Source of the DNA: Alphaproteobacteria bacterium
Lineage (GTDB): Bacteria > Pseudomonadota > Alphaproteobacteria > Geminicoccales > Geminicoccaceae
DNA: 39,321 nucleotides
Direction of reading: 5' to 3'
Assembly (NCBI GenBank): GCA_030431615.1
Contig: JAUIID010000023.1
Coordinates: forward strand, 1-39,321
Of this stretch, positions 1 through 39,321 are shown piece after piece. The notes under the pieces were generated by a model. That model saw only the letters and a program-made list of their open reading frames with translations. It had not been told where the DNA came from and searched no databases. The translations under genes were made by a program, and so were the position numbers. How positions within the stretch are numbered: position 1 is the stretch's first letter; each line of letters opens with the position of its first letter.

Positions 1-137
1 CGGACGTCTTCGTTCACATTTCGGCCGTCGAGCGGGCCGGGATGAGCAGCCTGAACGAAGGCCAGCGGGTCTCCTATGAGGAGCAACTCGATCCGCGGCG
101 CGGCAAGAAGTCGGCCGAAAACCTGAAGCCGGCCTGA
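1..137 (+). CDS. Cold-shock protein, CspA family (5' partial)
   Basis: Only the C-terminal 44 residues are in the window; the first complete codon is at base 3. The peptide starts DVFVHISAVERAG, which is the second RNA-binding motif (DVFVH) of the CspA-type OB fold, and ends in a basic, Lys/Arg-rich tail. Family members are small single-strand RNA/DNA binding proteins that melt RNA secondary structure. Many alphaproteobacterial versions are about 70 residues or carry two domains, and the length of this one cannot be judged. A strong hairpin terminator follows 27 bases after the stop. The family call is firm; which paralogue it is, and whether it is cold-induced, cannot be seen. Confidence 0.85.
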   Translation, partial: DVFVHISAVERAGMSSLNEGQRVSYEEQLDPRRGKKSAENLKPA

Positions 138-163
138 CCGCCGCGCCGAGGTAAGCAGGTTCC

Positions 164-193
164 GAAGGCACCGGGCAACCGGTGCCTTCTTTT
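164..193 (+). terminator. Rho-independent terminator of the cold-shock gene
   Basis: A perfect 11-bp stem (GAAGGCACCGG at 164-174 pairing with CCGGTGCCTTC at 179-189) with the stable GCAA tetraloop is followed by TTTT at 190-193. It reads on the plus strand. There is no matching U tract on the minus strand, so it is probably not bidirectional for the convergent regulator gene. Confidence 0.9.
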
Positions 194-226
194 CTGGTGG
201 CCCAGCCTTTTCTGGTGGGCCAACGC

Positions 227-1069
227 TCAGGCGCGCGCCAGGCGGTGATCGGCCATCGGCCGATCGAGCGTTTGCGGCAGGAGCTGCAGCAGCAGCTCCT
301 CCAGCTCTGCCGTGCGCAGCGCATGCAGGGTCTCGGCGGTGAGCTCGGGGCCGAAGAAGGCGGGCGCCTCCTCGGCGAGGCCCGGCATGCCCGAGCCCGG
401 CTCGCGCAGCACGTAGCCCTGCCCCCAGACGGTCTCGATGCCGCGGGCATCGCCCGCGACCGCAGCGATCTTTTTCCTGAGCTTGCAGATGAAGACGTCG
501 ATGATCTTCTGCTCGGGCTCGTCGCGACCGCCATAGAGGTGATCGAGGAAGGTCTCCTTGCTCAGGGTCGTGCCGCGGCGCAGGGCCAGAAGCTCGAGGA
601 TGCCGTATTCCTTGGCGGTCACCTTGAGCGGCACGTCGTCGACCGAAACCGTGCGGGCGGCAAGATCCAGGGTCAGCCGGCCAACCGTGATCTGCGACGT
701 GGCGTGGCCCTTCGCCCGCCGCACCACGACCCGCAGCCGGGCCAGGAGCTCGTGCTTGTCGAAGGGCTTGGTCAGGTAGTCGTCGGCGCCGTCGACCAGC
801 GCCTGGATCTTCTGCGCCCGGTCGTCCTGGCTCGAGAGGATGAGGACCGGCACGCTCGAGCCCGCGGCGCGCAGGCGGCGCAGCACCTGGCCGCCGCTGA
901 TATCGGGCAATTGCAGGTCGAGGATCACCGCGTCGAATTCGTAGTGGCGGGCGAGCTCCAGCGCCTCGGCGCCGAGGTCGGTGCTCTCCACGATGCAGTC
1001 CTCGCGCCCGAGAACGGCCTCCAGGAGCGAGGTGGAAACCGGGTCATCGTCCACAACGAGCACGCGCAT
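227..1069 (-). CDS. CtrA-family OmpR-type response regulator
   Basis: This is a two-component DNA-binding response regulator of 280 residues. The receiver domain (about 1-115) has the acidic pocket D7-D9, phospho-acceptor D51 (ILDLQLPD) and the switch lysine K101 (LTKPF). The winged-helix DNA-binding domain (about 125-224) carries the CtrA hallmark segments GTTLSKETFLDHLYGG, DEPEQKIIDVFICKLRKK and ETVWGQGYVLREP. CtrA homologues control cell-cycle, motility and envelope genes in Alphaproteobacteria. CtrA is normally about 230-240 residues and ends soon after VLREP; this one runs 56 residues further (225-280) with a leucine-rich helix. The ATG has a GGAGAGG ribosome site 7-8 bases upstream. It lies divergent from mscL. 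It could be the housekeeping CtrA or a paralogue; the receiver differs enough that I leave the symbol blank. Confidence 0.88.
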   Translation of the reverse strand: MRVLVVDDDPVSTSLLEAVLGREDCIVESTDLGAEALELARHYEFDAVILDLQLPDISGGQVLRRLRAAGSSVPVLILSSQDDRAQKIQALVDGADDYLTKPFDKHELLARLRVVVRRAKGHATSQITVGRLTLDLAARTVSVDDVPLKVTAKEYGILELLALRRGTTLSKETFLDHLYGGRDEPEQKIIDVFICKLRKKIAAVAGDARGIETVWGQGYVLREPGSGMPGLAEEAPAFFGPELTAETLHALRTAELEELLLQLLPQTLDRPMADHRLARA

Positions 1070-1287
1070 CGGCCTCTCCAGTCAAGTCATCTTCATGCCC
1101 CGAAACAACCTTAGCGCGAATTTTCAGTTAGAACATCTCTTTATGCGAGAATTTTGCCGAGCCGGCCGGCAGCGGGGCGGCTCAGGGGTTCCCGGCGCCG
1201 GCCGGCGCGAAACCGCTCGACCGGTCAGGGCAAGGCTGGTAACGCGGAATCGGCCGCGATACTGGCGCGCCCCAAGGGAGACATCGA

Positions 1288-1731
1288 GTGCTCAAGGAAT
1301 TCAGAGAGTTCGCCCTGAAGGGCAATGTACTCGACATGGCTGTCGGCATCATCATCGGCGCCGCGTTCACGACCGTCGTGAGCTCGCTCGTCGACGACGT
1401 GCTGATGCCGCCGATCGGGGTCATGATGGGCGGCATCGACTTCAGCGACTACTACATCCAGCTCACCAATTTCGATCAGGACTACGCCTCGCTGCAGGCC
1501 GCGCGCGACGCCGGGGTCACGGTGATCGGCTACGGCAACTTCCTCAACGCGGTGATCAAGTTCGTGATCGTCGCCTTCGCGCTCTTCGTCATCGTCAAGA
1601 ACATCAACCGCGTGAAGAAGGCGATGGAGCGGGAAGAGGAGAAGAAGGCCAACGTGGCGCCGCCGGCCCGCCAGGAGGTGCTGCTCGCGGAGATCCGCGA
1701 CGCCCTGCTCGAGCGCCCGAACAAGACCTGA
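1288..1731 (+). CDS. mscL: Large-conductance mechanosensitive channel MscL
   Basis: MscL is a homopentameric inner-membrane pore that opens under membrane tension and lets solutes out on hypo-osmotic shock. The 147-residue protein has the amphipathic N-terminal helix ([20 protein letters not shown]), TM1 (about 15-45, with the Gly/Ala-rich pore-lining stretch), a periplasmic loop (about 46-80), TM2 (about 81-105, [15 protein letters not shown]) and a charged cytoplasmic C-terminal bundle ending [16 protein letters not shown]. Length and layout are normal for the family. The GTG start at 1288 is set by AAGGGAG seven bases upstream. It is probably monocistronic: the next gene converges on it, and the 24-bp gap holds a GC palindrome (1734-1749) without a U tract. 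Confidence 0.97.
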
Positions 1732-1755
1732 GAGCCCGGCGCGCCGGGCGTGCCC

Positions 1756-2874
1756 TCAGCGGCGATCGGATGATCCGGCGGCGGTGCGATAGGCCGGGAA
1801 AAAGCCCTGAAGCGCGAGTTCGGCCGGCGTCATGCCGAGCTCGGCCGCCCGGGCTGCCGTGAGCGCCGCGCAGGCCCTGGCGTCGAGAACGGCACGAATC
1901 GTGCGGTAGGACTGCGTCAGGCTGGAAAAGCCGGTCTTGAAGCGCATCACCGCGTCGTCGCCGCCGCCGACGCCGCCACCGAGGTGCAGCACGCGGTTGC
2001 CGCGCGCCTTGGCCCAGAGCCTGACATGGTGGAGCAGCAGGCTGAACGGGGACTGGCGGATGAATTGGCTGTCGGTGCCGCCCAGATGGGCCTGGACGAT
2101 GCCGTCGCATTCGAAAAGGAGGCAGGCGGCGGCGACCTCGCCCGATTCGACCCGGACGAGGGCGATGTGCAGGTTCGCGGCCAGCCGGCCGAGCCCCTCG
2201 AAATAGGTCGTATCGAAATGGTACTGCTGGTCGGCCGCAGTTCGCGCGAGGGTGGCGGCATAGATCGGCAGGAGGTGCGGCAGGCCCTCGGCGTAGGCGA
2301 CGATGGTCGCCACCTGGCCAAGCCTCTGGCACTTGTTGATCGTGCTCTGATGGCCGCGCCGCGTGCCCGACCAGAGCTTCTCGGTCGGCAGCGTCAGATC
2401 GACCGCGACGGTCGGGCTGGTGGACTGGGTGATGTCGGGTCCGGGCAGGTAGGCCGGCAAGGGGTCGAGCAACGGATGGGTGCGCAGAAAGAGCGAGCAG
2501 GCGCCGAGACCCCGCAGGCCGGCGCGGAGTGCCGCCAGCGAGGCACCGAGAAAGGCGGGATCGGCACGCCCGGCCGGGCTGGCGACCGGTCCGGGATAGC
2601 CATAGGGCGACACGGCATCCATGTGCCCGAGGCCGCTGCCGCCGAGCGGCGGGCAGTGGCGCAGCAGGATCGGCACGAAGAAGGCACGGTCGCGCGCGCG
2701 TGCCCAGAAGCCCATGGCTTCGGCGCCGATCCGCCGGGCCTCCACGGCGACGTAGTCGGGCAGCTGGTAGAGGTCGTGCGGCAGCCGGCCGAGCAGATCG
2801 GGCCAGGCCGGGTCGCCGGGTGCGAGGAAACCCCAGTCCAGGCTGGGGCGGGCGTCGACGACGGCGGCGGTCAC
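1756..2874 (-). CDS. FemAB/GNAT-like acyl- or aminoacyl-transferase, paralogue 1
   Basis: A 372-residue protein of the Acetyltransf_6/FemAB-like fold, often annotated as GNAT family or CelD/BioF2-like and frequent in exopolysaccharide loci. Visible blocks are LPHDLYQLPDYVAVEA (31-46), SPYGYPGPVA (89-98), the central GNAT-like part (about 160-310) and the signature LHLGGGVGGGDD (296-307) followed by RFKTGFS. The C-terminus has FFPAYR, which is shared by two other genes here (4072-5196 and 6154-7170). The GTG start overlaps the stop of the upstream dioxygenase by four bases (GTGA), so the two are probably translationally coupled. The acyl donor and acceptor are unknown; modification of a sugar, lipid-linked repeat unit or amino sugar is the inference from context. 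No signal peptide or membrane span, so probably cytoplasmic. Confidence 0.8.
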   Translation of the reverse strand: MTAAVVDARPSLDWGFLAPGDPAWPDLLGRLPHDLYQLPDYVAVEARRIGAEAMGFWARARDRAFFVPILLRHCPPLGGSGLGHMDAVSPYGYPGPVASPAGRADPAFLGASLAALRAGLRGLGACSLFLRTHPLLDPLPAYLPGPDITQSTSPTVAVDLTLPTEKLWSGTRRGHQSTINKCQRLGQVATIVAYAEGLPHLLPIYAATLARTAADQQYHFDTTYFEGLGRLAANLHIALVRVESGEVAAACLLFECDGIVQAHLGGTDSQFIRQSPFSLLLHHVRLWAKARGNRVLHLGGGVGGGDDAVMRFKTGFSSLTQSYRTIRAVLDARACAALTAARAAELGMTPAELALQGFFPAYRTAAGSSDRR

Positions 2875-3788
2875 GGCCGTGCGCCGCCCGGCCAGAGCTC
2901 GGGGAACGGCACCGGATCGCAGAAGTCCGGGTCACCGTTCGGCAGCCGCCGGCATAGCAGCTCGTCGGCGATGCGCACCGGCTTGCCCTTGGGATCGAGA
3001 TAGCGGCGATAGCGATTAGCCGCATCCTGCAGATGCACAGCGAGGGCGAGCCGTGGCTGCGGCGACCGGTTCGGCAGGCTGCCGTGCAGCGCCCAGCAGT
3101 GATGGAAGCTGATCTGCCCCTTCTTGAGCGTGATCGGCACGCGCTCCACCACATGGCCCTGCGCGCGAAAACGCGCCTCCACGGCGTCGAGATCGGGATC
3201 GTTGAAGAACCGGGTGTGCTCGAGATCGCCCCACCGATGGCTGCCGTCAATGACGACGAGTGGACTGCGATCGAGCTCGACATCGTGGAACGGGATCCAG
3301 GCGGTCAGCATGTTGTCTGAGCTGCAGGTGCCCCAGTAGGCGTGGTCGGCATGCCAGCCGACCGCGGTGGCCCGCCCCGGCTCGGCGGCGTTCGGTGGCG
3401 CGGGCGCCTTGTAGACGAGCTGGTCGTCGAGCAGGCGAATGCTCGAGGTGCGGGCGAGCCGGGCGGCGATCGCACCGATCGGCGGCGCCTGGACGAGGGC
3501 CCGGATGGCATCGTTCTGCAGGGACACGAACTCGTTGTTGCGGATCGGGGCACCCTCGCCCGGTTGCCAGTCCCTGAACGCGCCCTGGGCCGGCAGCGCC
3601 CGGTCGCGTTCGCCGGCGTAGAAGCGCTCCGCGCCGGCGGCAGCTTCATCCAGGAGTGCCTCGGGCAGGACGACGGGCGAGATGTACCAGCCATGCCGCT
3701 CGTAGAAGGCGACATCCGCATCACCTGGCACGAAGCAGGCGGGCGAAGTGAATCGGGCATCGTCGTCATGCGCTGGCGAGCTGAACAT
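2871..3788 (-). CDS. Phytanoyl-CoA dioxygenase (PhyH) family protein
   Basis: A 305-residue Fe(II)/2-oxoglutarate-dependent oxygenase. The metal-binding triad is visible as H146-x-D148 (in GWHADHAYWG) and the distal H235 (FHHCWALHGS), with R246 placed to bind 2-oxoglutarate. The family hydroxylates unactivated C-H bonds of very different substrates (fatty acyl-CoAs, amino acids, natural-product intermediates), so the substrate cannot be told from sequence. It overlaps the following FemAB/GNAT-like gene by four bases and so probably acts with it, for example by hydroxylating the group that is transferred or the acceptor. No clear Shine-Dalgarno sequence precedes the ATG at 3788 (upstream reads GAAAGAACCTTTC), so the start is less certain than the frame. 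Confidence 0.82.
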   Translation of the reverse strand: MFSSPAHDDDARFTSPACFVPGDADVAFYERHGWYISPVVLPEALLDEAAAGAERFYAGERDRALPAQGAFRDWQPGEGAPIRNNEFVSLQNDAIRALVQAPPIGAIAARLARTSSIRLLDDQLVYKAPAPPNAAEPGRATAVGWHADHAYWGTCSSDNMLTAWIPFHDVELDRSPLVVIDGSHRWGDLEHTRFFNDPDLDAVEARFRAQGHVVERVPITLKKGQISFHHCWALHGSLPNRSPQPRLALAVHLQDAANRYRRYLDPKGKPVRIADELLCRRLPNGDPDFCDPVPFPELWPGGARP

Positions 3789-3917
3789 GAAAGGTTCTTT
3801 CGAGGGCGGCGGGCCGACTGCAGGAGCGGACCGGCTGGCAGGGTGTTTGCTCTCACAAGGAGACGCAACGGCTTGCGACTTGGAAAGGACCTAGCAGCAG
3901 AAGTCTTCGCGTCATCT

Positions 3918-3934
3918 GTCGGTATCTCTTACAT
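3918..3934 (-). promoter_or_regulatory. Candidate shared upstream motif, copy 1
   Basis: On the plus strand the site reads GTCGGTATCTCTTACAT (reverse ATGTAAGAGATACCGAC). A 14-of-17 match (GTCGGAAATTCTTACAT) lies at 12869-12885 in the divergent region upstream of the dehydratase gene. This copy is about 130 bp before the dioxygenase start, inside the 283-bp gap 3789-4071, whose AT content is higher than its surroundings. It may be a promoter element or regulator site; with two copies this is weak evidence. Confidence 0.3.
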
Positions 3935-4071
3935 TTTGTTGCGATCCTGGGAGAGTGAGGCGAAGTTGCCTGGATTCCGGCGACAATCTCCGCGCGAGCG
4001 AGGCGCTACCGGGGCGGCAGCGGCCGCGCGGCTCGCGCGATCGTGTACGGGCGGCACCACATTTGTTCCGG

Positions 4072-5196
4072 TCATTGCCGGGCCGTACCGGTGTTGGCAC
4101 CCGTCGCTTCCGCAGACGGCTCCGCCCGATAGGCCGGGAAATAGCCGGTCTGCTCCAGGGTCCGGACGTCGACCCCGAGCGAGGCCGCCCGGGCCTGCGT
4201 GAGCGCGGCATAGCGGTCGGGGTCGAGCACCGCGCGGACGGTACGGAACCGGGCGCGGCCGGGCCCGAAGCTCGACTTGAAGCAGAGCACGCCGTCGTCC
4301 CGGCCACCGACGCCGCCGCCCAGATGCACCGCCCGGGCGCCCGATGCATGGGCAGAGACGAGCAGCCGATCCGGCGAACGCGGCAGGGCCGCCGTGCTCG
4401 TGCCACCGACCAGCGTCTGCACCAGCCCGCCGCAGCGACTGACCAGGGTCGCCGCCACGGGCACTCCCTGCAACTCGACGAGCCAGACCTCCAGATGCGC
4501 GGCGAGAGGGTCGAGGGCCCGGAAATAGGCGGCATTGAAACGCTCATGCCCGCCGACGCCGACCCGCTCCATGGTTTCGTCGTAGATGCGCCGGAGCCAG
4601 GGCAGCCCGTCCGCGAAGGCCAGTCGCCGGGCGCACATGCCCGCCCGCCTGGCGCAGGCGATCTGCTGGCGCCGCCGTCGGCTGACGCCGCTCCAGACCA
4701 CGTCCAGGTCGGCATCGAGCTCGATCAGCACCGTCGCCCAGGCGCGCTCGGTAATGTCCGGCGACCCGGCGATCGGTGGCAGGGCGTCGAGGCAGGGATG
4801 GCTGCGCAGGAAGGCGCTGACGGCGCCCCGCTGGCGCAGCGCGGCGAGGAAGGCGGCGAAAGCGCGCTCGCAGAAACCCGAGGCTGCCGATCCGGCCGTG
4901 GCCACCGGGCCTGGATAGCCATAGGGCGAGACCATATCGAGCACGTGACCGGCCGCCTCGATACCGGGCAGCCGGGCACGGCGCATGATGCAGGGCGCGA
5001 ACCAGAAGTCCTCGCCCTCGGCATAGACGAAGGCTTCAGGCCGGCCGCCCTGCCATCGGGCCTCGGCGTGCAGGTAGGCGGGCTGATGATAGATGTCGTG
5101 GGGCAGCCCCGCCAGCATGGCAGGCCAGAGCGGGTCGTCGTGGCGCAACCAGCGCCCACCCGGGTCGCCTTTCATCGCCGGGTCGATGCTGCGCAA
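4072..5196 (-). CDS. FemAB/GNAT-like acyl- or aminoacyl-transferase, paralogue 2
   Basis: A 374-residue paralogue of the 1756-2874 protein in the same order of blocks: LPHDIYHQPAYLHAEA (31-46), PYGYPGPVA (91-99), FLRSHPCLD (129-137), a basic SRRRRQQIACARRAG segment (172-186) where FemAB-like proteins carry their conserved basic helix, HLGGGVGGRDD (291-301) followed by FKSSF, and the C-terminal YFPAYR. The role is unknown beyond transfer of an acyl or aminoacyl group in polysaccharide synthesis (inference). The start is taken as TTG at 5196 because GGAGCGAGG lies just upstream; an in-frame ATG at 5175 has no such site. It is separated by 283 bp from the dioxygenase gene downstream of it on the same strand, so it may be its own transcript. 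Confidence 0.78.
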   Translation of the reverse strand: MRSIDPAMKGDPGGRWLRHDDPLWPAMLAGLPHDIYHQPAYLHAEARWQGGRPEAFVYAEGEDFWFAPCIMRRARLPGIEAAGHVLDMVSPYGYPGPVATAGSAASGFCERAFAAFLAALRQRGAVSAFLRSHPCLDALPPIAGSPDITERAWATVLIELDADLDVVWSGVSRRRRQQIACARRAGMCARRLAFADGLPWLRRIYDETMERVGVGGHERFNAAYFRALDPLAAHLEVWLVELQGVPVAATLVSRCGGLVQTLVGGTSTAALPRSPDRLLVSAHASGARAVHLGGGVGGRDDGVLCFKSSFGPGRARFRTVRAVLDPDRYAALTQARAASLGVDVRTLEQTGYFPAYRAEPSAEATGANTGTARQ

Positions 5197-5374
5197 TTCG
5201 CCTCGCTCCGTCGTCGCCGTTCGAACGCACGGTCAACTCTGCCATGCCAACGGCGCAGAATTCTTAAGACGCAGCGATATTCGTCGAAGTCCCGGCGGCT
5301 CACACCCTCCGCTACGCCCGCCGTTAACCTTTCGGCGGCGGCCGCAGGGTGCCTTCGCCTTCAGGCGGTGCCGG

Positions 5375-6091
5375 TCAGCCCCATGCCCTGTTCCGCTCCA
5401 GTACACGTGCATGATGCGGCGGCCCGGCCGCATCGTCGTCGCCTGCACCCGGCGAGGCCGGGCTTCCCATGAATGTCGAGACGTCCTTGCCGCCGGTCGG
5501 CACGGTCGCCGAAGTGTCGCCGAGGCCGCAGAGCGTGCGCCAGAGGATCCAGCAGTCGAGCCCGAGGCCGATGTCGCGCACATAGGTGACGTCGTGCTCG
5601 AAGCGCGCCTCCCAGGAGAGCAGGTTGCGGCCGGCGACCTGGGCGAGCCCGGTGATCCCGGGCATGACCTTGTGGCGGCAGCGCTGCCGGGCGTTGTAGC
5701 GGGGCAGATACTCGACCAGGAGCGGCCGCGGGCCGATCAGGCTCATCTCGCCCCTGAGCACGTTCCAGAGCTGCGGCAGCTCATCGAGGCTGGTCTTGCG
5801 CAGGAAGAGCCCGAGCGGAGTCAGCCGGTCGCCGTCAGGCAGGAGGGCGCCCGAGGCATCGCGCCGGTCGGTCATGGTGCGAAACTTGGCGAGGCGGAAG
5901 ATTGCGTCAGCCTTGCCGATGCGTTCCTGACGAAACAGGACCGGTGCCCCCAGCCGCCCCCGCACGAGGATGGCGACGATCAGCATCAACGGCATCAGGA
6001 CCACAGCCAGCGGCACGGCGATGGCCAGGTCCAGGATCCGTTTGCCGAAGCGTACATAGAGGGTCCGGGGCGGGTTGATCTCTTCCATCAT
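5375..6091 (-). CDS. Initiating sugar-1-phosphate transferase (PglC/ExoY type)
   Basis: A 238-residue monotopic phosphoglycosyl transferase of the bacterial sugar transferase family (PF02397). It moves a sugar phosphate from a UDP-sugar to undecaprenyl phosphate and so starts repeat-unit assembly on the inner face of the membrane. After the membrane segment ([20 protein letters not shown], about 18-37) come the family motifs [28 protein letters not shown] and [13 protein letters not shown]. It is the short form without the five-span N-terminal domain of WbaP/WcaJ. ATG at 6091 is chosen because AAAGGG lies upstream and a longer frame (to 6166) would run into the divergent gene at 6154. The C-terminal 30 residues are Gly/Asp/Pro-rich and look non-conserved. 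The likely substrate is a UDP-amino-dideoxy sugar, given the dehydratase and aminotransferase nearby. Confidence 0.92.
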
Positions 6092-6153
6092 ATTGCGCCC
6101 TTTGGTAGAGCTTCGGAAAGGCGCAGCGGGCGCCGAGGGTCGGGGCTTCCCGG

Positions 6154-7170
6154 ATGCGAGGTGCACGTTGGTTGCGGAGCGAGGATGCCGGGTGGGCTGA
6201 GCTGCTCGCCACGGCCGGTCCGCACGACGTCTATCACCTGCCGGGCTACCACCGGGTCGCCGAGGCGTCCGGCTGGGGCGAGGCCTGGCTGCACGTGGCG
6301 GGTGACGGTCGGGGCTGGATCGCCCTGCCGCTGTTGCTGCGGCCGATCGAGGATGCGCCGGGACGCACCGATGCGACGTCGGTCTATGGCTATGCCGGGC
6401 CGATCACGTCCGCCGCCCCGGTCGACCCCGACCTCGTGGCCGACTTCGGCCGGACGCTGCGCGAGGGGCTGGTCGAGCGCGGTGCGGTCACCCTCTTCGC
6501 GCGCCTGCACCCGCTCCTGGAGCAACCGCAGTTCCTGACCGGGCTGGGCGTGCTCGAGCGGTTGGGCGATACGGTCTCGATCGACCTGCGGCAGCCGCCG
6601 GAAGCCCAGCTCGCCGCCTATCGCAGCAACCACCGGCGCGACCTGGCACGGCTGGAGCGCAAGGGCTATCGCACCACGGTCATCGACGGCGCGGGCGAGC
6701 TCGAAGCGTTCGTGGCGCTCTATCACGAGAACATGCGGCGCGTGCATGCCGGGCCGCAGTACTTCTTCGACGCTGCCTATTTCGGGCGTCTGGCAGAAAC
6801 GCTCGGGCCGTCCCTGACCCTCGCCTCCTGCCATCAGGACGAGCAACTCGTCGGCGCCGGCCTCTTCATGCGCCATGGGCCGCTTGCGCAGTACCATCTG
6901 GGTGCCGTCTGCGACCGCCATGTCGCCGCGGCCCCGGCGAAGCAGCTGATCGATGCGGCCCGCCGCCATTTCCAGGCAGCCGGTGCCGAGGTCCTGCATC
7001 TCGGCGGCGGCCGGGGTGCTTCCGAGGATTCGCTCTTCCACTTCAAGGCGGGCTTCTCGCCCCGCCGCCACACCTTCAGGGTCTGGCGCTGGATCATCGA
7101 TGCGAGCGCCTACGCCACGCTCGCCGAAGGCAAGCCGGCGACAGATTTCTTCCCGGCCTATCGCGGCTGA
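6154..7170 (+). CDS. FemAB/GNAT-like acyl- or aminoacyl-transferase, paralogue 3
   Basis: A 338-residue third member of the local paralogue set, and the only one on the plus strand. Shared blocks are PHDVYHLPGY (23-32), SVYGYAGPI (76-84), LFARLHPLLE (114-123), SNHRRDLARLERKGYRT (158-174, the clearest FemAB-type basic helix of the three), LHLGGGRGASEDS (281-293) with HFKAGFS, and C-terminal FFPAYRG. It is divergent from the initiating sugar transferase with 62 bp between the two starts. Family knowledge says only that an acyl or aminoacyl group is transferred. It differs clearly from the other two in the loop after LHLGGG (RGASEDS against VGGGDD or VGGRDD), so a different donor or acceptor is plausible. 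Confidence 0.8.
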   Translation: MRGARWLRSEDAGWAELLATAGPHDVYHLPGYHRVAEASGWGEAWLHVAGDGRGWIALPLLLRPIEDAPGRTDATSVYGYAGPITSAAPVDPDLVADFGRTLREGLVERGAVTLFARLHPLLEQPQFLTGLGVLERLGDTVSIDLRQPPEAQLAAYRSNHRRDLARLERKGYRTTVIDGAGELEAFVALYHENMRRVHAGPQYFFDAAYFGRLAETLGPSLTLASCHQDEQLVGAGLFMRHGPLAQYHLGAVCDRHVAAAPAKQLIDAARRHFQAAGAEVLHLGGGRGASEDSLFHFKAGFSPRRHTFRVWRWIIDASAYATLAEGKPATDFFPAYRG

Positions 7171-7177
7171 GCCGGAC

Positions 7178-7202
7178 GCGTCGCCAGCCGGGCCGGCGAC
7201 GC
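7178..7202. terminator. Hairpin between convergent genes
   Basis: A perfect 8-bp stem (GCGTCGCC at 7178-7185, GGCGACGC at 7195-7202) with a 9-base loop lies in the 59-bp gap between the stops of two convergent genes. There is no U tract, so it would be a weak intrinsic terminator or a transcript-end stabiliser for either strand. Confidence 0.45.
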
Positions 7203-7229
7203 CCCTCGCCCCACTCTGAACCTGCCCGC

Positions 7230-8348
7230 TCACAGCCGCATGGTCTCGAGAATGGTGCCGTTGACCTCGCGGTCATCGAAGCGTGCCTCGACCAGCCGCC
7301 GGCTGGCGAGGCCCATCGGCACGGCCAGTTCGGGTGCGGCCGCGAAGCGGCGCATGGCGGCGACCAGCCCATCGATATCATGCTTGGCGACCAGATAGCC
7401 GTTCTCGCCGTGGCGGACGGTTTCGCGGCAGCCGGGCGAGTCGGTGGTGATGATCGGCCGGCCCATGGCCATCGCCTCCAGGGTCGAGCGCGGCACCCCT
7501 TCCCGGTAGGTCGACGGCAGGACGAAGACATTGGCGTCCCTGATCACCGGGCGGACATCGCGGACGGTGCCGAGATAGTCGATGATGCCCTCACGCTGCC
7601 ATGCCTCGACCTGGCCCGGCACCAGGCCACCGGGGGAGTCCTCGAAGGGGCCGAGGAGCGAGAAACGGGCGGCGGGGAACTCGGCCTTGACCCGGCGTGC
7701 CGCCTCGGCATAGGCGACCACCCCCTTGTCGCGGATCAGCCGGCCGACGAACAGGAAGCTCGGTCGCTCGACCGGCGGCGGGGCATAGGCGAAATGGTCG
7801 AGATCGATGCCGATGCCGTTGAGGAGGATAAGCTCGTGCCGGCGCGGCGCCAGCCGCCGCTGCCGCAGGAGATCGCGGTCGTCCGGGTTGAGGACGAAAG
7901 TGGCGTTGGAGAGCGAGAAGGCGAGCCGGTAGAGCGGCTGCTGGACGGCGCGGACCAGGCGACGGCGCCGCTCGCTGCCGTCGGCGAAGGCGTAGCCCAT
8001 GCCCTCGACCATGGTGAAGATACGCCCGACCCGGGCGAGCCGGGCGGCCAGGGAACCGTAGACCATCGGCTTCATCGTGTAGGCGAGCAGCATGTCGGGG
8101 CGCAGGTCGTCGAAGACCCGCCGCAGGCCCATGACACTGCTCATGTCGCGCAACGGGTTGAGCCCCGTCCGGTCGAGCGGCACCTGCCGGAATCTCGCGC
8201 CACGTGCCGCGAGCTCCGCGACCACGCGCGGGTCGTGGTCGGCGGCGCAGCCGATGACCTCATGGCCGCGGGCGACCATGGCGTCGATCAGCCGGCCGCG
8301 AAACTGGGTCAGGCTGACCCCGACACACCCGAGCAGGGCAACACGCAA
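7230..8348 (-). CDS. GT4 glycosyltransferase, PglA-like
   Basis: A 372-residue GT-B fold glycosyltransferase of family GT4. Visible are the N-terminal LRVALLGCVGVSLTQFRG strand-loop, the acceptor-side segment MVEGMGYAF, GIGIDLDHF, the donor-domain FLFVGRLIRDKG, and the EX7E nucleotide-sugar motif (E283 to E291, EGVPRSTLE) followed by TTDSPGCRE. The segments LNPL, VEGMG and GIGID resemble PglA-type enzymes, which add HexNAc to undecaprenyl-diphospho-bacillosamine; this fits the dehydratase/aminotransferase/PglC-type set around it. TTG at 8348 is chosen because GGAG lies eight bases upstream and family members begin right at this strand; a GTG at 8387 would add 13 residues but lacks a ribosome site. 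It is followed upstream by the kinase gene on the same strand. Confidence 0.88.
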   Translation of the reverse strand: MRVALLGCVGVSLTQFRGRLIDAMVARGHEVIGCAADHDPRVVAELAARGARFRQVPLDRTGLNPLRDMSSVMGLRRVFDDLRPDMLLAYTMKPMVYGSLAARLARVGRIFTMVEGMGYAFADGSERRRRLVRAVQQPLYRLAFSLSNATFVLNPDDRDLLRQRRLAPRRHELILLNGIGIDLDHFAYAPPPVERPSFLFVGRLIRDKGVVAYAEAARRVKAEFPAARFSLLGPFEDSPGGLVPGQVEAWQREGIIDYLGTVRDVRPVIRDANVFVLPSTYREGVPRSTLEAMAMGRPIITTDSPGCRETVRHGENGYLVAKHDIDGLVAAMRRFAAAPELAVPMGLASRRLVEARFDDREVNGTILETMRL

Positions 8349-8410
8349 GTTGGTATCTCCGAGGTGAAGGACCGATCCCGCGGCCACCTTGGTCAGGCCG
8401 CGGGTGGTGC

Positions 8411-10669
8411 TCAGGCGGTGTAGTAGGCGCTGGCCGCGTTGCCCGGCGTCGCCGCGACCTGCAGGACGGTGCCGATCAGCGGTGCGCGGGCGAGATCGAG
8501 CCGGCCGAGCACGTCCAGCAGCTCGTCGCGCCGCGTCTTGCCGAGCCGGGCGACGAGCACCGTGGCGTCGACCATCGGGGCCAGCGACTGGGCGTCGGAG
8601 ACCGCGAGCACCGGCGGCGCGTCGACGACGACGAGCTCGAAGCGGGTGCGGAGCGCCGTCAGCACGTCGGCCATGACATTCGACTGGAGGATGCGCTGCG
8701 GATCGATCTCCGGCCCCGCCAGCTCGGTGAGGATGCGCAGGCGGGTGCGCGGATCGAGCAGGAGACGACCGGGGCCCCTGCCCGGCTCGGTGGCGAGATC
8801 GACCAGTCCCCAGCGCGCCTCCATGCCCGGGTCGACGGCGAACAGCGAGCGCCGCATGTCGGCATCGAGGAAGAGCGTGCGCAGGCCGCTGGCCGCGGCC
8901 AGGGTGGCGAGCCCGAGAGCGATCGTGCTCTTGCCCTCGCCCGGCAGGCTGGAGGTGACCATCACCACCCGGCTCGTGCCGATCGGCGCCGTCTCGCCGA
9001 GCGTGGCGACGAGGAGGCCCTTCAGCCGTTCCGCCGGCATCGAGAGCGGCCGGTCGCGGAGGTAGTCCAGCGGCCGCGCGTGGCGCCGGCTCGCCGGGAT
9101 CTGGGGCATGAGCGCCAGCGTGGCGAGGCCGGTCGCCGACTCGACGTCGCGGGGGCTGCGGAAGGTGTTGGCGCGGTGCTCCACCAGATGCGCCGCGGCC
9201 GCGCCGAGGAGGAGCCCGGCAATGCCGCCGATCACCAGCATGACCTTGACGTTGGGGGAGCTCGGCCGGGTCGGAACGGCGGCGCGCTGCACCAGCCGCA
9301 CGCCCGAGTCGACCATGGAGAGGCGGGCGGTGGTCGCCATCGAGCCGCGCAGGAACTCCTCGTAGAGGGCCCGGCTGGCGGCGGCACGGCGCTCCAGCTC
9401 GGCGAGCTCGAGCCGCGCCTCGCTGGCATCCACTGCCTTGCTCTCGAGCGACGCGAGCAGCTCGACGAGGGTCCGGCGCTCGTCGTCGAGCAGCGCCAGC
9501 TGGTCGCGCTCGAGCGCCACGCGGCGGGAGAGTTCGGTGCGCAGCCGGCCCCGGACCGCCTCGGCCTCGTTGTGGAGCGCCACCAGCTCCGGGTGACGAT
9601 CACCCAGCGTCGCCGACAGCTGGGTAATCTGCTGGCGCAGGGTGGTTTCCTCGTCGAGCAACCGCTGGACGGCCATCGAATCCTCCAGCTCGGCAACCAG
9701 GGCCGCGGTCTCGCCCTCGGCCATGATTCGGGTCAGCCGTTCGACCTTGCGGGCCTGGGTGGCCCGGGCTGCGGCATTGTCGAGCAGGCGCTGCTGCAAC
9801 ACGGCGAGACGCTGGTCAGCGGCCGATACGCCATTGAGGCCGGAGCGTCGCAGATAGGCGGTGATCGCGTCCTCGGCGGTGCGCAGCTCGTCGCGGAGCA
9901 TGGCCGCCCGGTCCTGGAGATGGGCGGCCGCCTGCTCGACGTCGGAGCGTCGGTCGGCGGTCTGCTCGGCGATGAACTGCTCGACCACGCGATTGGCGAT
10001 GGTGGCCGCCTTCAGGGGCTCGTTCGAGCGGAAGGCGACGGCGAGGATCGAGGAGGTGCCCTGCGGGCTCACCTGGAGACGCTGGTCGAAGGCCTCGATC
10101 GCCTTTTCATTGTCCAGCACGCGCTTCGCGTCATCGCTCGGCGCGGTCGTCGGCCGCAGCCCGCTCAACCCCTCGGTCAGAGGCTCGAGCCAGGTGACCG
10201 CCTCGGCCCGCCGCAGGAACCAGTCGCCGAGCCTGGCGATGAAGCCGTCGCCGGCATTCTCCGGCGGAACGAACTCCGTATCCACATGCAGGTCGAGCGT
10301 GTCGACCAGCCGCTGGGCCAGCGGCCGGGAGGTGAGGTACTCGATCTGGTCGTCGAGCCGCCGCGGCAGCTGCGCCGCACCCATGGCACCCTGCCCCGCG
10401 TCCGCCGACGAGCTGAGCACGGCGAGCTTGGCCACGGCCACGAACTGCCGTTCGGCGGTGAAGGCCAGGGCGGCGCTGATCGCCGTCGCCGCCAGCACGA
10501 TGGCGGCGACCAGCCAGCGGTGCCACCAGAGCGGCATGAGGAGCAGGGCGAGGCTGGTTTCCGCTGCCGGCGGCTCGCCACCGAGCGGCCGGCGCAGCCG
10601 TTCCGCCTGACGCGCGGATGCCAGGTAGGGGCCGGGCAGGCCCTGTACGAGGACAGCTGGTTCAGACAT
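8411..10669 (-). CDS. Polysaccharide co-polymerase / BY-type tyrosine autokinase fusion
   Basis: A 752-residue Wzc/GumC-ExoP type protein controlling polymerisation and chain length. Order: cytoplasmic N-terminus, TM1 (about 52-70), a periplasmic Wzz domain with a long coiled coil (about 235-435), the Pro-rich PTRPSSPN motif before TM2 (about 475-495), then the cytoplasmic BY-kinase with Walker A (SLPGEGKST, 574-582), Walker A' (LFLDADMRR, 599-607) and Walker B (LVVVDAPPV, 679-687). The C-terminal tyrosine cluster that such kinases phosphorylate is reduced to two residues (the protein ends AYYTA). ATG at 10669 is preceded by GAGG; a TTG 15 bases upstream is less likely. It lies between the dehydratase and a GT4 gene on the same strand, probably one transcript. 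Confidence 0.93.
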   Translation of the reverse strand: MSEPAVLVQGLPGPYLASARQAERLRRPLGGEPPAAETSLALLLMPLWWHRWLVAAIVLAATAISAALAFTAERQFVAVAKLAVLSSSADAGQGAMGAAQLPRRLDDQIEYLTSRPLAQRLVDTLDLHVDTEFVPPENAGDGFIARLGDWFLRRAEAVTWLEPLTEGLSGLRPTTAPSDDAKRVLDNEKAIEAFDQRLQVSPQGTSSILAVAFRSNEPLKAATIANRVVEQFIAEQTADRRSDVEQAAAHLQDRAAMLRDELRTAEDAITAYLRRSGLNGVSAADQRLAVLQQRLLDNAAARATQARKVERLTRIMAEGETAALVAELEDSMAVQRLLDEETTLRQQITQLSATLGDRHPELVALHNEAEAVRGRLRTELSRRVALERDQLALLDDERRTLVELLASLESKAVDASEARLELAELERRAAASRALYEEFLRGSMATTARLSMVDSGVRLVQRAAVPTRPSSPNVKVMLVIGGIAGLLLGAAAAHLVEHRANTFRSPRDVESATGLATLALMPQIPASRRHARPLDYLRDRPLSMPAERLKGLLVATLGETAPIGTSRVVMVTSSLPGEGKSTIALGLATLAAASGLRTLFLDADMRRSLFAVDPGMEARWGLVDLATEPGRGPGRLLLDPRTRLRILTELAGPEIDPQRILQSNVMADVLTALRTRFELVVVDAPPVLAVSDAQSLAPMVDATVLVARLGKTRRDELLDVLGRLDLARAPLIGTVLQVAATPGNAASAYYTA

Positions 10670-10732
10670 CGGCGGTGACCTCAAGCGAGAGTCGAAGACA
10701 TGCCTCTGACACGCAGGCGGCGGTTCCGGCGC

Positions 10733-12784
10733 TCATGCGCCGAGCCGTACCATGCCGGAGGAAGCCAGCACCGGCTGGCCCTGGGGCGCGAGCGCCGGCC
10801 GGCCCTGGACAGCGATCGCAGGTGGTTCCCGGCCTTTCCCGTCTGCCTCCATGCTCGGCACGAGCTCGGCGACCAGTTGCCGCGCCGCGGCCTCGTCATG
10901 GCGGCTGGCGGCTTCGATCAGGAGGTCGAGCCGGCGACAGAGCCCGGGCAGCGGCAGCGGCTGCGAGAGTGCGGCCAGCACGCCCTCGGCCGGTGTCGGG
11001 ACCAGGGCCTCGTCCGGGTAGAACAGCTCCTCGTAGAGCTTCTCGCCCGGCCTGAGGCCGGTGAACTCGATCTCGATGTCGCGCTCCGGCTCCAGCCCGG
11101 CGAGACGGATGACCTGCCGGGCGACATCGATGATGCGCACCGGCTCGCCCATATCGAGCACGAAGATCCGGCCACGGTCGGAGCGTTCGGCCTGCAGGCC
11201 GGCGGCCGAGGCGCGCAGCACGAGGCCGACCGCCTCCTTGATCGACATGAAGTATCGGGTGACCGCAGCGTGGGTGACGGTCACCGGTCCACCGGCCAGC
11301 ACCTGGCGGCGGAAGAGGGGCACGACCGAGCCGCTGGAGCCGAGGACGTTGCCGAAACGCACGATCATGAAGCGGGTGACCGTGACGCCCGTCCGGGCCA
11401 TCGCCCAGTCGAGGCTCTGGCAGTAGAGCTCGGCGATCCGCTTGGTGGCGCCCATCATGTTGGTCGGGTTGACGGCCTTGTCGGTCGAGACATGGACCAT
11501 GGCGAGCGCGCCGACCGCCGCTGCAGCGTCGGCGACGTTGCGGGTGCCGTGCACGTTGTTGAGGATGGTCTCGACCGGGTTGAGCTCGCAGAGCGGCACG
11601 TGCTTGAGCGCTGCCGCGTGGAACACGACCTCGGGACGATAGGCGGCGAACACGCGGCGCAGGGCCGCCGTGTCGCGGATGTCGACGATTCGCGGCACCA
11701 GCCGCACGCCATTGGCCCCGGCCTCGGCGGCGACCTCGTGCTCGATGGCGTAGAGGTTGTACTCGCCGCGATCGACCATCACGACGGTCGCCGCGCGCAG
11801 GCCGACGATCTGGCGGACCAGCTCGCTGCCGATGCTGCCGCCCGCGCCGGTCACCAGCACCCGGCGGCCGACGACCAGGCCAACCACCGATTCGTCGTCC
11901 AGCGTGATCGGCTGGCGCCGGGTGATCCGCTCGACGCTGAAGAGGTCGTCGAGCCCGTCGGTCGGCACCTCGACCCGCCGCGGGATCTGCACGACACCGA
12001 GGCCCACCCCGCTCGCCTGCTCCAGGAGCCGGCGCCGCTGCCGCTGGTCGAGCGCCCGGCTGGCGACCAGGAACTTCGGCGAGGCGCCCCGGCGGCCGAG
12101 GCGGGCGACGATGGCCGGGAGGTCAGTAGAGGTGCCGAGGACCGGCACGCCGTGCAGGTTGCGCCCGTGGAAGGCACCGGTGTCGTCGATCACGCCGACC
12201 GGCTGGAAGGGTGCCCGGCTGTCGGAGAGCAGGGAATGCAGGTAGGTCGCGGCGTCCCGGTCCGCCCCCCAGATCAGCACCGGCGATGGCGCCGCAAGGC
12301 GTTCGAAGGCGCCCAGGCGGAGGCCGCGCCGGCGGGCCGCCTGATAGGTCAGGCGCGCGGCGCACAGCAGGACGACCAGGACCAGCGCCTGGATGATCGG
12401 CACGGAGCGCGGCACGGCCGCGGCCCGATCGATGACGAACATGACGATCAGGAACAGCAGCGAAGCGAAGGCCACCGCCCGGGCGAGCTCGCCGAATTCG
12501 CGCCAGGCGGCAAACCGCCAGATCTGCGTATGGGTGCGGCCGAGGAGAAAGGCGACGCCGGCGGTGAGCATCGCCACCGTCGCCGCGATGCCGAGATCGG
12601 CGAGCCCCCAGTCCGCCAGGCTCTCCGCGCCCAGGCGCAGGAACATCGCGGCCATGAAGGCGAGGCCGGCGAGCGCCACGTCGACCGCCAGGCTGACGAG
12701 GGGCTTCGAGCGTGCCGGCGCGAAACCGCCGGCACCCCGCAGCACGTCGCCCACCGACGCCCGTAGAAGTGACCTGCTCAGCAT
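10733..12784 (-). CDS. Membrane-bound UDP-sugar 4,6-dehydratase (PglF/WbpM/CapD family)
   Basis: A 683-residue protein with four N-terminal membrane spans (about 28-50, 64-82, 103-119, 127-146), a first Rossmann-like nucleotide-binding region (about 165-290), and a short-chain dehydrogenase domain (about 305-600). The NAD-binding motif is TGAGGSIGSE (312-321). The catalytic stretch VSTDKAVNPTNMMGATKR (432-449) has the Met-x3-Lys pair (M444/K448) that replaces Tyr-x3-Lys in this subfamily. The family converts UDP-GlcNAc to the 4-keto-6-deoxy sugar, the first step to bacillosamine, QuiNAc or FucNAc sugars. The DegT aminotransferase divergent to it could use this product. GAGG lies seven bases before the ATG. 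The C-terminal 40 residues are low-complexity. Confidence 0.93.
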   Translation of the reverse strand: MLSRSLLRASVGDVLRGAGGFAPARSKPLVSLAVDVALAGLAFMAAMFLRLGAESLADWGLADLGIAATVAMLTAGVAFLLGRTHTQIWRFAAWREFGELARAVAFASLLFLIVMFVIDRAAAVPRSVPIIQALVLVVLLCAARLTYQAARRRGLRLGAFERLAAPSPVLIWGADRDAATYLHSLLSDSRAPFQPVGVIDDTGAFHGRNLHGVPVLGTSTDLPAIVARLGRRGASPKFLVASRALDQRQRRRLLEQASGVGLGVVQIPRRVEVPTDGLDDLFSVERITRRQPITLDDESVVGLVVGRRVLVTGAGGSIGSELVRQIVGLRAATVVMVDRGEYNLYAIEHEVAAEAGANGVRLVPRIVDIRDTAALRRVFAAYRPEVVFHAAALKHVPLCELNPVETILNNVHGTRNVADAAAAVGALAMVHVSTDKAVNPTNMMGATKRIAELYCQSLDWAMARTGVTVTRFMIVRFGNVLGSSGSVVPLFRRQVLAGGPVTVTHAAVTRYFMSIKEAVGLVLRASAAGLQAERSDRGRIFVLDMGEPVRIIDVARQVIRLAGLEPERDIEIEFTGLRPGEKLYEELFYPDEALVPTPAEGVLAALSQPLPLPGLCRRLDLLIEAASRHDEAAARQLVAELVPSMEADGKGREPPAIAVQGRPALAPQGQPVLASSGMVRLGA

Positions 12785-12868
12785 AGGCGACCTCGACCCA
12801 CTTCTTCTCCCACTCCTAAATCACTGGTTAACAAACAGCGCATGACGCGCTTGTATAACGGGCGATAC

Positions 12869-12885
12869 GTCGGAAATTCTTACAT
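12869..12885 (-). promoter_or_regulatory. Candidate shared upstream motif, copy 2
   Basis: The site reads GTCGGAAATTCTTACAT on the plus strand, a 14-of-17 match to 3918-3934. It lies about 85-100 bp before the dehydratase start, in the same orientation relative to the downstream minus-strand gene as copy 1. A shorter related string, TAAGAATT, occurs on the minus strand upstream of 5196. Confidence 0.3.
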
Positions 12886-12910
12886 ACTTAACAGAGCATC
12901 CGAACCCCAT

Positions 12911-12938
12911 CGAAGGGCATGGCATTTCCTTCGTTTTT
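12911..12938 (+). terminator. Terminator-like hairpin in the divergent region
   Basis: A 6-bp stem (CGAAGG at 12911-12916, CCTTCG at 12928-12933) with an 11-base loop is followed directly by TTTTT (12934-12938). It lies on the plus strand about 185 bases before the aminotransferase gene, so it could attenuate a leader transcript or end a short RNA starting within the region. The stem is short; call is tentative. Confidence 0.3.
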
Positions 12939-13121
12939 AACGCTTCGTTCATACACAATGGCGTATTCAAGCGGGCAGCGAGTTGGTTGGTCGCGAGCAC
13001 TATGGTGCACCAGGAATCGTAGAGGAATTGACCATACGGGGTACGGCCCGACAAAAGCGCAGCCGCTCCGCACGCGCTATCGGGGGTCGGGCCGCCACCC
13101 CCAGCTGATCGGGCCACCGTC

Positions 13122-14315
13122 ATGACCGCAGCCGCAGACCAGGGCCTGCTCGCCCCATCTATCGACCGGCCTCGCACGGCAGCGACGCTCGCCAGGATCT
13201 TCCTGTCGCCACCGCACATGACCGGCGACGAGCTGGCGCTGCTGGAGGGCGTCTTCGCCACCAACTACGTCGCTCCGGCCGGCCCGATGCTCGGGCGGTT
13301 CGAAGCCGCGATGGCCGAAGTGACGGGCTTTCGTCACTGCCTCGCCGTCGTCAGCGGCACGGCAGCCCTGCATCTGGCGCTGCGCCATCTCGGGATCGGC
13401 CCGGGCGACAGCGTGGTGGCCGCCGACCTCACCTTCATCGGCGGCGTGGCGCCGATCGCCCAGCTCGGTGCCGAGCCGCTTTTCGTCGATGCCGATCCCG
13501 GAACCTGGTGCATGGATCCGAGCCTGCTCGCCGAGGCACTGGCGAGCGGCGCCCGACAGGGCCGGCTGCCGAAGGCGGTGGTCCCCTGCGACCTCTATGG
13601 CCAGACCTGCGACCTGGATGCCCTGCGCGCGGTGACGGATGCCTACGAGATTCCGCTCATCGCCGATTCCGCCGAGGCGCTCGGCGCCACCTACCGGGGT
13701 CGGCATGCCGGCAAGGGTGCCAGGGCTGCCCTCTTCTCCTTCAACGGCAACAAGATCATCACTGCCGGCGGCGGCGGGATGCTCGCCTCGGACGACGCCA
13801 CGCTGATCGAGCACGCACGCGGCCTCTCGCAGCAGGCGCGCCAGCCGGTGCCGCATTACGAGCACATCGAGCTCGGCTACAATTACCGGTTGAGCAATGT
13901 GCTGGCGGCGATCGGGGTCGGGCAGCTGGCCGCGCTCGACGATCGCGTCCGGCGGCGGCGCGCCATCTTCGCCGGCTACCAGCAGCGCCTGGGTGACCTA
14001 GAAGGAATCACCTTCATGCCCGAGGCCGGCTACGGCCGGGCCAATCGCTGGCTCACCTGCATCCTGATCGAGCCAATGAAGTTCGGCGCCGACCGCGAGG
14101 TCGTGCGGCTCGCACTCGAGGCGCAGGCGATCGAGGCCCGCCCGATCTGGCGGCCGATGCACCTGCAGCCGGTGTTCGCCGGCGCCACCTGCTTCGGCGG
14201 CGCGGTCGGCGAAGCCCTGTTCGGCCAGGGCCTCTGCCTGCCCTCGGGCTCCGGACTGGGGGAGGTCGACCTGGACCGCATCTGCGAGGTCATCCGCGGG
14301 TGCGCCCGGCTGTGA
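13122..14315 (+). CDS. DegT/DnrJ/EryC1-family sugar aminotransferase (PglE-like)
   Basis: A 397-residue PLP-dependent aminotransferase acting on nucleotide-linked 4-keto-6-deoxy sugars. The PLP lysine is K211 in SFNGNKIITAGGGGML, the form typical of the PglE/LegC-type branch. D182 (IADSAEALGA) would bind the PLP pyridine nitrogen, and SGTAALHLAL (78-87) is the phosphate-binding segment. The gene is divergent from the dehydratase whose product it should aminate; together they would give a UDP-4-amino-4,6-dideoxy-HexNAc. A PglD-type left-handed beta-helix acetyltransferase that would N-acetylate the product is not present in the window. The next gene overlaps its 3' end by 16 bases, so the two are co-transcribed. 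Confidence 0.92.
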   Translation: MTAAADQGLLAPSIDRPRTAATLARIFLSPPHMTGDELALLEGVFATNYVAPAGPMLGRFEAAMAEVTGFRHCLAVVSGTAALHLALRHLGIGPGDSVVAADLTFIGGVAPIAQLGAEPLFVDADPGTWCMDPSLLAEALASGARQGRLPKAVVPCDLYGQTCDLDALRAVTDAYEIPLIADSAEALGATYRGRHAGKGARAALFSFNGNKIITAGGGGMLASDDATLIEHARGLSQQARQPVPHYEHIELGYNYRLSNVLAAIGVGQLAALDDRVRRRRAIFAGYQQRLGDLEGITFMPEAGYGRANRWLTCILIEPMKFGADREVVRLALEAQAIEARPIWRPMHLQPVFAGATCFGGAVGEALFGQGLCLPSGSGLGEVDLDRICEVIRGCARL

Positions 14316-15607
14316 TCCTGAGCAAGGACGAACTGCCCACAGCACCACCTGTCCTCGCGGCAGGAAGGCCCACCCGTGCGCTCCCCACCACAGCCCCGCG
14401 ACCGGCGCCGCTCGCCGCCACAGTCGTGCATGTCGCAACCAATCTCGAACTCGGCGGCGCCCAGCGCATGCTGCTGAAGCTGGTCGAGGCTCAGGTGAGC
14501 GAGGCGGCGACCACGCATGTGGTCACGCTCATGCCGGCCGGCGCGCTGGGCCCGGCGCTCGCAGCCACCGGCGCCCGGCTGCACAGCCTCGACCTCGGGC
14601 GGGGCGGCGTCTCGCCGATGGCCGCCATGCGCCTCGGCAGGCTCCTCGGCCGACTTGGGCCCGATCTCGTCCAAGGATGGATGTATCACGGCAATCTCGC
14701 GGCCAGCATCGGCCTCGCCATGACACGCGGCCTCGGTCGTCCGCGTGTCCGGCCGGCCCTTCTCTGGAACATTCGGGGTGCCCTGGACGCGCTGGAACGC
14801 GAGCGCTGGCTCACGCGGCAGATCGTGCGTCTTGGCGCCCGGCTTTCCGCCCGACCGGATGCCATTGTCTACAATGCCGAGATAGCCGCCCATCAGCACG
14901 AGGCCATCGGCTTTCATGCGGCGCGCCGGCGGGTGATCGGCAATGGCTTCGATACCAAGCGCTTCGCGCCGGAACCCGGGGCAAGAAGGGCCTTGCGGGC
15001 GCGGCTCGGGCTCGACCCGGACAGTGCCTCTGTCGTCATCGGCATTGCTGCCGAGTGGCGGCCCATGAAGGACCACCCCACGCTCCTCGCCGCCATGCGC
15101 CGTCTCGTCGATCGCGGGCTCGACGTTCACCTCGTGCTGCTCGGCCGGGGCACGGCGGCCGACTCGCCGATGCTCGTCTACCATGTCGCGGCGAATGGCC
15201 TGGTCGGCAGGGTGCACGGGCTGGGCGCCACCCTCGATGCGGCGCCGATCATCGCCGGAATGGATGTCGCCGTCCTCGCCTCGGCCTGGGGCGAGGGCTT
15301 CCCGAACTTCATCGGCGAGGCGATGGCCTCGGCCGTGCCCTGCGTCGCCACCGACAGCGGTGACTGCCGCCGCGTCATCGGCGAGGCCGGGCGGGTCGTG
15401 CCGGTGGGGGATCCGGCCACCCTGGTCGACGCACTGGCGGCGCTGGTCCGTGCACCGGCAACCGAGCGGGCCCGACTCGGTCAACTTGGACGCGAGCGGA
15501 TCCTCGCCCACTACACCATGGCCGCCATCGCCGCCGAGTATCGGGCACTCTATGCCGAGTGCGTCGCACTCCGGGATGCGAGCACGGCCCGGGGGCTCGG
15601 GGCTTGA
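14300..15607 (+). CDS. GT4 glycosyltransferase
   Basis: A 435-residue GT-B glycosyltransferase of family GT4. The N-terminal domain begins after a 38-residue Pro/Ala-rich leader with VVHVATNLELGGAQRMLLKL, the usual GGAxR acceptor-side motif. The donor-binding domain shows IGIAAEWRPMKDH, LVLLGRG and the EX7E motif (EGFPNFIGE) followed by CVATDSGDCR. It would transfer a sugar from a nucleotide donor to the growing lipid-linked repeat; donor and linkage are unknown. GTG at 14300 is used because GAGG lies about ten bases before it, and translation probably couples to the upstream aminotransferase through the 16-base overlap. Confidence 0.88.
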   Translation: MRPAVILSKDELPTAPPVLAAGRPTRALPTTAPRPAPLAATVVHVATNLELGGAQRMLLKLVEAQVSEAATTHVVTLMPAGALGPALAATGARLHSLDLGRGGVSPMAAMRLGRLLGRLGPDLVQGWMYHGNLAASIGLAMTRGLGRPRVRPALLWNIRGALDALERERWLTRQIVRLGARLSARPDAIVYNAEIAAHQHEAIGFHAARRRVIGNGFDTKRFAPEPGARRALRARLGLDPDSASVVIGIAAEWRPMKDHPTLLAAMRRLVDRGLDVHLVLLGRGTAADSPMLVYHVAANGLVGRVHGLGATLDAAPIIAGMDVAVLASAWGEGFPNFIGEAMASAVPCVATDSGDCRRVIGEAGRVVPVGDPATLVDALAALVRAPATERARLGQLGRERILAHYTMAAIAAEYRALYAECVALRDASTARGLGA

Positions 15608-15885
15608 GTGAACGCCGCGTGAAGCATGGCTGCCAGCCTGTCCCGGCCGCCGATCGGCCGGGCAGCGAGCGGGTGCATGACCCCGACTGTCAGTCGATGC
15701 AGTGGCCGGGGCGGATCACGAGCGGCGCACCGGGCTCCCGGAGAAGCTTGTCGACAGCGCAGCGGGTGACCATCCCGGGAACTGTGTGGACCCTGCCGTC
15801 CGGCACGGTTTCAGGCGCACCTCGTCAAGGCTGGCAGCCGGCGTGCTGCGGAGGAAAGTCTCGCAGGCACGTCTCCGGCCGGGCC
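15608..15885. other. Gap with a possible small ORF or gene remnant
   Basis: This 278-bp stretch lies between two convergent genes. On the minus strand, 15806 to 15690 (GTG start, TGA stop) could encode 38 residues containing TRCAVDKLLREPGAPLVIRP, with GC-rich third positions like the real genes and GAGGTG upstream. It may be a small gene or the tail of a lost one; I do not recognise it. The 12-mer GGCTGCCAGCCT (15628-15639) recurs inverted at 15828-15839. Confidence 0.25.
15642..15662. terminator. GC hairpin after the GT4 gene
   Basis: An 8-bp perfect stem (CCCGGCCG at 15642-15649, CGGCCGGG at 15655-15662) with a 5-base loop lies 35 bases after the glycosyltransferase stop. There is no U tract, so termination would be weak or Rho-assisted. 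Confidence 0.4.
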
Positions 15886-17418
15886 TCAGCCGTAGCCGAA
15901 GGCGGTCGTGCCGGCCTCGATCGCCGCTGCGCGCAGCCGCACGGGCACGCTTCGCCCGTCGCCGGTACTCAGGCTGAGAAAGTTGCCGTCGAGCACCGGC
16001 GGGCGGCTCTCGCCGGTGCCGTCGTCGAGCACCAAGATCGTGCCTTCCGGGCCGTTGTCGCAATCGATCAGGTGGTTGCCCCGCACCACGGTGCGGCCGC
16101 CATGCACGAGGATTGCCGGGCGGCCCGGGCGCATCAGGGCGATCCGGTTGCCCTCGACCAGGGCCGCCTGGCCGACGCGGATGCCGTCGAGCCGGTTGCC
16201 TTCGATCAGATTGCCGCGGATGACGGTCCCGGGTGCTGCCGCGATGATGCCGCTGGCGTCCACGGCGTTCAGCCGGTTGTCGGCGACCAGCGTGCCGGGC
16301 GAGGCATCGGGTCGGACGTAGATCGCCGCCCGGTTGGCGTCGCCGATCAGGATCGCATCGAAGCTGTTCTCGCTGATCAGTGCCGGCAATCCGCCTTCAC
16401 GCGTCCGGATGTTGACCACGCCGTGCCGCACCTCCGGGCCGAAACGCGTGAACCGGCAGCCGCGCACGGTGCAGTCGGGCGCCACGATGTCGACGCCGTA
16501 GGGCCCGCAATTCGCGAAGCTGCAGTCGACGACGCTGAAGCCGTGCGCCCCGCCGAAGGCCGTGAGCAGGATGCCACCACCCCGGTTGTCCTCGAAATGG
16601 CAGCCCTGGATCAGCACCCGGGCATTGCTGGGTGCGGCGGAATCGACATGACTCTCGATGTCGATGCCGGCCTCGGGCGGCACCCCGTTGCTGCCGATGA
16701 AATCGCAGGCGATGACCCGGATGTCGTGACCGTTCAGGATGGTAAGGCCCTGCCGGGCGGCATTCACGGCACGGCAGCCCAGCATGAGCCCGCGCCGGCA
16801 GAAGGTCGCCGGCGCGTCGCGGCGGCCATGGTAGAGGATGAAGCCGTCGACCACCGCATTGCTGCTCTCGACCGACTGCAGGACGAAGTCGCTGCAGTCG
16901 TGCAACTGCAGGTTGTTGGCCCATGGCTCGGGCCCGATAGCCCGGGTCTGCCGGTTGCCGTCGAGGCGGAGGTCGGCGATTGTGAAGCGGCGGCAGCGGC
17001 CGAGATGCAGGAGCCAGTAGTGCACGGCGACGGGTGCCCCGTCGGCGATCACCAGGCGCGCGTCGCGACCCTCGATGCGAAAGCCCGCGGCGTCCTCGAG
17101 CAGCAGGCCGCGGCTGATCCGGTAGACCGCGCCCGGTGTCAGGGCGAGCAGGCCGCCCTGGCGCTTCAGCGCGTCGAGGGCAGCCTGCAGTGCCGCCGTA
17201 TCGTCCGTGCTGCCGTCGCCGACGGCGCCGAAATCCGCAGCCGAAAGGCTTTCCCCGAGCTTCGCCGCCCCGGTCCGCTCGACAGCACCGGCGTAGGGCT
17301 GGCGCAGCCAGCCAAGATGCTCCAGCTCACCCTGGGCGGCCGCGAAGTTGCGCCGCAGATCGGCCTTGCTGACGGGCCGGCCGGCAGCCGGCACGGACGG
17401 GTCGATGCGGCTCGGCAT
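15886..17418 (-). CDS. Right-handed beta-helix protein, phage-tailspike/pectate-lyase-like
   Basis: A 510-residue protein. Residues 60-90 carry the pectate-lyase-3 type opening FGAVGDGSTDDTAALQAAL, followed by about a dozen parallel beta-helix coils (repeated V/I-x-G-N-x-I/F turns such as VIRGNLIEGN, VVRGNHLIDC and LVADNRLNAV). The first 35 residues (SKADLRRNFAAAQGELEHL) resemble the linker found on tail-fibre and tailspike proteins of alphaproteobacterial phages and prophages. No signal peptide is visible. In a polysaccharide locus it could be a lyase, hydrolase or C5-epimerase acting on the polymer, or a captured phage depolymerase. Catalytic residues cannot be assigned by eye. It is divergent from the flippase gene with 95 bp between the starts. 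Confidence 0.75.
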   Translation of the reverse strand: MPSRIDPSVPAAGRPVSKADLRRNFAAAQGELEHLGWLRQPYAGAVERTGAAKLGESLSAADFGAVGDGSTDDTAALQAALDALKRQGGLLALTPGAVYRISRGLLLEDAAGFRIEGRDARLVIADGAPVAVHYWLLHLGRCRRFTIADLRLDGNRQTRAIGPEPWANNLQLHDCSDFVLQSVESSNAVVDGFILYHGRRDAPATFCRRGLMLGCRAVNAARQGLTILNGHDIRVIACDFIGSNGVPPEAGIDIESHVDSAAPSNARVLIQGCHFEDNRGGGILLTAFGGAHGFSVVDCSFANCGPYGVDIVAPDCTVRGCRFTRFGPEVRHGVVNIRTREGGLPALISENSFDAILIGDANRAAIYVRPDASPGTLVADNRLNAVDASGIIAAAPGTVIRGNLIEGNRLDGIRVGQAALVEGNRIALMRPGRPAILVHGGRTVVRGNHLIDCDNGPEGTILVLDDGTGESRPPVLDGNFLSLSTGDGRSVPVRLRAAAIEAGTTAFGYG

Positions 17419-17513
17419 GACGGGCTCCGAAAGAAAGGACGCAGCAGCGGACCCTTGAAATATCAGAACATCGGTTTGCTGACGACCACCCGTCGGGCGG
17501 GGGCAAGGGTACC

Positions 17514-18971
17514 ATGATGCTTCGACATGGCCTCGCCTATCTCGCCGCCCGCGGCTTGCCGGCCTTGCTCAACTTCGCCGCGCTCGCGATCTACACCCGG
17601 CTTTTGGCGCCCGAACAGTTCGGCATCTATGCGATGGTCCTCGCCGCACTCGGCATTGCCCACACCGTCTTCCTGAGCTGGCTGGACCTCGGGCTGTTGC
17701 GCTTTTTCGCCGCCTATGAAGGCCGCCGCGGCACGTTTCTCGGCACCATCCTGATTGCCTTCATGGCGATGCTGGCGCTCGCCGGCCTCGCCTCACTGTC
17801 GACGCTCTGGTTCACGAGCGATCCGCTGCTCGCCCGGCTCCTGCCCCTGTGCTTCCTCCTCTTCTGCGTCGAGGGCTTCGCCGAGCTGCATCTGCGCCTG
17901 GCCAATGCACAGCTGGCGCCTGCCGTCTATGGCCGCATGGCCATCACCCGCGCTCTCGTGGCACTGGCGGTCGGCAGCGCACTCGTTCTGGCCGGGGCGG
18001 GTGCCCTAGGCATTCTCCTCGGTCTCGCCGCCGGGGCCGTGGCCGCGGTCGTGTCACCCACGCGGGGCGTGCTCGGACCCTTACGCGCGGCATGGCGCGA
18101 GAGTACCGGACCGGTCTTCGATCCGGCCGTGCTCCGGCATCTCTTCCTCTACGGCGCACCGCTCGTCATCACCCTGGGTCTGGACGTCGTGCTGGCCGGT
18201 GCCGACCGGTTCCTCCTGGCCGGCATGATCGACGCTGATGCTGCCGGCGTCTACGCCGTCGGCTACCAGCTCACCGCCTACACGCTCGGCACGCTCCTGG
18301 TGATCGTCAACCTCGCCGGCTACCCCCTGGCAGTCAAAGCCTTCGAGACCGGCGGCCTCGCCGCGGCCGAGCCGCATCTGCGGCAGAACGCGCTCCTGCT
18401 TTGGGGCCTCGGCCTGCCGGCGGCCGGCGGCATGGCGCTGCTCGCCCCGAACATCACCGCCGTGGTGACCGGCAGCGCCTTCGCGGCGGATGCGGCGCTC
18501 GTCATGCCGGTCCTGGTGCTCGCCGCGCTGCTCCAGCGCAGTCGGACCTATTATTTCGACTTCGCGTTCCAGCTTCGGGCGAAGGTCGGCTGGCAGGCCT
18601 TGATCTCGGCCACCACCGTGCTCTTGAACATCGGCCTCAACCTGCTGCTGATCCCGCGCTTCGGCATCCTCGGCGCCGCCTGGGCGACGGTTGCCGCCTG
18701 CGGCCTCGGCCTCGCGCTGAGCATCGTCCTCGGCCGGCGCCTCCTCGCCCTGCCGGTCATCTGGGGCGAGGCTGCGAGGCTCGGCCTCGCCACGGCGGCC
18801 ATGCTGGCAGCCCTCTGGCCGCTCCGCGAGCTTGCCGGCATCCTCGCCCTCGTCCTGCAGATCGGTTTGGGCGTCCTCGCCTATGCCTCCGCCCTCTGGC
18901 TGCTCGATGTCGGCGGGCTGCGCGCCGGCGCCGGACGGCTGCTGCAGCGCCAGATGGCGGGCCACGGCTGA
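17514..18971 (+). CDS. Wzx-type polysaccharide/oligosaccharide flippase
   Basis: A 485-residue integral membrane protein of the MOP exporter superfamily with about 12-14 spans. The N-terminus (LAYLAARGLPALLNFAALA, then RLLAPEQFGIYAMV) is the standard opening of Wzx/RfbX proteins. It would flip the undecaprenyl-diphosphate-linked repeat unit to the periplasmic face. AAGGG precedes the ATG-ATG pair at 17514. The stop shares one base with the ATG of the following glycosyltransferase (TGATG), so flippase, glycosyltransferase and ligase/polymerase form a tightly coupled trio. Confidence 0.92.
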   Translation: MMLRHGLAYLAARGLPALLNFAALAIYTRLLAPEQFGIYAMVLAALGIAHTVFLSWLDLGLLRFFAAYEGRRGTFLGTILIAFMAMLALAGLASLSTLWFTSDPLLARLLPLCFLLFCVEGFAELHLRLANAQLAPAVYGRMAITRALVALAVGSALVLAGAGALGILLGLAAGAVAAVVSPTRGVLGPLRAAWRESTGPVFDPAVLRHLFLYGAPLVITLGLDVVLAGADRFLLAGMIDADAAGVYAVGYQLTAYTLGTLLVIVNLAGYPLAVKAFETGGLAAAEPHLRQNALLLWGLGLPAAGGMALLAPNITAVVTGSAFAADAALVMPVLVLAALLQRSRTYYFDFAFQLRAKVGWQALISATTVLLNIGLNLLLIPRFGILGAAWATVAACGLGLALSIVLGRRLLALPVIWGEAARLGLATAAMLAALWPLRELAGILALVLQIGLGVLAYASALWLLDVGGLRAGAGRLLQRQMAGHG

Positions 18972-20164
18972 TGCGCGCCCTGCCGGCCCTGCCCGTCGAG
19001 GATCAGCCAACCGTTGAACGTGCCGCCAGCGCCTCGGCCCGACCCATCGCCATCTTCCTGCCCGCCCTCTTCTCGGGCGGTGCCGAACGCGTGCTGGTCA
19101 ACCTGGCGGGCGAGTTGCAGCGGCGCGGCCACCGGGTCGACCTTGTGCTGGCACAGGCCACCGGCCCCTATCTCGACCGGGTCCCGGCGGGCGTGCGGAT
19201 CGTCGATCTTGGTTGCCGGCGGGTCGCCACGGCGCTCCTGCCCTTCGCCCGCTACCTGCGTCGGACCCGGCCGATCGCCGTGCATGCCGCGATCGACCAT
19301 ACCAACGTCGTGGCCCTCCTCGCCCGCGCCCTCGTCCGGCTGACTGGCGCCTGCGACACACGGATCGTGGTCAGCGTCCACAGCCCGCTTTCCGTCTCCA
19401 ACGGCCTCGCCCAACTGCGCGCGTCGGTTGTTGTCGCGGTCGCCCGCATCGCCTATCGCCTCGCCGACCAGGTCGTCGCCGTCTCGGCCGGCGTCGCCGA
19501 CGACATCGCCGCCACGCTTCGCCTGCCGCGGGATCGGGTCCGGGTGATCTACAACGCGGTGCTCAGCGAGGACCCGGCGGGCCAGGGCCGCGCCCCCCTG
19601 GGGCCCGTGCCGATCACGCTCGACGGCCGCCCCTTCCTCGTTGCGGCCGGGCGCCTCACGCCGAGCAAGGACTTTCCCAACCTGCTCCACGCCATGGCGC
19701 TGCTTCGTCGCGAGCGCGATCTCGCCCTCGTCATTCTCGGCGAGGGACCGGAGCGGCCCGCCCTCGCTGCACTGGTCCAGGAACTCCGCCTGGGTGCCGA
19801 TGTCTGGCTCGCCGGCTTCCAGACCAACCCCTACCGCTTCTTCAGCCGGGCCGCCGTCTTCGTGCTCCCGTCGCGCCGCGAAGGCCTGCCCACCGTCCTG
19901 ATCGAGGCCATGGCCTGCGGCTGCCCGATCGTCTCGACCGATTCGCCCCACGGCCCCCGCGAGATCCTGGCCGATGGCCGCTTCGGCCATCTCGTGCCGA
20001 TGGGCGAGCCCCGGCCCCTCGCCGACGCGATCGCTCGCATGCTCGACCAGCCGACGGCACCGGCACTGCTCGAGGAGCGGCTCGCTGCCTTCGCCACCGA
20101 CGCCATCCTCGAGGCCCATCTCGAGACGCTGCTCGGCGTCTCCCCCGAGCGGTGCTCATCGTGA
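18971..20164 (+). CDS. GT4 glycosyltransferase
   Basis: A 397-residue GT-B glycosyltransferase. The N-terminal domain shows IAIFLPALFSGGAERVLVNL (GGAER acceptor motif). The donor domain has FLVAAGRLTPSKDFPNLL, VILGEGPER and the EX7E motif (EGLPTVLIE) followed by IVSTDSPHGPREIL. The family adds a hexose or HexNAc to the lipid-linked oligosaccharide. The ATG at 18971 is selected by the TGATG junction with the flippase; the frame is open for a further 570 bases upstream, but that part is only the flippase read out of frame. The stop overlaps the GTG start of the next gene by four bases (GTGA). Confidence 0.92.
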   Translation: MRALPALPVEDQPTVERAASASARPIAIFLPALFSGGAERVLVNLAGELQRRGHRVDLVLAQATGPYLDRVPAGVRIVDLGCRRVATALLPFARYLRRTRPIAVHAAIDHTNVVALLARALVRLTGACDTRIVVSVHSPLSVSNGLAQLRASVVVAVARIAYRLADQVVAVSAGVADDIAATLRLPRDRVRVIYNAVLSEDPAGQGRAPLGPVPITLDGRPFLVAAGRLTPSKDFPNLLHAMALLRRERDLALVILGEGPERPALAALVQELRLGADVWLAGFQTNPYRFFSRAAVFVLPSRREGLPTVLIEAMACGCPIVSTDSPHGPREILADGRFGHLVPMGEPRPLADAIARMLDQPTAPALLEERLAAFATDAILEAHLETLLGVSPERCSS

Positions 20165-21561
20165 CGCATCAGGTCGACCGCCCGGCGCGGCTGCATGCGC
20201 TCGATGCCCTGATCGGTGTCTGGCTGACGGTGATCTATGTCGTCTATCTCACCCATGCCGACATGTGGATCGCCGCCACCGCCTGGCTCGGTTGGTTCGA
20301 GCAGCCGACGCGGATCTTCCTCATGGCGGCCCTGCCGCTGGCCGCCGTCTGGACGGCCTGCCGGCTGGCCGACCGGGCCGAACGGATCCCGCGCCCCGGC
20401 CCGCTCGACATGCTCGAGGCGAACAGATCCGTGCTCCTGGCCTTCGCCTGCCTCTGCGCCATCTCGCTGCTGCCCGGTGCGGTCCTGCCGGGAGCGGTCG
20501 TCGACGATGGCGGCACCCAGCTCATGGTGCTGCCCTATGCCTTCGTCGTCTTCACCTTCGGCCTGATGTTCGGTGGTGCCGTCGCGGTGCGCCGGCACTG
20601 GCGCCGCATCCTTTTCCTGACCTGGCTCGTGGCCGCCACGAGCGTGCTCGTCGAGCTCGTGCGGCCGCGCACCTTCTCCAGCCTGCTGCCGGCGATCAAT
20701 GCCAGCTGGGCGACGGACGCCGACCGGCCGGCCGGGCTCATGGGCGACGCCAATACCGCCGCCTTCATCATGCTCGGGCTGACCCTGCTCATCCTGCGCT
20801 ACGACCGGCTGCGCTGGCCCGAGGTCGGCCTGCTCGCCATGACCCTGCTCACCGTCCTCGCCACGCAGTCGCGCGGTGGCCTCCTGCTCACCGCCATGGT
20901 GGTGGCAGGCTATCTCTACCATTGCCGGGCCGTGATCCGCGGGCCGGCACTGACCGCGGCCCTGCTCGGCGGCCTCGCCGTCGTGGCGGGCGTGGTGCTG
21001 GTGGTGCTGCCGCTGCTCGCCAACCTCGCCGCCTTCAGCGACTGGGAAGGGCAGCGCCGGCTGGAGATGCTGACCTTCCAGGGCGAGTTCGTGGAGCAGG
21101 ACGAGAGCCGGCTGGGCCTGGTCTCGAGTTATCTCGCGGCCATCGAGGAAGCCGTCTGGCTCGGCCACGGCACGGGATACATGCGCACCCAGCCGATCGG
21201 CAGCCACAACATGTACCTGCGGCAATGGCTCGACAATGGCGTGCCCGGGCTCTTCGCCTATGTGGCACTGCTCGCCGCCGGTGCCGTGCTCTTCTGGCAA
21301 AGGCGGTTTCCGGGCGGGCTGATGCTCATGCTCCTCGCCGCCGTGCAGGGTCTCTTCAGCCATACCCTGCTCGAAAGCCGCGGCCTGCTGCTGCTCTATG
21401 CCCTGGCCCTCGCCGTTTCCGTGGTCGATGCACAAAAACGGGTATTGGACGCCGCGACGACGGGCGGGGTCGAGCTCTTGCCGCCGGAGCCGGGCTTGCG
21501 CAGCAGCACGACGTCCGGGGCGACGCGCCGGCAGTCCAGCCCGAGGCTCCTGGCCAGGTAG
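20161..21561 (+). CDS. O-antigen ligase / Wzy-polymerase family protein
   Basis: A 466-residue polytopic membrane protein with about ten to twelve spans and the Wzy_C core TQSRGGLLLTAMVVAG, then a larger periplasmic loop (about 285-350) containing SHNMYLRQWLDNGVPG, a segment (HN..L) typical of the Wzy/WaaL family. It would polymerise or ligate undecaprenyl-linked repeats in the periplasm; with a flippase and a Wzz-kinase present, polymerase is the better guess. GTG at 20161 gives a GTGA overlap with the previous gene. The last 55 codons overlap, on the opposite strand, the end of the methyltransferase gene; the tail after about residue 435 is hydrophilic and looks like unselected read-through. 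Confidence 0.87.
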   Translation: MTHQVDRPARLHALDALIGVWLTVIYVVYLTHADMWIAATAWLGWFEQPTRIFLMAALPLAAVWTACRLADRAERIPRPGPLDMLEANRSVLLAFACLCAISLLPGAVLPGAVVDDGGTQLMVLPYAFVVFTFGLMFGGAVAVRRHWRRILFLTWLVAATSVLVELVRPRTFSSLLPAINASWATDADRPAGLMGDANTAAFIMLGLTLLILRYDRLRWPEVGLLAMTLLTVLATQSRGGLLLTAMVVAGYLYHCRAVIRGPALTAALLGGLAVVAGVVLVVLPLLANLAAFSDWEGQRRLEMLTFQGEFVEQDESRLGLVSSYLAAIEEAVWLGHGTGYMRTQPIGSHNMYLRQWLDNGVPGLFAYVALLAAGAVLFWQRRFPGGLMLMLLAAVQGLFSHTLLESRGLLLLYALALAVSVVDAQKRVLDAATTGGVELLPPEPGLRSSTTSGATRRQSSPRLLAR

Positions 21562-22136
21562 CGGAAGGTGGCGACGCGGTAGAAGACCACGTGGGTCGGG
21601 TCGCGCCGGTAGCGCCAGTCGGCGAAGCGCCGGTCGTCGATGCCGAGTGCGGTCATGACAGCGAGCCGGCCGCCCGGCCGCAGCAGGCCCGCGAGCTGGC
21701 GAAAGACAGCATGTGGTCGATGCAGATGCTCGGCCACCTCGGTCAGCGTCACGAAGTCGTAGCAGCGCCCGAGCGCTGCGGGATCGGGCCGGAAGAAAAG
21801 ATCGTGGAGCCTGACCCGGTGCCCGGCCGCTTCGAGCATGGCCGCCAGCGCCGGCCCCGGGCCGCAGCCGAAGTCGAGGCCCTCGCTCGCCGGGTCGAGC
21901 ACCTCGAGAAGCGGTGTGGCCAGCCTGGAGAGGAAGCGCCGGTAGCCTGCATCGGCCGGATCGTTCCGGTGGGTCAGGTAGTGTTGCAGCTCGGTTTCGG
22001 GATCGGGCAGCTGGGCGGCATCGAGCTCTGTCGCCCGGCAGCGGCGGCAACGCCAGTAGCGCCGGCCCTGGACCGTCATGAAGGGCCGGGCACCGCCGAG
22101 GCAGACCCGGCACGCCGCATGGGTCGACTGGTCCAT
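21396..22136 (-). CDS. Class I SAM-dependent methyltransferase with N-terminal zinc ribbon
   Basis: A 246-residue protein. Two CxxC pairs (C9/C12 in CRVC, C30/C33 in CRRC) form a likely zinc ribbon, followed by a Methyltransf_12/23-type domain with SAM motif I LDFGCGPG (87-94), the acidic loop after LHD and the post-motif TEVAEHLHRP. Relatives methylate sugars or other small molecules in surface-polysaccharide and secondary-metabolite loci. The C-terminal 25 residues (from SSTPPVV) lie over the ligase gene on the other strand and look non-conserved. ATG at 22136 is preferred by homology-like content, but an in-frame GTG at 22166 is possible; no good ribosome site marks either. Confidence 0.82.
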   Translation of the reverse strand: MDQSTHAACRVCLGGARPFMTVQGRRYWRCRRCRATELDAAQLPDPETELQHYLTHRNDPADAGYRRFLSRLATPLLEVLDPASEGLDFGCGPGPALAAMLEAAGHRVRLHDLFFRPDPAALGRCYDFVTLTEVAEHLHRPHAVFRQLAGLLRPGGRLAVMTALGIDDRRFADWRYRRDPTHVVFYRVATFRYLARSLGLDCRRVAPDVVLLRKPGSGGKSSTPPVVAASNTRFCASTTETARARA

Positions 22137-22192
22137 GGCCAGCGCTTGTGCCACGCTCCACGCCACGGCACCAGCCGCCAGGGACCATCGCC

Positions 22193-24220
22193 ATGGCCGA
22201 CGACCCGCTGCTCCAGCCCTTCCGGCTCAGGCACCTGACCATCAGGAACCGCCTGATGACCACGGCCCACGAGCCGGCCTATGCGGAGGACGGCCTGCCG
22301 AAGGAGCGCTACCGGCTCTACCATGTCGAGCGGGCGAAGGGCGGCATTGGCCTGACCATGACCGCGGGCTCGGCCGTGGTGTCGCGGGACAGCCCGCCCG
22401 CCTTCGGCAATCTGCACGCCTTCGACGACGCCATCGTGCCCTGGCTGCGGCAGCTCACGGACGAGGTGCGCGGGCACGGTGCGGCGGTGATGATCCAGCT
22501 CACCCATCTGGGGAGGCGGACCGGCTGGAACAGGGCGGACTGGCTGCCAGTGATCGCACCGTCGGCGGTCCGCGAACCGGCGCACCGGAGCTTTCCCAAG
22601 GCGGCCGAAGACTGGGACCTCGAGCGCATCAAGGGCGATTACGCCGACGCGGCGGAGCGGATGGTGGCAGCCGGGATGGACGGCATCGAGCTCGAGGCTT
22701 ATGGCCACCTCCTCGACCAGTTCTGGTCACCGCGCACCAACCGCCGCGATGACGAGCATGGCGGCAGCCTCGACAATCGCCTGCGCTTCACGCTCGACGT
22801 GCTCGACGCCGTTCGCACCCGGGTCGGCGCGGCCTTCATCGTCGGCCTGCGCCTCGTGGTCGACGAGCAGGTCGAGGGCGGGCTCGGGCGGGCCGAGGGC
22901 CTCGCCATCGCCGAGCGCCTCGTCGCCACGGGCCAGGTTGACTTCCTCAACGTGATCCGCGGCCGGATCGACACCGATGCGGCGCTCGCCCGGGTGATTC
23001 CGCTGCAGGGCACGCCGGCGGCGCCGCATCTGGACTTCGCCGGCGAGGTGAAGGCGGCGCTCGGGATCCCGGTCCTCCATGCTGCCAGGATCAACGACGT
23101 GGCGACCGCCCGCCATGCCGTGGCCAGCGGCAAGCTCGATCTCGTGGGCATGACCCGGGCACACCTGGCCGAGCCGCATATCGCAGCGAAGATCAAGGCC
23201 GGGGTGGAGCACAGGATTCGCCCCTGCGTCGGCGCCACCTACTGTCTCGACCGGCTCTACGAGGGCCAGGAGGCGCTTTGCATCCACAACCCGGCAACCG
23301 GCCGCGAGGCCACCCTGCCCCATGTCGTCCGGCCGACAACCGGCCGCCGGCTGAAGGCCGTCGTGGTCGGCGCCGGGCCGGCGGGGCTGGAGGCGGCGCG
23401 GGTGCTGGCCGAGCGGGGCCACCAGGTGGTCGGCTTCGAGGCGGCGGATGCGGCCGGCGGGCAGATCCGGCTGGCGGCACGGGTGGCAAGGCGGCGCGAG
23501 CTCTTGGGCATCGTCGACTGGCGGCTCGAGCGTGCGGCCGAGGCCGGCTGCGTCTGGCATTTCAACCGTCTGGCCGAAGCGGCGGACGTGCTGGCCGAGG
23601 CCCCCGATCTCGTCGTCATCGCCACGGGCGGCCTGCCCAATACGGACATCCTGCCGGGTGCCGGACATGCGGTCAGCAGCTGGGATGTCCTGGCCGGCGA
23701 TGCCGCCCCCGGCGGCAGCGTTCTCGTCTACGACGACAACGCGGCCCATCCGGGCCTCGCCGCCGCCGAGCTGCTCGCCGGGGCCGGTGCAGAGGTCGAG
23801 ATCGTGACGCCCGAGCGATTCTTCGCGGCCGATGTCGGCGGGCTCAACCACGCGGCCTATGCCGAGGTCTTCGCCGCGCAGGGCGTGCGCCTCACGATCA
23901 GCACGCGCCTGCTCGGCATCCAGCGCGCCGGCAATCGCCTGCGGGCCACGCTCGGCTCCGACTACGCGGAGCGCACCGAGACCCGCCTGGTCGACCAGGT
24001 GGTGATCGAGCACGGCACGCTGCCGCTCGACGAGCTCTATTTCGAGCTCAAGCCGATGAGCGCCAACAAGGGTGAAGTCGACCACGGCCGGCTGATCGCC
24101 ATGCGGCCGCAACCGGTGGCGGAGACGGGCTTCACCCTCTTCCGGATCGGCGACGCGGTGGCGAGCCGCAACATCCATGCGGCGATCCTGGACGCGCTGC
24201 GGCTTTGCGTGGTGCTCTGA
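22193..24220 (+). CDS. Old-Yellow-Enzyme/FAD oxidoreductase, DgcA/trimethylamine-dehydrogenase-like
   Basis: A 675-residue two-part flavoenzyme. Residues 1-370 form the FMN-binding TIM barrel of the OYE family (LTIRNRLMTTAHEP, IQLTHLGRR, HLLDQFWSPRTNRR, GGSLDNRLRF). Residues 385-675 are the FAD/NAD(P)-binding half (GAGPAGLE at 393-400). Between them, C345, C351 and C363 correspond to the iron-sulphur site. The C-terminal block LFRIGDAVASRNIHAAILDALRLC closely resembles DgcA, the dimethylglycine demethylase subunit, and N-methylproline demethylases. Family reactions are oxidative N-demethylation or enoyl reduction; the substrate here is unknown. AGGGA precedes the ATG. It is divergent from the methyltransferase (56 bp) and 89 bp upstream of the ECF operon. 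Confidence 0.85.
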   Translation: MADDPLLQPFRLRHLTIRNRLMTTAHEPAYAEDGLPKERYRLYHVERAKGGIGLTMTAGSAVVSRDSPPAFGNLHAFDDAIVPWLRQLTDEVRGHGAAVMIQLTHLGRRTGWNRADWLPVIAPSAVREPAHRSFPKAAEDWDLERIKGDYADAAERMVAAGMDGIELEAYGHLLDQFWSPRTNRRDDEHGGSLDNRLRFTLDVLDAVRTRVGAAFIVGLRLVVDEQVEGGLGRAEGLAIAERLVATGQVDFLNVIRGRIDTDAALARVIPLQGTPAAPHLDFAGEVKAALGIPVLHAARINDVATARHAVASGKLDLVGMTRAHLAEPHIAAKIKAGVEHRIRPCVGATYCLDRLYEGQEALCIHNPATGREATLPHVVRPTTGRRLKAVVVGAGPAGLEAARVLAERGHQVVGFEAADAAGGQIRLAARVARRRELLGIVDWRLERAAEAGCVWHFNRLAEAADVLAEAPDLVVIATGGLPNTDILPGAGHAVSSWDVLAGDAAPGGSVLVYDDNAAHPGLAAAELLAGAGAEVEIVTPERFFAADVGGLNHAAYAEVFAAQGVRLTISTRLLGIQRAGNRLRATLGSDYAERTETRLVDQVVIEHGTLPLDELYFELKPMSANKGEVDHGRLIAMRPQPVAETGFTLFRIGDAVASRNIHAAILDALRLCVVL

Positions 24221-24238
24221 GCTGCCAGGAAGCAGGCG

Positions 24239-24256
24239 CTGGCACGAACCTTGCCA
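24239..24256 (+). promoter_or_regulatory. Sigma-54 (RpoN) promoter of the ECF operon
   Basis: The site CTGGCACGAACCTTGCCA has GG at 24241-24242 and GC at 24253-24254, separated by exactly ten bases, and matches the -24/-12 consensus (YTGGCACG-N4-TTGC) at every conserved position. Transcription would begin near 24265, giving a leader of about 45 bases to the S-component ATG at 24310. It lies in the only sizeable gap between the oxidoreductase and the transporter. A bound activator (NtrC-like or other) is needed by this promoter class; I could not identify an activator site. Confidence 0.75.
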
Positions 24257-24309
24257 TGGCGGAACAGGCGCAGCTCGAGGCTGCCCCCAGCAAACGGAGA
24301 ACCTGTGCC

Positions 24310-24876
24310 ATGCAGACCACCGCCGAAGCGCCCGGCAACACCCTCTTTCCCATCGTCCTCTCCCTGGTCGCCGCCGCCGCGACCGGCGTGCTCTGGGCCT
24401 ATGCCAACCCGATCCAGCTCGTGCCCGGCGTCATCCAGTGGCGCATCTTCGCCTTCCTGCCGCCCCTGATCGGCATCCTGCTCGGCCCGAAGAGCGGGTT
24501 CATCTGCGGTTATCTCGGTACCATCGTCTGGTCGCTGCTCGCCGGGACGTTCATTCCTGCCCATTCCTTGATCATCGACGGCATCATGGTGGGCCTAACC
24601 GGCTTCGTGCCCGGGCTGCTGTTCGATCCGGCGAAGACCGTGTTCAACCGTGCCACGCTGCTCAAGATCGCGGTCGTCTGCCTCCTTGTTGGCCTTGTGA
24701 TGGTGGCGGCGGTATCGGCGAGCCTTGCCTATCTCGGCATTTTTCCCTTCGCCTGGGCCCTTCTCTATCTCGGTCTTTCGGACATCGTGCCGATGATCAT
24801 CGGCACGCCGCTGCTCGTCGTCCCGGCGCAGAAGATCCTGAAGAGCGCCATGCAGACCGGCTTCACCCGGTTCTAG
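24310..24876 (+). CDS. ECF transporter substrate-binding (S) component
   Basis: A 188-residue hydrophobic protein with about six spans, the normal size and topology of an ECF S component, which captures the substrate and topples in the membrane when coupled to EcfT. It has the small-residue-rich first helix (PIVLSLVAAAATGVLWAYA), then IQWRIFAFLPPLIGILLGPKSG and GYLGTIVWSLLAGTF. I cannot place it in a known specificity class (riboflavin, thiamine, queuosine and so on). GGAG lies ten bases upstream of the ATG. The ATPase gene starts 16 bases after the stop. The predicted sigma-54 start site excludes an upstream ATG at 24256. Confidence 0.85.
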   Translation: MQTTAEAPGNTLFPIVLSLVAAAATGVLWAYANPIQLVPGVIQWRIFAFLPPLIGILLGPKSGFICGYLGTIVWSLLAGTFIPAHSLIIDGIMVGLTGFVPGLLFDPAKTVFNRATLLKIAVVCLLVGLVMVAAVSASLAYLGIFPFAWALLYLGLSDIVPMIIGTPLLVVPAQKILKSAMQTGFTRF

Positions 24877-24892
24877 GGCGGCTGGCGGGACG

Positions 24893-26407
24893 GTGCTCGA
24901 GGTCGACAGCCTGACGGTGAGCTTCGGCAGTGCCACGCCAGCCGTCGAGGGCGCATCGCTGACGCTCGCCGAAGGCGATGGCCTCCTCGTCTGCGGGGCG
25001 ACCGGTGCCGGCAAGTCGACACTGCTGGCCGCCGCCGCCGGCCTCGTGCCGCGCCTCGTCCGGCAGGCGGCATTCTCGGGCAGCGTCCGGCTCGATGATC
25101 GCCCGCTCGCCGACCGGACGACGGCCGAGCTCTTCGCCCAGATGGGCATCGTCCTGCAGAACCTCGACGATCAGCTCTGGGACCTCGGCGTCGAGGACCT
25201 GATCGCCTTCCCGCTCGAGAACCGCGGCGGCGAGCGGGAGGCCATCAGGGCGCGGGTCAGCGAGCTCCTGCTGGCACTCGGCCTCGACGGCCTGCGCGGG
25301 CGCCGTGTGCTGACGCTCTCGGGTGGCGAGCGACGCATGGTGGCGCTCGCGGCATCCCTGGCGCTGGTGCCACGCCTCCTCGTGCTCGACGAACCGACAA
25401 CCGGCCTCGACCCGGCGGCACGGCTGCGCCTCGTCGAGACGCTCTCGAGGCTGCGGAATGCCATCCCGATGCTGCTGATCGCCGAACAGGACGCGGCCCC
25501 CCTGCTCGGGGTCGCCAGCCGTATCGCCTTCATGCACGATGCCGTCCTGGCGGATGGGGTGGCAACGGCCGGTGCCATGCAGGGGGACAGGGCCTGGCTC
25601 GAGGCCGGGGTCCTGCCGCCACGCCGGCCCCGACATCGTCGGGCGGCATGCACTGGCGGCCGGACGCTGCTCGGGGTCGCCGGGCTGCGCACCGCCCGGG
25701 CCCGGGGCGACGGGGCGCCGGTGCTGCGGGACGTGGCGTTCGAGGTCGGCGCCGGCGAGGTGGTCGGGCTGATCGGCCGCAACGGCGCCGGCAAGACGAC
25801 GCTCGTCCAGACCATGCTCGGCCTGATCAAGGCGGCTGCCGGCGGCGTCGCCCTCGCCGGCGAGGACGCTGCCGGCTGGACACCGGCGCGGCGGGCACGG
25901 CGGATCGGCTACGTGCCGCAGAACATGCGCCGGGTGCTGTTCAACCTGACGGTTCGCGAGGAGTTGCTCTCTGCGCTCACCGGCTCGACCCGAGCGACCG
26001 CCGATGCGGCGCTGGCCGAACGCGTGCAGGCGGTGCTCGCCCGCTACGGGCTCGGTGCCACCGGCGAGGCCAGCCCGTTCGGGCTCTCCACGCGGCAGCA
26101 GGCTCTGCTCGGCCTCGCCTGCGTCGACTGCACGAGCGCCGATGTCGCCGTGCTCGACGAGCCGCTCCTGGCTCGCGACCTGGAAGGCCGGCGCATGCTC
26201 GAAGGCTTCCTCGACCGGCTGACCGCCGGCGGCCGTGGAGCAATGTTGATCTCGCACGACCTCGAGCTGATCGACGACGTGACGGATCGCACACTGATCC
26301 TCGACGACGGCCGGATCGTGTTCGACGGCCCGACCGCGCAGGCCTGGGACTCGGCCGCGTTCGCCGGGCTCGGCTGGCCTGCGCCGCACTTTGCCGAGGC
26401 GGCATGA
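24893..26407 (+). CDS. ECF transporter ATPase, fused EcfA-EcfA' in one chain
   Basis: A 504-residue protein with two ABC ATPase domains. Domain 1 (about 1-235): Walker A GATGAGKS (35-42), signature LSGGE (142-146), Walker B LLVLDEP (162-168), but the H-loop reads IAEQD, with Gln (Q199) in place of the switch His. Domain 2 (about 258-504): Walker A GRNGAGKT (295-302), Walker B VAVLDEP, normal H-loop ISHD (H455), but the signature is LSTRQ (398-402) instead of LSGGQ. In an ABC dimer these pair to give one canonical and one degenerate ATP site. The domains are usually separate genes (ecfA1, ecfA2) or a homodimer. GTG start at 24893; the stop overlaps the EcfT start by four bases (ATGA). Confidence 0.92.
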   Translation: MLEVDSLTVSFGSATPAVEGASLTLAEGDGLLVCGATGAGKSTLLAAAAGLVPRLVRQAAFSGSVRLDDRPLADRTTAELFAQMGIVLQNLDDQLWDLGVEDLIAFPLENRGGEREAIRARVSELLLALGLDGLRGRRVLTLSGGERRMVALAASLALVPRLLVLDEPTTGLDPAARLRLVETLSRLRNAIPMLLIAEQDAAPLLGVASRIAFMHDAVLADGVATAGAMQGDRAWLEAGVLPPRRPRHRRAACTGGRTLLGVAGLRTARARGDGAPVLRDVAFEVGAGEVVGLIGRNGAGKTTLVQTMLGLIKAAAGGVALAGEDAAGWTPARRARRIGYVPQNMRRVLFNLTVREELLSALTGSTRATADAALAERVQAVLARYGLGATGEASPFGLSTRQQALLGLACVDCTSADVAVLDEPLLARDLEGRRMLEGFLDRLTAGGRGAMLISHDLELIDDVTDRTLILDDGRIVFDGPTAQAWDSAAFAGLGWPAPHFAEAA

Positions 26408-27078
26408 GGCGCGCGCACGAGGTCAACTTCTTCGTCAAGCTGTTGCTGGCCAGCCTGATCATGGTCGCCGCCTGGCTCGCACCCTCCTGGATCATCGGCT
26501 GGGCCATCGCCCTTGCCGTCGTCGCCCTGCTCGGCGCCACGCGGGTCCCGGGGCTCCGCGGCTATCTCAAGGGCGGGCTGCTGCTCGTGGCGCTGGTGAT
26601 GGGCACCTGGACGGTCAATCTCACGCTCCAGGGCCTGCCGCTCGACGCGGCGCTGGCGACGGCGGCGCGGATGGCGGCCCGCCTGATCGCGACCACCGGC
26701 GCCTTCTTCTTCGTCATGGAGACGAGCACGCCGGGCTCGATCCTCGCCGCCTGCAGCGCTGCCCGCCTGCCATCGATGGCGACCCTCGTCCTGTCGCTCG
26801 TCTTCGGCGTGATTCCGATGCTGCGCGAGGAGTTCGAGCGGATCGGCGACGCCCAGCGGGCGCGCGGCATGGAAATCGATGGCGTGCCGCTGCCGACCCG
26901 CCTGCGCTTCGCACTTGCCCGCGGCGTGCCGCTGCTGGTCCAGGCGGTGCGTATGGCGCATGCCATCTCCATCTCGCTCGCCATCTATGGCTACGACACG
27001 CGCCACAAGCGATCGACCTGGCGCCATGTCGGCCTCATGGTCGAAGCGCGCCTGCCCTTGCCCGAGAGGAGCCCATGA
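26404..27078 (+). CDS. ECF transporter energy-coupling transmembrane protein EcfT (CbiQ-like)
   Basis: A 224-residue membrane protein with about five spans. It transmits ATPase movements to the S component through two long coupling helices, each normally ending in an Ala-Arg-Gly motif that docks on an ATPase. The first motif is intact (AQRARGMEIDG, A153-R154-G155). At the second position the sequence is SLAIYGYD (A193-I-Y195-G196), so the arginine is missing. The gene overlaps its neighbours by four bases on both sides (ATGA), which places ATPase, EcfT and phosphoribosyltransferase in one translationally coupled operon. Confidence 0.88.
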   Translation: MRRAHEVNFFVKLLLASLIMVAAWLAPSWIIGWAIALAVVALLGATRVPGLRGYLKGGLLLVALVMGTWTVNLTLQGLPLDAALATAARMAARLIATTGAFFFVMETSTPGSILAACSAARLPSMATLVLSLVFGVIPMLREEFERIGDAQRARGMEIDGVPLPTRLRFALARGVPLLVQAVRMAHAISISLAIYGYDTRHKRSTWRHVGLMVEARLPLPERSP

Positions 27079-27710
27079 CAACTGCAACACAGCGCTCGCC
27101 AGTGAGCGACCAGACCTGGCCGGTCGACGTCGCCGGCTGGCAGGTCGACCTGCCGCTGGTCGAGATCAACCCCGACTTCGCCATCTCGCTGATGATGGTC
27201 ATCGATCTCGGCGTCGGCTTCGGTGCCCATGTCGGCAGCAAGCTCGCGGAGCGGCTGGCCCCGCTGCGGCCGGACGTCGTCGTCGGCACCGCCACGCTCG
27301 GCATCCCGATCGCCATCGAGACCAGCCGGGCCCTTGGACTCGATCGCTATGTCATCCTGCAGAAATCGCCGAAGCTGCATCTCGGCGACGCGCTGCAGCA
27401 GAAGATCACCTCGATCACCTCGAAGGGCGAGCAGCGGCTGCTCCTCGATCGCCGCGCCGTGCCGCTCCTGGCCGGGCGGCGGGTCGTGCTGGTCGACGAT
27501 GTCGTCGCCACGGGCTCCAGCCTGAAGGGCTCGATCGAGCTGGTCCGGGCGGCCGGGGCGGAACTGGTCGGCATCGGCGTCGTCCTCACCGAAGCCAGCG
27601 ACTGGCGGGCGGTCCTCGGCGGCGACGCGGACCTCGTGCATGGCCTCGCACATATCCCGCAGTTCCGGCCCGGCCCGGATGGCTGGCGGCCGATCCCGGA
27701 AGACGGCTGA
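27075..27710 (+). CDS. Type I phosphoribosyltransferase, APRT/PyrE-like
   Basis: A 211-residue protein with the 13-residue PRPP-binding motif VVLVDDVVATGSS (137-149) of type I phosphoribosyltransferases and the GTATLGIPIA segment that forms the pyrophosphate loop. These enzymes attach a nucleobase to PRPP, giving a nucleotide and trapping the base in the cytoplasm. Which base is used is not clear: the hood region does not match adenine, hypoxanthine or orotate enzymes by eye. ATG at 27075 overlaps the EcfT stop (ATGA) and has GAGAGGAG just upstream. As the last gene of the ECF operon it probably acts on the imported substrate. Its stop is only 6 bases from the stop of the convergent pot-type operon. 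Confidence 0.85.
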   Translation: MTTATQRSPVSDQTWPVDVAGWQVDLPLVEINPDFAISLMMVIDLGVGFGAHVGSKLAERLAPLRPDVVVGTATLGIPIAIETSRALGLDRYVILQKSPKLHLGDALQQKITSITSKGEQRLLLDRRAVPLLAGRRVVLVDDVVATGSSLKGSIELVRAAGAELVGIGVVLTEASDWRAVLGGDADLVHGLAHIPQFRPGPDGWRPIPEDG

Positions 27711-27716
27711 GCGACC

Positions 27717-28565
27717 CTAGCCGGCGGCGACCGGCTCGACCGGCGTCGCTCGCGCCTCCCTCCGCCGCAGGATCTCGTAGACGACCGCACCCAGGATGGT
27801 CAGCGCGATCATGATGACGCCGATGGCGTTGACCGCCGGAGTCAGGCCGAGGCGGACGCGCGTCGCGATGTTGAGGGTGAGCGTGTCCTCGATGCCGATG
27901 ACGAAGAGGGTCGTGTTGTAGTTCTCGAAGGACTGGAGGAAGGCGAGCACGGCACCGGAGAGCAAAGCGGGGCGGAGGAAGGGCAGCATCACCCGGCGCA
28001 GCATCAGGCCGTGGCTGGCGCCGAGGTCGAGGGCGGCCTCCTCCTGGGTGCGGTCGAAGCGCTCCAGCCGGGCGAGGAAGAGCAGCATGCAGTAGGCGGC
28101 GATGAAGGTGCTCTGGGCGATCACCGCGAGCATCAGGCCACCGCCCACGTCGAAGACGTAGCGCCAGAAGACCAGGGTCGAGATGCCGAGGATCACGCCG
28201 GGGGTGAGGATCGGCGAGACCATGACGCCGTAGAGGAAGGACTTGGCCCGGGTCCTGATGGTCTGGAGGAAGAGCGCACCGGCGAGACCGACCGGGATCG
28301 AGACCAGGATGACGCCGAGGCCGATCAGCACCGAATTCCAGATCGCCATGCCCATGCGGCCGTCCTGGAAGAGGCCGATGGCGCGGCCGCGGCTGTCGAA
28401 GCCCCAGAACCAGTCCAGCGTGAAGCCCTGCCAGGGCAGCATGGTGGGAAAGCGGCTGTCGTTGAAGGCGGCGGCCACCATGAAGACCAGCGGCAGGAAG
28501 AGATAGGCGAAGAAGAGGGCGAGGTAGACGTAGACGAAGAGGTCGACCAGCCGCTTCGCGCTCAT
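27717..28565 (-). CDS. ABC transporter permease, PotC-like
   Basis: A 282-residue inner-membrane permease of the spermidine/putrescine type with six spans. The EAA loop that contacts the ATPase is EEAALDLGASHGLMLRRVMLP. The last gene of a four-gene minus-strand operon; its ATG overlaps the stop of the preceding permease by four bases (ATGA). With PotB-, PotA- and PotD-like partners it would import a polyamine, betaine, opine or similar cation. Specificity cannot be read from the permease. Confidence 0.9.
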   Translation of the reverse strand: MSAKRLVDLFVYVYLALFFAYLFLPLVFMVAAAFNDSRFPTMLPWQGFTLDWFWGFDSRGRAIGLFQDGRMGMAIWNSVLIGLGVILVSIPVGLAGALFLQTIRTRAKSFLYGVMVSPILTPGVILGISTLVFWRYVFDVGGGLMLAVIAQSTFIAAYCMLLFLARLERFDRTQEEAALDLGASHGLMLRRVMLPFLRPALLSGAVLAFLQSFENYNTTLFVIGIEDTLTLNIATRVRLGLTPAVNAIGVIMIALTILGAVVYEILRRREARATPVEPVAAG

Positions 28566-29455
28566 TTCGCCACGTCCGCGATGCCGACGCGAAAGACGCG
28601 CATCATGACGAAGATGAAGATCACGCAGGAGACGAGCAGCGCGAAGGCGTAGGCAGCACCGCTGTTCCAGTCGCCGCCGTCGAAGAAGAGGCTGTAGATG
28701 ACCTGGGTGAACCAGCGGGCATTGGTGCCGCCGGGCAGCGCCTCGAGCAGCTGCGGCACCGCCACCGTGCCGGCGGCGAGCATGAAGGTCATGATGCAGC
28801 CGACGGCGATGCCGGGCTTGGCGTGGGGGACGACGACGCGGGCATGGATGCGGGGCCAGGAGGCGCCGAGGTCGCGGGCCGCCTCGATCTGGTTTCTGTC
28901 GAGGCTCTCGATGGCGTTGTAGAGCGGGAAGACCATGAAGAGGATGTAGGCATAGACCATGCCGACCATGACGGCACCAACCCCGCCCATGTTGAGCGGC
29001 GCCTCGGTGAGGCCGAGGCCCATGAGCACCTGGTTCAAAAGGCCGTTGCGCGAGAGGATCAGGAACCAGGAGAAGGTGCGCAGGATCTCGTTGACCCAGA
29101 AGGGCACGACGAGGCCGAGGACCAGGAGGGCCGCGGTCGGCCCACGGGCCACCTGCGCGAGGTAGTAAGCGACGGGGTAGCAGACGACGAGGGCGAGCAC
29201 GGTGACGAGGGCCGCCGAGAAGATGGTCCGCAGGAAGATGCCGCGATGCGCATCGTTGGCGAAGAGCGTGGCGTAGTTGGCGAGGCTGCGGACGTCCGCC
29301 GGACCACCCTGCTCGGGCACCGGCAGATGCGGACGGAGCGACATGTCGACCATGAAGAGCTGCGGCAGGACGACGAGGAAGAGCACCCAGAGGATCACCG
29401 TGCCGAGCACGAGGGCACCCGCCACGGCACCGAGCCGGCGGAAGAGCTCAGCCAT
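28562..29455 (-). CDS. ABC transporter permease, PotB-like
   Basis: A 297-residue inner-membrane permease with six spans, a periplasmic segment after TM1 (VDMSLRPHLPVPEQGGP) and the EAA loop IEAARDLGASWPRIHARVVVP. It pairs with the PotC-like permease to form the translocation path. The ATG overlaps the end of the ATPase gene by eight bases, so expression is coupled. Length is normal for PotB/HisQ-type subunits. Confidence 0.9.
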   Translation of the reverse strand: MAELFRRLGAVAGALVLGTVILWVLFLVVLPQLFMVDMSLRPHLPVPEQGGPADVRSLANYATLFANDAHRGIFLRTIFSAALVTVLALVVCYPVAYYLAQVARGPTAALLVLGLVVPFWVNEILRTFSWFLILSRNGLLNQVLMGLGLTEAPLNMGGVGAVMVGMVYAYILFMVFPLYNAIESLDRNQIEAARDLGASWPRIHARVVVPHAKPGIAVGCIMTFMLAAGTVAVPQLLEALPGGTNARWFTQVIYSLFFDGGDWNSGAAYAFALLVSCVIFIFVMMRVFRVGIADVAK

Positions 29456-30536
29456 CGCCCGCCACCGGCAGGAGCAGCGCCGCCTCGGCCGCGAAGCCGA
29501 TGGCGACGGGTGTGCCGGGCTTCAGGCGCGGCAGGCTGCCGTCATTGGCGAGTTGGGCCGTGACCTCGGCCCCGTCGTCGAGCCGGACCACGAGGCTGAC
29601 GAAGGCGCCCTCGAAGTCGAGCCGCTCGACCGTGCCGGCGAGCCGGTTGCCCGGGGCGTCGCCATCGAGCAGGCGGCAGCGTTCGGGGCGCACCACCAGC
29701 TGGGCCCTGGCACCCGCGTCGAGGCCGTGCGGGTTGCGGCCGGCGAGGCTGCCATGCGCGGTCTCCAGGATCGCCTCGTCGCCCGATGTGCCGATCACCC
29801 GGCCGGCCAGGACGTTGCTCTCGCCGACGAAGGTGGCGACGAAGGCCGAGGCCGGTGCGCGGTAGATCGCGTCGGCTGTGCCGACCTGCTCGATGCGCCC
29901 GTGGCTCATGACGGCGATGCGGTCGCTCATGGTGAGCGCCTCGCCCTGGTCGTGGGTGATGTAGACGAAGGTGACGCCGGTCTTCTGCTGGATGGTGCGA
30001 AGCTCGGCGCGCATCTTCTGCCGGAGCTTGAGGTCGAGGGCGGAGAGCGGCTCGTCGAGCAGCAGCACGGCGGGCTCGACCGCCAGCGCCCGGGCGATGG
30101 CGACCCGCTGGCGCTGGCCGCCGGAGAGCGCCGAGACGAGCTTCTCGCCCTGCCCTTCCAGGGCGACGAGCTCGAGCAGCTCGCCAGCACGGCGCCGGCG
30201 CTCGGCCCGGGCGACGCCCCGCGCCTCGAGGCCGAAGGCGACGTTCTCCCAGACCTTCATCAGCGGGAAGAGGGCGAGGTTCTGGAAGATCAGCGCCGTC
30301 GGCCGGCGGTTCGGGCCGATGCCGGCCATGTCGGCGCCGCCGATCCTGATGACACCGCCGGTCGGCTCATTGAAGCCCGAGATCAGGCGGAGGATCGTGG
30401 TCTTGCCGCAGCCCGAGGGGCCGAGGAACGAGAAGAACTCACCCGCCTCGATATGCAGGTCGGCATTCCTGACGGCGACGAAATCGCCGAACGCCATGCT
30501 CACCCGCTCGAGGGTGACGCTCTGTCCCGCCAGCAT
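29448..30536 (-). CDS. ABC transporter ATPase, PotA-like
   Basis: A 362-residue ATPase with Walker A GPSGCGKTT (39-47), Q-loop FQNLALFP, signature LSGGQ (137-141), Walker B VLLLDEP (157-163), H-loop VYITHDQGEALTMSDR, and a C-terminal TOBE regulatory domain (about 270-362). All catalytic motifs are intact. It powers import through the two permeases downstream. It starts 62 bases after the binding-protein stop. The symbol is left blank because the substrate may not be a polyamine. Confidence 0.92.
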   Translation of the reverse strand: MLAGQSVTLERVSMAFGDFVAVRNADLHIEAGEFFSFLGPSGCGKTTILRLISGFNEPTGGVIRIGGADMAGIGPNRRPTALIFQNLALFPLMKVWENVAFGLEARGVARAERRRRAGELLELVALEGQGEKLVSALSGGQRQRVAIARALAVEPAVLLLDEPLSALDLKLRQKMRAELRTIQQKTGVTFVYITHDQGEALTMSDRIAVMSHGRIEQVGTADAIYRAPASAFVATFVGESNVLAGRVIGTSGDEAILETAHGSLAGRNPHGLDAGARAQLVVRPERCRLLDGDAPGNRLAGTVERLDFEGAFVSLVVRLDDGAEVTAQLANDGSLPRLKPGTPVAIGFAAEAALLLPVAGDG

Positions 30537-30598
30537 CGGCTACATATCCGGCTTTGCGGCCCGGCCGACAACAGAGACGCCGGCCGGGCGCGCGGGCC

Positions 30599-31759
30599 TC
30601 AGGCCGAGAGGAAGCGGTCGCGGAACTCGTTGCGGGCCGCGACGAACCAGGTGGGCTCCGCCGGGTACCACCACAGGTTCTCGATGGCATTGCCCGGATA
30701 GGCCGCGGCGAAATTGGCGGCGTAGTCCTCGCCGGCGAGCTCGGCCGCTCCCTGGGTGCAGGAGTTGTAGCCCGAGAGGCGCACATGGATCGCCGCGTTC
30801 TCGGGCTGGTAGTACCAGTTCATCCAGGCATAGGCCTGCTCGAGGTTCTCCGCACCCGTCGGGATGCCCATGGAGTCCATCCAGGTGAGGGCACCCTCCT
30901 TCGCCGCCAGATAGGTGTAGCGGCCGCCAGAATCGGTGCGCATCCGCATGGCCGGGCCGTCCCAGGTCTGGCCGATGACCGCGCCGTTCTGCAGGAAGGC
31001 CGCCTCGGTCTCCTGGGCGTTCGACCAGAACTGGATGACCCGGTCCTTGCGCTCCACGGCGTAGGCGAGGCACTTCTCGTAGACCTCGCGCATCTTCGCC
31101 TCGTCGGCATAGGTGACGCGCATCTGGTCGGACGGCACCTCGCCGATTGCATCGAGATAGAGGCCGATGCCGAGCAGGGCGGAGTGGGCGCGGCAGGTGA
31201 CGAGGCCCACCATCTCCGGCGTCCAGAGCGAGCCGTAGCCGACCTCGCCATAGGCTGGCTGCATCGCTTCGGTGTCGATGCAGAGCGATTCGGTGCCCCA
31301 GTTGAAGGGCGTGGTGTAGCGCTTGCCGTCCTGGACGGCACCCAGGCCTTCGGAGCTCGCCCACATCGAGGGGATGATGCCGGCGACGTCGATCTGGTTC
31401 TCGTCGAGCGGCTGCAGAAGCTGCTGCTCGTGCCAGACGGGGGTGTAGGTGATGGAGGGCATGACGACGTCGAAGCCGGTGCCGCCCGAGGCCCTGAGCC
31501 GGTTGAGCACCTCGTCGTTGGAGCCATAGGTGGCGAGGTTGAGGGTGATGCCTGTCTGGTTCTCGAAGGACTCGATCATCTCCGGGTAGACGTAGTCGGA
31601 CCAGCTGTAGAGATTGAGCTCGCCCGACGACGACAGGGCGCGCCGGCTGATGATCGCCGGAGCCGCGATGCCGGCGCCGATGGCGGTCGTGGCCTGCAGG
31701 AAGCGCCGGCGCCTGATGCCGGGCACGCCGCCTATCCGGGTCTTCGTGTCTTCGGTCAT
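30599..31759 (-). CDS. Periplasmic substrate-binding protein, PotD-like, Tat-exported
   Basis: A 386-residue extracellular solute-binding protein (family 1/8, PotD/PotF group). The N-terminus has a twin-arginine signal, RRRRFLQ (16-22) followed by a hydrophobic run and a cleavage-like AxA region, so it is exported folded. The mature part begins with LNLYSWSDYVYPEMIESFE, the usual opening of polyamine-type binders, and is rich in Trp/Tyr (for example MNWYYQPENAA) that could cage a cationic ligand. ATG at 31759 is chosen because GGAGAG precedes it; another in-frame ATG lies at 31771. First gene of the operon. The ligand (polyamine, betaine or other) is inferred only from family. Confidence 0.9.
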   Translation of the reverse strand: MTEDTKTRIGGVPGIRRRRFLQATTAIGAGIAAPAIISRRALSSSGELNLYSWSDYVYPEMIESFENQTGITLNLATYGSNDEVLNRLRASGGTGFDVVMPSITYTPVWHEQQLLQPLDENQIDVAGIIPSMWASSEGLGAVQDGKRYTTPFNWGTESLCIDTEAMQPAYGEVGYGSLWTPEMVGLVTCRAHSALLGIGLYLDAIGEVPSDQMRVTYADEAKMREVYEKCLAYAVERKDRVIQFWSNAQETEAAFLQNGAVIGQTWDGPAMRMRTDSGGRYTYLAAKEGALTWMDSMGIPTGAENLEQAYAWMNWYYQPENAAIHVRLSGYNSCTQGAAELAGEDYAANFAAAYPGNAIENLWWYPAEPTWFVAARNEFRDRFLSA

Positions 31760-31860
31760 GGTGCTCTCCATCCCTGGTGACGCCCCGGCCGATCACTGCT
31801 GTCGGTCACCGGCGTCGATCGCTTGCTGCTGGCAGATGAGCGCGGTCGTTAAGCCGACCT

Positions 31861-31877
31861 CGTGACGATCGCGTGAC
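31861..31877 (-). promoter_or_regulatory. Helically phased direct repeat upstream of the PotD-like gene
   Basis: Two CGTGAC hexamers (31861-31866 and 31872-31877) are spaced 11 bases start to start, about one DNA turn, and lie about 100 bp upstream of the binding-protein start. This could be an operator for a regulator of the import operon; chance is not excluded. Confidence 0.25.
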
Positions 31878-31894
31878 AAGCTATCAGAGCACGG

Positions 31895-33709
31895 TCAGAG
31901 CGGCCAGACCAGCAGGATCAGCGGCACGGCGACGGCGGTCACGACGACCTCGAGCGGCAGGCCGAGGCGCCAGTAGTCGCCGAAGCGGAACCCGCCCGGG
32001 CCCAGGATCAGCGTGTTGTTCTGGTGGCCGATGGGGGTGAGGAAGGCGCAGGAGGCGCCCACGGCGACGGCCATGAGGAAGCCGTCCGCGTCGACGCCGA
32101 GGCCGGCGGCCGTGCCGATGGCGATCGGGCACATCACCGCCGCGGTCGCCGCATTGTTCATGAAGTCCGAGAGAAACATGGTGACCACGAGGATCAGCAC
32201 CAGCGCCACGACCGGCTGGCCGCGTGCCACGCTCTGGACCAGATAGCCGGCGAGCAGGTCGGCAGCACCCGTCTCGGCCATCGCACCGGCAACCGGGATG
32301 AGGGCGGCGAGCAGCACGATCACCGGCCAGTCGATCGCCTGGTAGACGCTGCGCGGCGGCACCACATTGGTCAGCATCGCCGCCAGCACCCCACCGGCGA
32401 ACGCGACCGCCGCCGGCAGGATGCCGAAGGTCACGAGGATCACCGCACCCGCCATGATCGCTGCCGCCGTAGCGGCGCTCTGGGCACTCGGCAGGCGGAG
32501 CGAGCGCTCGGCCAGGGGCACCAGGTTGAACTGGCTGGCGAAATCGGCGAGCGAGTCGGTCGCACCCTGCAGCAGCAGGACATCGCCGACCCGCAGCTGC
32601 AGGTTGCGCAGCCGGCGCAGGTTGCGCTCGCCGTGCCGCGATACGGCGAGCAGGTTGATGCCCCAGTGGCGGCGCAGATGCAGGTCGGAGGCGGAGCGGC
32701 CGGCGATGGGCGAGGTCGGCAGGACGGCGAACTCGGCGAGGCGCGGCCCCTCCCCGTCGTCATTGCCCCGACCGTTGCCCGCCACCGGTAGTGCTTCGTC
32801 CGCCTCCTCGGTGCGCCGCGAGCGGGTTTCCTCGAATTCCAGGTCAAGGGCGCTGAGCGCTTCCGCCAGGGGCTCGGGATTGGCCTCGATGACCAGCACA
32901 TCGCCCGCCCTGACCTGCCGGTCGGGGTCTGGTGCGGCGAGGCGCACCTCGTTGCGGATCATGCCGAGCACCTGGGCGTCCGCGGCGTCGAGCTCCTGCT
33001 CGATCTCGCGGAGCGTCCGGCCGGCGGCCTTGCCGTCCGCCTCGACCCGCACCTCGGAAAGATAGGCGGCGATGTCGAAGCCCTCGGCCGAGCCGCGCTG
33101 CCGCCGCGGCACGAGCCAGTGTCCGGCGAGCAGGATGAAGGCTATGCCGGCGACGGCGACCGCCGCACCGACCGGGGCGAAGTCGAACATCGAGAAGCCA
33201 CCCTCGCCGAGCCGGGCGCGGAAGCCTGCGACGATCAGGTTGGGCGGCGTGCCGATCAGCGTCGTCATGCCGCCGAGGATCGAGCCGAAGGCGAGCGGCA
33301 TGAGGATCTGGCCGGGCTCGAGGCCGATCTTCTGCGCGCGCTGGATGGCGAGCGGCATGAGGAGGGCCAGGGCCCCCACATTGTTCATGAAGGCCGAGAG
33401 GCAGGCGGCGGTGACGGTCAGCACGGCGATCGTGGTGAAGCCGCCGGCGCCGTTCGGCAGCACGGCCCGGGCGAGGCGGTCGACGGCGCCCGATTCGTGC
33501 AGGCCGCGACTGAGGACCAGCACGCAGGCCACGGTGATCACCGCCGGATGGCCGAAGCCCGAGAAGGCATCGGCGGCCGGCAGCAGGCCGAGGGCGACGC
33601 AGGCGAGCAGCGCTGCCATGGCCACCATGTCGTGCCGCCAGCGACCCCAGAGGAAGAGCGCCATGCTGGCGATGACCACGGCAATGATGAGGGCCTGGTC
33701 GAGTGTCAC
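31895..33709 (-). CDS. SLC13/DASS-family permease with two TrkA-C domains
   Basis: A 604-residue transporter of the divalent anion:sodium symporter (SLC13/CitT) superfamily. Two blocks of spans (about 1-190 and 405-604) flank two cytoplasmic TrkA-C (RCK-C) domains: one around DAADAQVLGMIRNEVRL to VRAGDVLVIEA, the second around LHLRRHWGINLLAVSRHG to LRVGDVLLLQG. Repeated features of the family are visible: MNNVGALALLMP and MNNAATAAVMCP, the paired substrate/ion sites, and GTPPN and GHQNN loops. Likely substrates are sulphate, dicarboxylates or similar anions; RCK-C domains usually sense small ligands. GTG at 33709 is preferred because GGAG lies 11 bases upstream and relatives start at TLDQ; GTGs at 33718 and 33721 are alternatives. 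Confidence 0.9.
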   Translation of the reverse strand: MTLDQALIIAVVIASMALFLWGRWRHDMVAMAALLACVALGLLPAADAFSGFGHPAVITVACVLVLSRGLHESGAVDRLARAVLPNGAGGFTTIAVLTVTAACLSAFMNNVGALALLMPLAIQRAQKIGLEPGQILMPLAFGSILGGMTTLIGTPPNLIVAGFRARLGEGGFSMFDFAPVGAAVAVAGIAFILLAGHWLVPRRQRGSAEGFDIAAYLSEVRVEADGKAAGRTLREIEQELDAADAQVLGMIRNEVRLAAPDPDRQVRAGDVLVIEANPEPLAEALSALDLEFEETRSRRTEEADEALPVAGNGRGNDDGEGPRLAEFAVLPTSPIAGRSASDLHLRRHWGINLLAVSRHGERNLRRLRNLQLRVGDVLLLQGATDSLADFASQFNLVPLAERSLRLPSAQSAATAAAIMAGAVILVTFGILPAAVAFAGGVLAAMLTNVVPPRSVYQAIDWPVIVLLAALIPVAGAMAETGAADLLAGYLVQSVARGQPVVALVLILVVTMFLSDFMNNAATAAVMCPIAIGTAAGLGVDADGFLMAVAVGASCAFLTPIGHQNNTLILGPGGFRFGDYWRLGLPLEVVVTAVAVPLILLVWPL

Positions 33710-33900
33710 GAGCGTCACCACTCCATCTAGGTCGGTCTGCGCCTACCCCATTCCCACCGGGCAGCGGCCAAGGGAGTGGCCCGCCAGACGGAGCGCTCAC
33801 CGGTTCGTGTCGCCGGGTGGGCTGGCCTAGCGACCGTCGTGCCGGTATGTGCAACGGCTGCAGCGGCCCGAGGTCGCCCACGGCATGGAGAACTAGCACT

Positions 33901-34659
33901 ATGATACGCATAAACGGGATGGTGTCCCGGACGCTCGGCCTCGCCGCCCTGGCTGCGGCACTGGCGCTGCCCGGGATCCCGGCCCGCGCGGCGGACGAGC
34001 TGCCGCAGGCGGAGGTGGAGCGGATCGTGCGCGAGTATCTCCTGCGCGAGCCCGAGGTCATCATGCAGGCGATCGAGGAGCTGCAGCGCCGGCGCGACAT
34101 GGCCGCCAGCGAGCAGCAGCGCGACCAGATCGTCGCCAATCGGTCGATGCTGGTCGCCGATCCGCGCGACCCGGCCATCGGCAATCCCGACGGCGACGTG
34201 ACGCTGGTCGAGTTCTTCGACTATCGCTGCGGCTATTGCCGGGCGATGGTCGATTCGCTGAGCGAGCTCATCGAGACCGATTCCGGGCTGCGCGTGGTGA
34301 TGAAGGAGTTCCCTATCCTCGGTCCCGAATCGCTGCTGGCTGCCAAGGCGGCACTCGCCGCCGACCGGCAGGGCGGCTACTCCGCCATGCATTTTGCCCT
34401 GATGGCCGAGGACCGCATCGACGACGCGACGATCCGCCGGCTCGCCGCGGCGAACGACCTGGATGTCGACCAGCTCATGGCCGACATGGAGAGCGAGCCC
34501 GTGCGCGCCCATATCCAAGACAATATCCGCCTCGCCCAGTCGCTCGGCATCAGCGGCACGCCGAGCTTCGTCGTCGGCGAGACGCTGCTGCCGGGTGCAG
34601 TGCCGCTCGCCGCACTCAACGAGCATATCGACGCGGAACGCGCAGCCAGCGGCGGCTGA
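33901..34659 (+). CDS. Secreted DsbA-family thiol oxidoreductase
   Basis: A 252-residue periplasmic protein. A signal peptide (about 1-30, ending PARA) is followed by a helical N-terminal segment (about 36-80) typical of Com1/ScsC-like DsbA proteins, then the thioredoxin fold with active site CGYC (110-113) and the cis-Pro loop SGTPSFVVG. The helical N-terminus is used by ScsC-type relatives for oligomerisation and disulphide isomerisation. GGAG lies 11 bases upstream of the ATG at 33901. It is convergent with the coiled-coil gene. No partner DsbB or DsbD gene is visible next to it. Confidence 0.92.
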   Translation: MIRINGMVSRTLGLAALAAALALPGIPARAADELPQAEVERIVREYLLREPEVIMQAIEELQRRRDMAASEQQRDQIVANRSMLVADPRDPAIGNPDGDVTLVEFFDYRCGYCRAMVDSLSELIETDSGLRVVMKEFPILGPESLLAAKAALAADRQGGYSAMHFALMAEDRIDDATIRRLAAANDLDVDQLMADMESEPVRAHIQDNIRLAQSLGISGTPSFVVGETLLPGAVPLAALNEHIDAERAASGG

Positions 34660-34694
34660 GCGCGCGGCACGCCGACGAGGTCACCGCGCGGCTC
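34658..34694. terminator. Hairpin between convergent genes
   Basis: GAGCGCGCGG (34658-34667) can pair with CCGCGCGGCTC (34684-34694) with one bulged G and a 16-base loop. It spans most of the 49-bp gap between two convergent stops. No U tract follows, so termination strength is uncertain. Confidence 0.4.
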
Positions 34695-34708
34695 GACCGG
34701 CGGCTCCT

Positions 34709-37700
34709 TCAGCGCACGGTGAGCTTGAGCTCGATGCGCCGGTTCTGGCTGCGCGCCTCGGCGCTCGTGCCCGCCACCAGCGGCTGCGTGTCCGCAAAGC
34801 CGGCGGCAATCAGCCGGTCCTCCGGCAGGCCCCAGTCGACGAGATACTCGGCGACCGAGCTCGCGCGCGCCGCCGCCAGCTCCCAGTTCGACCGGAAGCG
34901 GCCGCTGCGGATCGGCAGGTCGTCGGTATGCCCGTCGATGCGCAGCATCCAGGGCAGGTCATCGGGCAGGGCATCGACCAGCTGCTTGAGCTCGAGCGCT
35001 ATCTGGTTCAGCGCGGCCCGCCCCTCCGGCGTCAGCTCCGCCTCGGCGGAGGGGAAGAGGAGCCCGGCAGTGAAGGCCACGTTGCGCCCGCTGAGCAGCG
35101 CCACGTCGTCGCCACCGCCGGCCGCCGCCAGCAGCTCGGAGGAGAGGCGCATCTCGCGCTCGACGGCGCCCTCCGCCGCGGCCCGGCTCACCGGGAGGGG
35201 CCGCAGGCTCGAGCCCAGCTGCTCGCCGATCAGGTTGAGCCGCTGATCGGCCTCCGACTGCCGCTCCGCCTCGAGGGCCGCAAGCTCCGCCTCGCGCCCG
35301 GCGAGCAGGCTCGCCTGCGCCTCTGTGGTGGCGCGCAGCTCGGCCAGCTCGGCGGCCTGGGCTGCCAGCCGCTCCCTGGTCGCTTCGTCGAGGTCGACGA
35401 TCTCGGCGATCGGCCGGGCATTCTCGCCAGCGGCGAGCGGCACTGACGCCACCGTCGCCTGCAGCTCGCTCTCGAGCGCCGCCTCGCGTGCTTCGGCCGC
35501 CGCCAGACGCTCCTCGAGGTCGTCGCGCGCCGCCTGCAAGCCGTTGCGCGACCAGTCCGCCAGCTCCAGCCGGCGCTGCAGCTCGGCAAGCTCCACGCCA
35601 CGCGAGGCCAGGGCCGCCGCATCCGCCTCGCGGCGGCTCTCCGCTTCGGCCAGTGCCATCTCGGTGGCCGCCAGGTCACCCTCCAGATCGTCGCGGGTCG
35701 CCTGCAGGCCGTTCCGCGACCAGTCCGCCAGCTCCAGCCGGCGCTGCAGTTCGGCCAGCTCGACACCACGCGAGGCCAGCGCCGCCGCATCGGCCTCGCG
35801 CCGGCTCTCGGACTCCGCCAATGCCGTCTCGGCGGCCGCCAGCTCGGACTCGAGATCGTCGCGGGTCGCCTGCAGGCCATTCCGCGACCAGTCCGCGAGC
35901 TCCAGCCGGCGCTGCAGTTCGGCCAGTTCCACGCCACGGGAGGCCAACGCCGCGGCATCAGCCTCGCGCCGGCTTTCGGATTCCGCCAGCGCCGCCGCGG
36001 CGGCCGCCAGCTCGGCCTCGCGCCCCGCCAGTTCCGCCTGCAGGGCGGTGAGCCGCTCGCTGCCTGCCGTCTCGGCCGCGGCGAGCTGCTCTTCCAGCTC
36101 GTCGCGGGTCGCCTGCAGGCCATTCCGCGACCAGTCCGCCAGCTCCAGCCGGCGCTGCAGCTCGGCGAGCTCCACCCCGCGCGAGGCCAGCGCCGCGGCA
36201 TCCGCCTCCCGGCGGCTCTCGGCTTCGGCCAGCGCCGCCTCGGCGGCCGCCAGCTCGGTCTCGAGATCATCGCGCGCTGCCTGCAGGCCGCCGCGTGACC
36301 AGTCGGCCAGCTCGAGCCGGCGCTGCAGTTCGGCAAGCTCGACGCCGCGCGACGCAAGGGCCGCGTCATCCGCCTCGCGGCGGCTCTCGGCTTCGGCCAG
36401 CGCCGCCTCCGTCGCCGCCAGCTCGGCCTGCAACGCCGTCACCGCCTCGTTGTCGGTCGCCTCGCTGGCGATCAGCGCATCCTCGGCCTCGGCCAAACGC
36501 GCCTCGAGATCGTCGCGCACCGCCTGCAGCCCGGCTGCAGTCCGCTCGGACAACTGCAGCTGACGCTCCAGTTCCGCCAGCTCGGCACCCTGTGATTCGA
36601 GCACGGCGACCTCGGCCACGCGCCGGTCCTCGAGCTCGGCCAACGCCTGGGTCGACGCCGCCAGCTCCCGTTCGCGCTCGGCGAGCTGCGCCCGGAGTGC
36701 CGCCACCCGCTCGCTCTCGGTCGCCTCGGTGGCGATCAGCGCATCCTCGGTCTTCGCCAGACGCGCCTCGAGATCGTCGCGCACGGCCTGCAGGCCGGCT
36801 GTCGTCCGCTCGGCGAGCTGCAACTGGCGCTCCAGCTCGGCCAGATCATCGCCGCGCGCCGCGAGCGCCGCCGCATCCGCCTCGCGACCGCTCGCCAGCT
36901 CCGCCAGGGCCGCGTCGCGGGCCGCCAGCTCGGACTGGAGCGCGGCCACCTGCTCGGCGGCCGCCGCTTCAGCGCTGCCCAGCGCATCCTCGGATGCAGC
37001 CAGACGCTGCTCCAGATCATCCCGCGTCGCCTGCAGGCCGGCTACCGTCGCCGCGGCTTGCTGCAGCTGCTGCTGCAGCTCGGCGAGCTGCCGACCGCGC
37101 GAGGCCAGCGCCGCCGCATTCGCTTCGCTGCGGCTCGTGGCCTCCGCCAGCGCCGCCTCGTGCGCCGCCAACGCTTCCTGCGCGGCCGTCTCCGCGGCGA
37201 TCAGTGCGTCGTCGGTCTCGGCCAGACGCTGCTCCAGATCGTCCCGCACCGTCTGCAGGCCGGCCACCGTCCGCTCGGCGAGCTGCAACTGGCGCTCCAG
37301 CTCGGCCAGATCATCGCTCTGGGCAGCGAGTGCCGCATCGCGCGCCGCCAGCTCTTCCTTCGCCGCGGCCTCGGCGGCGAGCAGGGTGCTCGCGGTCTCG
37401 GCCAGACGCCGCTCGAGGTCGTCACGCTCCGCCTGCAGGCCGGCGGCGGTCTCCTCGGACTGCCGCAGCTGCTGCTGCAGTGCGGTCAGCTGCCGGCCGC
37501 GCGAGGCGAGTGCCGCGGCATTGGCCTCGCTGCGGCTGGTCGCCTCCGCCAGTGCGGCCTCGCTGGCCGCCTGCTGTTCCCTGGCGGCCGCCTCGGCGGC
37601 GATCAGCGCATCCTCGGTCTCGGCCAGCCGCTGATCCAGATCGTCCCGCACCGTCTGCAGGCCGGCCGTGGTCCGCTCGGCGAGCTGCAGCTGCCGCTCC

Positions 37701-38461
37701 AGCTCGGCGATCCGTTCGTCCACGGCGACCGCATCGCTGGCGCGTTCCTGGGCAAGCTCCTGCTCCAGCGCCGCCATCCTGCTGCCGGCCGTGGCGAGCT
37801 GGGCCACGAGGGATTCCCGCACCGCCCCCTGCTCGGTGCCGAGCGCCTGCAGCTGCGCCGCCGTTTCGGCCTGCGCGTCACCGGCTGCATCCAGTGCTGC
37901 CTGACGCTCGTTCGCGATCTCGCTGAGCGCCGCTCGCTCCCGCTCGACCAGCTCCGCCCGACGCTGCAGCTCGGCCTGCTCGGCGCGCAGCGCATCGAGC
38001 TCGGCGCCGGCCTGCGCCAGGCGCTCGTCCGTGGCCGCAGTCGTTTCCTCGAGCTCCGCCGCGAGGCGGTCGCGCTCTTCGGTGAGTGCCGCTGCGGCCT
38101 CGCGCGACGCCGCCAGCTCGCTCTCGGCCGCGGCGAGCGCCGCCTCGGCCGCCGCCCGCTCCTCACCGACGGTGGCGAGCTCCGTCGGCAGCGGGCGCAG
38201 GGTCTGCAGCTCGCTGCCGAGCTCCTCCAGCCGGGCGAGCCGAGCCGCCGTGCCGGCCCCCTGCTCGGCCGGCATGTCGAGCGCCGTCAATGTCCGGTCG
38301 ACGCCCTTCTCGACCGTGTCGATGCGGTCGTAGGCATACCAACCTACGCCCAGGGCCGCTGCGATCGGGATCAGCGTGAAGCCCGCCGTCCGCCGGCGCT
38401 TGTCGCTTTCCCACTGGCGCAGATGCGCTTCGAGCTCGGAGATCCTGTTCGCCATGGCCAT
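34709..38461 (-). CDS. Giant coiled-coil inner-membrane protein with C-terminal OmpA peptidoglycan-binding domain
   Basis: A 1,250-residue protein. A short basic cytoplasmic N-terminus (KRRR at 21-24) precedes one span (about 25-45), so the rest should be periplasmic. Residues about 75-1090 are an almost unbroken Ala/Glu/Leu/Arg coiled coil with eleven copies of GLQxxRD(D/E)LE. Five near-identical 56-residue units (from AESRREADAAALASRGVEL to LADWSRNGLQATRDDLE) lie at about 685-990; each contains a Trp. Residues 1127-1250 form an OmpA-C/MotB-like domain with GHTDD and NRRIEL, which bind diaminopimelate in peptidoglycan. It would tie the inner membrane to the wall. ATG at 38461 or the in-frame ATG at 38455; neither has a clear ribosome site. 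The small membrane-protein gene lies 15 bases upstream, so they are co-transcribed. Confidence 0.87.
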   Translation of the reverse strand: MAMANRISELEAHLRQWESDKRRRTAGFTLIPIAAALGVGWYAYDRIDTVEKGVDRTLTALDMPAEQGAGTAARLARLEELGSELQTLRPLPTELATVGEERAAAEAALAAAESELAASREAAAALTEERDRLAAELEETTAATDERLAQAGAELDALRAEQAELQRRAELVERERAALSEIANERQAALDAAGDAQAETAAQLQALGTEQGAVRESLVAQLATAGSRMAALEQELAQERASDAVAVDERIAELERQLQLAERTTAGLQTVRDDLDQRLAETEDALIAAEAAAREQQAASEAALAEATSRSEANAAALASRGRQLTALQQQLRQSEETAAGLQAERDDLERRLAETASTLLAAEAAAKEELAARDAALAAQSDDLAELERQLQLAERTVAGLQTVRDDLEQRLAETDDALIAAETAAQEALAAHEAALAEATSRSEANAAALASRGRQLAELQQQLQQAAATVAGLQATRDDLEQRLAASEDALGSAEAAAAEQVAALQSELAARDAALAELASGREADAAALAARGDDLAELERQLQLAERTTAGLQAVRDDLEARLAKTEDALIATEATESERVAALRAQLAERERELAASTQALAELEDRRVAEVAVLESQGAELAELERQLQLSERTAAGLQAVRDDLEARLAEAEDALIASEATDNEAVTALQAELAATEAALAEAESRREADDAALASRGVELAELQRRLELADWSRGGLQAARDDLETELAAAEAALAEAESRREADAAALASRGVELAELQRRLELADWSRNGLQATRDELEEQLAAAETAGSERLTALQAELAGREAELAAAAAALAESESRREADAAALASRGVELAELQRRLELADWSRNGLQATRDDLESELAAAETALAESESRREADAAALASRGVELAELQRRLELADWSRNGLQATRDDLEGDLAATEMALAEAESRREADAAALASRGVELAELQRRLELADWSRNGLQAARDDLEERLAAAEAREAALESELQATVASVPLAAGENARPIAEIVDLDEATRERLAAQAAELAELRATTEAQASLLAGREAELAALEAERQSEADQRLNLIGEQLGSSLRPLPVSRAAAEGAVEREMRLSSELLAAAGGGDDVALLSGRNVAFTAGLLFPSAEAELTPEGRAALNQIALELKQLVDALPDDLPWMLRIDGHTDDLPIRSGRFRSNWELAAARASSVAEYLVDWGLPEDRLIAAGFADTQPLVAGTSAEARSQNRRIELKLTVR
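35497..36405 (-). repeat. Five in-frame 168-bp tandem repeats within the coiled-coil gene
   Basis: Copies of the marker accagtc(c/g)gc start at 35551, 35719, 35887, 36130 and 36298. Spacing is 168 bp (56 codons, eight heptads), except for one 243-bp step where 75 bp (25 codons) is inserted. Copies are nearly identical at DNA level, which suggests recent duplication or gene conversion. Boundaries are approximate. Confidence 0.9.
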
Positions 38462-38476
38462 CCCGCACCAAGAACT

Positions 38477-38788
38477 TCAACGCTTGTCGTAGAGTTTCCA
38501 CAAGAGCCCGAGGAAGCGTTCGCGCTCCTGCTCCGGCTCCGCACTGGCGCCCTCGAGCCCGCGCCATTCGTCGTGCAGCACCTGCAGTCCGTCGATCCGC
38601 TCCTGGCGCTCGACACCGTCACGATAGGGAAAAACGGATACCGCCGCCGTCACCACCCCGACGACCAGTGCCAGCACCAGGGGCAGCACGCCGACGAGGC
38701 CGAGGAGGATCAGCAGCAGGCCCGCGACGAACAGCAGCACGGCCGCCACGCGGTACTGCCGCAGCGCACCGCGGTGCACCGCGATCAT
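38477..38788 (-). CDS. Small two-span membrane protein of unknown function
   Basis: A 103-residue protein I do not recognise. Two hydrophobic helices (VAAVLLFVAGLLLILLGLVG and LVLALVVGVVTAAVSVFPY, about 14-52) are followed by a charged cytoplasm-like tail (ERQERIDGLQVLHDEWRGL, ending LLWKLYDKR). The ATG at 38788 starts in front of the first span; the frame is open further up to a TTG at 38860, which would add 24 residues. It sits between two OmpA-domain genes on the same strand, 15 bases before the giant coiled-coil gene. It may be an assembly partner for one or both. Confidence 0.7.
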   Translation of the reverse strand: MIAVHRGALRQYRVAAVLLFVAGLLLILLGLVGVLPLVLALVVGVVTAAVSVFPYRDGVERQERIDGLQVLHDEWRGLEGASAEPEQERERFLGLLWKLYDKR

Positions 38789-38985
38789 GCCGTCGAACGG
38801 AATTTGTTGGCCGACGCCGGGCGTCGCGCCCAAGAGGTCACCCGATGCGCGCGTCAACAAGCCCTCCCCGCCTTTGGACCGTCATCGGTGGCCGACCGTT
38901 CATTCGAACATCCCGGCCGGACCCAGTCTTGCCGGATCGGACGGGAAAAGCAATCACAGCGGCCGGATGAATCCCGCGCGGGCGG

Positions 38986-39321
38986 TCAGCGGGTCGTCAG
39001 CTTGATCTCGATGCGGCGGTTGCGGCGATAGGCGCCCGGCGTGTCAGCCGGGTCGAGCGGCTGGAACTCGGCAAAGCCGCGCGCGGCGACCCGCTCGGGC
39101 GGAATGCCCTGCTCGATCAGGAACTCGGCCACGGAAATGGCGCGCGCCGTCGACAGCTCCCAGTTGGAAGGAAAGCGTGCGGTGCTGATCGGGCGGCGGT
39201 CGGTGTGGCCGTCGACCTGCAGAACCCAGGGCAGCTCGTCCGGGATCTGCGCGGCGATGGCGCTCAGCGTCGCGGCCAGCTGGGCAAGCTGGCGACGACC
39301 CTCCGGGCCGATCTCGGCCTC
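38986..39321 (-). CDS. OmpA-domain (MotB-like) peptidoglycan-binding protein, 5' partial
   Basis: Only the C-terminal 111 residues are in the window; the start lies beyond 39321. The visible part is one OmpA-C domain: EAEIGPEGRRQLAQL, WVLQVDGHTDRRPIS, RFPSNWELSTARAISVAEFL and RRNRRIEIKLTTR. It is closely related to the C-terminus of the giant coiled-coil protein (EAELTPEGRAALNQ, DGHTDDLPIR, FRSNWELAAARA, NRRIELKLTVR), so the two genes come from a duplication. The missing N-terminus may also have a span and a coiled coil. The 197-bp gap to the next gene (38789-38985) shows no other gene. Confidence 0.9.
   Translation of the reverse strand, partial: EAEIGPEGRRQLAQLAATLSAIAAQIPDELPWVLQVDGHTDRRPISTARFPSNWELSTARAISVAEFLIEQGIPPERVAARGFAEFQPLDPADTPGAYRRNRRIEIKLTTR

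Follow-up and report, generated by a model that had tools for sequence, protein, structure and literature searches.

The tandem ECF ATPase encoded by a four-gene operon in a Geminicoccaceae genome carries two altered catalytic motifs that fall on one and the same composite ATP site. Alteration of this site, with the other left almost untouched, appears from the available sequences to be common in tandem ECF ATPases. We consider it likely that the motor has one main hydrolysing site and a second site that mostly holds ATP, such that about one ATP would be spent per transport stroke.

A tandem ECF ATPase with two unlike ATP sites

The analysed stretch of DNA, 39,321 nucleotides of contig JAUIID010000023.1, is referred to here as the window. 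The ATPase gene (24893-26407, +) begins with a GTG start codon and encodes 504 residues, an EcfA-EcfA fusion matched twice by the Pfam family ABC_tran. Walker A, Walker B, Q-loop and signature motifs are present in both ABC domains, and the best NCBIfam matches are the ECF ATPases TIGR04521 and TIGR04520, both under their equivalog cut-offs. The gene lies second in a tight ECF-type operon, preceded by an S-component-like membrane protein (24310-24876, +, 188 residues) and followed by the EcfT transmembrane coupling protein (26404-27078, +, 224 residues; Pfam CbiQ, 2.5e-16), whose ATG overlaps the ATPase stop codon (ATGA), and by a type I phosphoribosyltransferase as the final gene (27075-27710, +; Pfam Pribosyltran, 3.5e-17). 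The EcfT profile matches solved EcfT chains, the best at 6.8e-9, and its two Arg-containing (ARG) motifs are kept in seven EcfT proteins compared, with an SRG variant in one.

The 188-residue protein is a putative S component, on the basis of its position, its conservation (75-82% identity across all orthologous operons compared) and weak, sub-threshold matches to ECF-ribofla_trS and to a folate-family S component. It gave no match in phages and no profile match among solved structures, and its AF2 model, with a pLDDT of 53.8, was too poor for fold comparison. The corresponding gene of R. etli 8C-3 (L115, 5412-5984) is annotated as an "aminotriazole resistance protein" (WP_074063474.1), a name whose source we looked for and did not find. 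The phosphoribosyltransferase has its best NCBIfam match in an adenine PRT subfamily, under the cut-off of that model, and its gene is found in every orthologous operon compared. This constancy suggests that the importer may take up a nucleobase-like substrate, which would then be trapped with PRPP. To our knowledge no S component for purines or pyrimidines has been described, and an Rfam riboswitch search for a clue to the substrate returned no match. The operon is met from the opposite strand by what looks by eye like a polyamine-type ABC importer operon (27717-31771, -; ATPase, two permeases and binding protein), which converges on it. Elsewhere in the window, 34709-38461 (-) encodes a 1250-residue coiled-coil protein with tandem repeats of 168 bp (56 residues) and a C-terminus that is OmpA/MotB-like by eye.

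ABC dimers pair head-to-tail, with the Walker motifs of one domain facing the signature of its partner (PMC7756269). Thus the domain 1 Walker A (GATGAGKST, 24995-25021, +), the Walker B catalytic glutamate E167 (25391-25393, +) and the H-loop position, residue 199 (25487-25489, +), would face the domain 2 signature (residues 398-402, 26084-26098, +), forming site 1. By the same geometry the domain 2 Walker A (GRNGAGKTT, 25775-25801, +), the catalytic glutamate E423 (26159-26161, +) and the H-loop histidine H455 (26255-26257, +) would face the domain 1 signature LSGGE (residues 142-146, 25316-25330, +), forming site 2. At site 1 the H-loop histidine is replaced by glutamine (Q199, in the context IAEQD; codon CAG) and the signature reads LSTRQ in place of LSGGQ (T400, R401 and Q402; codons ACG CGG CAG), with E167 intact. 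The first-pass annotation, whose numbering of E167, Q199 and E423 is right, had placed both substitutions on the composite site built from the domain 1 Walker motifs, and this assignment holds. In a domain-level alignment with 60 EcfA1/EcfA2 sequences, Q199 aligns with the histidine column and LSTRQ with that of LSGGQ, with no alternative histidine or LSGGQ, which rules out misalignment. Site 2 had been called fully canonical. Its Walker A, Q-loop, Walker B, histidine and LSGGE are so, but the aromatic residue of the domain 2 A-loop is gone (R269, 25697-25699, +).

Eight orthologues, 52-57% identical to the window ATPase, were found in three Geminicoccaceae, one Inquilinus MAG and four Rhizobium megaplasmids (G005 and CP122394.1 are one and the same record), and their existence rules out a sequencing error behind either substitution. 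The four-gene operon is kept in all orthologous loci compared. The system is sporadic, since the S component was found only in the window's own genome among 385 sampled across the class and in 4 of 31 genomes of the family Geminicoccaceae, and it is partly plasmid-borne. Position 199 is glutamine in all nine clade members, the domain 2 signature follows the pattern LS[AT]R[EQ] in 9/9 with Arg401 invariant, and E167 is likewise present in 9/9. Both substitutions therefore co-occur throughout the orthologues, where they are neither random nor absent, and their sharing at this level of identity argues against chance. The domain 2 D-loop (LLARD in the window, 26165-26179, +) is DEPL[LI][AS]RD in all nine, and elsewhere mostly DEPTxG[LQ]D. 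The clade retains the domain 1 A-loop aromatic. At the domain 2 A-loop position all nine members carry Arg or Leu, and all 104 other tandem ECF ATPases carry Tyr, Phe or His.

One-sided alteration across tandem ECF ATPases

These 104 other tandem ECF ATPases were gathered by profile searches, from loci met in other scans and from fetched regions, and were aligned with the window clade; the profile searches covered the window's own phylum and that of a Peptococcaceae MAG (G412). We counted as a site 1 lesion any change in the domain 2 signature, the domain 1 histidine or the domain 1 catalytic glutamate. At least one such lesion is present in 98 of the 104 (94%, a share that is likely an overestimate, as the profile that gathered most of them itself contains degenerate members), as against a site 2 lesion in 1/104. 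The domain 2 signature alone is altered in 55 proteins, and in one more it is accompanied by LSLGQ in domain 1. Signature changes are combined with His to Gln in domain 1 in 29 proteins, with His to Pro in one, and with loss of both the domain 1 glutamate and histidine in ten; His to Gln stands alone in two, and six proteins have no lesion at all. Glutamine thus occupies the domain 1 H-loop position in 31/104, compared with histidine in 60/60 EcfA1/EcfA2 sequences, and the domain 1 catalytic glutamate is kept in 94/104 and lost in 10/104. Taking the window clade and the others together, the domain 2 glutamate and the domain 2 histidine are each intact in 113/113, and SGG is retained in the domain 1 signature of 112/113. 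Altered domain 2 signatures mostly lack the first glycine alone (LSxGQ, LTKGE). Replacement of the second glycine by arginine is private to the window clade (0/104 others), as is the loss at the domain 2 A-loop.

The ten proteins without the domain 1 glutamate and histidine make up one clade (L225, L228, L229, L237, L239, L240, L243, L244, L247 and L252). In them the glutamate is replaced by Gln, Leu or Gly and the histidine by Asp or Glu, which makes them the strongest candidates for one-site ECF motors that we have seen.

A less selected sample was taken from the tandem proteins among profile matches in long open frames. Of its 17 members, 12 have site 1 lesions (L125, L130, L141, L148, L153, L202, L207, L222, L229, L248, L322 and L323), four are canonical (L317, L318, L319 and L321) and one has a signature change at site 2 (L320, LSAGQ). 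Site 1 alteration is therefore not universal in tandem ECF ATPases. It does appear to be common among them, and the asymmetry, first described as a feature of this one protein, is not particular to it.

An EcfT-like open reading frame is present at every tandem ECF ATPase locus whose flanks were examined; the only examined locus that has none, L132, is a non-ECF control. Three regions from the Gln and Glu-lost groups, inspected by eye, contain EcfT-like genes in 3/3 and S-component-like genes in 2/3. At locus L313, two putative exported proteins (246-1094 and 3753-5294) flank an ECF operon whose ATPase has the H-loop glutamine; one of the two has prenyltransferase-like repeats and SLH-like ends, and by eye recalls cobalamin-binding proteins.

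The controls are almost free of such changes. No lesion was found in 30 EcfA1 and 30 EcfA2 sequences (0/60), and the signature is altered in one of 24 control tandem ATPases, mostly of the non-ECF (peptide-importer) type. A fused EcfA1-EcfA2 pair in one open frame (L321; L265 and L298 are the same genes) is canonical. Together with the canonical tandem proteins L317-L319, this pair rules out that fusion itself causes degeneracy, and since there are tandem ECF ATPases that are canonical throughout, asymmetry is not required by the tandem architecture.

A tree computed without the motif columns gave six parsimony changes for the domain 1 histidine, one for the domain 1 glutamate and six for the domain 2 signature at site 1, and none for the domain 2 histidine, none for the domain 2 glutamate and one for the domain 1 signature at site 2. 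The resulting contrast of 13 against 1 (sign test, p about 0.002) is built on approximate counts in which gain and loss are indistinguishable, because the tree is quick and has long branches. Separating H-loop glutamine from the rest needs four changes, and the window clade is separate from the other H-loop Gln groups; on this tree, H-loop glutamine arose more than once. The conservation of the replacement residues within the window clade, and the one-sided recurrence of the changes across a large family, suggest selection for asymmetry.

How the two sites may work

We propose that the window ATPase serves as motor to a dedicated ECF importer and that its two ATP sites have diverged from one another. 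Site 2, with the domain 2 Walker A, E423, H455 and the domain 1 LSGGE, would be the main hydrolysing site. Site 1, comprising the domain 1 Walker A, E167 and Q199 with the domain 2 LSTRQ and altered D-loop, would bind ATP and help to close the ATPase sandwich while hydrolysing slowly or never. We infer the reduced hydrolysis at site 1, the retention of ATP there and the stoichiometry. For the holding of ATP the precedent is TAP, in which the degenerate site retains its ATP throughout turnover while the consensus site hydrolyses (PMC12422388).

Hydrolysis at site 1 may nevertheless persist, because the catalytic glutamate is intact. Were both sites to hydrolyse, Q199, E167 and the arginine-containing signature would form an unusual active site, and the asymmetry would be one of sequence and rate-tuning. 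The conservation of E167 throughout the window clade and of the site 1 glutamate in most other tandem ECF ATPases speaks for this, as does the ECF module of Lactobacillus delbrueckii, in which both glutamates are needed: an E-to-Q change in either Walker B motif is enough to impair function severely, with severe growth defects when uptake is essential and ATPase activity not above background (PMC10368641). ECF motors can thus need both sites. Yet the window ATPase has lost the histidine and both signature glycines at one site, more than any control has, and the ten relatives that also lack the site 1 glutamate indicate that this site need not hydrolyse family-wide. We regard hydrolysis at both sites as unlikely, though it is the most serious of the alternatives.

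Less probable still is that site 1 has simply drifted under relaxed constraint, its losses being tolerated and of no functional meaning. The varied kinds of loss, and the existence of tandem ECF ATPases that are canonical at both sites, would fit such drift. However, undirected drift should strike both sites, which is at odds with the parsimony counts, and in the window clade Gln199 and Arg401 are fixed while the domain 1 Walker A lysine and Walker B glutamate are kept.

The pairing of the two domains was assessed on an AF2 model of the ATPase monomer (pLDDT 89.4, pTM 0.86). Its best whole-length structural matches are the tandem sandwiches of ATP-bound DppD (8wdb_D; Z 32.0, rmsd 3.6, 480 residues aligned) and pre-catalytic OppD (8j5s_D; Z 31.9, rmsd 3.1, 493 residues aligned). 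The ECF ATPases 5x40, 4huq and 8bmp match by a single domain, because their two ATPases are separate chains. The model supports the pairing of domain 1 with domain 2 within one polypeptide. Composite sites formed between polypeptides (domain 1 with domain 1, domain 2 with domain 2), each then altered in one half and none canonical, are highly improbable given this whole-length alignment, the observed pairing of one-sided lesions, which would not be expected from them, and the two ATPase domains that ECF modules have per EcfT.

Returning to a hydrolysing site 2 and an ATP-holding site 1, many tandem ECF importers may, to judge by their motifs, run on a single working site, unlike the best-studied module. 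A broader reading is that the tandem ECF importers not belonging to the EcfA1/EcfA2 lineage are for the most part one-site engines, which evolved repeatedly and by several routes. Site 1 would then serve as an ATP clamp that does not hydrolyse, and transport would be driven by a single ATP at site 2. This generalization we hold tentatively, with the balance tipping slightly against it.

Relation to known ABC motors

Within the ECF family, group I tandem ECF ATPases such as YkoD of YkoEDC (PMC5037267) have the same arrangement as in the window: two fused ATPase domains, one EcfT, one S component (putative in the window) and a dedicated operon. The passages that describe YkoD cover the fusion and make no mention of degenerate motifs. 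The group II ATPases EcfA/EcfA' (EcfA1/EcfA2) share the ECF motor fold and the same kind of EcfT partner with the window ATPase, but their motifs are canonical in both proteins (60/60). The best whole-length structural matches, OppD and DppD of Mycobacterium tuberculosis (8j5s, 8wdb), are tandem NBD peptide importers of a different transporter family, and the peptide-type tandem controls are nearly all canonical (1/24 altered).

The nearest analogue is the pairing of a consensus with a degenerate site in TAP, MRP1 and CFTR. TAP1 carries Gln at the H-loop position. TAP1/TAP2, MRP1, CFTR and Pdr5 each combine a consensus composite site with a degenerate one, and changes to the signature, H-loop and Walker motifs at one site have been reviewed, with signature and Walker A changes in ABCG5/G8 (PMC7756269). 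As in such exporters, the signature and H-loop of the window ATPase are altered at the same composite site. These transporters are exporters, and their NBDs are joined to membrane domains, whereas the window system is an ECF importer. Loss of the Walker B catalytic glutamate, described as a hallmark of degenerate ABC sites (PMC7544095), is absent from the window clade, with E167 in 9/9. The likeness to ABCC/TAP transporters drawn in the first-pass annotation thus stands for the signature and H-loop and fails for the catalytic glutamate.

That annotation also knew of no description of asymmetric ATP use in ECF importers, and in the open-access literature searched we found no statement that ECF transporters have degenerate ATP sites. 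Asymmetric ABC motors are known; the ECF importer variant, which is widespread, one-sided and reached by several routes, appears undescribed in that literature.

The tandem motors altered at one site are a large natural set of ready-made test objects for the ATP cost per substrate and the equivalence of the two sites in ECF importers, graded from a changed signature alone, through His to Gln, to the additional loss of the glutamate. The contrast between the canonical split ECF motor, which needs both sites, and the many tandem motors in which one is altered makes this an informative system. If the proposed division of labour is true, the consensus/degenerate arrangement, known mainly in exporters, would extend to importers without a soluble binding protein. 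If the broader one-site reading is also true, asymmetric ATP use would have evolved repeatedly in importers, by various routes and at the same site.
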